DNA of 34,991 nt from Chloroflexota bacterium (GTDB taxonomy: Bacteria > Chloroflexota > Anaerolineae > UBA4142): positions 1 through 34,991 of the forward strand of contig JACRPR010000155.1 of assembly GCA_016223105.1 (NCBI GenBank), read 5' to 3'. Shown here piece after piece: positions 1 to 34,991 of this stretch. Position numbers and translations under genes: made by a program. Numbering within the stretch: position 1 is the stretch's first letter; each line of letters opens with the position of its first letter. The notes under the pieces were generated by a model. That model saw only the letters and a program-made list of their open reading frames with translations, was not told the DNA's origin and made no database searches.

Positions 1-2
1 GC

Positions 3-401
3 GAGGGCAAGGTCGTCAAAACGATCCCAGGTTTCATCAGCGGGATGACGAACAGCCCGGCGTTCGACACGAAACTCGCGGTGGATGGCGCGGGCAACAT
101 TTTTGCATTGACGAGTTCGACGATTTATAAATTCACCGCCGACGGAAAATACGAAAATAAATTCGGCAGTCGCGGCAACGAGCCGGGACAATTTCGTTCA
201 CCGCAAGCGATCGCGATTGATCAGCAGAGTCGCATTTACGTTGCTGATTCTGCGGGCGTCCTGGTGTTCGCGCCGGACGGTCGCTACCTCGACACACTCC
301 GCGTCGAAGGCGGCGCGCCGTCGGGAATGGTGTTCAACGACAAGAACGAATTGTTCATCGTCGCGCGTACGTTTGTGTTCAAGTACGTGTTGAGCAGGTG
401 A
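3..401 (+). CDS. NHL-repeat beta-propeller protein, C-terminal end (5' truncated)
   Basis: The reading frame is already open at the window edge and ends in TGA at 399-401, so only the last 132 residues are visible. They contain NHL/six-bladed propeller repeats: strands of the type 'IFALTSSTIYKFTADGKY' and 'IYVADSAGVLVFAPDGRYL', separated by 'GQFRSPQAIAID'. Such propellers usually bind proteins, carbohydrates or cell-wall polymers; no catalytic residue can be assigned. An ATG at 45 lies inside the frame, but the sequence upstream (EGKVVKTIPGFISG) continues the propeller pattern, so 45 is not the true start. A strong hairpin with a T-run follows directly. The family call is good; the function is unknown. 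Confidence 0.8.
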   Translation, partial: EGKVVKTIPGFISGMTNSPAFDTKLAVDGAGNIFALTSSTIYKFTADGKYENKFGSRGNEPGQFRSPQAIAIDQQSRIYVADSAGVLVFAPDGRYLDTLRVEGGAPSGMVFNDKNELFIVARTFVFKYVLSR

Positions 402-404
402 ACC

Positions 405-436
405 GTACGGCAAATTTGTAAATTTGCCGTACTTTT
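405..436 (+). terminator. Perfect 13-bp hairpin plus T-run after the NHL gene
   Basis: The arms 405-417 and 420-432 are perfect reverse complements around a two-base centre and are followed by TTTT. The palindrome lies between the NHL stop codon and the next ATG, as expected for a rho-independent terminator. It also resembles the palindromic intergenic repeats seen elsewhere in the window. Confidence 0.6.
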
Positions 437-441
437 CCAAA

Positions 442-1158
442 ATGCAACTTTTGAAATCCCTCACCGGTCGCATCCTGATCGAATCGCATCGCGGCGCGGA
501 AAAACTCGCGCCGGAAAATTCGTGGCGCGGTTTGCAGATCGCGCATCAACTCGGCGCGGATTTGATCGAAGTGGATGTGCAATCGAGCGCGGACGGCGTC
601 GCGTTTTTGCGGCATCATTACACCTTGCCCGACGGTCGCGCATGTCGCGAGGTCGCGTGGCGCGAGTTGGCGGAATTGCGAATCGGCGCTGAGCCGTTGC
701 CGCGCTTGGACGATGTGCTGGTGTGGGCGCGTGATGTGAACGCGTGTTTATCGCTCGATCTCAAAAGCGCGTTTATTCCGCAGACAACATTGACGACGGA
801 AGTTGTCCGGGTGATCGAAAAAACGCAAACCCAGGATCGTGTATTGTTGATCGCGTGGGATCACGCCGAAATCGCGCACGCGAAAAAATTGTGTCCCGCG
901 CTCAAAACGCGCGCGCTGATCCGCTGTCGTCTGCTCGATCTGCCGCGCGTGATTCACGACGCGCGCGCGGATTGCGTTTCGCTTTCGTACGATCTCATTC
1001 GCCCCGGCGATGTCGCGCAGATGCACGCGCTCGGCGTCGCAATCGCGCTTGCGGAAATGTGGCAACCCGATTTCGAATTTGCGCGCGCGTCCGGCGTGGA
1101 CATTGTAAGCTGGGGTGATCCCGGCGAAGCGCAACGAGGTCTTGGTAATGCTCAATGA
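442..1158 (+). CDS. Glycerophosphodiester phosphodiesterase family protein
   Basis: A 238-residue TIM-barrel GDPD-type protein. Family motifs are visible at the N-terminus: SHRG (H16, R17), APENS (E25, N26) and IEVDVQ (E43, D45), which supply the active site and metal ligands. The usual 'HD' after strand 3 reads HH (58-59), and the later 'ElK' motif is LDLK. The family hydrolyses glycerophosphodiesters to glycerol 3-phosphate and an alcohol; there is no signal peptide, so it should be cytosolic. I chose ATG 442; a TTG at 424 lies inside the upstream hairpin. The 3' end overlaps the methyltransferase start by 11 bases, suggesting translational coupling. Family confident; substrate and activity less so because of the HD-to-HH change. 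Confidence 0.85.
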   Translation: MQLLKSLTGRILIESHRGAEKLAPENSWRGLQIAHQLGADLIEVDVQSSADGVAFLRHHYTLPDGRACREVAWRELAELRIGAEPLPRLDDVLVWARDVNACLSLDLKSAFIPQTTLTTEVVRVIEKTQTQDRVLLIAWDHAEIAHAKKLCPALKTRALIRCRLLDLPRVIHDARADCVSLSYDLIRPGDVAQMHALGVAIALAEMWQPDFEFARASGVDIVSWGDPGEAQRGLGNAQ

Positions 1159-1969
1159 TCCAGCGTATGTGCGCGAACAATATCGCGCGAGCAATAATCT
1201 CACCGCGCGCATTGCTCTGCACGAACGCTTTAGCACTGCGCCGCGCGATTGGTTCGATTGGTATTTTGATCGGCTCGATTTGCCGATGAACGCGCGCGTG
1301 CTCGAGGTCGGCTGTGGCGTCGGCGAATTGTGGAAACACAATCGCGCGCGCATCCCGGCAACCTGGCAAATCACGCTTACCGATTTTTCGTTCGGAATGA
1401 TCGAGCAATCGCGCGCGGCGAACATCGCGACGCGCTTGGCGCAATGCGACGCGCAAAACTTGCCGTTCGAGTTTGAATGTTTCGACGCGGTGATCGCGAA
1501 TCACATGCTCTATCACGTTCCCGATATCGCGCGCGCGCTCGCGCAATTCAAGCGCGTTCTGCGACGCGGTGGAAAATTTTACGCGGCGACGAATGGCGCG
1601 ACGCATATGCGCGAGTATTTTCAACTCATCGCGGAATTTCGCGCGACCGAACCGACGTTCCCGCAATTGACGTTTACGTTAGAAAATGGCGCGGCACAAC
1701 TCGCGCACGCGTTCGCGGACGTGCGGCGATTCGATTTCGATGACGCGTTGAGCGTTACCGAAACCGAGCCGCTCGTCGCGTACGCGTTGTCCGGCGCGAT
1801 CAGTAAAGCGCTGAGTGAACGCGCGGACGCGTTGCGCGATTTTATCGCGGCGCGGATCGCGCGCGATGGCGCGATTCGGATCAAGAAATCCAGCGGATTA
1901 TTTGTCGGCGCGCAAGTTGCTCGGCGCGGGGTGGAGCGTTTGCCCCACGGCTTCTCAAAAGTCACTTGA
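1148..1969 (+). CDS. Class I SAM-dependent methyltransferase
   Basis: A 273-residue protein with a Rossmann-type methyltransferase core. Motif I is VLEVGCGVGE (51-60). It is followed by the acidic strand-2 end (ITLTDFS), 'AQCDAQNLPFE' (motif II region), 'FDAVIANHMLYHV' (motif IV) and 'ALAQFKRVLRRGGKFYAAT' (motif V), the Methyltransf_11/UbiE pattern. The first 45 residues form a helical cap. ATG 1148 overlaps the end of the phosphodiesterase gene. The substrate cannot be inferred; small molecules or quinone/lipid precursors are usual for this subfamily. Confidence 0.85.
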   Translation: MLNDPAYVREQYRASNNLTARIALHERFSTAPRDWFDWYFDRLDLPMNARVLEVGCGVGELWKHNRARIPATWQITLTDFSFGMIEQSRAANIATRLAQCDAQNLPFEFECFDAVIANHMLYHVPDIARALAQFKRVLRRGGKFYAATNGATHMREYFQLIAEFRATEPTFPQLTFTLENGAAQLAHAFADVRRFDFDDALSVTETEPLVAYALSGAISKALSERADALRDFIAARIARDGAIRIKKSSGLFVGAQVARRGVERLPHGFSKVT

Positions 1970-1983
1970 CAGGGCGATTGAAA

Positions 1984-2135
1984 CACCTGCACTAGCGTAA
2001 CCGCAGGTGCTAGTGTCGCGTCAACCCATAGCCAAAGCGACCTGCGTCGCTTGAATTCAGCCGACGACGGTCGGCTTTGCCTTGCGTTGCCGAGAATTTA
2101 CACCTGCCCTTGCGGGCGGTGCAAGGGTTCGCCCG
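1984..2135. other. Hairpin-dense spacer with an H-type pseudoknot pattern
   Basis: The 292-base gap between the methyltransferase and dodecin holds no gene but several perfect short inverted repeats. They are 1984-1990 with 2003-2009; 1990-1995 with 2010-2015 (crossing the first pair, the order expected for an H-type pseudoknot); 2035-2041 with 2046-2052; 2059-2065 with 2070-2076; and 2107-2113 with 2121-2127. Whether this is a structured RNA, a terminator region or a decayed repeat cluster cannot be decided from one sequence. Confidence 0.4.
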
Positions 2136-2171
2136 AACGCGACTTTTGAAAAGCCCCGGCGTTTGCCCCTA

Positions 2172-2200
2172 TTGCGATTCAACGAATTTTCGATTAGAAT
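2172..2200 (+). promoter_or_regulatory. Candidate sigma70 promoter for dodecin
   Basis: TTGCGA at 2172-2177 and TAGAAT at 2195-2200 are 17 bases apart, about 60 bases upstream of the dodecin ATG. Both boxes are imperfect. Confidence 0.4.
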
Positions 2201-2261
2201 AGAGTCGCGCGGAAATTGACGCGTCAAAAATTATTTCGCCCACCGGGCATGAGGAGGAGCA

Positions 2262-2477
2262 ATGGCTGACAGTGTGTACAAAGTCATCGAACTGGTTGGC
2301 AGTAGCGATGAATCGTGGGAAAAAGCCGCCGCCAACGCGATCAAGATGGCGAGCAAATCCTTGCGCGATTTGCGGATCGCCGAAGTTTTGCAATTGGATA
2401 TGCAGATCGAGGATGGCAAGATCATCACCTATCGCACCAAAGTGAAACTCTCCTTCAAGTATCACGGCGGCGAATAG
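2262..2477 (+). CDS. Dodecin family protein
   Basis: A 71-residue protein with the dodecin layout: a beta strand (VYKVIELVGSS), one long helix (SWEKAAANAIKMASKSL), then 'LRIAEVLQLDMQIEDGKI' and 'YRTKVKLSFKYHG'. Dodecins form hollow dodecamers that store flavins or coenzyme A. In the haloarchaeal protein a tryptophan in the 'WAEV' motif stacks on the flavin; here the equivalent position is Ile39 (IAEV), so classical flavin stacking is doubtful. A strong Shine-Dalgarno (GAGGAGG) precedes ATG 2262. The gene appears monocistronic, with its own promoter and a strong terminator. Confidence 0.9.
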   Translation: MADSVYKVIELVGSSDESWEKAAANAIKMASKSLRDLRIAEVLQLDMQIEDGKIITYRTKVKLSFKYHGGE

Positions 2478-2536
2478 ACGAGAGGCGCGTCGCAACGCGC
2501 CGATGAGTTTGATCCGATCCATCCAGTTGAATTGAG

Positions 2537-2580
2537 ACGCGGCGCAGTTGAAATTCCAATTTCTGCGCCGCGTTTTTTTT
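2537..2580 (+). terminator. Rho-independent terminator after dodecin
   Basis: A GC-rich stem (2538-2547 with 2563-2572, plus one further A-T pair) is followed by eight T residues. An inner AAATT/AATTT stem extends the hairpin. It separates dodecin from the BMC locus. Confidence 0.9.
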
Positions 2581-2634
2581 CCGCAACGGTGTGGAATGAA
2601 TTGCGTTTTCTGACGCATCTACTTGGCTAACTGC

Positions 2635-2662
2635 TTGACTAAATAATCGTCTGACATATAAT
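2635..2662 (+). promoter_or_regulatory. Strong sigma70 promoter opening the BMC locus
   Basis: TTGACT (2635-2640) and a perfect TATAAT (2657-2662) are 16 bases apart, 27 bases upstream of the first BMC-P gene. It is the clearest promoter of the microcompartment region and probably drives its first genes. Confidence 0.8.
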
Positions 2663-2689
2663 CAAAGCAATTCACGCGAGGAGAACCGA

Positions 2690-2983
2690 ATGTTAATCGC
2701 GCGCGTCGTCGGCGATGTGGTCGCGACGATCAAAGACGAAAAAATGGTCGGACGCAAATTATTGATCGTCCGCGAAGTTTCAACCGAAAACGAAATCGTC
2801 GGCAAGCCAGTCGTCGCGATTGATACGGTGGATGCCGGGATCGGCGATGTCGTGCTGATCGCGCAAGGCAGTTCCGCGCGCCAAACCTCCAGCACGAAAG
2901 ACACCCCAACCGATGCGGTGATTTTCGCGATTGTGGATTCGCTCGACGTGCAAGGTCAAGTTACGTTTCGCAAGGGACGTTGA
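2690..2983 (+). CDS. BMC-P vertex protein (EutN/CcmL family), copy 1
   Basis: A 97-residue pentamer-forming shell protein. The N-terminus 'MLIARVVGDVVATIKDEKM' and the signature 'DAGIGDVVLIAQGSSARQT' followed by 'AVIFAIVDSLD' are diagnostic of the EutN/CcmL family, which caps the vertices of polyhedral microcompartments. The start is supported by a GAGGAG ribosome-binding site and a strong promoter upstream. Its stop overlaps the next gene's ATG by one base. Two further copies occur at 14407 and 14791, giving three vertex paralogues as in several metabolosome loci. Confidence 0.95.
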   Translation: MLIARVVGDVVATIKDEKMVGRKLLIVREVSTENEIVGKPVVAIDTVDAGIGDVVLIAQGSSARQTSSTKDTPTDAVIFAIVDSLDVQGQVTFRKGR

Positions 2984-4107
2984 TGCCCGGCTGGACTGAT
3001 CTCGGAAATATCTGGACGACGTTCAAAGAATTGGACATTCGTCCGATTGCCGATGACGCGCAACGCGCGGTTGTGCTCGCGTTCGTCGGCGCAACCGGCG
3101 CGGGCAAAAGTACATTGATCGCGGCGTTGCGTTACGATCAACGCGCGCGCGACCAGGTCATCACGCCAACCATCGAAGCCGATCTCGAAAACGCGTCGCG
3201 CATCGAAGCCGATTTGATCGTGCTGATGCTCGACGCGACGCGCGGCGATGTTTCACTCGAAGCGAATGTCTATCGCGATTTGAAAACTGCCGGGCGCAAC
3301 CTGCTGATCTTTTACAACAAGCAAGACGCGTTGAGCGATGCGAGCATCCTCGCCAGCGCGATGCCGATGTGGTCGGGCACGCGCGTCGCGATGGGTTCCG
3401 CAATCAAGCCCGAATCGCTCGCGACCGAATTTGTTCCGCGCGTGAGCGACGCCTTGCGCGACAAACCAATCGCGCTCGCGCGGCAGTATCCATTATTTCG
3501 CAGTGCGGTCGCGCGCAATCTGATCAACGACACCGCGTTCGCGAGCGCGAGTTATGCCATCGGCACCGGCTTTGCCGAAATGATTCCCGCGCTCAACATT
3601 CCGTTCAACATCACGGATCTGATCGTCCTGACCAAAAACCAGGCGTTGATGGTGTACAAACTCGGACTCGCGCTGGGGTTGTCCACCGATTGGCGCGATC
3701 ATCTCGCAGAATTTGGCGGCGTGATTGGCGCGGGATTTTTGTGGCGGCAAGCCGCGCGTCAACTTGTCGGCTTGATCCCGATCTGGGGCATCGTGCCCAA
3801 AGTCGCGATTGCATATGCCGGGACGTACGCGGTCGGCGAAGCGATTGTGTACTGGTATCACACCGGGCGCAAAATTTCCGGCAAAGATTTGAACGAGCTG
3901 TACGCGAGCGCGATCACGCAAGGCAAAGCCGTCGCGAAAAATTTACTCGCGCGCGCGCCGCGTCCAACCTGGCGACAATTTCGCTTGCCGCGTCTTGCAT
4001 TGCCAGTGCCGCGCACAAAAATCGTTTGCGCGAATTGCGGAAAACAAAATCCGCGCGACGCGAAATTTTGTAATCAATGTGCAGCGGAGTTGAGTTCGCA
4101 TCTATGA
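2983..4107 (+). CDS. GTPase-like DUF697 membrane protein with C-terminal zinc ribbon, G3 motif missing
   Basis: A 374-residue protein coupled to the BMC-P gene by a TGATG overlap. A P-loop GATGAGKS (36-43) and a G4-like NKQD (112-115) mark a small GTPase domain. They are only 76 residues apart, against roughly 100 or more in Era/Ras-type GTPases, and no DxxG (G3) motif lies between them. The segment runs straight from a switch-I-like 'TPTIEADLENAS' into 'ADLIVLMLD'. The middle is a hydrophobic DUF697-type region ('IGTGFAEMIPALNIPFNITD', then 'LVGLIPIWGIVPKVAIAYAG'). The C-terminus is a CxxC...CxxC ribbon (CANCGKQN...CNQC). GTPases occur in other BMC loci (PduV, EutP); whether this one hydrolyses GTP is doubtful. 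Confidence 0.75.
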   Translation: MPGWTDLGNIWTTFKELDIRPIADDAQRAVVLAFVGATGAGKSTLIAALRYDQRARDQVITPTIEADLENASRIEADLIVLMLDATRGDVSLEANVYRDLKTAGRNLLIFYNKQDALSDASILASAMPMWSGTRVAMGSAIKPESLATEFVPRVSDALRDKPIALARQYPLFRSAVARNLINDTAFASASYAIGTGFAEMIPALNIPFNITDLIVLTKNQALMVYKLGLALGLSTDWRDHLAEFGGVIGAGFLWRQAARQLVGLIPIWGIVPKVAIAYAGTYAVGEAIVYWYHTGRKISGKDLNELYASAITQGKAVAKNLLARAPRPTWRQFRLPRLALPVPRTKIVCANCGKQNPRDAKFCNQCAAELSSHL

Positions 4108-4436
4108 TCGTTCCAAATGCAGACCGCGCAATTGTGGACATTCGCAAATTGCGTGATTATTGCCTTGACCCTGAACACGATGACGGCAAACACAAAGCCC
4201 GACTATTCAAAGCGGCGTTTGGAATTACTGCGAGTGATGCCGCGGATTTGCGCGATGCATTATTGCAAATTGTTAGAACGCACGACGCGAAACTTGGGCG
4301 ACGCGATGGGTACGGACAACGCTATGTCGTTGATTTTGTTTTCGAATGGCGCGGCAGACGCGCGGTAGTTCGAAGCGCGTGGATTATCGAACACGACGCT
4401 GACCCGCCACGACTCACCAGTTGCTACCCATTGTAA
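4104..4436 (+). CDS. DUF6883-like small protein
   Basis: A 110-residue soluble protein whose ATG overlaps the stop of the GTPase-like gene (ATGA). The opening 'IPNADRAIVDIRKLRDYCL'-type segment (here VPNADRAI...), then 'DPEHDDGKHKARLFKAAFGI' and a C-terminal 'YVVDFVFEWRGRRAVVRSAW' match my recollection of the DUF6883 family. Those proteins are often paired with a DUF4926 gene, as here. The function is unknown. Being embedded in a BMC operon is unusual and may reflect insertion of the pair. Confidence 0.65.
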   Translation: MIVPNADRAIVDIRKLRDYCLDPEHDDGKHKARLFKAAFGITASDAADLRDALLQIVRTHDAKLGRRDGYGQRYVVDFVFEWRGRRAVVRSAWIIEHDADPPRLTSCYPL

Positions 4437-4450
4437 AGTTTGAGGTGAAT

Positions 4451-4693
4451 ATGACCAGCGAAATAAAATTGCTTGACGTAGTCGCGCTCACAGACGACCT
4501 TCCCGAATACGGTTTGTGGCGCGGGCAAGTCGGCACCGTCGTTGAAATTCTTGCGAATGGCGCGGCGTTTGAAGTTGAATTCAGTGACCGCGATGGACGA
4601 ACTTTTGAATCACTCGGTTTACGTCCCGATCAAATTATGCTCTTACATTATGCACCGATTGCCGCGCCGCCAAGAGTAACTGTGCCAGCATAA
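4451..4693 (+). CDS. DUF4926-like small protein
   Basis: An 80-residue protein starting at ATG 4451 after a GAGGTG ribosome-binding site, 14 bases past the DUF6883-like gene. The pattern 'IKLLDVVALTDDLPEYGL', then 'RGQVGTVVEIL' and 'AFEVEFSDRDGRT' is the small beta-barrel DUF4926 fold. Such proteins sit next to DUF6883 genes and have been suspected of immunity or partner roles; nothing in the sequence proves this. A tail 'PIAAPPRVTVPA' is likely disordered. Confidence 0.65.
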   Translation: MTSEIKLLDVVALTDDLPEYGLWRGQVGTVVEILANGAAFEVEFSDRDGRTFESLGLRPDQIMLLHYAPIAAPPRVTVPA

Positions 4694-4772
4694 TCTCAAA
4701 CTCGAAATCCAAAATCCAAAATCGCAAATCGAAAATCTAATCTCCAAGTTCCAAGCTCTAATCTCAAAAACC
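4692..4772. repeat. AT-rich short-word intergenic repeat
   Basis: The spacer before the BMC-H gene is built from near-repeats of words such as AAATCCAAAATC, AAATCGAAAATC and TCCAAG. It belongs to the repeat style also seen at 14316, 14716, 22392, 23400, 31171 and 31975. No promoter is evident in it. Confidence 0.6.
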
Positions 4773-4783
4773 AGGAGGTACAA

Positions 4784-5116
4784 ATGTCCTCAGTTCCCCC
4801 CGAAATGATCGCGCTCGGCATGGTTGAGACGCGCGGTTTGATCGGTTCAATCGAAGCCGCGGACGCGATGGTCAAAGCCGCGAACGTGAAATTGATCGGC
4901 AGTGAATACATCGGCGGCGGTTTCGTAACCGTGATGGTGCGCGGCGATGTTGGCGCGGTCAAAGCCGCGACGGATGCCGGCGCCGCGGCGGCGAAACGCG
5001 TCGGCGAACTCGTGAGCGTGCACGTCATTCCGCGCCCGCATGGTGACGTCGAGACGATTTTGCCGACAATGACCAAAGGGTCGTTCGGCGGACGTAGCGG
5101 CGGCGAGAGTTCGTAA
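4784..5116 (+). CDS. BMC-H hexameric shell protein
   Basis: A 110-residue single-BMC-domain protein. The segments '[20 protein letters not shown]' and '[20 protein letters not shown]' with '[14 protein letters not shown]' are textbook BMC-H, the hexagonal facet tile. It is the only BMC-H gene in the window, so it should be the main facet component. The pore loop region reads SEYIGGGF. The C-terminal tail ([15 protein letters not shown]) is short and flexible. The start is fixed by a perfect AGGAGGT ribosome-binding site. It is followed after 24 bases by an unknown gene. Confidence 0.97.
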
Positions 5117-5140
5117 TCTGTAATTCGGTCGAGGTGAAAA

Positions 5141-5611
5141 ATGAAAACTGAATTGCGCCTCACCGATGAAAACACGGCACGCGACGAAAATTTTATCGCG
5201 CAGGTGCGCGCCGTGCTCGATTTGCCGGCGGATGCGCGCGTCGAGTTGCAAAACATCGCGGCGGACGCGCGCGGCGGATGGAACGTCGAGTACGCGATCA
5301 CGTTGCCCATTCAAATTCGCGGCGGCGAGTTCGGCATCGCGAACGGCGTAATCGTGGACGAGCGCGTGAGCGCGGCATTGGTGTTCGATGCGCGCGGCGC
5401 GCTCGTATCATCCCAGGTGTCGCCGGTGGATGAACGCCATTTGCGTTCGGTCAAAGATCAAATCAAGAAACTCGCCGCGACGGACCAGATTTTTTCCGCG
5501 CCGTCCGGTGAGCCAATTGATTCAACTGCATTGCGCGCCCAACGCAAACCGTGGCAAATCGTCGCCGACGAACAAGGACACAAACGACTCAAGCGCGCGT
5601 ACATCGCGTAG
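5141..5611 (+). CDS. Unknown BMC-operon protein sharing a domain with the adjacent metalloprotease
   Basis: A 156-residue soluble protein with no recognised family. Its C-terminal two thirds align almost without gaps to the C-terminal part of the next gene product. Examples are 'FGIANGVIVDERVSA' against 'YGIAAGATIDLSDAV', 'KDQIKKLAATDQIF' against 'QDHVVKLVERKRVY', 'GEPIDSTALRAQRKPW' against 'GEQVDSEKLIAEKKPY', and the ends 'KRLKRAYIA' against 'KRVRRAFIA'. It therefore looks like a free-standing copy of a domain fused to the protease. A role as adaptor, inhibitor or shared targeting domain is possible but unproven. GAGGTG precedes ATG 5141; 11 bases separate it from the protease gene. Confidence 0.7.
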   Translation: MKTELRLTDENTARDENFIAQVRAVLDLPADARVELQNIAADARGGWNVEYAITLPIQIRGGEFGIANGVIVDERVSAALVFDARGALVSSQVSPVDERHLRSVKDQIKKLAATDQIFSAPSGEPIDSTALRAQRKPWQIVADEQGHKRLKRAYIA

Positions 5612-5622
5612 GAGGGGTTACG

Positions 5623-7188
5623 ATGGCTGGGCTAGTCAATGTGTTCGTCAACGATCCGAATGCGCGTGGTCTCGGCTTGCAACAAGTTCAGCCGCCAACC
5701 GCGCCGTCGCGTTTTACGATCCCAGGTTGGAATGGCGCGGGCGGCTTGTTCAATCCCGGCACACAACAATTTCAAGCCGGGATGTTGCACGTCGTTCTCA
5801 ATCAGACCTATGTGATGTGGTCTGATTTTTTCAACGGCGATTTCGCATGGCAACCGCGCGTCAATCAATTGCCGGTCGCACCTCGCGCCGGGCAAGACCT
5901 CAACGCGTATTATGATCGCGTCGGTTTGAAATTCTTTTTCGCGAACGACCAGGTTACCGGCGCGACGCTCTACACTTGCGAAAGCGCAGATGTCGTCGCG
6001 CACGAGTGCGGGCACGCGATTCTCGACGCGCGCCACCCCGATTACTGGGATTCACTGCTCGGCGAGACCGCCGCGTTCCACGAAGCGTTCGGTGATGTGT
6101 CCGCGATTTTGATCACGCTCGCCGATCCGCGCGTGCGCGCCGCGATTCTCGCGGAAAACAACGGCGACCTTGCCAAGAGTAACGCGGTAACGCGACTCGC
6201 GGAACAACTCGCGCGCGGTTTGGCGAACAATGGATTCGCGCAAGCAGTCGTTTCGCCCGACGCGTTGCGCGACGCGGTCAACACATTCCGTTATCGCGAT
6301 CCCGATCAATTGCCCGCGCGCACGCCCGCGTCGAAACTCAGTTCCGAGTCGCACAATTTTTCGCGCGTTTTTTCCGGCGCGTTTTACAATTTGCTCGTCG
6401 TGATGTATACGCAATTGCGCCAAGCCGATCCCGCGCTCGGCGCAGATGCCGCGCTCGAGCAAGCGCGCTACGACGCGGGGCATTTGATCGCGCAAGGGTT
6501 ACTGCTCGCGCCGCGCGGTGATGCGTTATTCAAATCGATCGTTACCGCGATGTTCGCCGCCGACGCGCAAATGTTCGCGGGCAAATACTTTGGCGCGTTA
6601 CGCAAAGCATTTGTCGGTCGGCGCATCATCAAAGCGTCCGAAGCGGACGCGTTGAAAAAATCCGCGGGCGGCGGCACGCTCAAGACGAGTGCGCGCGGTA
6701 TCACCGCGATGTCTGCCGCGCCGGTCTCGGTCGAAACGATTGAACGCAAACTCGGCGCGCCACTGCCTTCGGAATTTATTCAGGCACTGCGCGAACGGCG
6801 TCAAGATTTGCGCTTGATGGACGACATCGAACGCCGCGATGCGAGTCGCGTGTTGCATTACGAATCCACGCGCACATCGGAATTGAAAGGCAAATCGTAC
6901 GGCATCGCGGCTGGTGCAACGATTGATCTCTCGGATGCGGTTGCCGTGCAACTCGCGGAAGACGGGACTGTGATCGCCGCGCAAATGCATCGCGCGGATC
7001 GCGCGTACGAAAAACGCATCCAGGATCACGTTGTCAAACTCGTCGAGCGCAAACGCGTGTATGACACGGCGGAGGGCGAGCAGGTGGATTCGGAAAAACT
7101 GATCGCGGAGAAAAAACCGTACTTTATCGCGTTCGATGCCGATGGTAGCAAACGCGTGCGCCGCGCGTTTATCGCGTGTGCAATCTAG
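5623..7188 (+). CDS. Thermolysin-like (gluzincin) metalloprotease in the BMC operon
   Basis: A 521-residue protein with no signal peptide. HECGH at 127-131 gives the HExxH zinc motif. 'ETAAFHEAFGD' (148-158) supplies the downstream zinc glutamate E154 and D158, like NEAxSD of family M4. 'SHNFSRVFSGAFYNLL' with His244 resembles the transition-state histidine region of thermolysin (HINSG...AxYL). The extracellular M4 signal/propeptide architecture is absent, so it should act in the cytosol or inside the shell. After a linker, residues from about 405 form the domain shared with the preceding gene product. The start at ATG 5623 has an excellent GGAGGGG site 11 bases past the neighbour's stop. Substrate unknown; shell or cargo processing is one idea. 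Confidence 0.8.
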   Translation: MAGLVNVFVNDPNARGLGLQQVQPPTAPSRFTIPGWNGAGGLFNPGTQQFQAGMLHVVLNQTYVMWSDFFNGDFAWQPRVNQLPVAPRAGQDLNAYYDRVGLKFFFANDQVTGATLYTCESADVVAHECGHAILDARHPDYWDSLLGETAAFHEAFGDVSAILITLADPRVRAAILAENNGDLAKSNAVTRLAEQLARGLANNGFAQAVVSPDALRDAVNTFRYRDPDQLPARTPASKLSSESHNFSRVFSGAFYNLLVVMYTQLRQADPALGADAALEQARYDAGHLIAQGLLLAPRGDALFKSIVTAMFAADAQMFAGKYFGALRKAFVGRRIIKASEADALKKSAGGGTLKTSARGITAMSAAPVSVETIERKLGAPLPSEFIQALRERRQDLRLMDDIERRDASRVLHYESTRTSELKGKSYGIAAGATIDLSDAVAVQLAEDGTVIAAQMHRADRAYEKRIQDHVVKLVERKRVYDTAEGEQVDSEKLIAEKKPYFIAFDADGSKRVRRAFIACAI

Positions 7189-7266
7189 TCACCGCTCGCC
7201 GTAGCGTTTTTCATCGGTACGCTTGATCGCGCAACGGAACGGCGTCCGTTGTCTACGGAGGATGCA

Positions 7267-7740
7267 ATGGATCGCGCTCGCTTGATTCCCGGCTTGATCT
7301 TGATCGCGCTGGGCATCGTGTTTCTGTTGTTCCAGTATTTTGAATTTGGACCGGGCTTGGTGCTGATTTTGTTGGCAGTGGTGTTTCTCGCGCCGTATGC
7401 GCTCACGCGCAGTTATGGTTTGCTGATCCCAGGATGTATTCTCGCCGGCATCGGCGTCGGTTTGATGTTTGAACGCGGCGCGCGTTCCGATGTTACCGTG
7501 CCGATTGGACTTGGCATCGGTTTTCTCGCGATCTATGCGATCCAACTAATCGTCGCGCGCGCGTCGCATTGGTGGCCCCTCATTCCCGGCGGAATCCTGG
7601 TGGTGGTTGGAATCGCGGAGGGCGTGCCGCAAGCGCAAATGTGGATCGAAAAAGGATGGCCCCTCATTTTGATCGTGATCGGTCTCGCGATTCTCGCGGG
7701 CACATTTTTTGTAAAGCCAACCGCGAAACGCGAAGCGTAA
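7267..7740 (+). CDS. Small multi-pass membrane protein (DUF5668/LiaF-N-like)
   Basis: A 157-residue, very hydrophobic protein with about six predicted membrane segments. The repeated pattern 'IPGLILIALGIVFLLFQY', 'LIPGCILAGIGVGLM' and 'LIPGGILVVVGIAEG' is typical of the glycine-rich membrane unit found at the N-terminus of LiaF-like and DUF5668 proteins. The function is unknown. ATG 7267 follows a GGAG site; the gene sits between the protease and a GT39-type glycosyltransferase, 9 bases before the latter. Confidence 0.6.
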   Translation: MDRARLIPGLILIALGIVFLLFQYFEFGPGLVLILLAVVFLAPYALTRSYGLLIPGCILAGIGVGLMFERGARSDVTVPIGLGIGFLAIYAIQLIVARASHWWPLIPGGILVVVGIAEGVPQAQMWIEKGWPLILIVIGLAILAGTFFVKPTAKREA

Positions 7741-7749
7741 CGAAATCGA

Positions 7750-9705
7750 ATGAGTGGAGTGTTCGCGCGTCTGCGCGCATCGTGGCTCATCAGCGCAATT
7801 CTGATCCTGGGATTGGGTTTGCGTCTGTGGGGCATTAATTTCGGTTTGCCGTTTATGTATCATCCCGACGAAGGGGTGCCGGTCCGCATCGCGCTTCGTT
7901 TTTTGCAGACGGGCAATTTGAATCCCGAATTTTTTCATTGGCCCGCTCTGCTATTTCATCTGAACGCGCTCGCGTACGGCGCGTTCTATCTCGGCGGCTG
8001 GCTCACCGGCAGATTCACGCGCCCGACCGATCTCGGTTATCCCGACTATGAAATGATGGCGGTCGGTCGCACGGATCTGCCGGAGATTTTTTTGATCGGG
8101 CGCGGACTCGCCGCGCTGATCGGCGCGCTAACCATCGTCCTGGTTTTTTTGATCGCGCGCGAAGGGCGCGGCAATCGCGCCGCCGCGTTGATCGCCGCGC
8201 TGTTTCTCGCGGTCGAAGCGACGAGCATCAAGCACAGTCATTTCATTCGCCCGGATCTTCTCGCGATTTTTTGCGCGCTGATCGCGACACTGTTCGCGAT
8301 TAAAACCGCCGATGATCCGCGTCTGCGAAATTACGCGCTCGCCGGGATCGGCATCGGCTTGACGGCGGCGAGCAAGTACAACGCCGCACTGATTTTTGTC
8401 GCGCTCGTCGCGGCACATTTTCTGCGTTACGGATGGCGCGGCATCGCGCGCAAAGAAATTTATTTCGCCGGTGCGATCAGCGTCGCCATTTTTTTACTGC
8501 TCAACCCGTACGTCATTCTCGATTGGCAACGCTTTACGAAAATGGGTCCGGGCGATGATGTCAACATTTATTCGACCGGCCATCCCGGCGCGGAGGGCGA
8601 TTCGTTTCAGTGGTACGTCGGATTTTTGTTTGGCACGCTCGGCTGGCTTGTGCCTTTCGCGATTGCGGAAGCCGCATTGGTTTTGCGCGCGCGTGATCGC
8701 AGAGGAATCGCGCTTTTCACGTTCCCGGCGATCTATTTCATTTTCATTTGCCAATTCACCGTTCATCACGACACGACGATTTTGCCCATCGTCCCGTTCG
8801 TGTTGATTTTCGCGGCGCAATTTCTCGCGCGCGTGTACGATTTTTTAGCGCAACGATTTTCAACGCGCCGCGTCGCACTGACCGCGTTGCTCGTGAGCGT
8901 GGTTACCCTTTTGAGTTTGCCCTCGTTGGGCACTGCAGTCGCGGCGGATACGCGCTTGTTGCAATCTGATGGACGCGAGCAAGCGCGCCAATGGATTTAC
9001 GCGCATTTGCCGCGCGGATCGCGCGTCGCGCTCGAAGCGTACTCGCCGTATTTGGATCGCGATCAATTTTTGGTGGACGGTTTTTACGGGATTCAAGATC
9101 ACGCGCCGGAGTGGTACATTGCGAACGGCTACGAGTATTTGATTTTCAATCAAGGCGTGTACGCGCGCTATTTTGCCGATCCCGCGCGGTATGCGACCGA
9201 AGTCAATCGGTACAATTTGCTTTTCGCGCGATTCAATCAAATCGCGCGTTTCGATGAAAACGCGTACGAGGTACGCGTATACTCAACCGGCGTCACGCTA
9301 CCCGCGCATCGCGCCGACGCGCGTTTCGGCGAACACTTTGACCTGGTTGAGTTTGTCGGTTATGAACCGTTGCCCCGGCGCGCGGGCGAACCGCTACGCG
9401 TGAAATTTTTCTGGCGCGCACTCGGCGATAAACCGGAACCGTTCCAAGTTCAACTGCGGTTGCTCGACGCACAGGATCGCGAGATTGCAAAATCGCAACA
9501 AGATTTATTTCAAGGCAAGGGCTGGCGACCTGGAATGTTCGACGATGTGTGGACGATCCCGGTATCCGGCGACGCGATGCCGGGGATGTACCGGCTTCAG
9601 GTCAATGTGATTTGGATGCGCTACAATTTTCAATTACCGATCAAAACCTGGGGCGGTCAACCGCGCGACGATTTGATTTTGGATGCGTTTGAATTGCACA
9701 ACTAA
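7750..9705 (+). CDS. GT39/ArnT-like membrane glycosyltransferase with C-terminal beta domain
   Basis: A 651-residue GT-C type protein. After a first membrane helix, 'FMYHPDEG' carries the conserved acidic loop residue of GT39/ArnT enzymes. Many hydrophobic helices follow to about residue 390, then a soluble periplasmic part with 'EFVGYEPLPRRAGEPLRVKFFWRA' resembling a beta-sandwich. These enzymes move a sugar from a polyprenyl phosphate donor to an acceptor outside the membrane. A similar C-terminal beta domain recurs in the large membrane protein at 11016. Placement inside a microcompartment operon is unusual. There is no strong ribosome-binding site before ATG 7750, only nine bases after the previous stop. 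Confidence 0.8.
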   Translation: MSGVFARLRASWLISAILILGLGLRLWGINFGLPFMYHPDEGVPVRIALRFLQTGNLNPEFFHWPALLFHLNALAYGAFYLGGWLTGRFTRPTDLGYPDYEMMAVGRTDLPEIFLIGRGLAALIGALTIVLVFLIAREGRGNRAAALIAALFLAVEATSIKHSHFIRPDLLAIFCALIATLFAIKTADDPRLRNYALAGIGIGLTAASKYNAALIFVALVAAHFLRYGWRGIARKEIYFAGAISVAIFLLLNPYVILDWQRFTKMGPGDDVNIYSTGHPGAEGDSFQWYVGFLFGTLGWLVPFAIAEAALVLRARDRRGIALFTFPAIYFIFICQFTVHHDTTILPIVPFVLIFAAQFLARVYDFLAQRFSTRRVALTALLVSVVTLLSLPSLGTAVAADTRLLQSDGREQARQWIYAHLPRGSRVALEAYSPYLDRDQFLVDGFYGIQDHAPEWYIANGYEYLIFNQGVYARYFADPARYATEVNRYNLLFARFNQIARFDENAYEVRVYSTGVTLPAHRADARFGEHFDLVEFVGYEPLPRRAGEPLRVKFFWRALGDKPEPFQVQLRLLDAQDREIAKSQQDLFQGKGWRPGMFDDVWTIPVSGDAMPGMYRLQVNVIWMRYNFQLPIKTWGGQPRDDLILDAFELHN

Positions 9706-9707
9706 CC

Positions 9708-9768
9708 CTCATTCTGAACGAAGCGAAGAATCTTAGACCCTTCGCTTTGCTCAGGGTGACAGCGCAGG
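9708..9768. repeat. Interspersed palindromic repeat (CATTCTGA..CAGGGTGACAG type)
   Basis: The spacer after the glycosyltransferase contains CGAAGCGAAGAATCT and a CCTTCGCTTTGCTCAGG arm that can fold back on each other. From general knowledge this is a widespread intergenic repeat type in environmental bacterial genomes. It occurs once here. Confidence 0.5.
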
Positions 9769-9779
9769 AGAAAAACGAA

Positions 9780-10022
9780 ATGGCATTTATCACCGAACAA
9801 GAATTGCGCGAACAATGGCAAGAGGGCAAGGTAACACGATTTGAATTTCCGGCGGGCACGCGCTTTTCACCGTCCGCGCGCGATTTCATCAACCAGTGGC
9901 GGCTCGACGTGTTCGTCGGCGGCGAACGCGCGACCGAAGAGACGCCGCGCGTCGCGCATTATTCCGAAGACGGTTTGCCGTACCTCGCAAACAAATGGAA
10001 GAACGTGCAAGCGCGATCGTAA
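9780..10022 (+). CDS. Small BMC protein resembling EutT/EutQ N-terminus
   Basis: An 80-residue protein. 'FITEQELREQW' followed by 'FPAGTRFSPSARDFI' matches the N-terminal pattern of EutT ('ITEAWLR...DSRLTPSARELL') and EutQ ('ITANDIR...SIITPEARE'). The catalytic adenosyltransferase and cupin parts of those proteins are absent, so only the short 'T-E-x-x-L-R ... L-T-x-x-A-R' module remains. It probably acts as an assembly, interaction or cargo module. A second protein with the same module is encoded at 14003. The ribosome-binding site AGGAG precedes ATG 9780. It lies just before eutJ, another ethanolamine-type gene. Confidence 0.6.
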   Translation: MAFITEQELREQWQEGKVTRFEFPAGTRFSPSARDFINQWRLDVFVGGERATEETPRVAHYSEDGLPYLANKWKNVQARS

Positions 10023-10143
10023 ATTGGACGCGGACAAATGCAAATGAAAAATTATCCGCGTTCAATGCTCTTCTGGTGTCGAGCGTTTACGCGGTTGTTT
10101 GATCCAACCCACCATCCGCTAAAGTGTTGAATCCATCTACAAC

Positions 10144-10156
10144 ATTGTTCAACAAT
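10144..10156. promoter_or_regulatory. Small perfect palindrome upstream of eutJ (operator-like)
   Basis: ATTGTT-C-AACAAT is a perfect 13-base dyad 22 bases before the eutJ start, in a 155-base spacer. It has the size of a repressor operator half-site pair, but no regulator gene is present in the window. Confidence 0.25.
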
Positions 10157-10177
10157 CTTTTTGAAAGATAGAAACCA

Positions 10178-11029
10178 TTGAACCCGCATCTTGAAACCTT
10201 GCTCGCGCAAACCGAACGCGTGATGCGCGATGGCGCGTTTACACGCGAAGCGTATCGCGGCGCGGTGCGCGTCGGCGTCGATCTCGGCACGGCGTACACG
10301 GTGTTGCTCGTGCTTGACGAAAACAATCAACCGCTCGCCGGCGATTATCGTTTTGCGAACGTTGTGCGCGATGGACTCGTCGTAGATTTTATCGGCGCGA
10401 TTGATTTGTTGCGCGAAATGAAACGCGGCATCGAAGCGCGACTCGGTTTTGAACTGACGCACGCCGCGACCGCGTATCCGCCCGGCGTGCCGCGCGTCGA
10501 AGTGCGCGCAACCGCGAACGTCGTGCGCGCCGCGGGGTTTGAATGTACCGCTGAAATTGATGAACCGACCGCGGCGAACGCGGCTCTGCAAATTCGCGAT
10601 GGCGCGGTTGTGGATGTTGGCGGCGGCACAACCGGCATCGCGATTTTTCGCGACGGTCAAGTGATCTATTCCGCCGATGAAGCGACTGGCGGAACGCATT
10701 TCACGCTCGTGATCGCGGGCGCGTTGAACATCGCGTTCGAGGACGCGGAGAAAATCAAAACCGATCCGCGCGAGCACACGCGCTTGTATCCGCTTGTGCG
10801 CCCGGTGATGGAAAAAGTTGGCGCGATTGTCGCGCGCCACACGCGCGGCTTTACCGTCGAAAAAATTTTTCTCGTCGGTGGCACCGCGAATTTCACGGGC
10901 ATCGCGGAGGTCGTCGCGGAAATCACCGGCATCCCCACGCAAATCCCCGGTCAACCGTTGTTCGTTACCCCGCTTGGAATCGCGATGAACGATCCCGTTC
11001 ATCCGAACGGTACCGATGAACGCGTTTAA
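10178..11029 (+). CDS. eutJ: EutJ-like actin/Hsp70-fold ATPase
   Basis: A 283-residue protein matching EutJ along its whole length. Phosphate-1 loop GVDLGTAY (33-40), 'RFANVVRDGLVVDFIGAID', 'HAATAYPPG', 'DEPTAANAALQ', phosphate-2 'VVDVGGGTTGIAIF', 'YSADEATGGTHF' and adenosine motif 'LVGGTANFTGIAEV' are all present. EutJ is a presumed chaperone of microcompartment enzymes or assembly. The start codon appears to be TTG at 10178, because the family has about 30 residues before the first strand; ATG 10223 would shorten this. There is no ethanolamine ammonia-lyase here, so its client must be another BMC enzyme. The 3' end overlaps the next gene by 14 bases. Confidence 0.88.
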   Translation: MNPHLETLLAQTERVMRDGAFTREAYRGAVRVGVDLGTAYTVLLVLDENNQPLAGDYRFANVVRDGLVVDFIGAIDLLREMKRGIEARLGFELTHAATAYPPGVPRVEVRATANVVRAAGFECTAEIDEPTAANAALQIRDGAVVDVGGGTTGIAIFRDGQVIYSADEATGGTHFTLVIAGALNIAFEDAEKIKTDPREHTRLYPLVRPVMEKVGAIVARHTRGFTVEKIFLVGGTANFTGIAEVVAEITGIPTQIPGQPLFVTPLGIAMNDPVHPNGTDERV

Positions 11030-13358
11030 CGAATTTGCTGTCACGATTTGCGCGGCGCTTGCTGTCGGTGTGGTAGTTTTTTGTATCGGCACATTCAGCC
11101 CGCGCGTCCGCGCGGCATCGGCGCGCGACAATGCCACGCGCGCCGCCGCGTGGGCGAATCGGATTTTTCGCGTGGCCGCCATCGCGTATGCATTGCTGTT
11201 TGCCGGACTCGCGATCACGCGTTATCTCGCGTTCGGCACCGGCTACCTGGATGTTTTTACTTCTTGGGATCTCGGATTGTTCAATCAAGCCATTTGGAAT
11301 TCGTTGCAAGGGCGTGTCCTCGAAAATTCATTCATCCCCGATGCGCCTTCGTACTTGGGAAAAAGTTTTAGCCCGATCCTGCTCGCGTTCGTTCCGCTTT
11401 ACGCAATGTGGAGTGATCCACGCGTGTTGTTGATCGCGCAAGCGGGCGGACTCGCGCTCGCCGCTTTTCCGATTTACTGGCACGCGCGTGCGCGCTTGGG
11501 CTATGCGAGTGCGCTCGTCATCGCGCTCGTTTACTTTTTATTTCCCGGCGCGCAGAATATCGCGCTGAATGAATTTCACGATATCGCGCTCGAAGCGCCC
11601 GTGATGGCATTCGCGATCTTTTTTTTATTGCGCCGCCGCTACGCGCCCTTCCTGGTTTGCGTTGCGATTGGGTTGCTGGTGAAAGAAGAGATCGCCGTCA
11701 TCGCGCTGGGTTTGGGCGCGTACATTTTTCTCGCGCAACGCCGCCCCGCGTTGGGGCTGGGGCTTGCCGCGTTCGGTCTCGTGGCGAGCATCGCGCTGTT
11801 GCAATTCATCATCCCGGCTTTTCGCAGTCCCGACTTTGGCGCGGGCTTTTATTATTTCGGTTCCGGTAAAACCGGCGGTGGTGGATCGCGGTACGGCTAT
11901 CTCGGAACGAGCGTTGCTGAAATCATTTTTACCTTTGTTACGCGTTTTGATCTGATCGTCGCACAGATCGCCGACGCGAACAAGGTGCGCTTTTTATTCG
12001 ATTTGTTGATTCCGCTCGCGTTTTTGCCATTGCTCGGATTCGAGATCGCCGCGCTCGCGTTGCCAACGCTCGGCTATTCGCTGTTGAGCACGTATCCACT
12101 GCAATCGTCTATCAAATTTTATTATTTCGCTCCGATCATTCCCGCGCTTTTTTTCGCGTTGATTGCCGGCTTGGAACGCGCGCCGCGTTCGGCGCGCGCC
12201 GCGCTCGCGGCGATGGTGCTAACGGCGAGCGCCGTGACGTTTTATTTTCAAGCGCCCGCGCCATTCGGCGGCGAATTTGATCCGCGGCGGTACCGGCTCG
12301 ATCAACACGCCGCGCTAGGGCGCGCGCTGATCCAAATGATTCCGGCAGACGCCACCGTCGTCGCGCAAAATGAATTTCTCGCGCCGCTCTCCAATCGGCG
12401 ACACGTCTATGAAATCCCAATGATCCCGGATTATCGCCAAACGGATTTCGCGCTCGCGGACACAACGCGCGAATGGTACGCCGTGCATCGCGCGGGCTGG
12501 CAAGATTTTGCGACGAACGGATTTTTTGAAACGGTGGTCGAACGCGACGGCTATTGGCTGGCAAAGCCGCGTGCGCCCGCGCATTTATTGGACGCGCGCT
12601 TTGGCGCATCGTTGCGTTTGCTCGGTTACACGATCATTCCGACTGACACCTTGCGCGGCGGAACCGTGTTGCGCCCGGTGCTCGCGTGGCGCGCGGACGC
12701 GCCGCTTGCGGAGCGGTTGGTGTTTTCGATTCGCGTCGCGGATCAGCACGGTCATATCTGGGCGAGTGAAACGCGCGAACCGCATGCTGGTCAGTCGCCG
12801 ACCGATCAATGGCGCGTCGGCAAAACACTCAACGACCAATACGCGTTGCGCTTGCCGCCGACGATGCCGACCGGCGAGTACGTGATCGCGGTGCAGGTGC
12901 GCGAGCAAGAGATCGAACTGACGCGCGTGCGCGTCGAAAAAAATAAATCGTCGTTCACCGCGCGCGAGTTGTACATCGAACAGCCGCTTCAGGTGGACAT
13001 GCGCGAAATGCGTTTGCTCGGATTCGCGCCAACGCGTGAAACGCTCACGCCGGGCGAGTTGCTTTCGATTGGCGTGTACTGGCGCGCGCGCGAAAAACCG
13101 CGCGACGATTATCTTGTCGCGATTCAATTGCGCGACGCGTCCGGCAACCGCGCGTTCGAACACGCGGCGCGCCCGGCGAACGACGCGTATCCGACCACGC
13201 AGTGGGACGCGGGCGAAGTTTTGCTGGATTGGCACGATGTCAATGTGCCGCGCGAGCTCGCGCCGGGCGCGTATGATATCTGGGTTATTCTGCGCCAAGC
13301 GGCAACCCATCGCGTGATCGGCGAATCTCGCATTGTGTCGCTGAGTGTGGTAAAATAG
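11016..13358 (+). CDS. DUF2079-family large membrane protein (GT-C-like)
   Basis: A 780-residue protein. The region 'YLDVFTSWDLGLFNQAIWNS', then 'PDAPSYLGKSFSPILLAFVP' and 'ALNEFHDIALEAPVMAF' identifies the DUF2079 family, polytopic proteins related to GT-C glycosyltransferases. About ten hydrophobic segments reach to residue ~415; the rest is soluble with two beta-sandwich-like units (around 540-640 and 660-770) resembling the C-terminal domain of the GT39-type protein at 7750. It overlaps eutJ by 14 bases, so translation is probably coupled. The function is unknown; polyprenyl-phosphate-sugar transfer is inferred from the fold only. Confidence 0.8.
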   Translation: MNAFNEFAVTICAALAVGVVVFCIGTFSPRVRAASARDNATRAAAWANRIFRVAAIAYALLFAGLAITRYLAFGTGYLDVFTSWDLGLFNQAIWNSLQGRVLENSFIPDAPSYLGKSFSPILLAFVPLYAMWSDPRVLLIAQAGGLALAAFPIYWHARARLGYASALVIALVYFLFPGAQNIALNEFHDIALEAPVMAFAIFFLLRRRYAPFLVCVAIGLLVKEEIAVIALGLGAYIFLAQRRPALGLGLAAFGLVASIALLQFIIPAFRSPDFGAGFYYFGSGKTGGGGSRYGYLGTSVAEIIFTFVTRFDLIVAQIADANKVRFLFDLLIPLAFLPLLGFEIAALALPTLGYSLLSTYPLQSSIKFYYFAPIIPALFFALIAGLERAPRSARAALAAMVLTASAVTFYFQAPAPFGGEFDPRRYRLDQHAALGRALIQMIPADATVVAQNEFLAPLSNRRHVYEIPMIPDYRQTDFALADTTREWYAVHRAGWQDFATNGFFETVVERDGYWLAKPRAPAHLLDARFGASLRLLGYTIIPTDTLRGGTVLRPVLAWRADAPLAERLVFSIRVADQHGHIWASETREPHAGQSPTDQWRVGKTLNDQYALRLPPTMPTGEYVIAVQVREQEIELTRVRVEKNKSSFTARELYIEQPLQVDMREMRLLGFAPTRETLTPGELLSIGVYWRAREKPRDDYLVAIQLRDASGNRAFEHAARPANDAYPTTQWDAGEVLLDWHDVNVPRELAPGAYDIWVILRQAATHRVIGESRIVSLSVVK

Positions 13359-13382
13359 CAATACGATTTCAGCGGAGGCAAA

Positions 13383-14003
13383 ATGGCTGACAAGTTTGAA
13401 TTACGTTGTTACGCGTATCTCGACCGGATGCAACCACAGTACGCCGCCTTCGTCGGCACGATCACGCAGGGCGATTTGCCGGTGCAAGGGATGGCGGATT
13501 TGTACATCGAGGTCGCGCCGGGCAACGAAGTGTTTCGGCTCGTGGATATCGCGGTCAAGGCGACGCAGGCAAAACCGGGCGCGCAACTCGTCGAACGCGA
13601 ATTTGGAATGTTCGAAGTCCATTCGTTTTCGCAAGCCGAAGTGATCGAAGCCGGTCAAGTCGTTTTGGATCGGCTCGGTTTGAAAATTACGGATCGCAAA
13701 AAACCAGAGATCGCTTCGATTCAAATCATCACGAATGTTGATCCGTACCAAGTGCAATTGCTCAATCGCTTTCGGCGCGGCGCGATGTTGGTTGCGGGTG
13801 AGACGCTGTTTATTTTAGAGTGCGCGCCCGCGGCGTACATCAATCTCGCCGCGAACGAAGCGGAAAAATACGCGAACATCAAAATCATTCACATCTCATC
13901 GGTCGGACGATTCGGCAGAATGTGGTTGTCGGGCACGGAAGCCGAAGTACTTGCCGCGAAAAAAGCGGCAGTGCAAGCGTTGGAATCGGTGGAGGGTGTG
14001 TGA
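13383..14003 (+). CDS. BMC-T tandem-domain shell protein
   Basis: A 206-residue protein made of two BMC domains (about 1-100 and 105-206). 'ELRCYAYLDRMQPQYAAFVG', 'GMADLYIEVAPGNEVFRLVD', 'VEREFGMFEVHS' and later 'PAAYINLAANEAEKYANI' are typical of trimeric BMC-T proteins of the double-stacking, gated-pore kind. Such proteins are thought to pass bulkier substrates or cofactors. A GGAGG site lies before ATG 13383, and an extended -10-like TGGTAAAAT at 13348-13356 could give internal transcription. The TGA overlaps the next ATG by one base. Confidence 0.93.
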   Translation: MADKFELRCYAYLDRMQPQYAAFVGTITQGDLPVQGMADLYIEVAPGNEVFRLVDIAVKATQAKPGAQLVEREFGMFEVHSFSQAEVIEAGQVVLDRLGLKITDRKKPEIASIQIITNVDPYQVQLLNRFRRGAMLVAGETLFILECAPAAYINLAANEAEKYANIKIIHISSVGRFGRMWLSGTEAEVLAAKKAAVQALESVEGV

Positions 14004-14314
14004 TGCCAAAAACAATTTACACCGAACGCGATGTCGAAGACCTGGCGCGGCGCGGCGCAAAAGAAATCGCGCTGACCGAGGATGTGTATCTCACCGATGT
14101 CGCGCGTGAACGCGCGGAAAAACTAGGAATCGCTTTGCGCGCGTCATCCGTGTCGAGCGCATCGCCCGCGCCCGCGTTGCCCGCCGCGCCGCGCGGCGAT
14201 GTCGATCAAATCGTAAACCAGGTCAAAGCGGATGTGATCGCGAAACTCGGCGCGAATGTTGACGCCGCGCTGATTGATCGCATCGTGCGCCGCGTCGTCA
14301 CACAAATTTCTTGA
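14003..14314 (+). CDS. Small BMC protein with EutQ-like N-module and C-terminal helix
   Basis: A 103-residue protein coupled to BMC-T by a TGATG overlap. The first 45 residues, 'IYTERDVEDLARRGAKEIAL' then 'VYLTDVARERAEKLGIAL', have the same T-E-x-x-(L/V) ... LT-x-x-AR module as EutQ/EutT and the protein at 9780. A Ser/Ala/Pro linker (about 48-68) leads to an amphipathic helix 'DQIVNQVKADVIAKLGANVD' and a second helix ending 'IDRIVRRVVTQIS'. This is the linker-plus-amphipathic-helix layout of encapsulation peptides. It probably links cargo to the shell; no enzymatic domain is present. Confidence 0.6.
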   Translation: MPKTIYTERDVEDLARRGAKEIALTEDVYLTDVARERAEKLGIALRASSVSSASPAPALPAAPRGDVDQIVNQVKADVIAKLGANVDAALIDRIVRRVVTQIS

Positions 14315-14315
14315 T

Positions 14316-14403
14316 AGACGTTGGCAGTTGGAAATTGGATGTTAGATCGTCGCGCGCGTATCGTGTCCAACTTCCAATTTCTAACCTCCAACCTCCAACA
14401 CCC
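14316..14403. repeat. Inverted short-word repeat (TTGGAAGTTGG / CCAACTTCCAA)
   Basis: The spacer runs from GTTGGCAGTTGGAAATTGGA on the left to CCAACTTCCAATTTC...CCTCCAACCTCCAACA on the right, so the two halves can fold back. It fills the space where the ribosome-binding site of the next gene would lie; no Shine-Dalgarno is seen before ATG 14407. Confidence 0.65.
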
Positions 14404-14406
14404 AAA

Positions 14407-14715
14407 ATGATTTTAGGACAAGTCATCGGACAAGTGATCGCCACGATCAAAGACGAATCCATGCACGGGCGCAAATTGCTGATCACGCAATTGCTCAACC
14501 ACAAACGCGAACCGATCGGTCGTCCCCAGGTCGCGCTTGAAGTTGTGCACGCGGGCATCGGCGATTTTGTGTTTCTCGTCCGCGCGCGCGACGCGTCGTT
14601 CGCGGTCGTCCCCAACGCGCCCGCTGATCTCGCCATCGTCGGCATCATTGATCACTGGGACACGATTGATCCGGCAAGTTTGGAATTGCCGTTCGGTGAA
14701 ACCTGGTTTACTTAG
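14407..14715 (+). CDS. BMC-P vertex protein (EutN/CcmL family), copy 2
   Basis: A 102-residue vertex protein: 'MILGQVIGQVIATIKDESM', then 'VHAGIGDFVFLVRARDASFA' and 'LAIVGIIDHWDTID'. The central signature differs from the other copies: 'ARDASFAVVPNAPAD' replaces the usual 'GSSAR' loop, so it may serve a distinct vertex or interface role. It starts at ATG 14407 directly after a repeat-filled spacer and without a clear ribosome-binding site, hence it may be poorly translated or rely on another mechanism. Confidence 0.92.
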   Translation: MILGQVIGQVIATIKDESMHGRKLLITQLLNHKREPIGRPQVALEVVHAGIGDFVFLVRARDASFAVVPNAPADLAIVGIIDHWDTIDPASLELPFGETWFT

Positions 14716-14789
14716 TTGGAAGTTGGAGGTTAGAAGTTGGAAGTTAGATTCCAACATCCAACATCCAACGTCCAACATCCAATTTCCAA
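14716..14789. repeat. Inverted short-word repeat (GTTGGAAGTTGGAGG / CCAACATCCAAC)
   Basis: The spacer between BMC-P copies 2 and 3 has TTGGAAGTTGGAGGTTAG on the left arm and repeated CATCCAAC/GTCCAAC words on the right. It is the same repeat class as 14316 and 23400, and again no ribosome-binding site precedes the next ATG. Confidence 0.65.
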
Positions 14790-14790
14790 A

Positions 14791-15063
14791 ATGCTAATTG
14801 CCAAAGTTATCGGTACCGTCGTTTCGACGATCAAACATCCGGCGTACCACGCCCAAAAAATAATGCTCGTGCAAGCGTTGCATTTGCCCGGCGAAAAACC
14901 GGACGATGCATTCGTCGCGGTGGATTTGGCGCGCGCCGGTGTCGGCGATGTGGTGCTGGTGTGCCAAGAAGGCGGATCGACGCGCCAAATTATGGGATTG
15001 AAAGATCAGCCCGTGCGCTCTTCGATTGTGGGCGTGATTGATTCGGTGTATCTCGAAAAGTGA
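14791..15063 (+). CDS. BMC-P vertex protein (EutN/CcmL family), copy 3
   Basis: A 90-residue vertex protein. 'MLIAKVIGTVVSTIKHPAY', 'LARAGVGDVVLVCQEGGSTR' and 'SSIVGVIDSVYLEK' fit the EutN family and are closer to copy 1 than to copy 2. ATG 14791 follows repeat sequence without a visible Shine-Dalgarno. Three vertex paralogues in one locus suggest mixed or alternative pentamers. Confidence 0.93.
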   Translation: MLIAKVIGTVVSTIKHPAYHAQKIMLVQALHLPGEKPDDAFVAVDLARAGVGDVVLVCQEGGSTRQIMGLKDQPVRSSIVGVIDSVYLEK

Positions 15064-15094
15064 TTTCATTTGTGCTTCAATGAGGAGGGGCAAA

Positions 15095-15550
15095 ATGGAG
15101 ACAAGACGGATTGGCATTGCTATGGTGGTGTGGGTGGCTGTGTTTACACCATTGTTTGTGATAACGAGTCTGTTGTTCATTCGTGGACCCGATTCGTGGA
15201 ACGTGGCTTGCTTTGGAACTGTTGGCAGTGTGGTTATTGCGACGCTTATGTCTGGGCTTTCATTGATGCAAGTTTTGAAATTTCCTGGCAAACCCGGACG
15301 TTTTGGAATAGTAGGTTGTATCGCGAGTCTTCCCCTTTGGTTTTTGTGGGCTCCTGTTTTTTCGTGGAGGATCTTTGAGGATTATAGAAATGTAATTGAG
15401 GTTCTCTATGCGGTCTTGTTCCCTATCGTGGGTCAGATCCCGGCGACTATCGCTCAACTAACTTGTATGTTCTGGCCTCTTTCGCTCGGTCCGATTATCT
15501 ATCTCTGGGCGCGCAGAAGAGCGAAGAAAAACGACAAAGATTTGGGATGA
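15095..15550 (+). CDS. Four-helix membrane protein of unknown family, atypical composition
   Basis: A 151-residue hydrophobic protein with about four membrane segments ('IGIAMVVWVAVFTPLFVITS', 'NVACFGTVGSVVIATLMSGL', 'FGIVGCIASLPLWFLWAPVF', and one near 'CMFWPLSLGPIIYLWARR') and a basic end, ARRRAKKNDK. I do not recognise the family. Codon use is visibly T-richer (TTT, TTG, TGT) and poorer in GCG/CGC than its neighbours, suggesting recent acquisition. ATG 15095 has a very strong GAGGAGGGG site. It interrupts the shell genes and the aldehyde dehydrogenase. Confidence 0.65.
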   Translation: METRRIGIAMVVWVAVFTPLFVITSLLFIRGPDSWNVACFGTVGSVVIATLMSGLSLMQVLKFPGKPGRFGIVGCIASLPLWFLWAPVFSWRIFEDYRNVIEVLYAVLFPIVGQIPATIAQLTCMFWPLSLGPIIYLWARRRAKKNDKDLG

Positions 15551-15576
15551 TTGAGTGACCGCTTGACGGAGGTCAT

Positions 15577-16995
15577 ATGTCCGATCTAACCGAACGCGAT
15601 ATCAACAACATCGTTCAGTACGTCATCGCCGAATTGCAAGGCAAACGCGGCGACGCGAACGCGATTTCGTCCGGCGGAATTTTCGCCGATGTAACGAGCG
15701 CGGTCAACGCGTCCGTGCGCGCACAAAAAATGTGGATCGCGCTTCCGCTCGAAAAACGCAAAGAAGTGATCGCGCATTTGCGCGAACGCCTGCGCGAAAA
15801 CGCGCAAGTGCTCGCGTGGGCGGCGTGGCGCGAAACCGGCTATGGACGTTACGAAGACAAGATCGAAAAAAATTTGCTCACGATCAACAAGACGCCCGGC
15901 ATCGAAGACCTCGAACCGGACGCGTGGAGCGGTGATCGCGGTTTGACCTTGCTCGAGCGCGCGCCGTTCGGCGTCTTTGGGTCGATCACGCCGGTTACAA
16001 ATCCGATCGCGACGACGATGAACAACACGATTGGAATGATCGCCGCCGGGAACGGCGTCGTCTTCAACGCGCATCCCGCCGCGAAAGAATGTACCACGCG
16101 CACGATCATCGCGATCAATCAAGCGATTGTCGAAGCGGGTGGTCCCGCGAATCTTGCGAGTGGGATCGCAAATCCAACGATTGAAAGCGCGCAAGAATTG
16201 ATGAAACATCCCGGCACGGCAGTAACGCTCGTTACCGGCGGCGAAGCGGTCGTCCACGTTGCGATGCAAACCGGCAAGCGCGCGATCTGCGCGGGTCCGG
16301 GCAATCCGCCCATCGTCGTGGACGAAACCGCCGATCTCGATCAAGCCGCGCGCGATATCATCAAAGGCGCGTCGTTCGACAACAATATCATTTGCTCCGA
16401 CGAAAAAGTTTTGATCGCGGTGGACGCGATTGCGGATCGTTTGATCGCGGCGATGCGCGGTTTGGGTTGTCGCATCTTGACCCAGGAAGAAATCGCGCGC
16501 CTCGAAAAAGTAATTTTCTCCGAACCGGTTAAACCGGGGAAACAAACCGGTTTGAACAAAAAATTGATCGGACAGAATCCGTCCGTGATTTTGAAAGAGA
16601 TCGGGATCACCGTCGGTGATGATGTACGGCTCGCGATTGCAGAGGTGCCGCGCGAACATACGCTCGTGTGGACGGAACAAATGATGCCGATTCTCCCGCT
16701 CGTGCGCGTGCCGGACGCGGACACGGGAATTGATTTCGCGATCGCGGTCGAAGGCAATCGCAAACATACCGCGGTGATGCACTCGCGCAATCTCGATCAT
16801 CTTAGTCGCATGGCGAAAGAGATCAACGTTTCGATCTTTGTGAAAAATGGTCCCGCGCTCGCAGGGCTGGGTTACGGCGGCGAGGGCTATACCTCGTTCT
16901 CGATTGCCGGGTACACCGGCGAAGGAATGACGCGCGCGCGCACGTTCACGCGCGAACGGCGTTGTGTGTTGGTGGATGCGTTTCGGATTGTGTAA
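15577..16995 (+). CDS. CoA-acylating aldehyde dehydrogenase (PduP/EutE-like)
   Basis: A 472-residue enzyme converting an aldehyde, CoA and NAD+ to acyl-CoA. Family landmarks are 'GVFGSITPVTNPIATTMNNT', 'GNGVVFNAHPAAKECT', 'VTGGEAVVHVAMQTGKRAIC', 'AGPGNPPIVVDETAD' and the catalytic cysteine C273 in 'FDNNIICSDEKV'. Residues 1-22 (MSDLTERDINNIVQYVIAEL) form an amphipathic helix followed by a Gly/Asp/Ser linker, the layout of an N-terminal encapsulation peptide. With the aldolase at 20763 it should handle lactaldehyde or a similar aldehyde. GGAGG precedes ATG 15577. The gene is followed after 2 bases by the cyclase. Confidence 0.93.
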   Translation: MSDLTERDINNIVQYVIAELQGKRGDANAISSGGIFADVTSAVNASVRAQKMWIALPLEKRKEVIAHLRERLRENAQVLAWAAWRETGYGRYEDKIEKNLLTINKTPGIEDLEPDAWSGDRGLTLLERAPFGVFGSITPVTNPIATTMNNTIGMIAAGNGVVFNAHPAAKECTTRTIIAINQAIVEAGGPANLASGIANPTIESAQELMKHPGTAVTLVTGGEAVVHVAMQTGKRAICAGPGNPPIVVDETADLDQAARDIIKGASFDNNIICSDEKVLIAVDAIADRLIAAMRGLGCRILTQEEIARLEKVIFSEPVKPGKQTGLNKKLIGQNPSVILKEIGITVGDDVRLAIAEVPREHTLVWTEQMMPILPLVRVPDADTGIDFAIAVEGNRKHTAVMHSRNLDHLSRMAKEINVSIFVKNGPALAGLGYGGEGYTSFSIAGYTGEGMTRARTFTRERRCVLVDAFRIV

Positions 16996-16997
16996 CA

Positions 16998-19451
16998 ATG
17001 TCGCTGGACACCTTCTTCCTTTTGATCGCCACATTTATTTCCGCGTTGGTCTATGGCGCGATTTTGATCGCGCTCACGTTGCGCCATCGCTGGCATGACG
17101 TAACCGAACGCCGCTTTACGTACTATGTCGCGCTCGCGCTCTTGACGAATTTCGCGCTTAGCGCGTCGTACGGTTTGGCAAGCATCGAAAGTAATTCTCT
17201 GCTCGTCGCCACGATTTATTTGTACCTCCAAGCCGCGCAACCACTCTACCTCTACACGTTTGCGAACGCGTTCCTGTTCGCGCTGATCGGCAATTCCCGG
17301 CTCGGCATCGAACAACGTCCCTGGATTTTTATCGCGGGATTGATTTTGCTCGTCGCGCTGGTCGGCGTTGATCTTACGCAACCGGACCTCGCCTTGACCT
17401 ATCCGAATTTGGAAACACTCCTGCGCGTGCTGTTGTGGGCGGGATCGTTCACCCTGGTTATTGTGATGGCGTTGATTTCCAATCGCCGCACGGCGAGTCC
17501 GCTTCATCGCAATCGCCTGATGTACCTGATCGTCGCGTTGCCATTCCTTATGGGGTATGACGCGCTCGAATTGGTGTTCGGTGAACCAGCGCGCGCGTTC
17601 GGAATCGTGTTCCAAGTCGGCGGTGTTTTGATCCTGGCGTATGCGACGACGCGGCATCGGCTCGCCGATTTGCGTTTTCTCTTGCGCCAAAGTATGCAAA
17701 CGATCCTGGTAACGACCTTTGCGATTGCGTTTTACGTTTTCGTGATCAGCGTCGCGTTGAGCGTGAGCCGCGATCGCGAACCCTGGGGCTTGAGCGCGGG
17801 TGTGCTGGGCGCGTCTGTTTTGCTCGCGCTGATTTATCAACCTCTGCGCGCCGGCTTGCAACGCGTGATCGAAACCGCGTTGTTCGGTCGCCGGTATAAC
17901 GCGCCCGCCGTCGTGCAAGAATTTAGTCAACGCCTGAACGCGCGGATTGATTTGATGCAATTGGCGGAAGAAGGTCGCGGTTTGCTCAAAACTACATTGG
18001 GCGCGCGCGATGCCGCGTTGCTCGTCGTGAGTCAGGGCAAATCGGGAATGGTTCTGCATCCCTTTCCCTCCAAACCCGAATGGCCCCCCGAAGTGCGCGT
18101 CGAAGGATTATTGCCGGTGATCAACGCGCTCGTCGCGCGTTCCGCGCCATTGTTACAGTACGATATTGATCGGCTTCCCGAATTTGCGGACATTGCGCCC
18201 GACGCGCGGTTGACGCTTCAAACGTTTCAGAGCGAAGTGTACGTGCCGATTTTGAGTCACGGTTCGCTGATCGGTCTCTGGATGATCAGCGCGAAAATTT
18301 CGGATGATCGCTACACCGACGCCGATCTCGGTTTGCTCGCGACGCTTGCGGATCAAAGCGCGGTCGCGTTGGAAAACGCGCGTCTGCTCTCCGATTTGCG
18401 CGACCAGGTTTTGCAAGTGCGCGCGATGCGCGATTATCTCGATTCGACGCTCGCGAGCATTCTCACCGGCGTCATCACGTTAAATCGCGAAGGGACGATT
18501 GCTAGTTTCAATCGCGCCGCCGAAGAAATTTTTCAAATTCCCGCGACGAGCGCGATCGGGCAATCGTACGAACGCGCTCTGCCGCCGATTCAAGCCGCGG
18601 ATTTACCCCGTTTAATGCCGCGCGTGTGGGCGCAAGGCGTTCCGCAATCCGCGCGCGATGTCAGCGCGCACGTCGGCGGTCGCGGCGATATTCATCTCAC
18701 GATCAGTCTCTCGCCGATTCGACGTGGCGAAGAAACCGTCGGCGTTGCGGTTGTCGTCGAAGACCTCACGGAACAATATCGGCTCGAAGCGGAAACGCGC
18801 CGCGTCCGCACGACGTTCGAACGATTTGTCGCGCCGACGGTCGTCGAAGGAATGTTGGCGGATCCGCGGCGCACTGCGCCCGGCGGTGAACGCCAAACCG
18901 TAACCATCTTGTTCGCCGATTTGCACGGCTTTACGCATCTCTCCGAAAAAATGCCGTCCGAAGAATTGGTGCAAATTTTGAACGGCTATCTCTCGACCGC
19001 GGCGCAAGTGATTTTGCGGTACGAAGGCACACTCGATAAATTTCTGGGCGATGGCGTGATGGCGATTTTCAACGCGCCGGTCCCGCAAGCCGATCACGCG
19101 TGGCGCGCCGCGTGCGCCGCGCTCGCGTTGCAACGCAACATTGCGGATTACGCCAAGCAATTGCCGGAACTGCAACGGCTTCGTTTTCGCGTCGGCATCC
19201 ATACCGGTGACGCGGTCGTCGGCAATATCGGCGCGCGCGAGTTGGTGAATTACACCGCGGTCGGCGACACGGTGAACGTCGCGAAACGTTTGCAAGAGAA
19301 CGCCGACGACGGACAAATTTTGTTGAGTCGCACGTCATTCGGATTGGTCGAGAGTCGGGTCGTGGTCGCGCCGCGCGACAAGTTGATCGTCAAAGGGCGC
19401 GATGCGCCGGTCGAATTGTTCGAACTAATTGGCGCGTGGGAACAAGCGTGA
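16998..19451 (+). CDS. Membrane-bound GAF-PAS class III nucleotide cyclase
   Basis: An 817-residue signalling protein. About seven N-terminal membrane helices (1-290) are followed by a GAF-like domain (about 310-465), a PAS domain (about 480-610, with 'DSTLASILTGVITLNREGTI') and a class III cyclase catalytic domain. The two metal aspartates are D641 (FADLHGFT) and D685 (FLGDGVMAIF). K681 lies in 'TLDKFLGD', and 'NYTAVGDTVNVAKRL' carries the transition-state Asn/Arg region. The lysine favours ATP as substrate, so cAMP is the likely product. It starts 2 bases after the dehydrogenase stop and overlaps GH1 by one base. A cyclase inside a BMC operon is unusual; it might report membrane or redox signals. 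Confidence 0.88.
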   Translation: MSLDTFFLLIATFISALVYGAILIALTLRHRWHDVTERRFTYYVALALLTNFALSASYGLASIESNSLLVATIYLYLQAAQPLYLYTFANAFLFALIGNSRLGIEQRPWIFIAGLILLVALVGVDLTQPDLALTYPNLETLLRVLLWAGSFTLVIVMALISNRRTASPLHRNRLMYLIVALPFLMGYDALELVFGEPARAFGIVFQVGGVLILAYATTRHRLADLRFLLRQSMQTILVTTFAIAFYVFVISVALSVSRDREPWGLSAGVLGASVLLALIYQPLRAGLQRVIETALFGRRYNAPAVVQEFSQRLNARIDLMQLAEEGRGLLKTTLGARDAALLVVSQGKSGMVLHPFPSKPEWPPEVRVEGLLPVINALVARSAPLLQYDIDRLPEFADIAPDARLTLQTFQSEVYVPILSHGSLIGLWMISAKISDDRYTDADLGLLATLADQSAVALENARLLSDLRDQVLQVRAMRDYLDSTLASILTGVITLNREGTIASFNRAAEEIFQIPATSAIGQSYERALPPIQAADLPRLMPRVWAQGVPQSARDVSAHVGGRGDIHLTISLSPIRRGEETVGVAVVVEDLTEQYRLEAETRRVRTTFERFVAPTVVEGMLADPRRTAPGGERQTVTILFADLHGFTHLSEKMPSEELVQILNGYLSTAAQVILRYEGTLDKFLGDGVMAIFNAPVPQADHAWRAACAALALQRNIADYAKQLPELQRLRFRVGIHTGDAVVGNIGARELVNYTAVGDTVNVAKRLQENADDGQILLSRTSFGLVESRVVVAPRDKLIVKGRDAPVELFELIGAWEQA

Positions 19452-20851
19452 TGAAATTCCCAGACGGCTTTTTGTGGGGCGCGGCGACCGCGGCGCACCA
19501 GGTCGAGGGCGGCAATTTCAATAACGATTGGTGGGACTGGGAACAAATTCCCGGCAAGATCAAAAACGGCGATACCTCCGCCGGCGCGTGTGCTTGGTGG
19601 AAAGGCGAACGCTATCGCGCTGATTTTGATCTCGCGCGATCCTTGAATCACAACGCGCATCGGCTTTCCATCGAGTGGAGTCGCATCGAGCCGCGTGAAG
19701 GCGAATGGAACGCGGACGCGATCGCGTTTTATCGGCGCGTGCTCGGCGCGTTGCGCGAACGCGGAATGACGCCGCTCGTTACTCTGCATCATTTTTCGAA
19801 TCCGCGTTGGCTGGTCGCAGAAGGCGCGTGGGAGACCGAAGCGGTTCTGCCGTTGTTTGAACGATTCGTGACGCGCGCGGTTCAGGAATTGGGCGACCTG
19901 TGCGATTTTTGGATCACGATCAACGAGCCGAACGTGTACGCGTTCACAGCGTACATCAACGGGCTTTGGCCCCCCGGCAAGAAAGATTTTCGACTCGCAT
20001 TTCGCGTGCTCGCGAATATGGTGCGCGCGCACGCGACGGCATATCACGCGATTCATCGCGCGCAGGCGCACGCGCGCGTCGGCATCGCGTATCACATTCG
20101 CGCATTGTACCCGGCGAATCCGCGTTCCGCGTTGGATCGGTTTGCGACGCGCGCGCGTGATTATTTTTTCAATCACTTGGTTGCGCGCGCGTTGCAAAAA
20201 GGCAAATTGATCTTTCCGCTTGGGCTAAACACGCGCGTACCTGAAGCAATCAACACGCAAGATTTTCTCGGACTGAATTATTATTTTTCGAGCCGCATCG
20301 CGTTCGATCTTGCGCGCCCGGCAGAGTTGTTCGGACGACAGTTGCCGCACCAACTCTGGGGCGTGTCGTTTGAAAAAGATTTGGAATCCTGGTTCGGCAC
20401 CGGCGACATTGATCCGCAAGGTTTTTATGGTACGCTGATGTGGCTCGCGCGGTACGGCAACGGCATCCCGATTTACGTTACCGAAAATGGCATCGGCGAC
20501 GCGCGCGACGAGATCCGCCCGAGTTACCTCGTTACATATCTCGCCGCGTTACAGCGCGCGCTTCGCGATGGGGCGAACGTGCGCGGCTATTTTCACTGGT
20601 CGCTCGTGGACAATTTCGAATGGATTGAGGGGTTGAACTTTTTGCGATTCGGTTTGATCGCGAACGATTTCGCGACGCAGACACGCACGCCGCGCGCAAG
20701 CGCGCATTTGCTCGCGCAGATCGCGCGCGCGAATGCGATTGCGGATGAGTTGATCGAAAAATATGGATACAAGGACAGATCACGACCTACGCCAACGCAT
20801 CATCGAAATCGGCAAACTATTGCATCAAAAAAATTTCGTCGCCGCGGGTGA
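19451..20851 (+). CDS. Glycoside hydrolase family 1 (beta-glycosidase)
   Basis: A 466-residue (beta/alpha)8 enzyme. 'FPDGFLWGAATAAHQVEG' is the GH1 N-terminal signature. The acid/base is E159 in NEPN and the nucleophile E345 in TENG; 'GYFHWSLVDNFEW' closes the active site. It hydrolyses beta-linked sugars, probably intracellularly as no signal peptide is seen. It overlaps the cyclase stop by one base. The reading frame runs 89 bases into the aldolase gene, adding a basic tail (YKDRSRPTPTHHRNRQ...) unlike a normal GH1 end; the natural stop may have been lost. Confidence 0.9.
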   Translation: MKFPDGFLWGAATAAHQVEGGNFNNDWWDWEQIPGKIKNGDTSAGACAWWKGERYRADFDLARSLNHNAHRLSIEWSRIEPREGEWNADAIAFYRRVLGALRERGMTPLVTLHHFSNPRWLVAEGAWETEAVLPLFERFVTRAVQELGDLCDFWITINEPNVYAFTAYINGLWPPGKKDFRLAFRVLANMVRAHATAYHAIHRAQAHARVGIAYHIRALYPANPRSALDRFATRARDYFFNHLVARALQKGKLIFPLGLNTRVPEAINTQDFLGLNYYFSSRIAFDLARPAELFGRQLPHQLWGVSFEKDLESWFGTGDIDPQGFYGTLMWLARYGNGIPIYVTENGIGDARDEIRPSYLVTYLAALQRALRDGANVRGYFHWSLVDNFEWIEGLNFLRFGLIANDFATQTRTPRASAHLLAQIARANAIADELIEKYGYKDRSRPTPTHHRNRQTIASKKFRRRG

Positions 20852-21578
20852 TGGCAACATTTCCGCGCGCCTGGATCGCGAACGCATCCTCATCACGCCG
20901 AGCGGATTCAGCAAAGGATTTCTCGACGCGGAGCAACTGATCATCACCGATTTGAACGGCGAAAAAATCGCGCCGCTGTTTGGCAAAGGGCGCGAGCTGA
21001 AACCGTCGTCGGAAATTCGGATTCATCTCGAATGTTATCGCCAACGCGCGGATGTGCACGCGGTCATTCACGCGCATCCGCCGATGGCGATTGCGTGCAC
21101 GCTCGCCGGCGTGTCGCTCGCGAAATGCGTTCTCCCGGAAGTGCTGTACGATCTCGGCACGATTCCGACCGCGCCCTACGCGACGCCCGCGAGTCCCGAA
21201 GGTCCACGCGCGGTGCGCGAGATCATTCAAAAATACGACGCGCTGATTTTGGATCGGCACGGTTCGGTAACAGTCGGCGCGACGTTGTGGGACGCGTATA
21301 TGCGTTTGGAACGCGTCGAACATTCCGCGCAAGTAACGCTCGCCGCGCAACAGGCGTTGCGCGGTCCGGTCGCGCTCTTGCCGCCGGACGCAATCGAAAA
21401 AATCGCGGCGATGCGCCAATCCGTGTTCGCGCAACGCGGGCGCGATGTGTGCGCCGAGTGCAACGCATGCCCGGTCAGCGAACGCCATCCCTCGCGCGCG
21501 CGCGTTGGTGCGACCGATTTAGCGCAGCTCGAAAAGTTGATTGAATCGGAAGTGCGTAGTGCAATTCGTAATTCGTAA
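20763..21578 (+). CDS. Class II sugar-phosphate aldolase with CxxCxxC motif and C-terminal helix
   Basis: A 271-residue protein of the FucA/RhaD/adducin class. 'AAGDGNISAR' and 'TPSGFSKG' bind phosphate; E in 'KPSSEIRIH' and the zinc histidines in 'VIHAHPP' and 'LDRHGSV' form the active site. It should split a ketose 1-phosphate into DHAP and an aldehyde (lactaldehyde if fuculose- or rhamnulose-phosphate). Beyond the aldolase core it has an unusual C230-x2-C233-x2-C236 (VCAECNACP) and a final helix 'DLAQLEKLIESEVRSAI' that could be an encapsulation tag or metal site. The last codons run into an AT-rich inverted repeat. ATG 20763 lies inside the end of the GH1 gene. Confidence 0.9.
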   Translation: MDTRTDHDLRQRIIEIGKLLHQKNFVAAGDGNISARLDRERILITPSGFSKGFLDAEQLIITDLNGEKIAPLFGKGRELKPSSEIRIHLECYRQRADVHAVIHAHPPMAIACTLAGVSLAKCVLPEVLYDLGTIPTAPYATPASPEGPRAVREIIQKYDALILDRHGSVTVGATLWDAYMRLERVEHSAQVTLAAQQALRGPVALLPPDAIEKIAAMRQSVFAQRGRDVCAECNACPVSERHPSRARVGATDLAQLEKLIESEVRSAIRNS

Positions 21579-21636
21579 TTCTTAATTCACGCAAGTAGCG
21601 GCGAATTAAGAATTATGAATTACGAATTATGAATTC
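21561..21636. repeat. Long AT-rich inverted repeat at the aldolase 3' end
   Basis: ATTCGTAATTCGTAATTC... on the left and GAATTAAGAATTATGAATTAC... on the right fold into a stem of over 20 bp around the centre ACGCAAGTAGCGGC. The left arm includes the last codons and stop of the aldolase gene, and the right arm ends at the DUF503 start. It could act as a terminator or processing hairpin. Confidence 0.7.
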
Positions 21637-21638
21637 AA

Positions 21639-21923
21639 ATGGTCATCGGCGTCTGTACCCTCGAACTAGAAATTCCGGCGAGCCATTCGCTCAAAGATAA
21701 ACGCCACGTCGTCAAATCGTTGATCGCGCGCGTGCGGAACGAATTCAACGTGTCGGTCGCCGAAGTGGATTCGCACGACGCGTGGCAACACGCGACGATC
21801 GCGCTTGTGTGCGTTTCGACCGACGTGGATTACGCGCACGGCTTGCTCGAAAAAGCGATTGACTTTATGGAACGTCAACGCTTGGATGCGGTGATTGGCG
21901 ATTATTCGATTGAAATGTGGTGA
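21639..21923 (+). CDS. DUF503 family protein (YlxP-like)
   Basis: A 94-residue protein. 'VIGVCTLELEIPASHSLKDK' then 'RHVVKSLIARVRNEFNVSVA' and 'ALVCVSTDVDYAHGLLEKAI' match DUF503 (YlxP), a small ferredoxin-like fold protein often near ribosome-maturation genes. The biochemical role is not known. ATG 21639 directly follows the inverted repeat and lacks a Shine-Dalgarno. It is probably unrelated to the microcompartment. Confidence 0.88.
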   Translation: MVIGVCTLELEIPASHSLKDKRHVVKSLIARVRNEFNVSVAEVDSHDAWQHATIALVCVSTDVDYAHGLLEKAIDFMERQRLDAVIGDYSIEMW

Positions 21924-21953
21924 ATCAGGATATACTCCGAACGGAGGCACAAG

Positions 21954-22070
21954 ATGAGTAAAACAATCGCGGTATCTGCAAAAATCGATCCCGAATCCGC
22001 ATCGGCGAGACTGTTCGCGATGAAAATGCTGTACGCCCAATCGCGATTGAACGCGGTACGCCGCGCGTGA
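21954..22070 (+). CDS. Short ORF, possibly a frameshifted small gene
   Basis: A 38-codon ORF with an excellent GGAGG site: 'MSKTIAVSAKIDPESASARL' then 'FAMKMLYAQSRLNAVRRA' and TGA at 22068-22070. In another frame, starting within the CCCAATCGCG stretch near 22037, the sequence continues as 'PIAIERGTPRVIIISHKNGA' and 'MRRARKIPANVI' to TGA at 22133-22135, which looks protein-like. One lost or gained base near 22037 would join the two into a protein of about 60 residues. A TATACT box lies at 21931. No family recognised. Confidence 0.4.
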   Translation: MSKTIAVSAKIDPESASARLFAMKMLYAQSRLNAVRRA

Positions 22071-22131
22071 TTATTATTTCGCACAAAAATGGCGCGATGC
22101 GCCGCGCGCGCAAAATCCCGGCGAATGTGAT

Positions 22132-22160
22132 TTGACAATCCGCGCGCAATTGAATATACT
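22132..22160 (+). promoter_or_regulatory. Sigma70 promoter of the tRNA-Ala pair
   Basis: TTGACA at 22132-22137 and TATACT at 22155-22160 have the ideal 17-base spacing, 16 bases upstream of the first tRNA. Confidence 0.8.
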
Positions 22161-22176
22161 GCCCATCGTCAATCGG

Positions 22177-22249
22177 GGGGCCGTAGCTCAGTTGGGAGAG
22201 CGCTTCAATCGCACTGAAGAGGTAGTGGGTTCGAATCCCATCGGCTCCA
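22177..22249 (+). tRNA. tRNA-Ala (anticodon CGC)
   Basis: A full cloverleaf: acceptor GGGGCCG pairs with CGGCTCC; D-arm GCTC...GAGC; anticodon stem CTTCA/TGAAG with loop ATCGCAC, giving anticodon CGC at 22210-22212; T-arm GTGGG-TTCGAAT-CCCAT. CCA is not encoded. It reads GCG, which is by eye a heavily used alanine codon in this window. Confidence 0.95.
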
Positions 22250-22263
22250 CAGGTCAGTGAACT

Positions 22264-22304
22264 GTGAGCAGTGAACAGTAGGCGACACACTGTTCACTGC
22301 TCAC
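22264..22304. repeat. 16-bp inverted repeat between the two tRNAs
   Basis: GTGAGCAGTGAACAGT (22264-22279) and its exact reverse complement (22289-22304) flank a 9-base loop. There is no T-run, so it may be a processing signal or a mobile short palindrome rather than a terminator. Confidence 0.75.
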
Positions 22305-22317
22305 TGTTTACTGTAAC

Positions 22318-22390
22318 GGGGCCGTAGCTCAATTGGGAGAGCGTCTGTATGGCATACAGAAGGCAGAGGGTTCGAATCCCTTCGGCTCCA
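22318..22390 (+). tRNA. tRNA-Ala (anticodon GGC)
   Basis: Cloverleaf with acceptor GGGGCCG/CGGCTCC, anticodon stem TCTGT/ACAGA, loop ATGGCAT giving anticodon GGC at 22351-22353, and T-arm GAGGG-TTCGAAT-CCCTT. CCA is not encoded. It is probably co-transcribed with the CGC isoacceptor upstream. Confidence 0.95.
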
Positions 22391-22391
22391 C

Positions 22392-22458
22392 ACATAATTT
22401 CAGATTTCAAATTTTTGATTGCAGATTGAAAACCTGAAATTTGAAATCACAAATCGAA
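22392..22458. repeat. AT-rich inverted short-word repeat before the T-box
   Basis: TTTCAGATTTCAAATTT on the left and ACCTGAAATTTGAAATC on the right are complementary, with words also found at 31171-31257. No promoter is evident, so the T-box transcript may read through from the tRNA promoter. Confidence 0.6.
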
Positions 22459-22460
22459 AA

Positions 22461-22768
22461 TGGCTGTGAGCGGGAGTAGTAGGTCATCTCCTCAGCGAGT
22501 CGAGATCAACCAGGTGCAAGCTCGACACTGGCGAAAGGGAGAACGCCTTAAGATCGAACTCGCCCGGGAGCCGCGATGATAAGTTTCTAGTCGTCGCCGT
22601 GTTACGCGCGTTAAGCGTCTCAAGTGAGTGCCATAGTGTGATAGTAAGTTAGTGCGATAGTTGCCGAGTTTAACTATCTCACTACGCAACTATCGAACTA
22701 TTGCACTAACCAGGGTGGTACCGCGGAGGAATCCTTCGTCCCTTTTTCGGATGAAGGATTTTTATTTT
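22461..22768 (+). ncRNA. T-box leader, leucine specifier (CUC), upstream of the hydrolase-leuS genes
   Basis: Stem I is clear. CGGG-AGTAGTA-GGTC (22471-22485) pairs with GATC-GAACTCG-CCCG (22552-22566), placing specifier CTC at 22559-22561, followed by the usual purine. AGCGAG (22494-22499) and the distal GTGCAAG loop motif match T-box stem I. The antiterminator sequence AGGGTGGTACCGCG is at 22712-22725. A terminator stem (22730-22741 with 22749-22760) with a T-run ends at 22768. Uncharged leucyl-tRNA should stabilise antitermination. Leucine fits the downstream leuS. The Shine-Dalgarno GAAGGA of the first gene lies in the terminator's 3' arm. Confidence 0.9.
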
Positions 22769-22770
22769 GT

Positions 22771-23397
22771 ATGGACAGTAAATTCATTTCAACTCCATCA
22801 GGAAAATTTCACGCGATAGTTGCGGGCGCGGGCGCGCCGGTCATTTTGATTCACGGTTCGAGCGTCGATCTTAACTCGTGGCGAACCTGGGAACGGAACA
22901 TTGACGCGCTCGCGACGGTCGCGCGCGTGTACGCACTCGATCTGATCGGCTATGGCAAATCGGATAACCCGGAGCCGCGTCTCGACGCGCGCGGGCAAGC
23001 GCGCGCGGTCATCGAATTGCTCGACGCTGAAAGAATCGAACGCGCGAGTTTGATCGGCTTGTCGTGGGGCGGCGGCATCGCGCAGATCATCGCGACGACC
23101 GCGCCGACGCGCGTAAACAAACTTGTCCTGGTGGACAGCAGTTACAGTGCCAAGCCGGAAAATCTCGCGCGCTTGCAAACAATCGCGTGCCCGACGTTGA
23201 TCGTGTGGGACGAGGAGGACGCAGTCGCGCCGGTTACCGGCGCGGCGATCCTCGCGAACGCGATTCCAAATTCGCGCGTTCGCATTTTCAAACGCGATGA
23301 ACGCGATCCCGATGCCGATCCGAACAACCGGCACTGGTCGCAAGTGTCGCACGCGCGCGCGTGGAATAAAATCGTCACTGAATTTTTGCGTGAATAG
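22771..23397 (+). CDS. Alpha/beta hydrolase
   Basis: A 208-residue hydrolase. 'VILIHGSSVDLNSW' forms the oxyanion region; 'GLSWGGG' holds the nucleophile S98; 'VWDEEDAVAP' gives the acid; a histidine near the end (RHWSQVSH) could complete the triad. At 208 residues it lacks most of the usual cap domain. It begins only 3 bases after the T-box terminator, its ribosome-binding site being inside that hairpin, so it is the first gene under leucine T-box control, ahead of leuS. The link to leucine is unclear: perhaps a substrate related to leucine metabolism, or simply a hitchhiking gene. Confidence 0.85.
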   Translation: MDSKFISTPSGKFHAIVAGAGAPVILIHGSSVDLNSWRTWERNIDALATVARVYALDLIGYGKSDNPEPRLDARGQARAVIELLDAERIERASLIGLSWGGGIAQIIATTAPTRVNKLVLVDSSYSAKPENLARLQTIACPTLIVWDEEDAVAPVTGAAILANAIPNSRVRIFKRDERDPDADPNNRHWSQVSHARAWNKIVTEFLRE

Positions 23398-23460
23398 AAG
23401 TTAGATGTTGGAAGTTGGATTCGAACCTCCAACCTCCAACCTCCAACCTCCAACCTCAAG
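23398..23460. repeat. Short-word repeat with CCTCCAAC tandem units
   Basis: GTTAGATGTTGGAAGTTGG on the left and four consecutive CCTCCAAC words on the right form an imperfect fold-back, the same class as 14316 and 14716. Confidence 0.65.
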
Positions 23461-23484
23461 CAACGATCTTTTCGGAGGAATAAT

Positions 23485-26400
23485 ATGGCTACCAAAAAAA
23501 CAATAACCAAACGCACGACGAAAGCAAAAGCCGCGCCGCGCAAAAAAATTGTCGCGCGGAAAACAGTCGCTCGTCGCAAGTCAACGATTCAACCATCCAA
23601 CTATCAAACTACCGAACCACCGCGACAAAAATCCGCGTCGGAAAAATATATTCCCCAGGAATTTGAAGCGCAGTGGTTTGAACAATGGCAAGCGAATCAG
23701 TTATACAAAACCGCGCCGGCGGACGAACGCCCCAAAGCATTCATCCTCGATTTTTTTCCGTACCCATCGGGCGACGGTTTGAGCGTCGGACATTGCCGCA
23801 ACTATGTGCCGACCGATGTCTTGTCGCGGTATTATCGGATGCGCGGCTATAATGTTTTGCATCCGATGGGCTGGGACGCGTTTGGTTTGCCGGCGGAAAA
23901 CGCGGCGATCAAAGCGAAAACAAGTCCGGCGAAATTGATCGCGCAGTACGCCAGTGGATTTTCTTGCAGTTGTACCACGCGTGGTACGATCCGCGCGCGA
24001 ATGCCGCGCGCCCGATTGCGGAACTCGAAACTGAGTTGAGCGAAAAAGGCACGCGCGATATTCCCGACGCGGAACCGTTGAGCGCGGAACAATGGAACGC
24101 GTTCGACGCGCCGGCGCGCAAAAATTATTTGTCGAATTTTCGATTGGCGTACCGCAAAGCCGCGACCGTCAATTGGTGTCCCAAAGATAAAACCGTGTTG
24201 GCGAACGAAGAAGTCCACGAAGGCAAATGCTGGCGTTGCGATTCGTTCGTCGAAAAGAAAAATTTGCCGCAATGGTTTTTCCGCATCACCGCGTACGCCG
24301 ATCGCTTGATCGCGGACCTGGACACGATTGATTGGCCCGAACACATCCGTTTGATGCAACGCAATTGGATCGGACGCAGTGAAGGCGCGGAAGTAGATTT
24401 CGCGACCGATGCCGGGGATTTGCGAATTTTTACGACGCGACCCGATACGTTGTGGGGCGCGACGTTTATGGTGCTCGCGCCCGAACATCCCTTCGTCGTC
24501 AAGTTGACGACCCAGGATCGCCGCGCCGATGTCGAAGCGTACGTCGCGCAGGCGCAACGCGAAACTGAAGCCGAGCGCACTGCCGCCGAAAAAGAAAAGA
24601 CCGGCGTGTTCATCGGCGCGTACGCAACGAATCCGGTCAACGCCGAAAAAATTCCGATCTGGGTCGCGGATTATGTGATGATGGGGTACGGCACCGGCGC
24701 GATTATGGCAGTGCCCGCGCACGACGAACGCGATTTCGCGTTCGCGCTGAAATTCGGCTTGCCGATTTTGCCGGTGATTGCGCGCACGGACGGCTTGGCG
24801 AAATCGTTCGCGCTCGGCGGCACGATGCGCGATGGCTTTGCCGACGCGTTGCGCGCTGTGGGCGTTTCTTTCGAGGAACGCCAGGGATCGTTGTACATCA
24901 CGATTCCGCCGGCGAAACTGGAACGCTATCTCGATCTCGCGCAGGAATTCGTCGCGCCGGGCAAGTGGAATGAAATCGTCGGCGCGCAGTGGCTGTTCAT
25001 TTTCGGCGCGAACGATGTCGAAAAATTCGGCGGCAGTGAAAGTGAAAAAAGAATTTTGGCGCGCTGTCACCAACTCGAATCGAACGTGCGCGGCAAACGG
25101 ACGGTGATGGAAATGTTGCACGCGGTCGCGTTTTATCGCGACGCATTGTTCCACGCCGAGTACGGCGCGATGATCAACTCGAACGAATTTTCCAACACGC
25201 CGGGCAATGTCGCGAAAGCGCGCGTAACCGAGTGGCTGGAAAAATCCGGTAAAGGCAAAGCGCGCGTCAATTACAAATTGCGCGATTGGGGCATCAGTCG
25301 TCAACGCTATTGGGGCACGCCGATTCCGATCATTCACACTGACGCGGGTGAAGTCGCGGTCGCGGAAAACGATTTGCCGGTGAAATTGCCGGATGTGGAC
25401 TCGTACGAACCGACTGCGACCGGCGAATCGCCGCTCGCGACGATTCCAAAATTCGTCAACGTGAAAATGCCGGACGGCACGCGGGGTCGTCGCGAGACCG
25501 ACACGATGGGCACGTTCGCGTGTTCGTCCTGGTATTTTATGCGTTTTGCCGATCCGCAAAATTCGCAAGCCGCGTTCGATGCGAAAGAGGCCGCGTACTG
25601 GTTGCCGGTGGATACCTACGTCGGCGGCGCGGAACACGCGGTAATGCACTTGCTGTACGCGCGCTTTTGGACCAAAGTGTTGCACGACCTGGGTTTCGTT
25701 CCGTTCATCGAGCCGTTTACGCGTTTGCGAAACCAGGGCATGATTCTCGCGCCGAAAAAAAGCGACGACGCGAAAATGGAAAAAATGTCCAAGAGCAAAG
25801 GCAATGTGATCACGCCGGACGATATGGTGAAACAGTACGGCGCGGACGCGTTGCGCGCGTACGAAATGTTCATCAGCGATTTCGAATCCGCGACGCCGTG
25901 GAGCACCGATGGTCTCGCGGGCACGTATCGCTGGTTGCGTCGCGCGTGGGATTTACTTCTCGCGCCAAGTGATCGTCCCGCGCCGGACGCGACGACGGAA
26001 CAAGCGGATCGCGAGTTGATTCGCAAAATGCACAAGACGATTCTCAAAGTTCAACAAGATATCGAGGGATTTCGTTTTAATACCGTGATCGCCGCGCTGA
26101 TGGAATTTACGAACGCGATCCAGGGCGCGCAGAATCGCGTGAGCGACGCGGCGTACGAACAAGCGCGCGATGCTCTGCTGATTTTGCTCGCGCCAGTCGC
26201 GCCGTTTATGACGGAAGAAATCTGGGCGCGTAAACAGCGCGCGGGCTCGATCCATCAACAAAAATGGATGCAGTACGACGCGCAACTCGCCGTGGATGAA
26301 ATGATCGAACTCGCGGTGCAAGTGAACGGCAAGGTGCGCGACCGCATTCAATTCCCGGTTGGCGCGAGCGAAACGCAAATCAAGGACGCCGCGCTGAAAA

Positions 26401-26489
26401 CCGAAGGCGCGCAAAAATATCTTGTCGGCAAATCGCCCGCGCAAGTGATTTACGTGCCGGGACGATTGGTCAACATCGTCGTCAAATGA
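23485..26489 (+). pseudogene. leuS: Leucyl-tRNA synthetase, interrupted by a deletion and frame change near 23950
   Basis: Frame 1 (23485-24039) gives the start: a Lys/Arg/Ala/Thr-rich extension of about 55 residues, then '[14 protein letters not shown]', '[20 protein letters not shown]' (HIGH-type motif) and '[20 protein letters not shown]'. At about 23947-23952 the homology jumps to another frame, beginning '[13 protein letters not shown]' and continuing through 'VNWCPKDKTVLANEEV', the editing domain, KMSKS (about 25782) and the anticodon-binding C-terminus to 26489. Compared with E. coli LeuRS about 30 residues (the 'LGFGYDWSRE' to 'YYRW' stretch) are missing. LeuRS is essential, so a sequencing or assembly deletion, or a second intact copy elsewhere, is likely. 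The start has a GGAGG site. Confidence 0.85.
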
Positions 26490-26493
26490 TGCA

Positions 26494-26534
26494 AGACCTG
26501 GAAGGGTCGCTTCGCGAAACCTTCCAGGTCTTTT
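26494..26534 (+). terminator. Rho-independent terminator after leuS
   Basis: AGACCTGGAAGG (26494-26505) pairs perfectly with CCTTCCAGGTCT (26520-26531), followed by TTT, five bases after the leuS stop. Confidence 0.9.
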
Positions 26535-26550
26535 CCAAATAGGAGAAATT

Positions 26551-27036
26551 ATGCAATCAAGCATCGCCGGTAAACTTTCGATCCTGAGCGCGCTCGCGAC
26601 GTGCGTGTTGAGTGGAATCGTTTATCTCCTCGCGCTCGCCTTGCCGGTGTACAATCTTGCCAATAACGATCCGTTTTACGGCATAATGGTTTTGTTTTTG
26701 GGATGGATGGGACCGTTCGTAAACGACGCGGGCAATCCAATCGGTTGGTACGCGAATCTATTCCTGGTTTTTGGCTGGGGCGCGATGTTGCTCGGAAAAT
26801 TTCGTCCGCTCGCCATCGCCGCGGTGATCGCGCTCGTTCTCGGCTTGGGCATCGCGCTAACTTCGTTTGGCGTTACGCGTTTGCCCGTCAACGAAGCCGG
26901 GATGGTCGCGCGCGTAACGATTGGCGCGGGTGTGTATGCGTGGCTCGCGAGTTTTGCAATCGCGTTGCTCGGCAGTATCGCGACTGCAGTACTCGCGTTC
27001 ATCACCGCCAAACGCGCACCGCAAAAAATCGCGTAA
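26551..27036 (+). CDS. Four-helix membrane protein, unknown family
   Basis: A 161-residue hydrophobic protein with about four membrane segments ('LATCVLSGIVYLLALALPVY', 'IGWYANLFLVFGWGAMLLG', 'LAIAAVIALVLGLGIALTSF', 'WLASFAIALLGSIATAVLAF') and a short basic tail (TAKRAPQKIA). The first loop has 'DPFYGIMVLFLGWMGP', a pattern I have seen only in uncharacterised proteins. AGGAG precedes ATG 26551. It is flanked by the leuS terminator and the glnA promoter, so it is likely a single-gene unit. Confidence 0.65.
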   Translation: MQSSIAGKLSILSALATCVLSGIVYLLALALPVYNLANNDPFYGIMVLFLGWMGPFVNDAGNPIGWYANLFLVFGWGAMLLGKFRPLAIAAVIALVLGLGIALTSFGVTRLPVNEAGMVARVTIGAGVYAWLASFAIALLGSIATAVLAFITAKRAPQKIA

Positions 27037-27135
27037 AACACAAAGAACGATGTGTGCAATCTACACAACGCGCATCGCGATTTGTTCTGGCAGACTGACC
27101 ATAGACGCGCGCGCCCATCGCGCGTAAAATGTCGC

Positions 27136-27163
27136 TTGACAATCGAAACGATTTGTCTATAAT
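27136..27163 (+). promoter_or_regulatory. Strong sigma70 promoter of the glnA leader
   Basis: Perfect TTGACA (27136-27141) and perfect TATAAT (27158-27163) with a 16-base spacer. Transcription should start near 27170, leaving a leader of about 117 bases before the glnA ATG. Confidence 0.85.
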
Positions 27164-27169
27164 CTTGCT

Positions 27170-27259
27170 CAACTCAAGAGTACGCGTGCCGGGACGCACG
27201 CGTGATCGGGACCGTGAAGCCCTCGACTAGATGCTATCGCGCATCTCTCCGAGGGTTTT
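27170..27259 (+). promoter_or_regulatory. Structured glnA leader with transcription attenuator
   Basis: An 8-bp hairpin (27182-27189 with 27196-27203, loop CGGGAC) is followed by a compound terminator: CCCTCG (27220-27225) with CGAGGG (27250-27255), an inner AGATGC (27229-27234) with GCATCT (27241-27246), then TTTT. The glnA ribosome-binding site AAGGAG comes afterwards. A terminator between a strong promoter and glnA implies conditional antitermination. The conserved bases of the known glutamine (glnA) riboswitch were not found, so the effector and mechanism are open. Confidence 0.65.
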
Positions 27260-27286
27260 ATATTTTCAAAAAGGAGACAATTCACA

Positions 27287-28603
27287 ATGACCACCCCTCT
27301 GCGCGATTTTCTGGAAATTCCGTACGACAAACTCGAAGAAATGAATTTGCAGATCAAAGCCGATCGCACGGCGCGCGTGCCCGCGCACAAATTCCAAGAA
27401 GCCCGGATGAAAGACCTCGCCGATGAAAAACGGATCAAAGCCGTCACGGTATGCTTTTCGGATTTGGAAGGTCGTTTGCATATGCTCGATTACGACAAGA
27501 AATTTTTGCTCAAGTCCGCGGACAATCTGACCTTCGATGGTTCTTCGATTCGCGGTTTTTCGCAACAAGCCGAATCGGATTTACGGCTGAGCATTGATTG
27601 GCCCGCGTTTTATTGGTTGCCCGCCGATCTCTTTGGTCCTGGCAAAGTGTTGGTGTTTGGCAACGTGCTCGAACGCGATGGCTCGCCGTACGCCGCGGAT
27701 ATGCGCGGCAAACTGAAAGCGTACACCGAAGCGCTGTACGCCAAAGACGGACTCGTATGCAACGCCGCGAACGAGATCGAAGGATTTTTGTTCAAGGGTC
27801 GCAACGCGGAACAAAAATATGCGGAGACGAATTGTTTCGAGTTCATCAGCACCGGCGGTTATTATCACTCGTTGCCCGGTGACGTGCTTCGCACATTCAT
27901 TGACGGCGCGGCGGAAGCGCAACGCGCGCTCGGCTTTGCAAACGAAAAAGATCATCCCGAAGTCGCGCCATCGCAATTTGAGATGAACTATGCGTACACC
28001 GAAGCGAGCATCGCCGCCGACCAGGTCTTGCTCTATAAATTGATCGCGCGCCAGGTCGCGCAAAAGTTGGAGATGACCGCGAGCTTTTTGCCCAAGCCGT
28101 TCACCGGCGTCAACGGTAACGGGATGCACACGAATTTGTCGGTCGCGCGCGGCGCGACGAATTTGTTCTGGGATAAAAACGGGCGCGAGAGTTTGTCGGC
28201 AATGGGCTGGGATTTTATTTGCCGCATCCTCACGAGCGCGTTGGATCTTTGTCTCATTCTCAATTCGAGCGTCAACGCGTATCGCCGCCTCGATCCGCAC
28301 TTTGAAGCGCCGAATCAGATCAAAGTGTCGCCGATTGATCGCGGCGCGATGGTGCGAATTCCCATCGGCAACGAACGCTCGATGCGCGTCGAAGTGCGTT
28401 CGATTGCGCCGGACGCGAATCCCTATCTCGCGCTGTACGGACTGTTGCGAACCGGCTTGGAAGGTCCGCTCGATCCGAACGCGGATGATCCAGCCAACAT
28501 CCGCATCTTGCCCGACAACATTTACGACGCGATCAAAGGTTTTCGCGCCAGCAAATTCGCGGCGGAAATGTGGGGCGAATGGGTGCACGGCAAATTCGCC
28601 TAA
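27287..28603 (+). CDS. glnA: Glutamine synthetase (ends at an in-frame TAA; likely C-terminal continuation to 28717)
   Basis: A 438-residue type I-like synthetase making glutamine from glutamate, ammonia and ATP. Motifs seen: 'LTFDGSSIRGFSQQAESDL', 'NEIEGFLFKG', 'FEMNYAYTEASIAADQVLLY', 'GNGMHTNLSV' and 'MVRIPIGNERSMRVEVRSIA'. The frame stops at TAA 28601-28603. The same frame then continues for 37 sense codons, with 'KLNSADRSPRKLG' and 'SSEVVFHHEVTNQYLWNQF', to TAA 28715-28717. This strongly resembles an ordinary synthetase C-terminus, so a GAA or CAA to TAA change or a sequencing error is likely. AAGGAG precedes ATG 27287. Regulated by the leader attenuator; amt and PII follow. Confidence 0.92.
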   Translation: MTTPLRDFLEIPYDKLEEMNLQIKADRTARVPAHKFQEARMKDLADEKRIKAVTVCFSDLEGRLHMLDYDKKFLLKSADNLTFDGSSIRGFSQQAESDLRLSIDWPAFYWLPADLFGPGKVLVFGNVLERDGSPYAADMRGKLKAYTEALYAKDGLVCNAANEIEGFLFKGRNAEQKYAETNCFEFISTGGYYHSLPGDVLRTFIDGAAEAQRALGFANEKDHPEVAPSQFEMNYAYTEASIAADQVLLYKLIARQVAQKLEMTASFLPKPFTGVNGNGMHTNLSVARGATNLFWDKNGRESLSAMGWDFICRILTSALDLCLILNSSVNAYRRLDPHFEAPNQIKVSPIDRGAMVRIPIGNERSMRVEVRSIAPDANPYLALYGLLRTGLEGPLDPNADDPANIRILPDNIYDAIKGFRASKFAAEMWGEWVHGKFA

Positions 28604-28717
28604 GTTAAACTCAACTCGGCTGATCGGAGCCCGCGCAAATTAGGATCGGTGATCAAATCGTCCGAAGTCGTTTTCCATCACGAAGTGACGAATCAGTATT
28701 TGTGGAATCAGTTCTAA
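28604..28717 (+). pseudogene. Orphaned C-terminal tail of glutamine synthetase
   Basis: These 37 codons follow the glnA stop in the same frame. They read as helical, protein-like sequence (SADRSPRKLGSVIKSSEVVF, HHEVTNQYLWNQF) similar in style to synthetase C-termini that carry the final Arg/Trp/Tyr-rich helix. There is no start codon or ribosome-binding site of its own, so it is coding only by readthrough or if the upstream TAA is an error. Confidence 0.6.
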
Positions 28718-28723
28718 CATGTA

Positions 28724-28744
28724 GGACAAATTTCCAATTTGTCC
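28724..28744. repeat. Perfect 9-bp inverted repeat
   Basis: GGACAAATT (28724-28732), loop TCC, then AATTTGTCC (28736-28744). It is similar in build to the palindrome at 405-432 (GGCAAATTT...AAATTTGCC) but has no T-run. Confidence 0.5.
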
Positions 28745-28758
28745 AACCTGGGGCCATG

Positions 28759-28800
28759 ACGCCCTTGCCGCGAATTTTTTCGCGGCAAGGGCGTATTATT
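28759..28800 (+). terminator. Long hairpin terminator after glnA
   Basis: A perfect 16-bp stem (28759-28774 with 28779-28794) around a TTTT loop, followed by ATTATTTT. It closes the glnA transcript before amt, so amt may have its own, unseen, promoter or rely on readthrough. Confidence 0.8.
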
Positions 28801-28824
28801 TTCAAATGTAGAACGGGCGGCTCG

Positions 28825-28905
28825 CCCGTTGTCAAGCGAGCGAGCCGCGCGCCCGTTGTCAGGCGAGCGAGCCGCGCGCCCGTTGTCAGGCGAGCGAGCC
28901 GCTCG
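28825..28905. repeat. Three tandem copies of a 27-bp unit
   Basis: Units beginning CCCGTTGTC start at 28825, 28852 and 28879, each with AGGCGAGCGAGCCGCGCG or a one- to two-base variant. The preceding CGGGCGGCTCGCCCG forms a matching palindrome. The array lies immediately upstream of amt. Because 27 is divisible by three it gives open frames in some registers, but no gene is supported. Confidence 0.85.
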
Positions 28906-28934
28906 CGCTACAGATATTTTCAAAGGAGGAATCA

Positions 28935-30167
28935 ATGGACACAATTGCAACAATCAATGCCGGTGATACCGCGTGGGTGCTGGTCGCGACCGCGCGCGTG
29001 ATGCTGATGACGCCCGCGCTCGCGTTTTTCTACGGCGGAATGGTGCGCCGCAAAAATGTGCTCTCGACACTCAACCTGAGTTTTATCGTGATGGGTTTGA
29101 TGAGCGTGCAGTGGGTTCTCTTTGGTTACACGCTCGCGTTTGGATCGAGCATCAACGGATTGATCGGCGCACTCAATTTCCTGGGATTGGAAAATGTCGG
29201 CGCGACGCCGAACGCGGATTACGCGGCGACGATTCCGCATCTCGCGTTTGCGGCGTACCAAATGATGTTCGCGGTGATCACGCCCGCGCTGATCACCGGC
29301 GCGTTCGTCGAGCGCGTGCGCTTCAAAGCATTCCTGGTTTTCGCGTTATTGTGGGCAACGCTCGTGTACGATCCGGTCGCGCACTGGGTCTGGGGCGTCG
29401 GCGGAATTTTGCGCGCGATGGGCGCGCTCGATTTCGCGGGCGGCACGGTCGTGCACATCACCGCCGGTTTTTCCGCGCTCGCGTTCGCGCGCGTGATTGG
29501 CGCGCGGCGCGGTTTCGGTCGCGCACCGATGGAGCCGCACAACATTCCGTACAGCATTCTCGGCGCGGGGTTGTTGTGGGTCGGCTGGTTCGGTTTCAAC
29601 GGCGGCTCTGCGCTCGGCGCGAACGGACTCGCGGTGAACGCGGTCGTAACGACGAACACTGCCGCCGCGGCGGCGGGTCTCGTGTGGATGGTGTTGAGTT
29701 GGCGCGATAACAAACCGAGTATCCTGGGAATCGTAACCGGCGCAGTCGTCGGGTTGGTGGCGATTACACCGGCGGCAGGATTCGTGACGCCGCTCGCGGC
29801 AATCGCGATTGGCGCAATCGCCGCGCCGATCAGTTATTACGCGATCAAGTTTCGCCAATCGCGCAATCTCGATGAATCTCTCGATGTGTGGGCGTGTCAC
29901 GGCATGGGCGGATTGTGGGGCGCGCTCGCGACCGGTTTGTTCGCGACGAAAGCGGTGAATGATGCGGGCGCGAATGGATTGTTCTTTGGCAATCCACAAC
30001 AATTTGTCATCCAAGCGATCGCGGCGATTATTGTGATCGTGTTCGCGTTCAGCGTAACATTCGTCGTTGCGAAAGTACTCGACAAGACGATGGGCTTGCG
30101 CGTGAGCGAGAACGAAGAAGAAGTTGGACTCGACATCAGCGAACACGGCGAACGCGCGTATGCGTAA
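28935..30167 (+). CDS. amt: Ammonium transporter (Amt family)
   Basis: A 410-residue, eleven-helix channel. 'FFYGGMVRRKNVLSTLNLSF' begins the family region; 'GGTVVHITAGFSALAFA' and 'DVWACHGMGGLWGALATG' carry the two pore histidines; 'LGAGLLWVGWFGFNGGSAL' is the classic Amt motif. It admits ammonium or ammonia across the membrane. GGAGG precedes ATG 28935. Placed between glnA and a PII gene, the standard arrangement in which PII blocks the channel when nitrogen is ample. The N-terminus is short, with no signal peptide. Confidence 0.95.
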   Translation: MDTIATINAGDTAWVLVATARVMLMTPALAFFYGGMVRRKNVLSTLNLSFIVMGLMSVQWVLFGYTLAFGSSINGLIGALNFLGLENVGATPNADYAATIPHLAFAAYQMMFAVITPALITGAFVERVRFKAFLVFALLWATLVYDPVAHWVWGVGGILRAMGALDFAGGTVVHITAGFSALAFARVIGARRGFGRAPMEPHNIPYSILGAGLLWVGWFGFNGGSALGANGLAVNAVVTTNTAAAAAGLVWMVLSWRDNKPSILGIVTGAVVGLVAITPAAGFVTPLAAIAIGAIAAPISYYAIKFRQSRNLDESLDVWACHGMGGLWGALATGLFATKAVNDAGANGLFFGNPQQFVIQAIAAIIVIVFAFSVTFVVAKVLDKTMGLRVSENEEEVGLDISEHGERAYA

Positions 30168-30194
30168 TTCGGTAAATGGTAATTGGTAATTGGT

Positions 30195-30280
30195 GTGTCA
30201 TTGCGAGGAGCGCACTTGGCGACGAAGCAATCCCCAACCGGCACGCGGGGATTGCTTCGCACACTTCGCTCGCAATGACA
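30195..30280. repeat. REP-like palindrome (TGTCATTGCGAG...CTCGCAATGACA)
   Basis: The ends TGTCATTGCGAG (30196-30207) and CTCGCAATGACA (30269-30280) are perfect complements, and an inner arm CGAAGCAATCCCC pairs with GGGGATTGCTTCG. From general knowledge it is a common intergenic repeat in environmental genomes. It separates amt from the PII gene and reaches to 11 bases before the PII start. Confidence 0.85.
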
Positions 30281-30291
30281 TTGGAGGCGAA

Positions 30292-30699
30292 ATGAAAAAG
30301 ATTGAAGCGATCATTCGCGAAGAAAAATTGAACGATGTGAAAGAGGCGCTGAAAAAAATCGGCATTGTCGGAATGAACATATCCGAAGTGCGCGGGCACG
30401 GTCGGCAGGGCGGCATCGTTCTCGAAGGACGCGTTGGCACATACCAGGTTGATATGTTGCCGCGTTTGCAGTTCAACATCGTTCTCAGCGATCACAACGT
30501 CGAGAAAACCGTCGCGACGATTTGCGACGCCGCCGGCAGTGGCAAGCCGGGCGATGGATTGATTTTCGTTTACCCGGTCGAAAATGTGATTCGCATTCGC
30601 ACCGGCGAGCGCGGACGCGCGGCGTTGACGTATCCCGACGACATTGATGCGCGGCGCGAAGCCGGGATTGTCGCGGGCGTATTGCAACCCGAACCGTGA
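30292..30699 (+). CDS. PII nitrogen-regulatory protein
   Basis: A 135-residue PII protein. 'MKKIEAIIREEKLNDVKEAL' and 'GIVGMNISEVRGHGRQGG' are typical. Aligned without gaps to E. coli GlnB, the T-loop keeps Tyr51 (GTYQVD) but position 40 is Gly and position 46 is Gly instead of Lys40 and Tyr46. The ATP-binding 'GKPGDGLIFVYPVENVIRIR' is intact. The C-terminus is about 20 residues longer than GlnB. It should sense ATP/ADP and 2-oxoglutarate and control the adjacent ammonium transporter. GGAG precedes ATG 30292. Confidence 0.93.
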   Translation: MKKIEAIIREEKLNDVKEALKKIGIVGMNISEVRGHGRQGGIVLEGRVGTYQVDMLPRLQFNIVLSDHNVEKTVATICDAAGSGKPGDGLIFVYPVENVIRIRTGERGRAALTYPDDIDARREAGIVAGVLQPEP

Positions 30700-30714
30700 C
30701 GGTTTTGTAAAACT

Positions 30715-30789
30715 TACCGCCGAGTCGCGGAGCGCGCAGAGAACGCAGAGTGTTTCTTTTTTTCTCCGCGTTCTCCGCGTCTCGGCGGT
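30715..30789. repeat. Palindromic repeat with ACCGCCGAG/CTCGGCGGT ends
   Basis: ACCGCCGAGTCGCGGAGCGC on the left pairs with GCGTTCTCCGCGTCTCGGCGGT on the right around a CTTTTTTTCT core. This is another widespread intergenic repeat type. After the PII gene it could also work as a terminator. Confidence 0.7.
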
Positions 30790-30816
30790 GAAATTGAGAC
30801 GCGGATTGATCGCCGG

Positions 30817-30845
30817 TTGACAAGCGATTGTGATTTCGCTATACT
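30817..30845 (+). promoter_or_regulatory. Sigma70 promoter of the second T-box
   Basis: TTGACA (30817-30822) and TATACT (30840-30845) with a 17-base spacer; transcription should begin near 30852, right at the leader. Confidence 0.8.
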
Positions 30846-30851
30846 CTTGCC

Positions 30852-31170
30852 ACAAACGCGATGATGGAAACGAGTACGCGAGTCAATCGCCCAGCGAGTT
30901 CGGGACAGTGCAAGCCGAGCGCGTGAACCTCGCCGAAAATCCTTCCGGAGCGGCACTGCCAAAGCGCACGCGAGTAGACAGTGACGGTCTCGTCAATCGT
31001 TACACAAGACGCAAAGATGCTGGTCTTTGGGTGAGTGAGTGTATTAGTTCGATAGTGCAATAGTGCGATAGTTTAGAGATCAACTAACGCACTAACCAAC
31101 TATCGCACTAACGCACTAAAAAGGGTGGTACCGCGAGCAACGTCTCGTCCCTTTGGGGCGGGGCGTTTTT
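30852..31170 (+). ncRNA. T-box leader upstream of alaX
   Basis: Stem I has an AGTA motif (30873-30876), AGCGAG (30893-30898) and the distal AGTGCAAGCCG motif. GCGAG (30878-30882) can pair with CTCGC (30929-30933), and GGAA (30866-30869) with TTCC (30943-30946). The antiterminator sequence AGGGTGGTACCGCG is at 31122-31135, and a G-U rich terminator stem (31139-31150 with 31156-31167) ends in a T-run. The class is certain, but I could not fix the specifier: this pairing leaves CGAAAATCC in the loop, which shows no alanine codon, although a GCA lies at 30953. The downstream gene argues for alanine. Confidence 0.85.
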
Positions 31171-31257
31171 GATTTAGGATTTCAGATTTCAGATTTCAGA
31201 TTTGAAAACGCGGTCGGCTGATCAATCTGAAATTTGAAATTTGAAATTTGAAATGGA
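31171..31257. repeat. AT-rich inverted short-word repeat between T-box and alaX
   Basis: Three TTTCAGA-type words on the left (GGATTTCAGATTTCAGATTT) and AATTTGAAATTTGAAATTTG on the right form a fold-back around GCGGTCGGCTGATC. Same class as 22392-22458, which also adjoins a T-box. Confidence 0.65.
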
Positions 31258-31263
31258 GTTGCG

Positions 31264-31974
31264 ATGACCGAACTGCTTTGCCAATCTGATGCGTACTTGA
31301 AAGAATTTGACGCGACCGTGACCGCGATCAACGGCGACCAGGTCGCGCTCGACCGCACCGCGTTTTATCCGCGCGGCGGCGGACAACCGAGCGATCAAGG
31401 CGAAGTGGTTGTCGTGGGCGAATCATATCGCGTGATCGAAATCAAAAAGCAAGCCGGCGAAGTGTGGCACAAGTTGGATCGCGTTGCGAACTTTGCGATC
31501 GGCGCGAGCGCGCACGGCGCGATTGATTGGGATCGCCGCCACAAGTTGATGCGAACACACACCGCACTGCACATTCTTTGCGGAATGATGTGGCGCGATT
31601 ACGGCGTCAGCGTGACCGGCGGCGATATGGAGCCGCTCTCTGCGCGGATGGATTTCGAGCTGGAGCGAATGAGCGCGGATTTCGCGCACGATGTCGAAGA
31701 AAAAGTGAATGTTGAAATCGCGGCGGCGCGCGATGTGCGCGTCAAAATTTTGCCGCGCGATGAAGCATTCGCAATTCCGGATTTGATTCGCACAAAAATC
31801 AATTTGCTTCCGCCGGATATTCAAAAAGTGCGTACCGTCGAAATCGTCGGACTCGATTTGCAAGCCGACGGCGGCACGCACGTCGCCAACACGCGCGAAG
31901 TCGGGCGCATCAAGGTGGTGGGACACGAGAGCAAGGGGAAGATTAACAAGCGGTTGAGGATCGCCGTAGAATAA
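31264..31974 (+). CDS. alaX: Alanyl-tRNA editing protein AlaX
   Basis: A 236-residue stand-alone editing domain related to alanyl-tRNA synthetase, which removes serine or glycine from mischarged tRNA-Ala. 'TAFYPRGGGQPSDQGEV' is the conserved N-terminal signature; HTALH in 'RTHTALHILCG' gives two zinc histidines; 'ADGGTHVANTREVGRIKVV' is the second zinc site, in which the usual cysteine (CGGTH) is aspartate. GAGTTGCG precedes ATG 31264. It is controlled by the T-box leader and is a short distance from the tRNA-Ala genes. No alaS is in the window. Confidence 0.92.
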   Translation: MTELLCQSDAYLKEFDATVTAINGDQVALDRTAFYPRGGGQPSDQGEVVVVGESYRVIEIKKQAGEVWHKLDRVANFAIGASAHGAIDWDRRHKLMRTHTALHILCGMMWRDYGVSVTGGDMEPLSARMDFELERMSADFAHDVEEKVNVEIAAARDVRVKILPRDEAFAIPDLIRTKINLLPPDIQKVRTVEIVGLDLQADGGTHVANTREVGRIKVVGHESKGKINKRLRIAVE

Positions 31975-32045
31975 TTTTCGATTTTCGATTGCTGATTTTT
32001 GATTGGGTATTCGAGCAATCGAAAATCAAAAATCAAAAATCGAAA
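31975..32045. repeat. AT-rich inverted short-word repeat
   Basis: TTTTCGATTTTCGATTGC on the left and GCAATCGAAAATC-type words on the right fold back; the right arm (AAAATCAAAAATCGAAAATG) provides the bases just before the Nudix ATG, leaving no ribosome-binding site. Confidence 0.65.
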
Positions 32046-32558
32046 ATGCGATACAAATTTTGTTCTAACTGCGGCGCGCAATTACCACTTACCATTTACC
32101 CATTTACCGCGCAGACCTGCACACGTTGCGGTCACACGCATTATCACAACTCGCGTCCGTGCGCGGGAGGGTTGATCGTGCGCGATGGGCGCGTGTTGTT
32201 GGTCAAGCGCGCGGTCGAGCCGTTCAAGGATTGCTGGGATTTGCCCGGCGGTTTTCTCGAAGCCGGCGAGCATCCGCGCGATGGTATGTTGCGCGAAATA
32301 CGCGAGGAAACTGGGTTGGATGTGCGCGTCCTGGGATTTCTCGGCGCATACATTGATCGTTATCATTTTCAGGACGAAGAATTTTTCACGCTCAGTTCGT
32401 ACTATGTGGTCGAGCCGATTGGCGGTGAGTTGCGCGCACAAGACGATGTGAACGCGTTCGCGTGGTTCGCGCTCGACGCGTTGCCGGACGCGATTGCGTT
32501 CGAGCATCCGCACGCGGTGTTGAGGGATTTGCGGGAGTGGATGAAGCGAGATTTTTGA
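32046..32558 (+). CDS. Nudix hydrolase with N-terminal zinc ribbon
   Basis: A 170-residue protein. CSNCG and CTRCG (about 6-30) form a zinc ribbon as in NudC-like NADH pyrophosphatases; the Nudix box 'GGFLEAGEHPRDGMLREIRE' followed by ETGL fits GX5EX7REUXEEXGU. It should hydrolyse a nucleoside diphosphate linked to another group. It lacks the extra N-terminal domain of true NudC, so it may be an ADP-ribose or general Nudix enzyme. ATG 32046 follows a repeat with no Shine-Dalgarno. Confidence 0.9.
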   Translation: MRYKFCSNCGAQLPLTIYPFTAQTCTRCGHTHYHNSRPCAGGLIVRDGRVLLVKRAVEPFKDCWDLPGGFLEAGEHPRDGMLREIREETGLDVRVLGFLGAYIDRYHFQDEEFFTLSSYYVVEPIGGELRAQDDVNAFAWFALDALPDAIAFEHPHAVLRDLREWMKRDF

Positions 32559-32590
32559 TTTTCGATTTAGGATTTATGATTTGGAATGAG

Positions 32591-32935
32591 ATGAGCAGTG
32601 TGATTCCTGATTTGCGCGATGTGCGCTGGTTCGCCGCTGAGCTTCACGCAAAACGTAAAGCTTGGACTGGTGAAGCATTTGGTTGGCAAGCCGAGTACAC
32701 GCCCTCGCGCAAAGAACCGCCGCTGGATTCCAAAATGAAATTCACGCCCGCCGATTTTTGCATCGGCGAAAGCGGCATCTGGTTTTTCTCAATGATGTGG
32801 GAACGTGGCGATACTGCCAAGCCGGTTGAATTTTTGGACGATAAGAATATCGTGAAACGGACACGGCGTCCCGCCGGGAACGTTCGTCGTAAATCGGGGC
32901 GGAGTGGATTTACAAGTGTGAGGAAAAAACAATGA
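32591..32935 (+). CDS. Hypothetical protein, possibly frameshifted near the end
   Basis: A 114-residue ORF from ATG 32591 (an ATG at 32576 is also in frame). The first 75 residues look natural ('SSVIPDLRDVRWFAAELHAK', 'DFCIGESGIWFFSMMWERG'). The last 35 (KRTRRPAGNVRRKSGRSGF...) are highly basic, while the frame used by the next gene reads 'GAEWIYKCEEKTMTWNY' just upstream of its ATG, so a one-base error may have moved the true end. No family recognised. It overlaps the next gene by 4 bases. Confidence 0.45.
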   Translation: MSSVIPDLRDVRWFAAELHAKRKAWTGEAFGWQAEYTPSRKEPPLDSKMKFTPADFCIGESGIWFFSMMWERGDTAKPVEFLDDKNIVKRTRRPAGNVRRKSGRSGFTSVRKKQ

Positions 32936-33249
32936 CCTGGAATTATCGTGTGTTTCGCGATGCGAAGGATGCTTACGTCATTCGCGAAGTGTATTACGAA
33001 GAGGACGGTTCGATCTTTGCGTGCACTCAAGACGCGGTTGAGCCGTTCGGGGAAACGGTAGAGGAACTGGCTCAAGACCTCAAGTATTTTAAGCAAGCGT
33101 TAAAGTTGCCGGTGTTGACGATGGCGGATATTCCGGGAGCGTCTGCCGCGAAACAAACAAAGGCGCGCGGCAAAAAAACTTCCGGCAATCAGCCGGTTGC
33201 CAAGCCAAGCAAGGCGAAATCCAATACGGCGGGCAAGGGCAAGCGATAA
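32932..33249 (+). CDS. Hypothetical protein with lysine-rich tail
   Basis: A 105-residue protein. The first 65 residues, including 'WNYRVFRDAKDAYVIREVYY' and 'EPFGETVEELAQDLKYFKQA', form a compact alpha/beta unit that I recall only from uncharacterised small proteins. The last 40 residues are a Lys/Ala/Gly/Pro-rich tail, probably disordered and perhaps nucleic-acid binding. GAGGAA precedes ATG 32932. Confidence 0.65.
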   Translation: MTWNYRVFRDAKDAYVIREVYYEEDGSIFACTQDAVEPFGETVEELAQDLKYFKQALKLPVLTMADIPGASAAKQTKARGKKTSGNQPVAKPSKAKSNTAGKGKR

Positions 33250-33283
33250 ACAAAGCGGGAAACTCAGTTTCGGAGACAACTTG

Positions 33284-33907
33284 ATGGTCACACTGACCTT
33301 TGCAGGCGATGAAGCCGGCGATGTGAGTTTTGCGTTCGACAAAGGCGCGTCGCGCTATTTTGTCGTCGCGGTGATCGCTACACCTGATCCCGACGGGCTG
33401 TACCAAGTCCTCACGGATCTTCGGCGAGACTCGGGCTTGCGCTCCAATTACGAGTTCAATTTTCACGCGCTCTCTTCATCACGGCTACGCAAGCGTGTTC
33501 TCGCGGCGTTGGGCGAGGCAGATTTCGAAGCGTGGGCGCTGATTGCCGACAAACTGATGTTGTCCGATTCATTCAAGGTGATGTCCCGACTGGATTTCTA
33601 CATCTACTTTGTGACCGAACTGATTCGACTCATTCCACCTGAAAAACGCGACGGCGCGACCTTGATTCTTGACGAATTTGGTCCAGCCGAGCGATTGCGA
33701 ACCGAACTGCGCCGATTTATGATTGCACGCGACATTCCGCGCCGCTTCAAGCGCGTCCTCGTTAAACGCTCGCGCAGCGAACCACTGATTCAGGTTGCCG
33801 ACTTGGTCGCGGGTTCAATCTTGCGGCGGGACACGCGTGCAGATGCGGATGCTTTCGATTATCTGGCGAAGAAGGTCAAACAGATTCTAGAGTATCGTGG
33901 CGGATAA
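33284..33907 (+). CDS. DUF3800 family protein
   Basis: A 207-residue protein. 'FAGDEAGDVSFAFDKGASRY' followed by 'FVVAVIATPDP' and the later 'GATLILDEFG' and 'SEPLIQVADLVAGSI' are the conserved acidic motifs of DUF3800, an RNase H-like fold found in many defence islands and accessory regions. Catalysis of nucleic-acid cleavage is suggested by the fold but not shown. CGGAG precedes ATG 33284. It is the last plus-strand gene before the convergent minus-strand pair. Confidence 0.8.
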   Translation: MVTLTFAGDEAGDVSFAFDKGASRYFVVAVIATPDPDGLYQVLTDLRRDSGLRSNYEFNFHALSSSRLRKRVLAALGEADFEAWALIADKLMLSDSFKVMSRLDFYIYFVTELIRLIPPEKRDGATLILDEFGPAERLRTELRRFMIARDIPRRFKRVLVKRSRSEPLIQVADLVAGSILRRDTRADADAFDYLAKKVKQILEYRGG

Positions 33908-33915
33908 AAATGAAA

Positions 33916-33990
33916 CCCGCTCTGCTAGTCCGATCCCTCACAGGGAGAGGGGGACAGGCCGCCACAATCGGCGACTTTTCGCAGAGCGGG
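33916..33990. repeat. Separated 10-bp inverted repeat
   Basis: CCCGCTCTGC (33916-33925) and GCAGAGCGGG (33981-33990) are perfect complements 55 bases apart, enclosing a GGGAGAGGGGGA tract. Confidence 0.5.
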
Positions 33991-33992
33991 AG

Positions 33993-34010
33993 AAAGCGTT
34001 TCCGCTTTTT
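33993..34010. terminator. Bidirectional terminator between convergent genes
   Basis: AAAGCG-TTTC-CGCTTT followed by TT on the plus strand. It lies between the DUF3800 gene and the minus-strand pair and can serve both. Confidence 0.6.
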
Positions 34011-34044
34011 GGTGATTCTATTTTACGATGTTCGGCATCGCGTG

Positions 34045-34224
34045 TCAAGCGTGTTCGCGCTCGCGCTTCGCCTTGAGAATTTGCTCGGCTTTGATGTTCA
34101 TCAAGCGCGCTTGCTCGCGGTAAAACGCCAAACGTTCGGCGCGCGACATATTTTTCGTTTGTTCGTAATGTTTATCGCGGATTTGGCGCGTCATTTCGAC
34201 GGCGTTGATTTCAAATTTTTCCAT
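34045..34224 (-). CDS. Small helical protein paired with DUF2283 gene
   Basis: A 59-residue, charged, helical protein ('MEKFEINAVEMTRQIRDKHY', 'EQTKNMSRAERLAFYREQAR', then 'KAEQILKAKREREHA'). Its ATG (34224) follows the DUF2283 stop by one base, so translation is coupled. I recall this family only as small partners of DUF2283-type genes; antitoxin-like behaviour is suspected but unproven. Confidence 0.6.
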   Translation of the reverse strand: MEKFEINAVEMTRQIRDKHYEQTKNMSRAERLAFYREQARLMNIKAEQILKAKREREHA

Positions 34225-34225
34225 A

Positions 34226-34438
34226 TCACGCCGCAACGGTTTCAAACGCAACCTGGAGATGCGCGGGCTTGGGGACGAGGTAATTCAACTTTTCAAATCC
34301 GATAACCTGACCGGCTTTGTCTTTCATCAAGACAACTTCATCACCAGTTTCTTCGCAGATGTATTCGTCTTGCGGATTGCCGAACCAAACGGTGAGCGTA
34401 TTGCCAACCTGGTCGTAGGAAACTTTTACTTGTGCCAT
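34226..34438 (-). CDS. DUF2283 family protein, probably leaderless
   Basis: A 70-residue protein. 'MAQVKVSYDQVGNTLTVWFG', 'DEYICEETGDEVVLMKDKAG' and 'VIGFEKLNYL' define DUF2283, a small beta-rich family often in toxin-antitoxin-like pairs. I chose ATG 34438; an extended -10 (TGCTATAAT, reading on the minus strand, 34453-34445) leaves only six bases before it, so the mRNA should be leaderless. Function unknown. Confidence 0.8.
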   Translation of the reverse strand: MAQVKVSYDQVGNTLTVWFGNPQDEYICEETGDEVVLMKDKAGQVIGFEKLNYLVPKPAHLQVAFETVAA

Positions 34439-34444
34439 ACCAAA

Positions 34445-34453
34445 ATTATAGCA
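34445..34453 (-). promoter_or_regulatory. Extended -10 promoter for a leaderless mRNA
   Basis: TGCTATAAT on the minus strand, with no good -35 box. Transcription would begin at or one base before the DUF2283 ATG. Confidence 0.6.
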
Positions 34454-34540
34454 CACTTTACCGCGATGCGGGAAACGCGATTTCGGATTTTCAATTGCCG
34501 AAATGCGATTGAGTTGGGCGCGAATAAGGAGGAATAAAAA

Positions 34541-34991
34541 ATGAATCAACGTTTACAAACTCGCGAGTGCTCATTGGAACAATTACAACCCGACGTACTC
34601 AAGGCGATCAGGCATTATTATAATTCAATAATTCCATCAAACCTAGTCTCTTGCTTTGAAACTCAGGGTATTTGGGAGTATGCAGGCTTGCTAGGAAAAG
34701 GTAGCAAGACTGTTTATGATACATATATCATTACCGCTGACCGAGTTATCTCTATTCCGCCATCTATTGATTCTGAATCGAAACGAGTATACTACTTTGT
34801 TGATTCGCAAAATATGGTGGAGTTTGTTGATATTGAAAGTATTGAACAGACACAACATCCTTCTGGGATGTACGATATTCGTTTAAAGAGTCGGCTTGAC
34901 CAAGCCGCACTCTTGCAAAAGAATGCCGCCCCTGAACTACATTTGATTGTGGAATCATCTCAAATAGCGATGCGGCTTGTGAGTATTATCA
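34541..34991 (+). CDS. Unrecognised gene of lower GC, truncated at the window edge
   Basis: ATG 34541 follows an AAGGAGG ribosome-binding site and the frame stays open to the last base (150 codons). The translation, with 'NQRLQTRECSLEQLQPDVLK' at the start and 'SKTVYDTYIITADRVISIPP' in the middle, is soluble and I do not recognise it; the middle hints at a bacterial PH-like domain. Its codons (ATT, GAT, TAT, TCA) are far AT-richer than the rest of the window, suggesting horizontal acquisition. Confidence 0.7.
   Translation, partial: MNQRLQTRECSLEQLQPDVLKAIRHYYNSIIPSNLVSCFETQGIWEYAGLLGKGSKTVYDTYIITADRVISIPPSIDSESKRVYYFVDSQNMVEFVDIESIEQTQHPSGMYDIRLKSRLDQAALLQKNAAPELHLIVESSQIAMRLVSII

Follow-up and report, generated by a model that had tools for sequence, protein, structure and literature searches.

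Directly behind the gene for the shell protein BMC-H, the window (the whole stretch of DNA analyzed, 34,991 nucleotides) encodes two neighboring proteins, P2 and P1. Judged by its residue pattern and predicted fold, P1 is a gluzincin-type, M4/M36-like zinc protease with an intact active site, and P2 appears to be a detached copy of its C-terminal domain. Our best explanation, which we place midway between doubtful and likely, is that the two genes encode a controlled protease and a detached tail-domain partner that were recruited once to a BMC operon and act on the shell or its cargo.

A predicted zinc protease encoded in a shell operon

2635..2662, + strand: promoter-like TTGACT-16-TATAAT, 11/12, a consensus match only, preceding the EutN gene that starts at 2690
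4784..5116, + strand: BMC-H (EutM-like), 110 aa; Pfam BMC E 2.5e-29, NCBIfam EutM 144 bits (cut-off 133)
5141..5611, + strand: P2, 156 aa, stand-alone copy of the P1 C-terminal domain; proposed trans-acting regulator/inhibitor
5623..7188, + strand: P1, 521 aa, predicted zinc protease, M4/M36 (thermolysin/fungalysin) fold, carrying a C-terminal domain of its own

The original prediction placed P1 in a shell operon, and the gene arrangement bears this out: BMC-H, P2, and P1 all lie on the + strand, separated by gaps of 24 and 11 bases. From BMC-H to P1, no terminator-like site was found on this strand, and the promoter-like site at 2635..2662 is a candidate for the operon start. Upstream (5') of BMC-H are genes for EutN, a small GTPase-like protein, and DUF6883 and DUF4926 proteins. 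On the 3' side of P1 are genes for a LiaF-like membrane protein, a PMT glycosyltransferase, a short protein weakly resembling the EutT N-terminus, and an HSP70/FtsA-like (EutJ-like) protein, and further on for a DUF2079 membrane protein, a CcmP-like BMC-T, two EutN, and an aldehyde dehydrogenase; beyond the last of these, the locus list continues with a cyclase, GH1, and class II aldolase. To judge by gene content, the host is Chloroflexota-like; its genome contains one BMC-H gene and a single, divergent BMC-T gene.

Several of these neighbors recur among the loci that we read. The GTPase-like protein (2980-4107) has a C-terminal zinc ribbon and is encoded by most relatives at their BMC locus, and the 91-aa protein with the weak EutT N-terminus match (9747-10022, E 0.0036) is conserved in most BMC loci. 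The DUF6883/DUF4926 genes (4077-4693) form an insertion between the GTPase and BMC-H genes that, among the loci read, occurs elsewhere in G006 only.

P1 starts at the ATG at 5623, which is preceded by a strong ribosome-binding site (TAGGAGGGGTTACG). The ORF listing also offers a longer frame from a GTG at 5551, but this start is unlikely because it overlaps P2.

6001..6015, + strand: HECGH zinc-binding/catalytic motif, P1 residues 127-131; invariant in 16 orthologues
6082..6096, + strand: third zinc ligand E154 and D158 (EAFGD); invariant in 16 orthologues
6352..6354, + strand: H244, predicted transition-state histidine; unchanged in 16 orthologues and also in the distant homologues aligned

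All of the active-site residues named in the original prediction (HECGH, E154, D158, and H244) were present, with a numbering that fits the ATG at 5623. In the alignment of 16 P1 orthologues, the others of which are 43-61% identical to P1, residues H127, E128, C129, G130, H131, E154, D158, and H244 were unchanged, N94-A95 and Y97 were likewise invariant, and HExxH was also retained by distant homologues. P1 carries the HExxH, the Glu in xEAxxD, and the downstream His of a gluzincin. E154/D158 fits the gluzincin NEAxxD pattern, and N94-A95/Y97 (the NAYY loop) lies at the position of the thermolysin NAFW substrate loop.

The AlphaFold2 model of P1 (pLDDT 79.5) was built, like that of P2, on an alignment depth of 15-16 sequences. 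Its best Foldseek matches were the M36 and M4 proteases 7qp3, 4k90, 7qfy, 6ya1, and 3nqx (E 5.7e-6 to 5.1e-4, probability 1.00, TM (target) 0.51-0.55). At the sequence level, P1 missed the Pfam cut-offs for M4 (16.2 versus 22.4 bits) and M57 (15.9 versus 21 bits); its relatives reached or approached those for M36/M4, and one from Agrobacterium cleared M36 (28.2 versus 23.3 bits). Because P1 stays below the cut-off and the Agrobacterium relative passes M36, we refer to P1 as M4/M36-like and not as a member. A PDB sequence search with P1 returned just weak ACE matches around the zinc motif, and PDB searches with the P1 and P2 profiles returned nothing meaningful. As had been claimed, P1 has no signal peptide as far as sequence inspection goes, no hydrophobic leader being visible at its N-terminus, and the protein is apparently cytosolic. 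We infer that P1 is proteolytically active.

Homology between P2 and the C-terminal domain of P1

6757..7185, + strand: P1 C-terminal domain (P1-C), about residues 379-521, common with P2; hhalign 99.7%, E 1.7e-26

BLASTP aligned P2 with the P1 tail over 108 residues without a gap (30% identity, E 3e-17), and hhalign matched the P2 alignment to the P1-C alignment over 142 columns with the score given above. The original prediction of a nearly gap-free match of about 115 residues stood as to the homology and fell slightly short as to its extent, which runs from about residue 379 to 520 of P1. Unrelated folds of the two C-termini, named beforehand as evidence that would speak against the match, did not turn up: AlphaFold2 gave P2 (pLDDT 91.9) and the C-terminal part of P1 the same element order, beta-beta-alpha-beta-beta-alpha-alpha-beta-beta.

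No Pfam or NCBIfam entry was found for the P2 family, and PADLOC and PHROGs gave nothing usable. Foldseek searches with the P2 model returned weak matches to NTF2-like and cystatin-like structures and to the vibriolysin propeptide 3nqz_A, all with E >= 0.001, and no known inhibitor was matched with confidence. The propeptide is suggestive as a relative of P2, but the match was too weak to use.

In a tree with the C-domains of BMC-unlinked proteases as the outgroup, P1-C and P2 formed separate clades (support 95/92 and 91/87), each with members of both families (f1 and f2), which places the split between P2 and P1-C before the family split. The simplest history suggested by the tree is one duplication of the protease tail domain before f1 and f2 diverged. 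Among 298 genomes of the class, the P2 family was limited to the host's order, bar one weak fused match. In other members of the phylum, a weak P2 match in G188 was rejected, as the frame reads as an unrelated protein, and another in G094 is weak and unconfirmed.

The pair follows BMC-H in two types of BMC locus

P1 was present in 16 of the 20 genomes sampled from the host's order, all drafts, and in 9 of 13 genera. In 14 of the 15 testable genomes, i.e., those with a readable 5' flank, BMC-H lay directly 5' of P2-P1, or of P1 alone in G011, which kept P1 and has no P2; G004 was left out because its contig ends before this position. The exception was G013, a draft genome without a BMC match, in which P2-P1 lies behind the GTPase gene with no BMC-H between them. 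At this locus (L010, reverse strand, ~1000-1030 from the end), P2 comes straight after the GTPase, BMC-H having gone by loss or assembly error. Two genomes, G007 and G010, have a recognizable BMC locus with neither P2 nor P1, indicating that the pair is accessory.

The two families differ in cargo genes. The f1 loci encode class II aldolase, aldehyde dehydrogenase, a CcmP-like BMC-T, three EutN, and one BMC-H; EutB was found in none of the sampled f1 genomes, and these loci look aldolase/aldehyde-dehydrogenase based. The f2 loci encode EutB and aldehyde dehydrogenase, with EutB on the same contig as BMC-H, P2, and P1 in 5 of 6 cases. The order BMC-H, P2, P1 was maintained in both the aldolase-type and the EutB-type loci, and the common denominator is therefore the shell, not the cargo. 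As a component of the BMC locus, the pair occurs in shell operons across lineages, in two families and two BMC types. Alongside this, comparison of f2 loci (e.g., L034 1152-2639) with f1 loci revealed a common set of BMC-H, GTPase, EutJ-like, BMC-T, and EutN genes, an apparent exchange of cargo around a common shell between f1 and f2.

BMC domains were detected in 105 of the 298 sampled class genomes, and BMC-linked P1 in the host's order only. Other homologues of the protease had no listed BMC match on their contigs. A protease family that is common and unlinked to BMC loci had been named as an argument against the original prediction; this description applies to the wider family, which occurs in several phyla off BMC loci, but not to the order's branch, which is BMC-linked. 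The BMC-H tail was also considered as a substrate of P1 and rejected: it is the same in genomes with and without the protease, and so nothing points to its processing by P1.

Tail-like partner genes beside related proteases outside BMC loci

The C-terminal domain was also detected on BMC-unlinked relatives, the Armatimonadetes/G038/G490 proteins (hhalign E 3e-10 and 6e-13; hmmsearch E 2e-13 to 2e-6); G038 and G490 are other genomes of the class, and the absence of BMC genes was judged on the stretch or contig examined. A Pirellula/Piscinibacter/betaproteobacterium group gave a borderline C-domain match to P1-C (hhalign E 5e-5). Scanning of genome contigs confirmed at least eight relative loci among the matches listed. 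A Burkholderiales search found no close homologue apart from the query genome.

Directly 3' of the non-BMC proteases are small genes whose products have ends that resemble those proteases' own tails. With leave-one-locus-out profiles, built from the protease tails of the other loci, the 3'-adjacent small ORF outscored all other non-protease ORFs at 8 of 12 loci, namely those of Agrobacterium, Mesorhizobium, Polymorphobacter, Pirellula, Streptomyces, Piscinibacter, a betaproteobacterium, and Embleya, which represent Pseudomonadota, Planctomycetota, and Actinomycetota. ORFs starting 3'-adjacent make up ~6% of each locus, and the binomial P for 8 of 12 is about 5e-8. Individual partner matches are mostly weak, so their strength lies in their position; several of the calls are from single loci each.

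Small partner proteins, frames of ~68-180 aa: L129 5550-5756, L130 5398-5619, L132 5130-5360, L135 5313-5570
Further small partner proteins: L048 8857-9318, L049 11174-11437, L051 11250-11789, L053 11540-11794

Most of these partners end in THxVxxxxxGxxxLxRxRF; some are unannotated, and those tested had no Pfam or NCBIfam family. A partner profile scored 52.9 against protease tails (shuffled profiles, at most 11.5) and 30.0 against P2 (shuffled, 15.4); its score against P1-C, 19.0, was barely over the shuffled value of 16.5. The foreign partners match the second half of the domain only. No partner ORF was found in L050, L131, L133, L134, or L136. In Sinorhizobium medicae (L131, 5395-5850), partner-like pieces lie downstream of the protease in different frames, as if decayed. 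The Mesorhizobium pair (L130, 5679-8967) adjoins genes for an ABC transporter with a peptidase domain and for an HlyD adaptor, an arrangement seen in peptide/bacteriocin export.

These loci bear on the role of the common domain, for which shell targeting had been one of the original suggestions. If the domain were a shell- or cargo-docking module bringing P1 and P2 to the compartment, with P2 as an adaptor or scaffold, the position behind BMC-H that is retained in 14 of 15 testable loci, of two BMC types, would be accounted for, as would the near-confinement of the P2 family to the order within the class. However, the domain is carried by relatives that have no BMC gene nearby, and a related partner stands beside unlinked proteases; shell docking is thus improbable as the original role, and targeting is disfavored. 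Encapsulation peptides, terminal amphipathic helices set off by a flexible linker, were gauged by the hydrophobic moment of the N-termini only (P1, 0.36; P2, 0.53; aldehyde dehydrogenase, 0.74). These moments lent no support to such a peptide on P1 or P2; by them, the P2 N-terminal helix is less amphipathic than that of aldehyde dehydrogenase, and this helix is predicted to lie within the fold (pLDDT about 94). Overall, we consider docking unlikely, and the common domain is better read as a putative regulatory or inhibitory module.

A conserved cysteine at the end of the protease tail

7177..7179, + strand: C519, closing the RRAFIAC tail of P1; invariant in 16 orthologues, not in P2

A Cys after the last aromatic strand ends the tails of 16 of 16 P1 proteins and 10 of 11 foreign proteases. 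At the same position, it was found in none of 8 foreign partners and none of 15 P2 proteins. Together with the status of P2 as a paralogue of P1's intramolecular domain, this distribution favors a role for P2 as an activator, folding helper, or competitive binder that displaces the P1 C-domain from the active site, since a P2 without the tail cysteine fits a competitor unable to make the final contact; we nevertheless regard this role as highly improbable. Another very doubtful proposal is that P1 is a shell-dismantling or quality-control protease kept latent by a C519-to-zinc switch and steered in trans by the detached copy of its tail. In such a cysteine switch, C519 might be freed in response to the compartment's reactive aldehydes.

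A proposed model for the P2/P1 pair

In the explanation that we prefer, a controlled protease with a detached partner, P1 would be a cytosolic M4/M36-like zinc endopeptidase with its own C-terminal control domain, and P2, the detached paralogue, would bind P1 at its catalytic cleft or C-terminal domain and restrain it. The pair would be one case of a wider two-gene module consisting of a protease and a tail-domain partner, brought by a single recruitment in the order's ancestor into the BMC operon, directly behind BMC-H. Its function would most likely be controlled proteolysis of shell or cargo, in compartment turnover or quality control. P2 would inhibit P1 rather than activate or target it, and the shell or its cargo would be the substrate. 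Because the pair is kept behind BMC-H whatever the cargo enzymes, the most likely substrate or cue is the shell or some feature common to both kinds of locus. Several observations speak against the model. G011 has P1 without P2, so P1 can be tolerated in the absence of P2, which argues against P2 as an essential antidote. The pair stands without BMC-H in G013 and is absent from the BMC loci of G007 and G010. The uniform BMC-H tail, the lack of a confident inhibitor match for P2, and the half-domain match of the foreign partners, near the shuffled level for P1-C, also count against it.

Relation to known systems

P1 resembles the M4 (thermolysin) and M36 (fungalysin) proteases of clan MA(E) in its HExxH+E+D+H pattern, NAYY loop, and fold. 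It differs from them in scoring below the Pfam cut-offs, in showing neither a signal peptide nor an N-terminal propeptide, and in possessing its own C-terminal domain, a partner gene, and a BMC locus.

The closest parallel in gene layout is protealysin, a cytosolic M4 protease whose operon-encoded inhibitor, emfourin, binds to its active-site region (PMC9505478). In Serratia proteamaculans, as in P1/P2, the gene for a non-secreted M4-type protease lies beside that for a small controlling protein (PMC9505478), the controlling role of P2 being putative. P2 differs in its BMC setting and in that it copies the C-terminal domain of the protease beside it, and the P2 members and foreign partners tested had no significant Pfam match, emfourin among them, at the thresholds applied; we suggest an analogy and do not claim homology. 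Protealysin/emfourin has been proposed to serve in competition (PMC9505478), and P1/P2 might similarly be a conflict or toxin-immunity style pair that resides in the BMC operon with no role in the compartment. The exporter and HlyD adaptor genes adjoining the Mesorhizobium relative are compatible with this idea, as is the dispensability of P2-P1 in G007 and G010. By contrast, fourteen-fold retention behind BMC-H in two families at 43-61% identity, the lack of a match in an anti-phage defence library, and the retention of P1 without P2 in G011 argue against it, and we rate a conflict pair as rather unlikely.

Among BMC systems, the f1 loci resemble HO/PVM/GRM5-like (class II aldolase) metabolosomes, and the f2 loci resemble the EUT type (EutB, aldehyde dehydrogenase). 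GRM3 loci, a different BMC type, likewise contain a peptidase gene, the one such case in BMC loci that we found noted; in the passage concerned, its role is called unclear and perhaps regulatory, and neither the peptidase family nor a partner is named (Axen et al. 2014, PMC4207490). The main text of the 2021 BMC catalogue does not mention a protease or peptidase (PMC8217296). The module of a protease and a detached tail-domain partner seems to be new: none of the partners tested has an entry in Pfam, NCBIfam, or PADLOC, and no matching open-access paper was found.

Little is known about the maintenance and turnover of microcompartments (PMC8262871). A protease gene that stays directly behind the shell gene in both families, whichever of the two cargo types is encoded, is a specific candidate for a function in compartment maintenance and turnover, and its cognate partner, P2, would offer a handle for switching P1. 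As the module is found in at least three phyla besides the host's order, a family of M4/M36-like protease regulators may await characterization.
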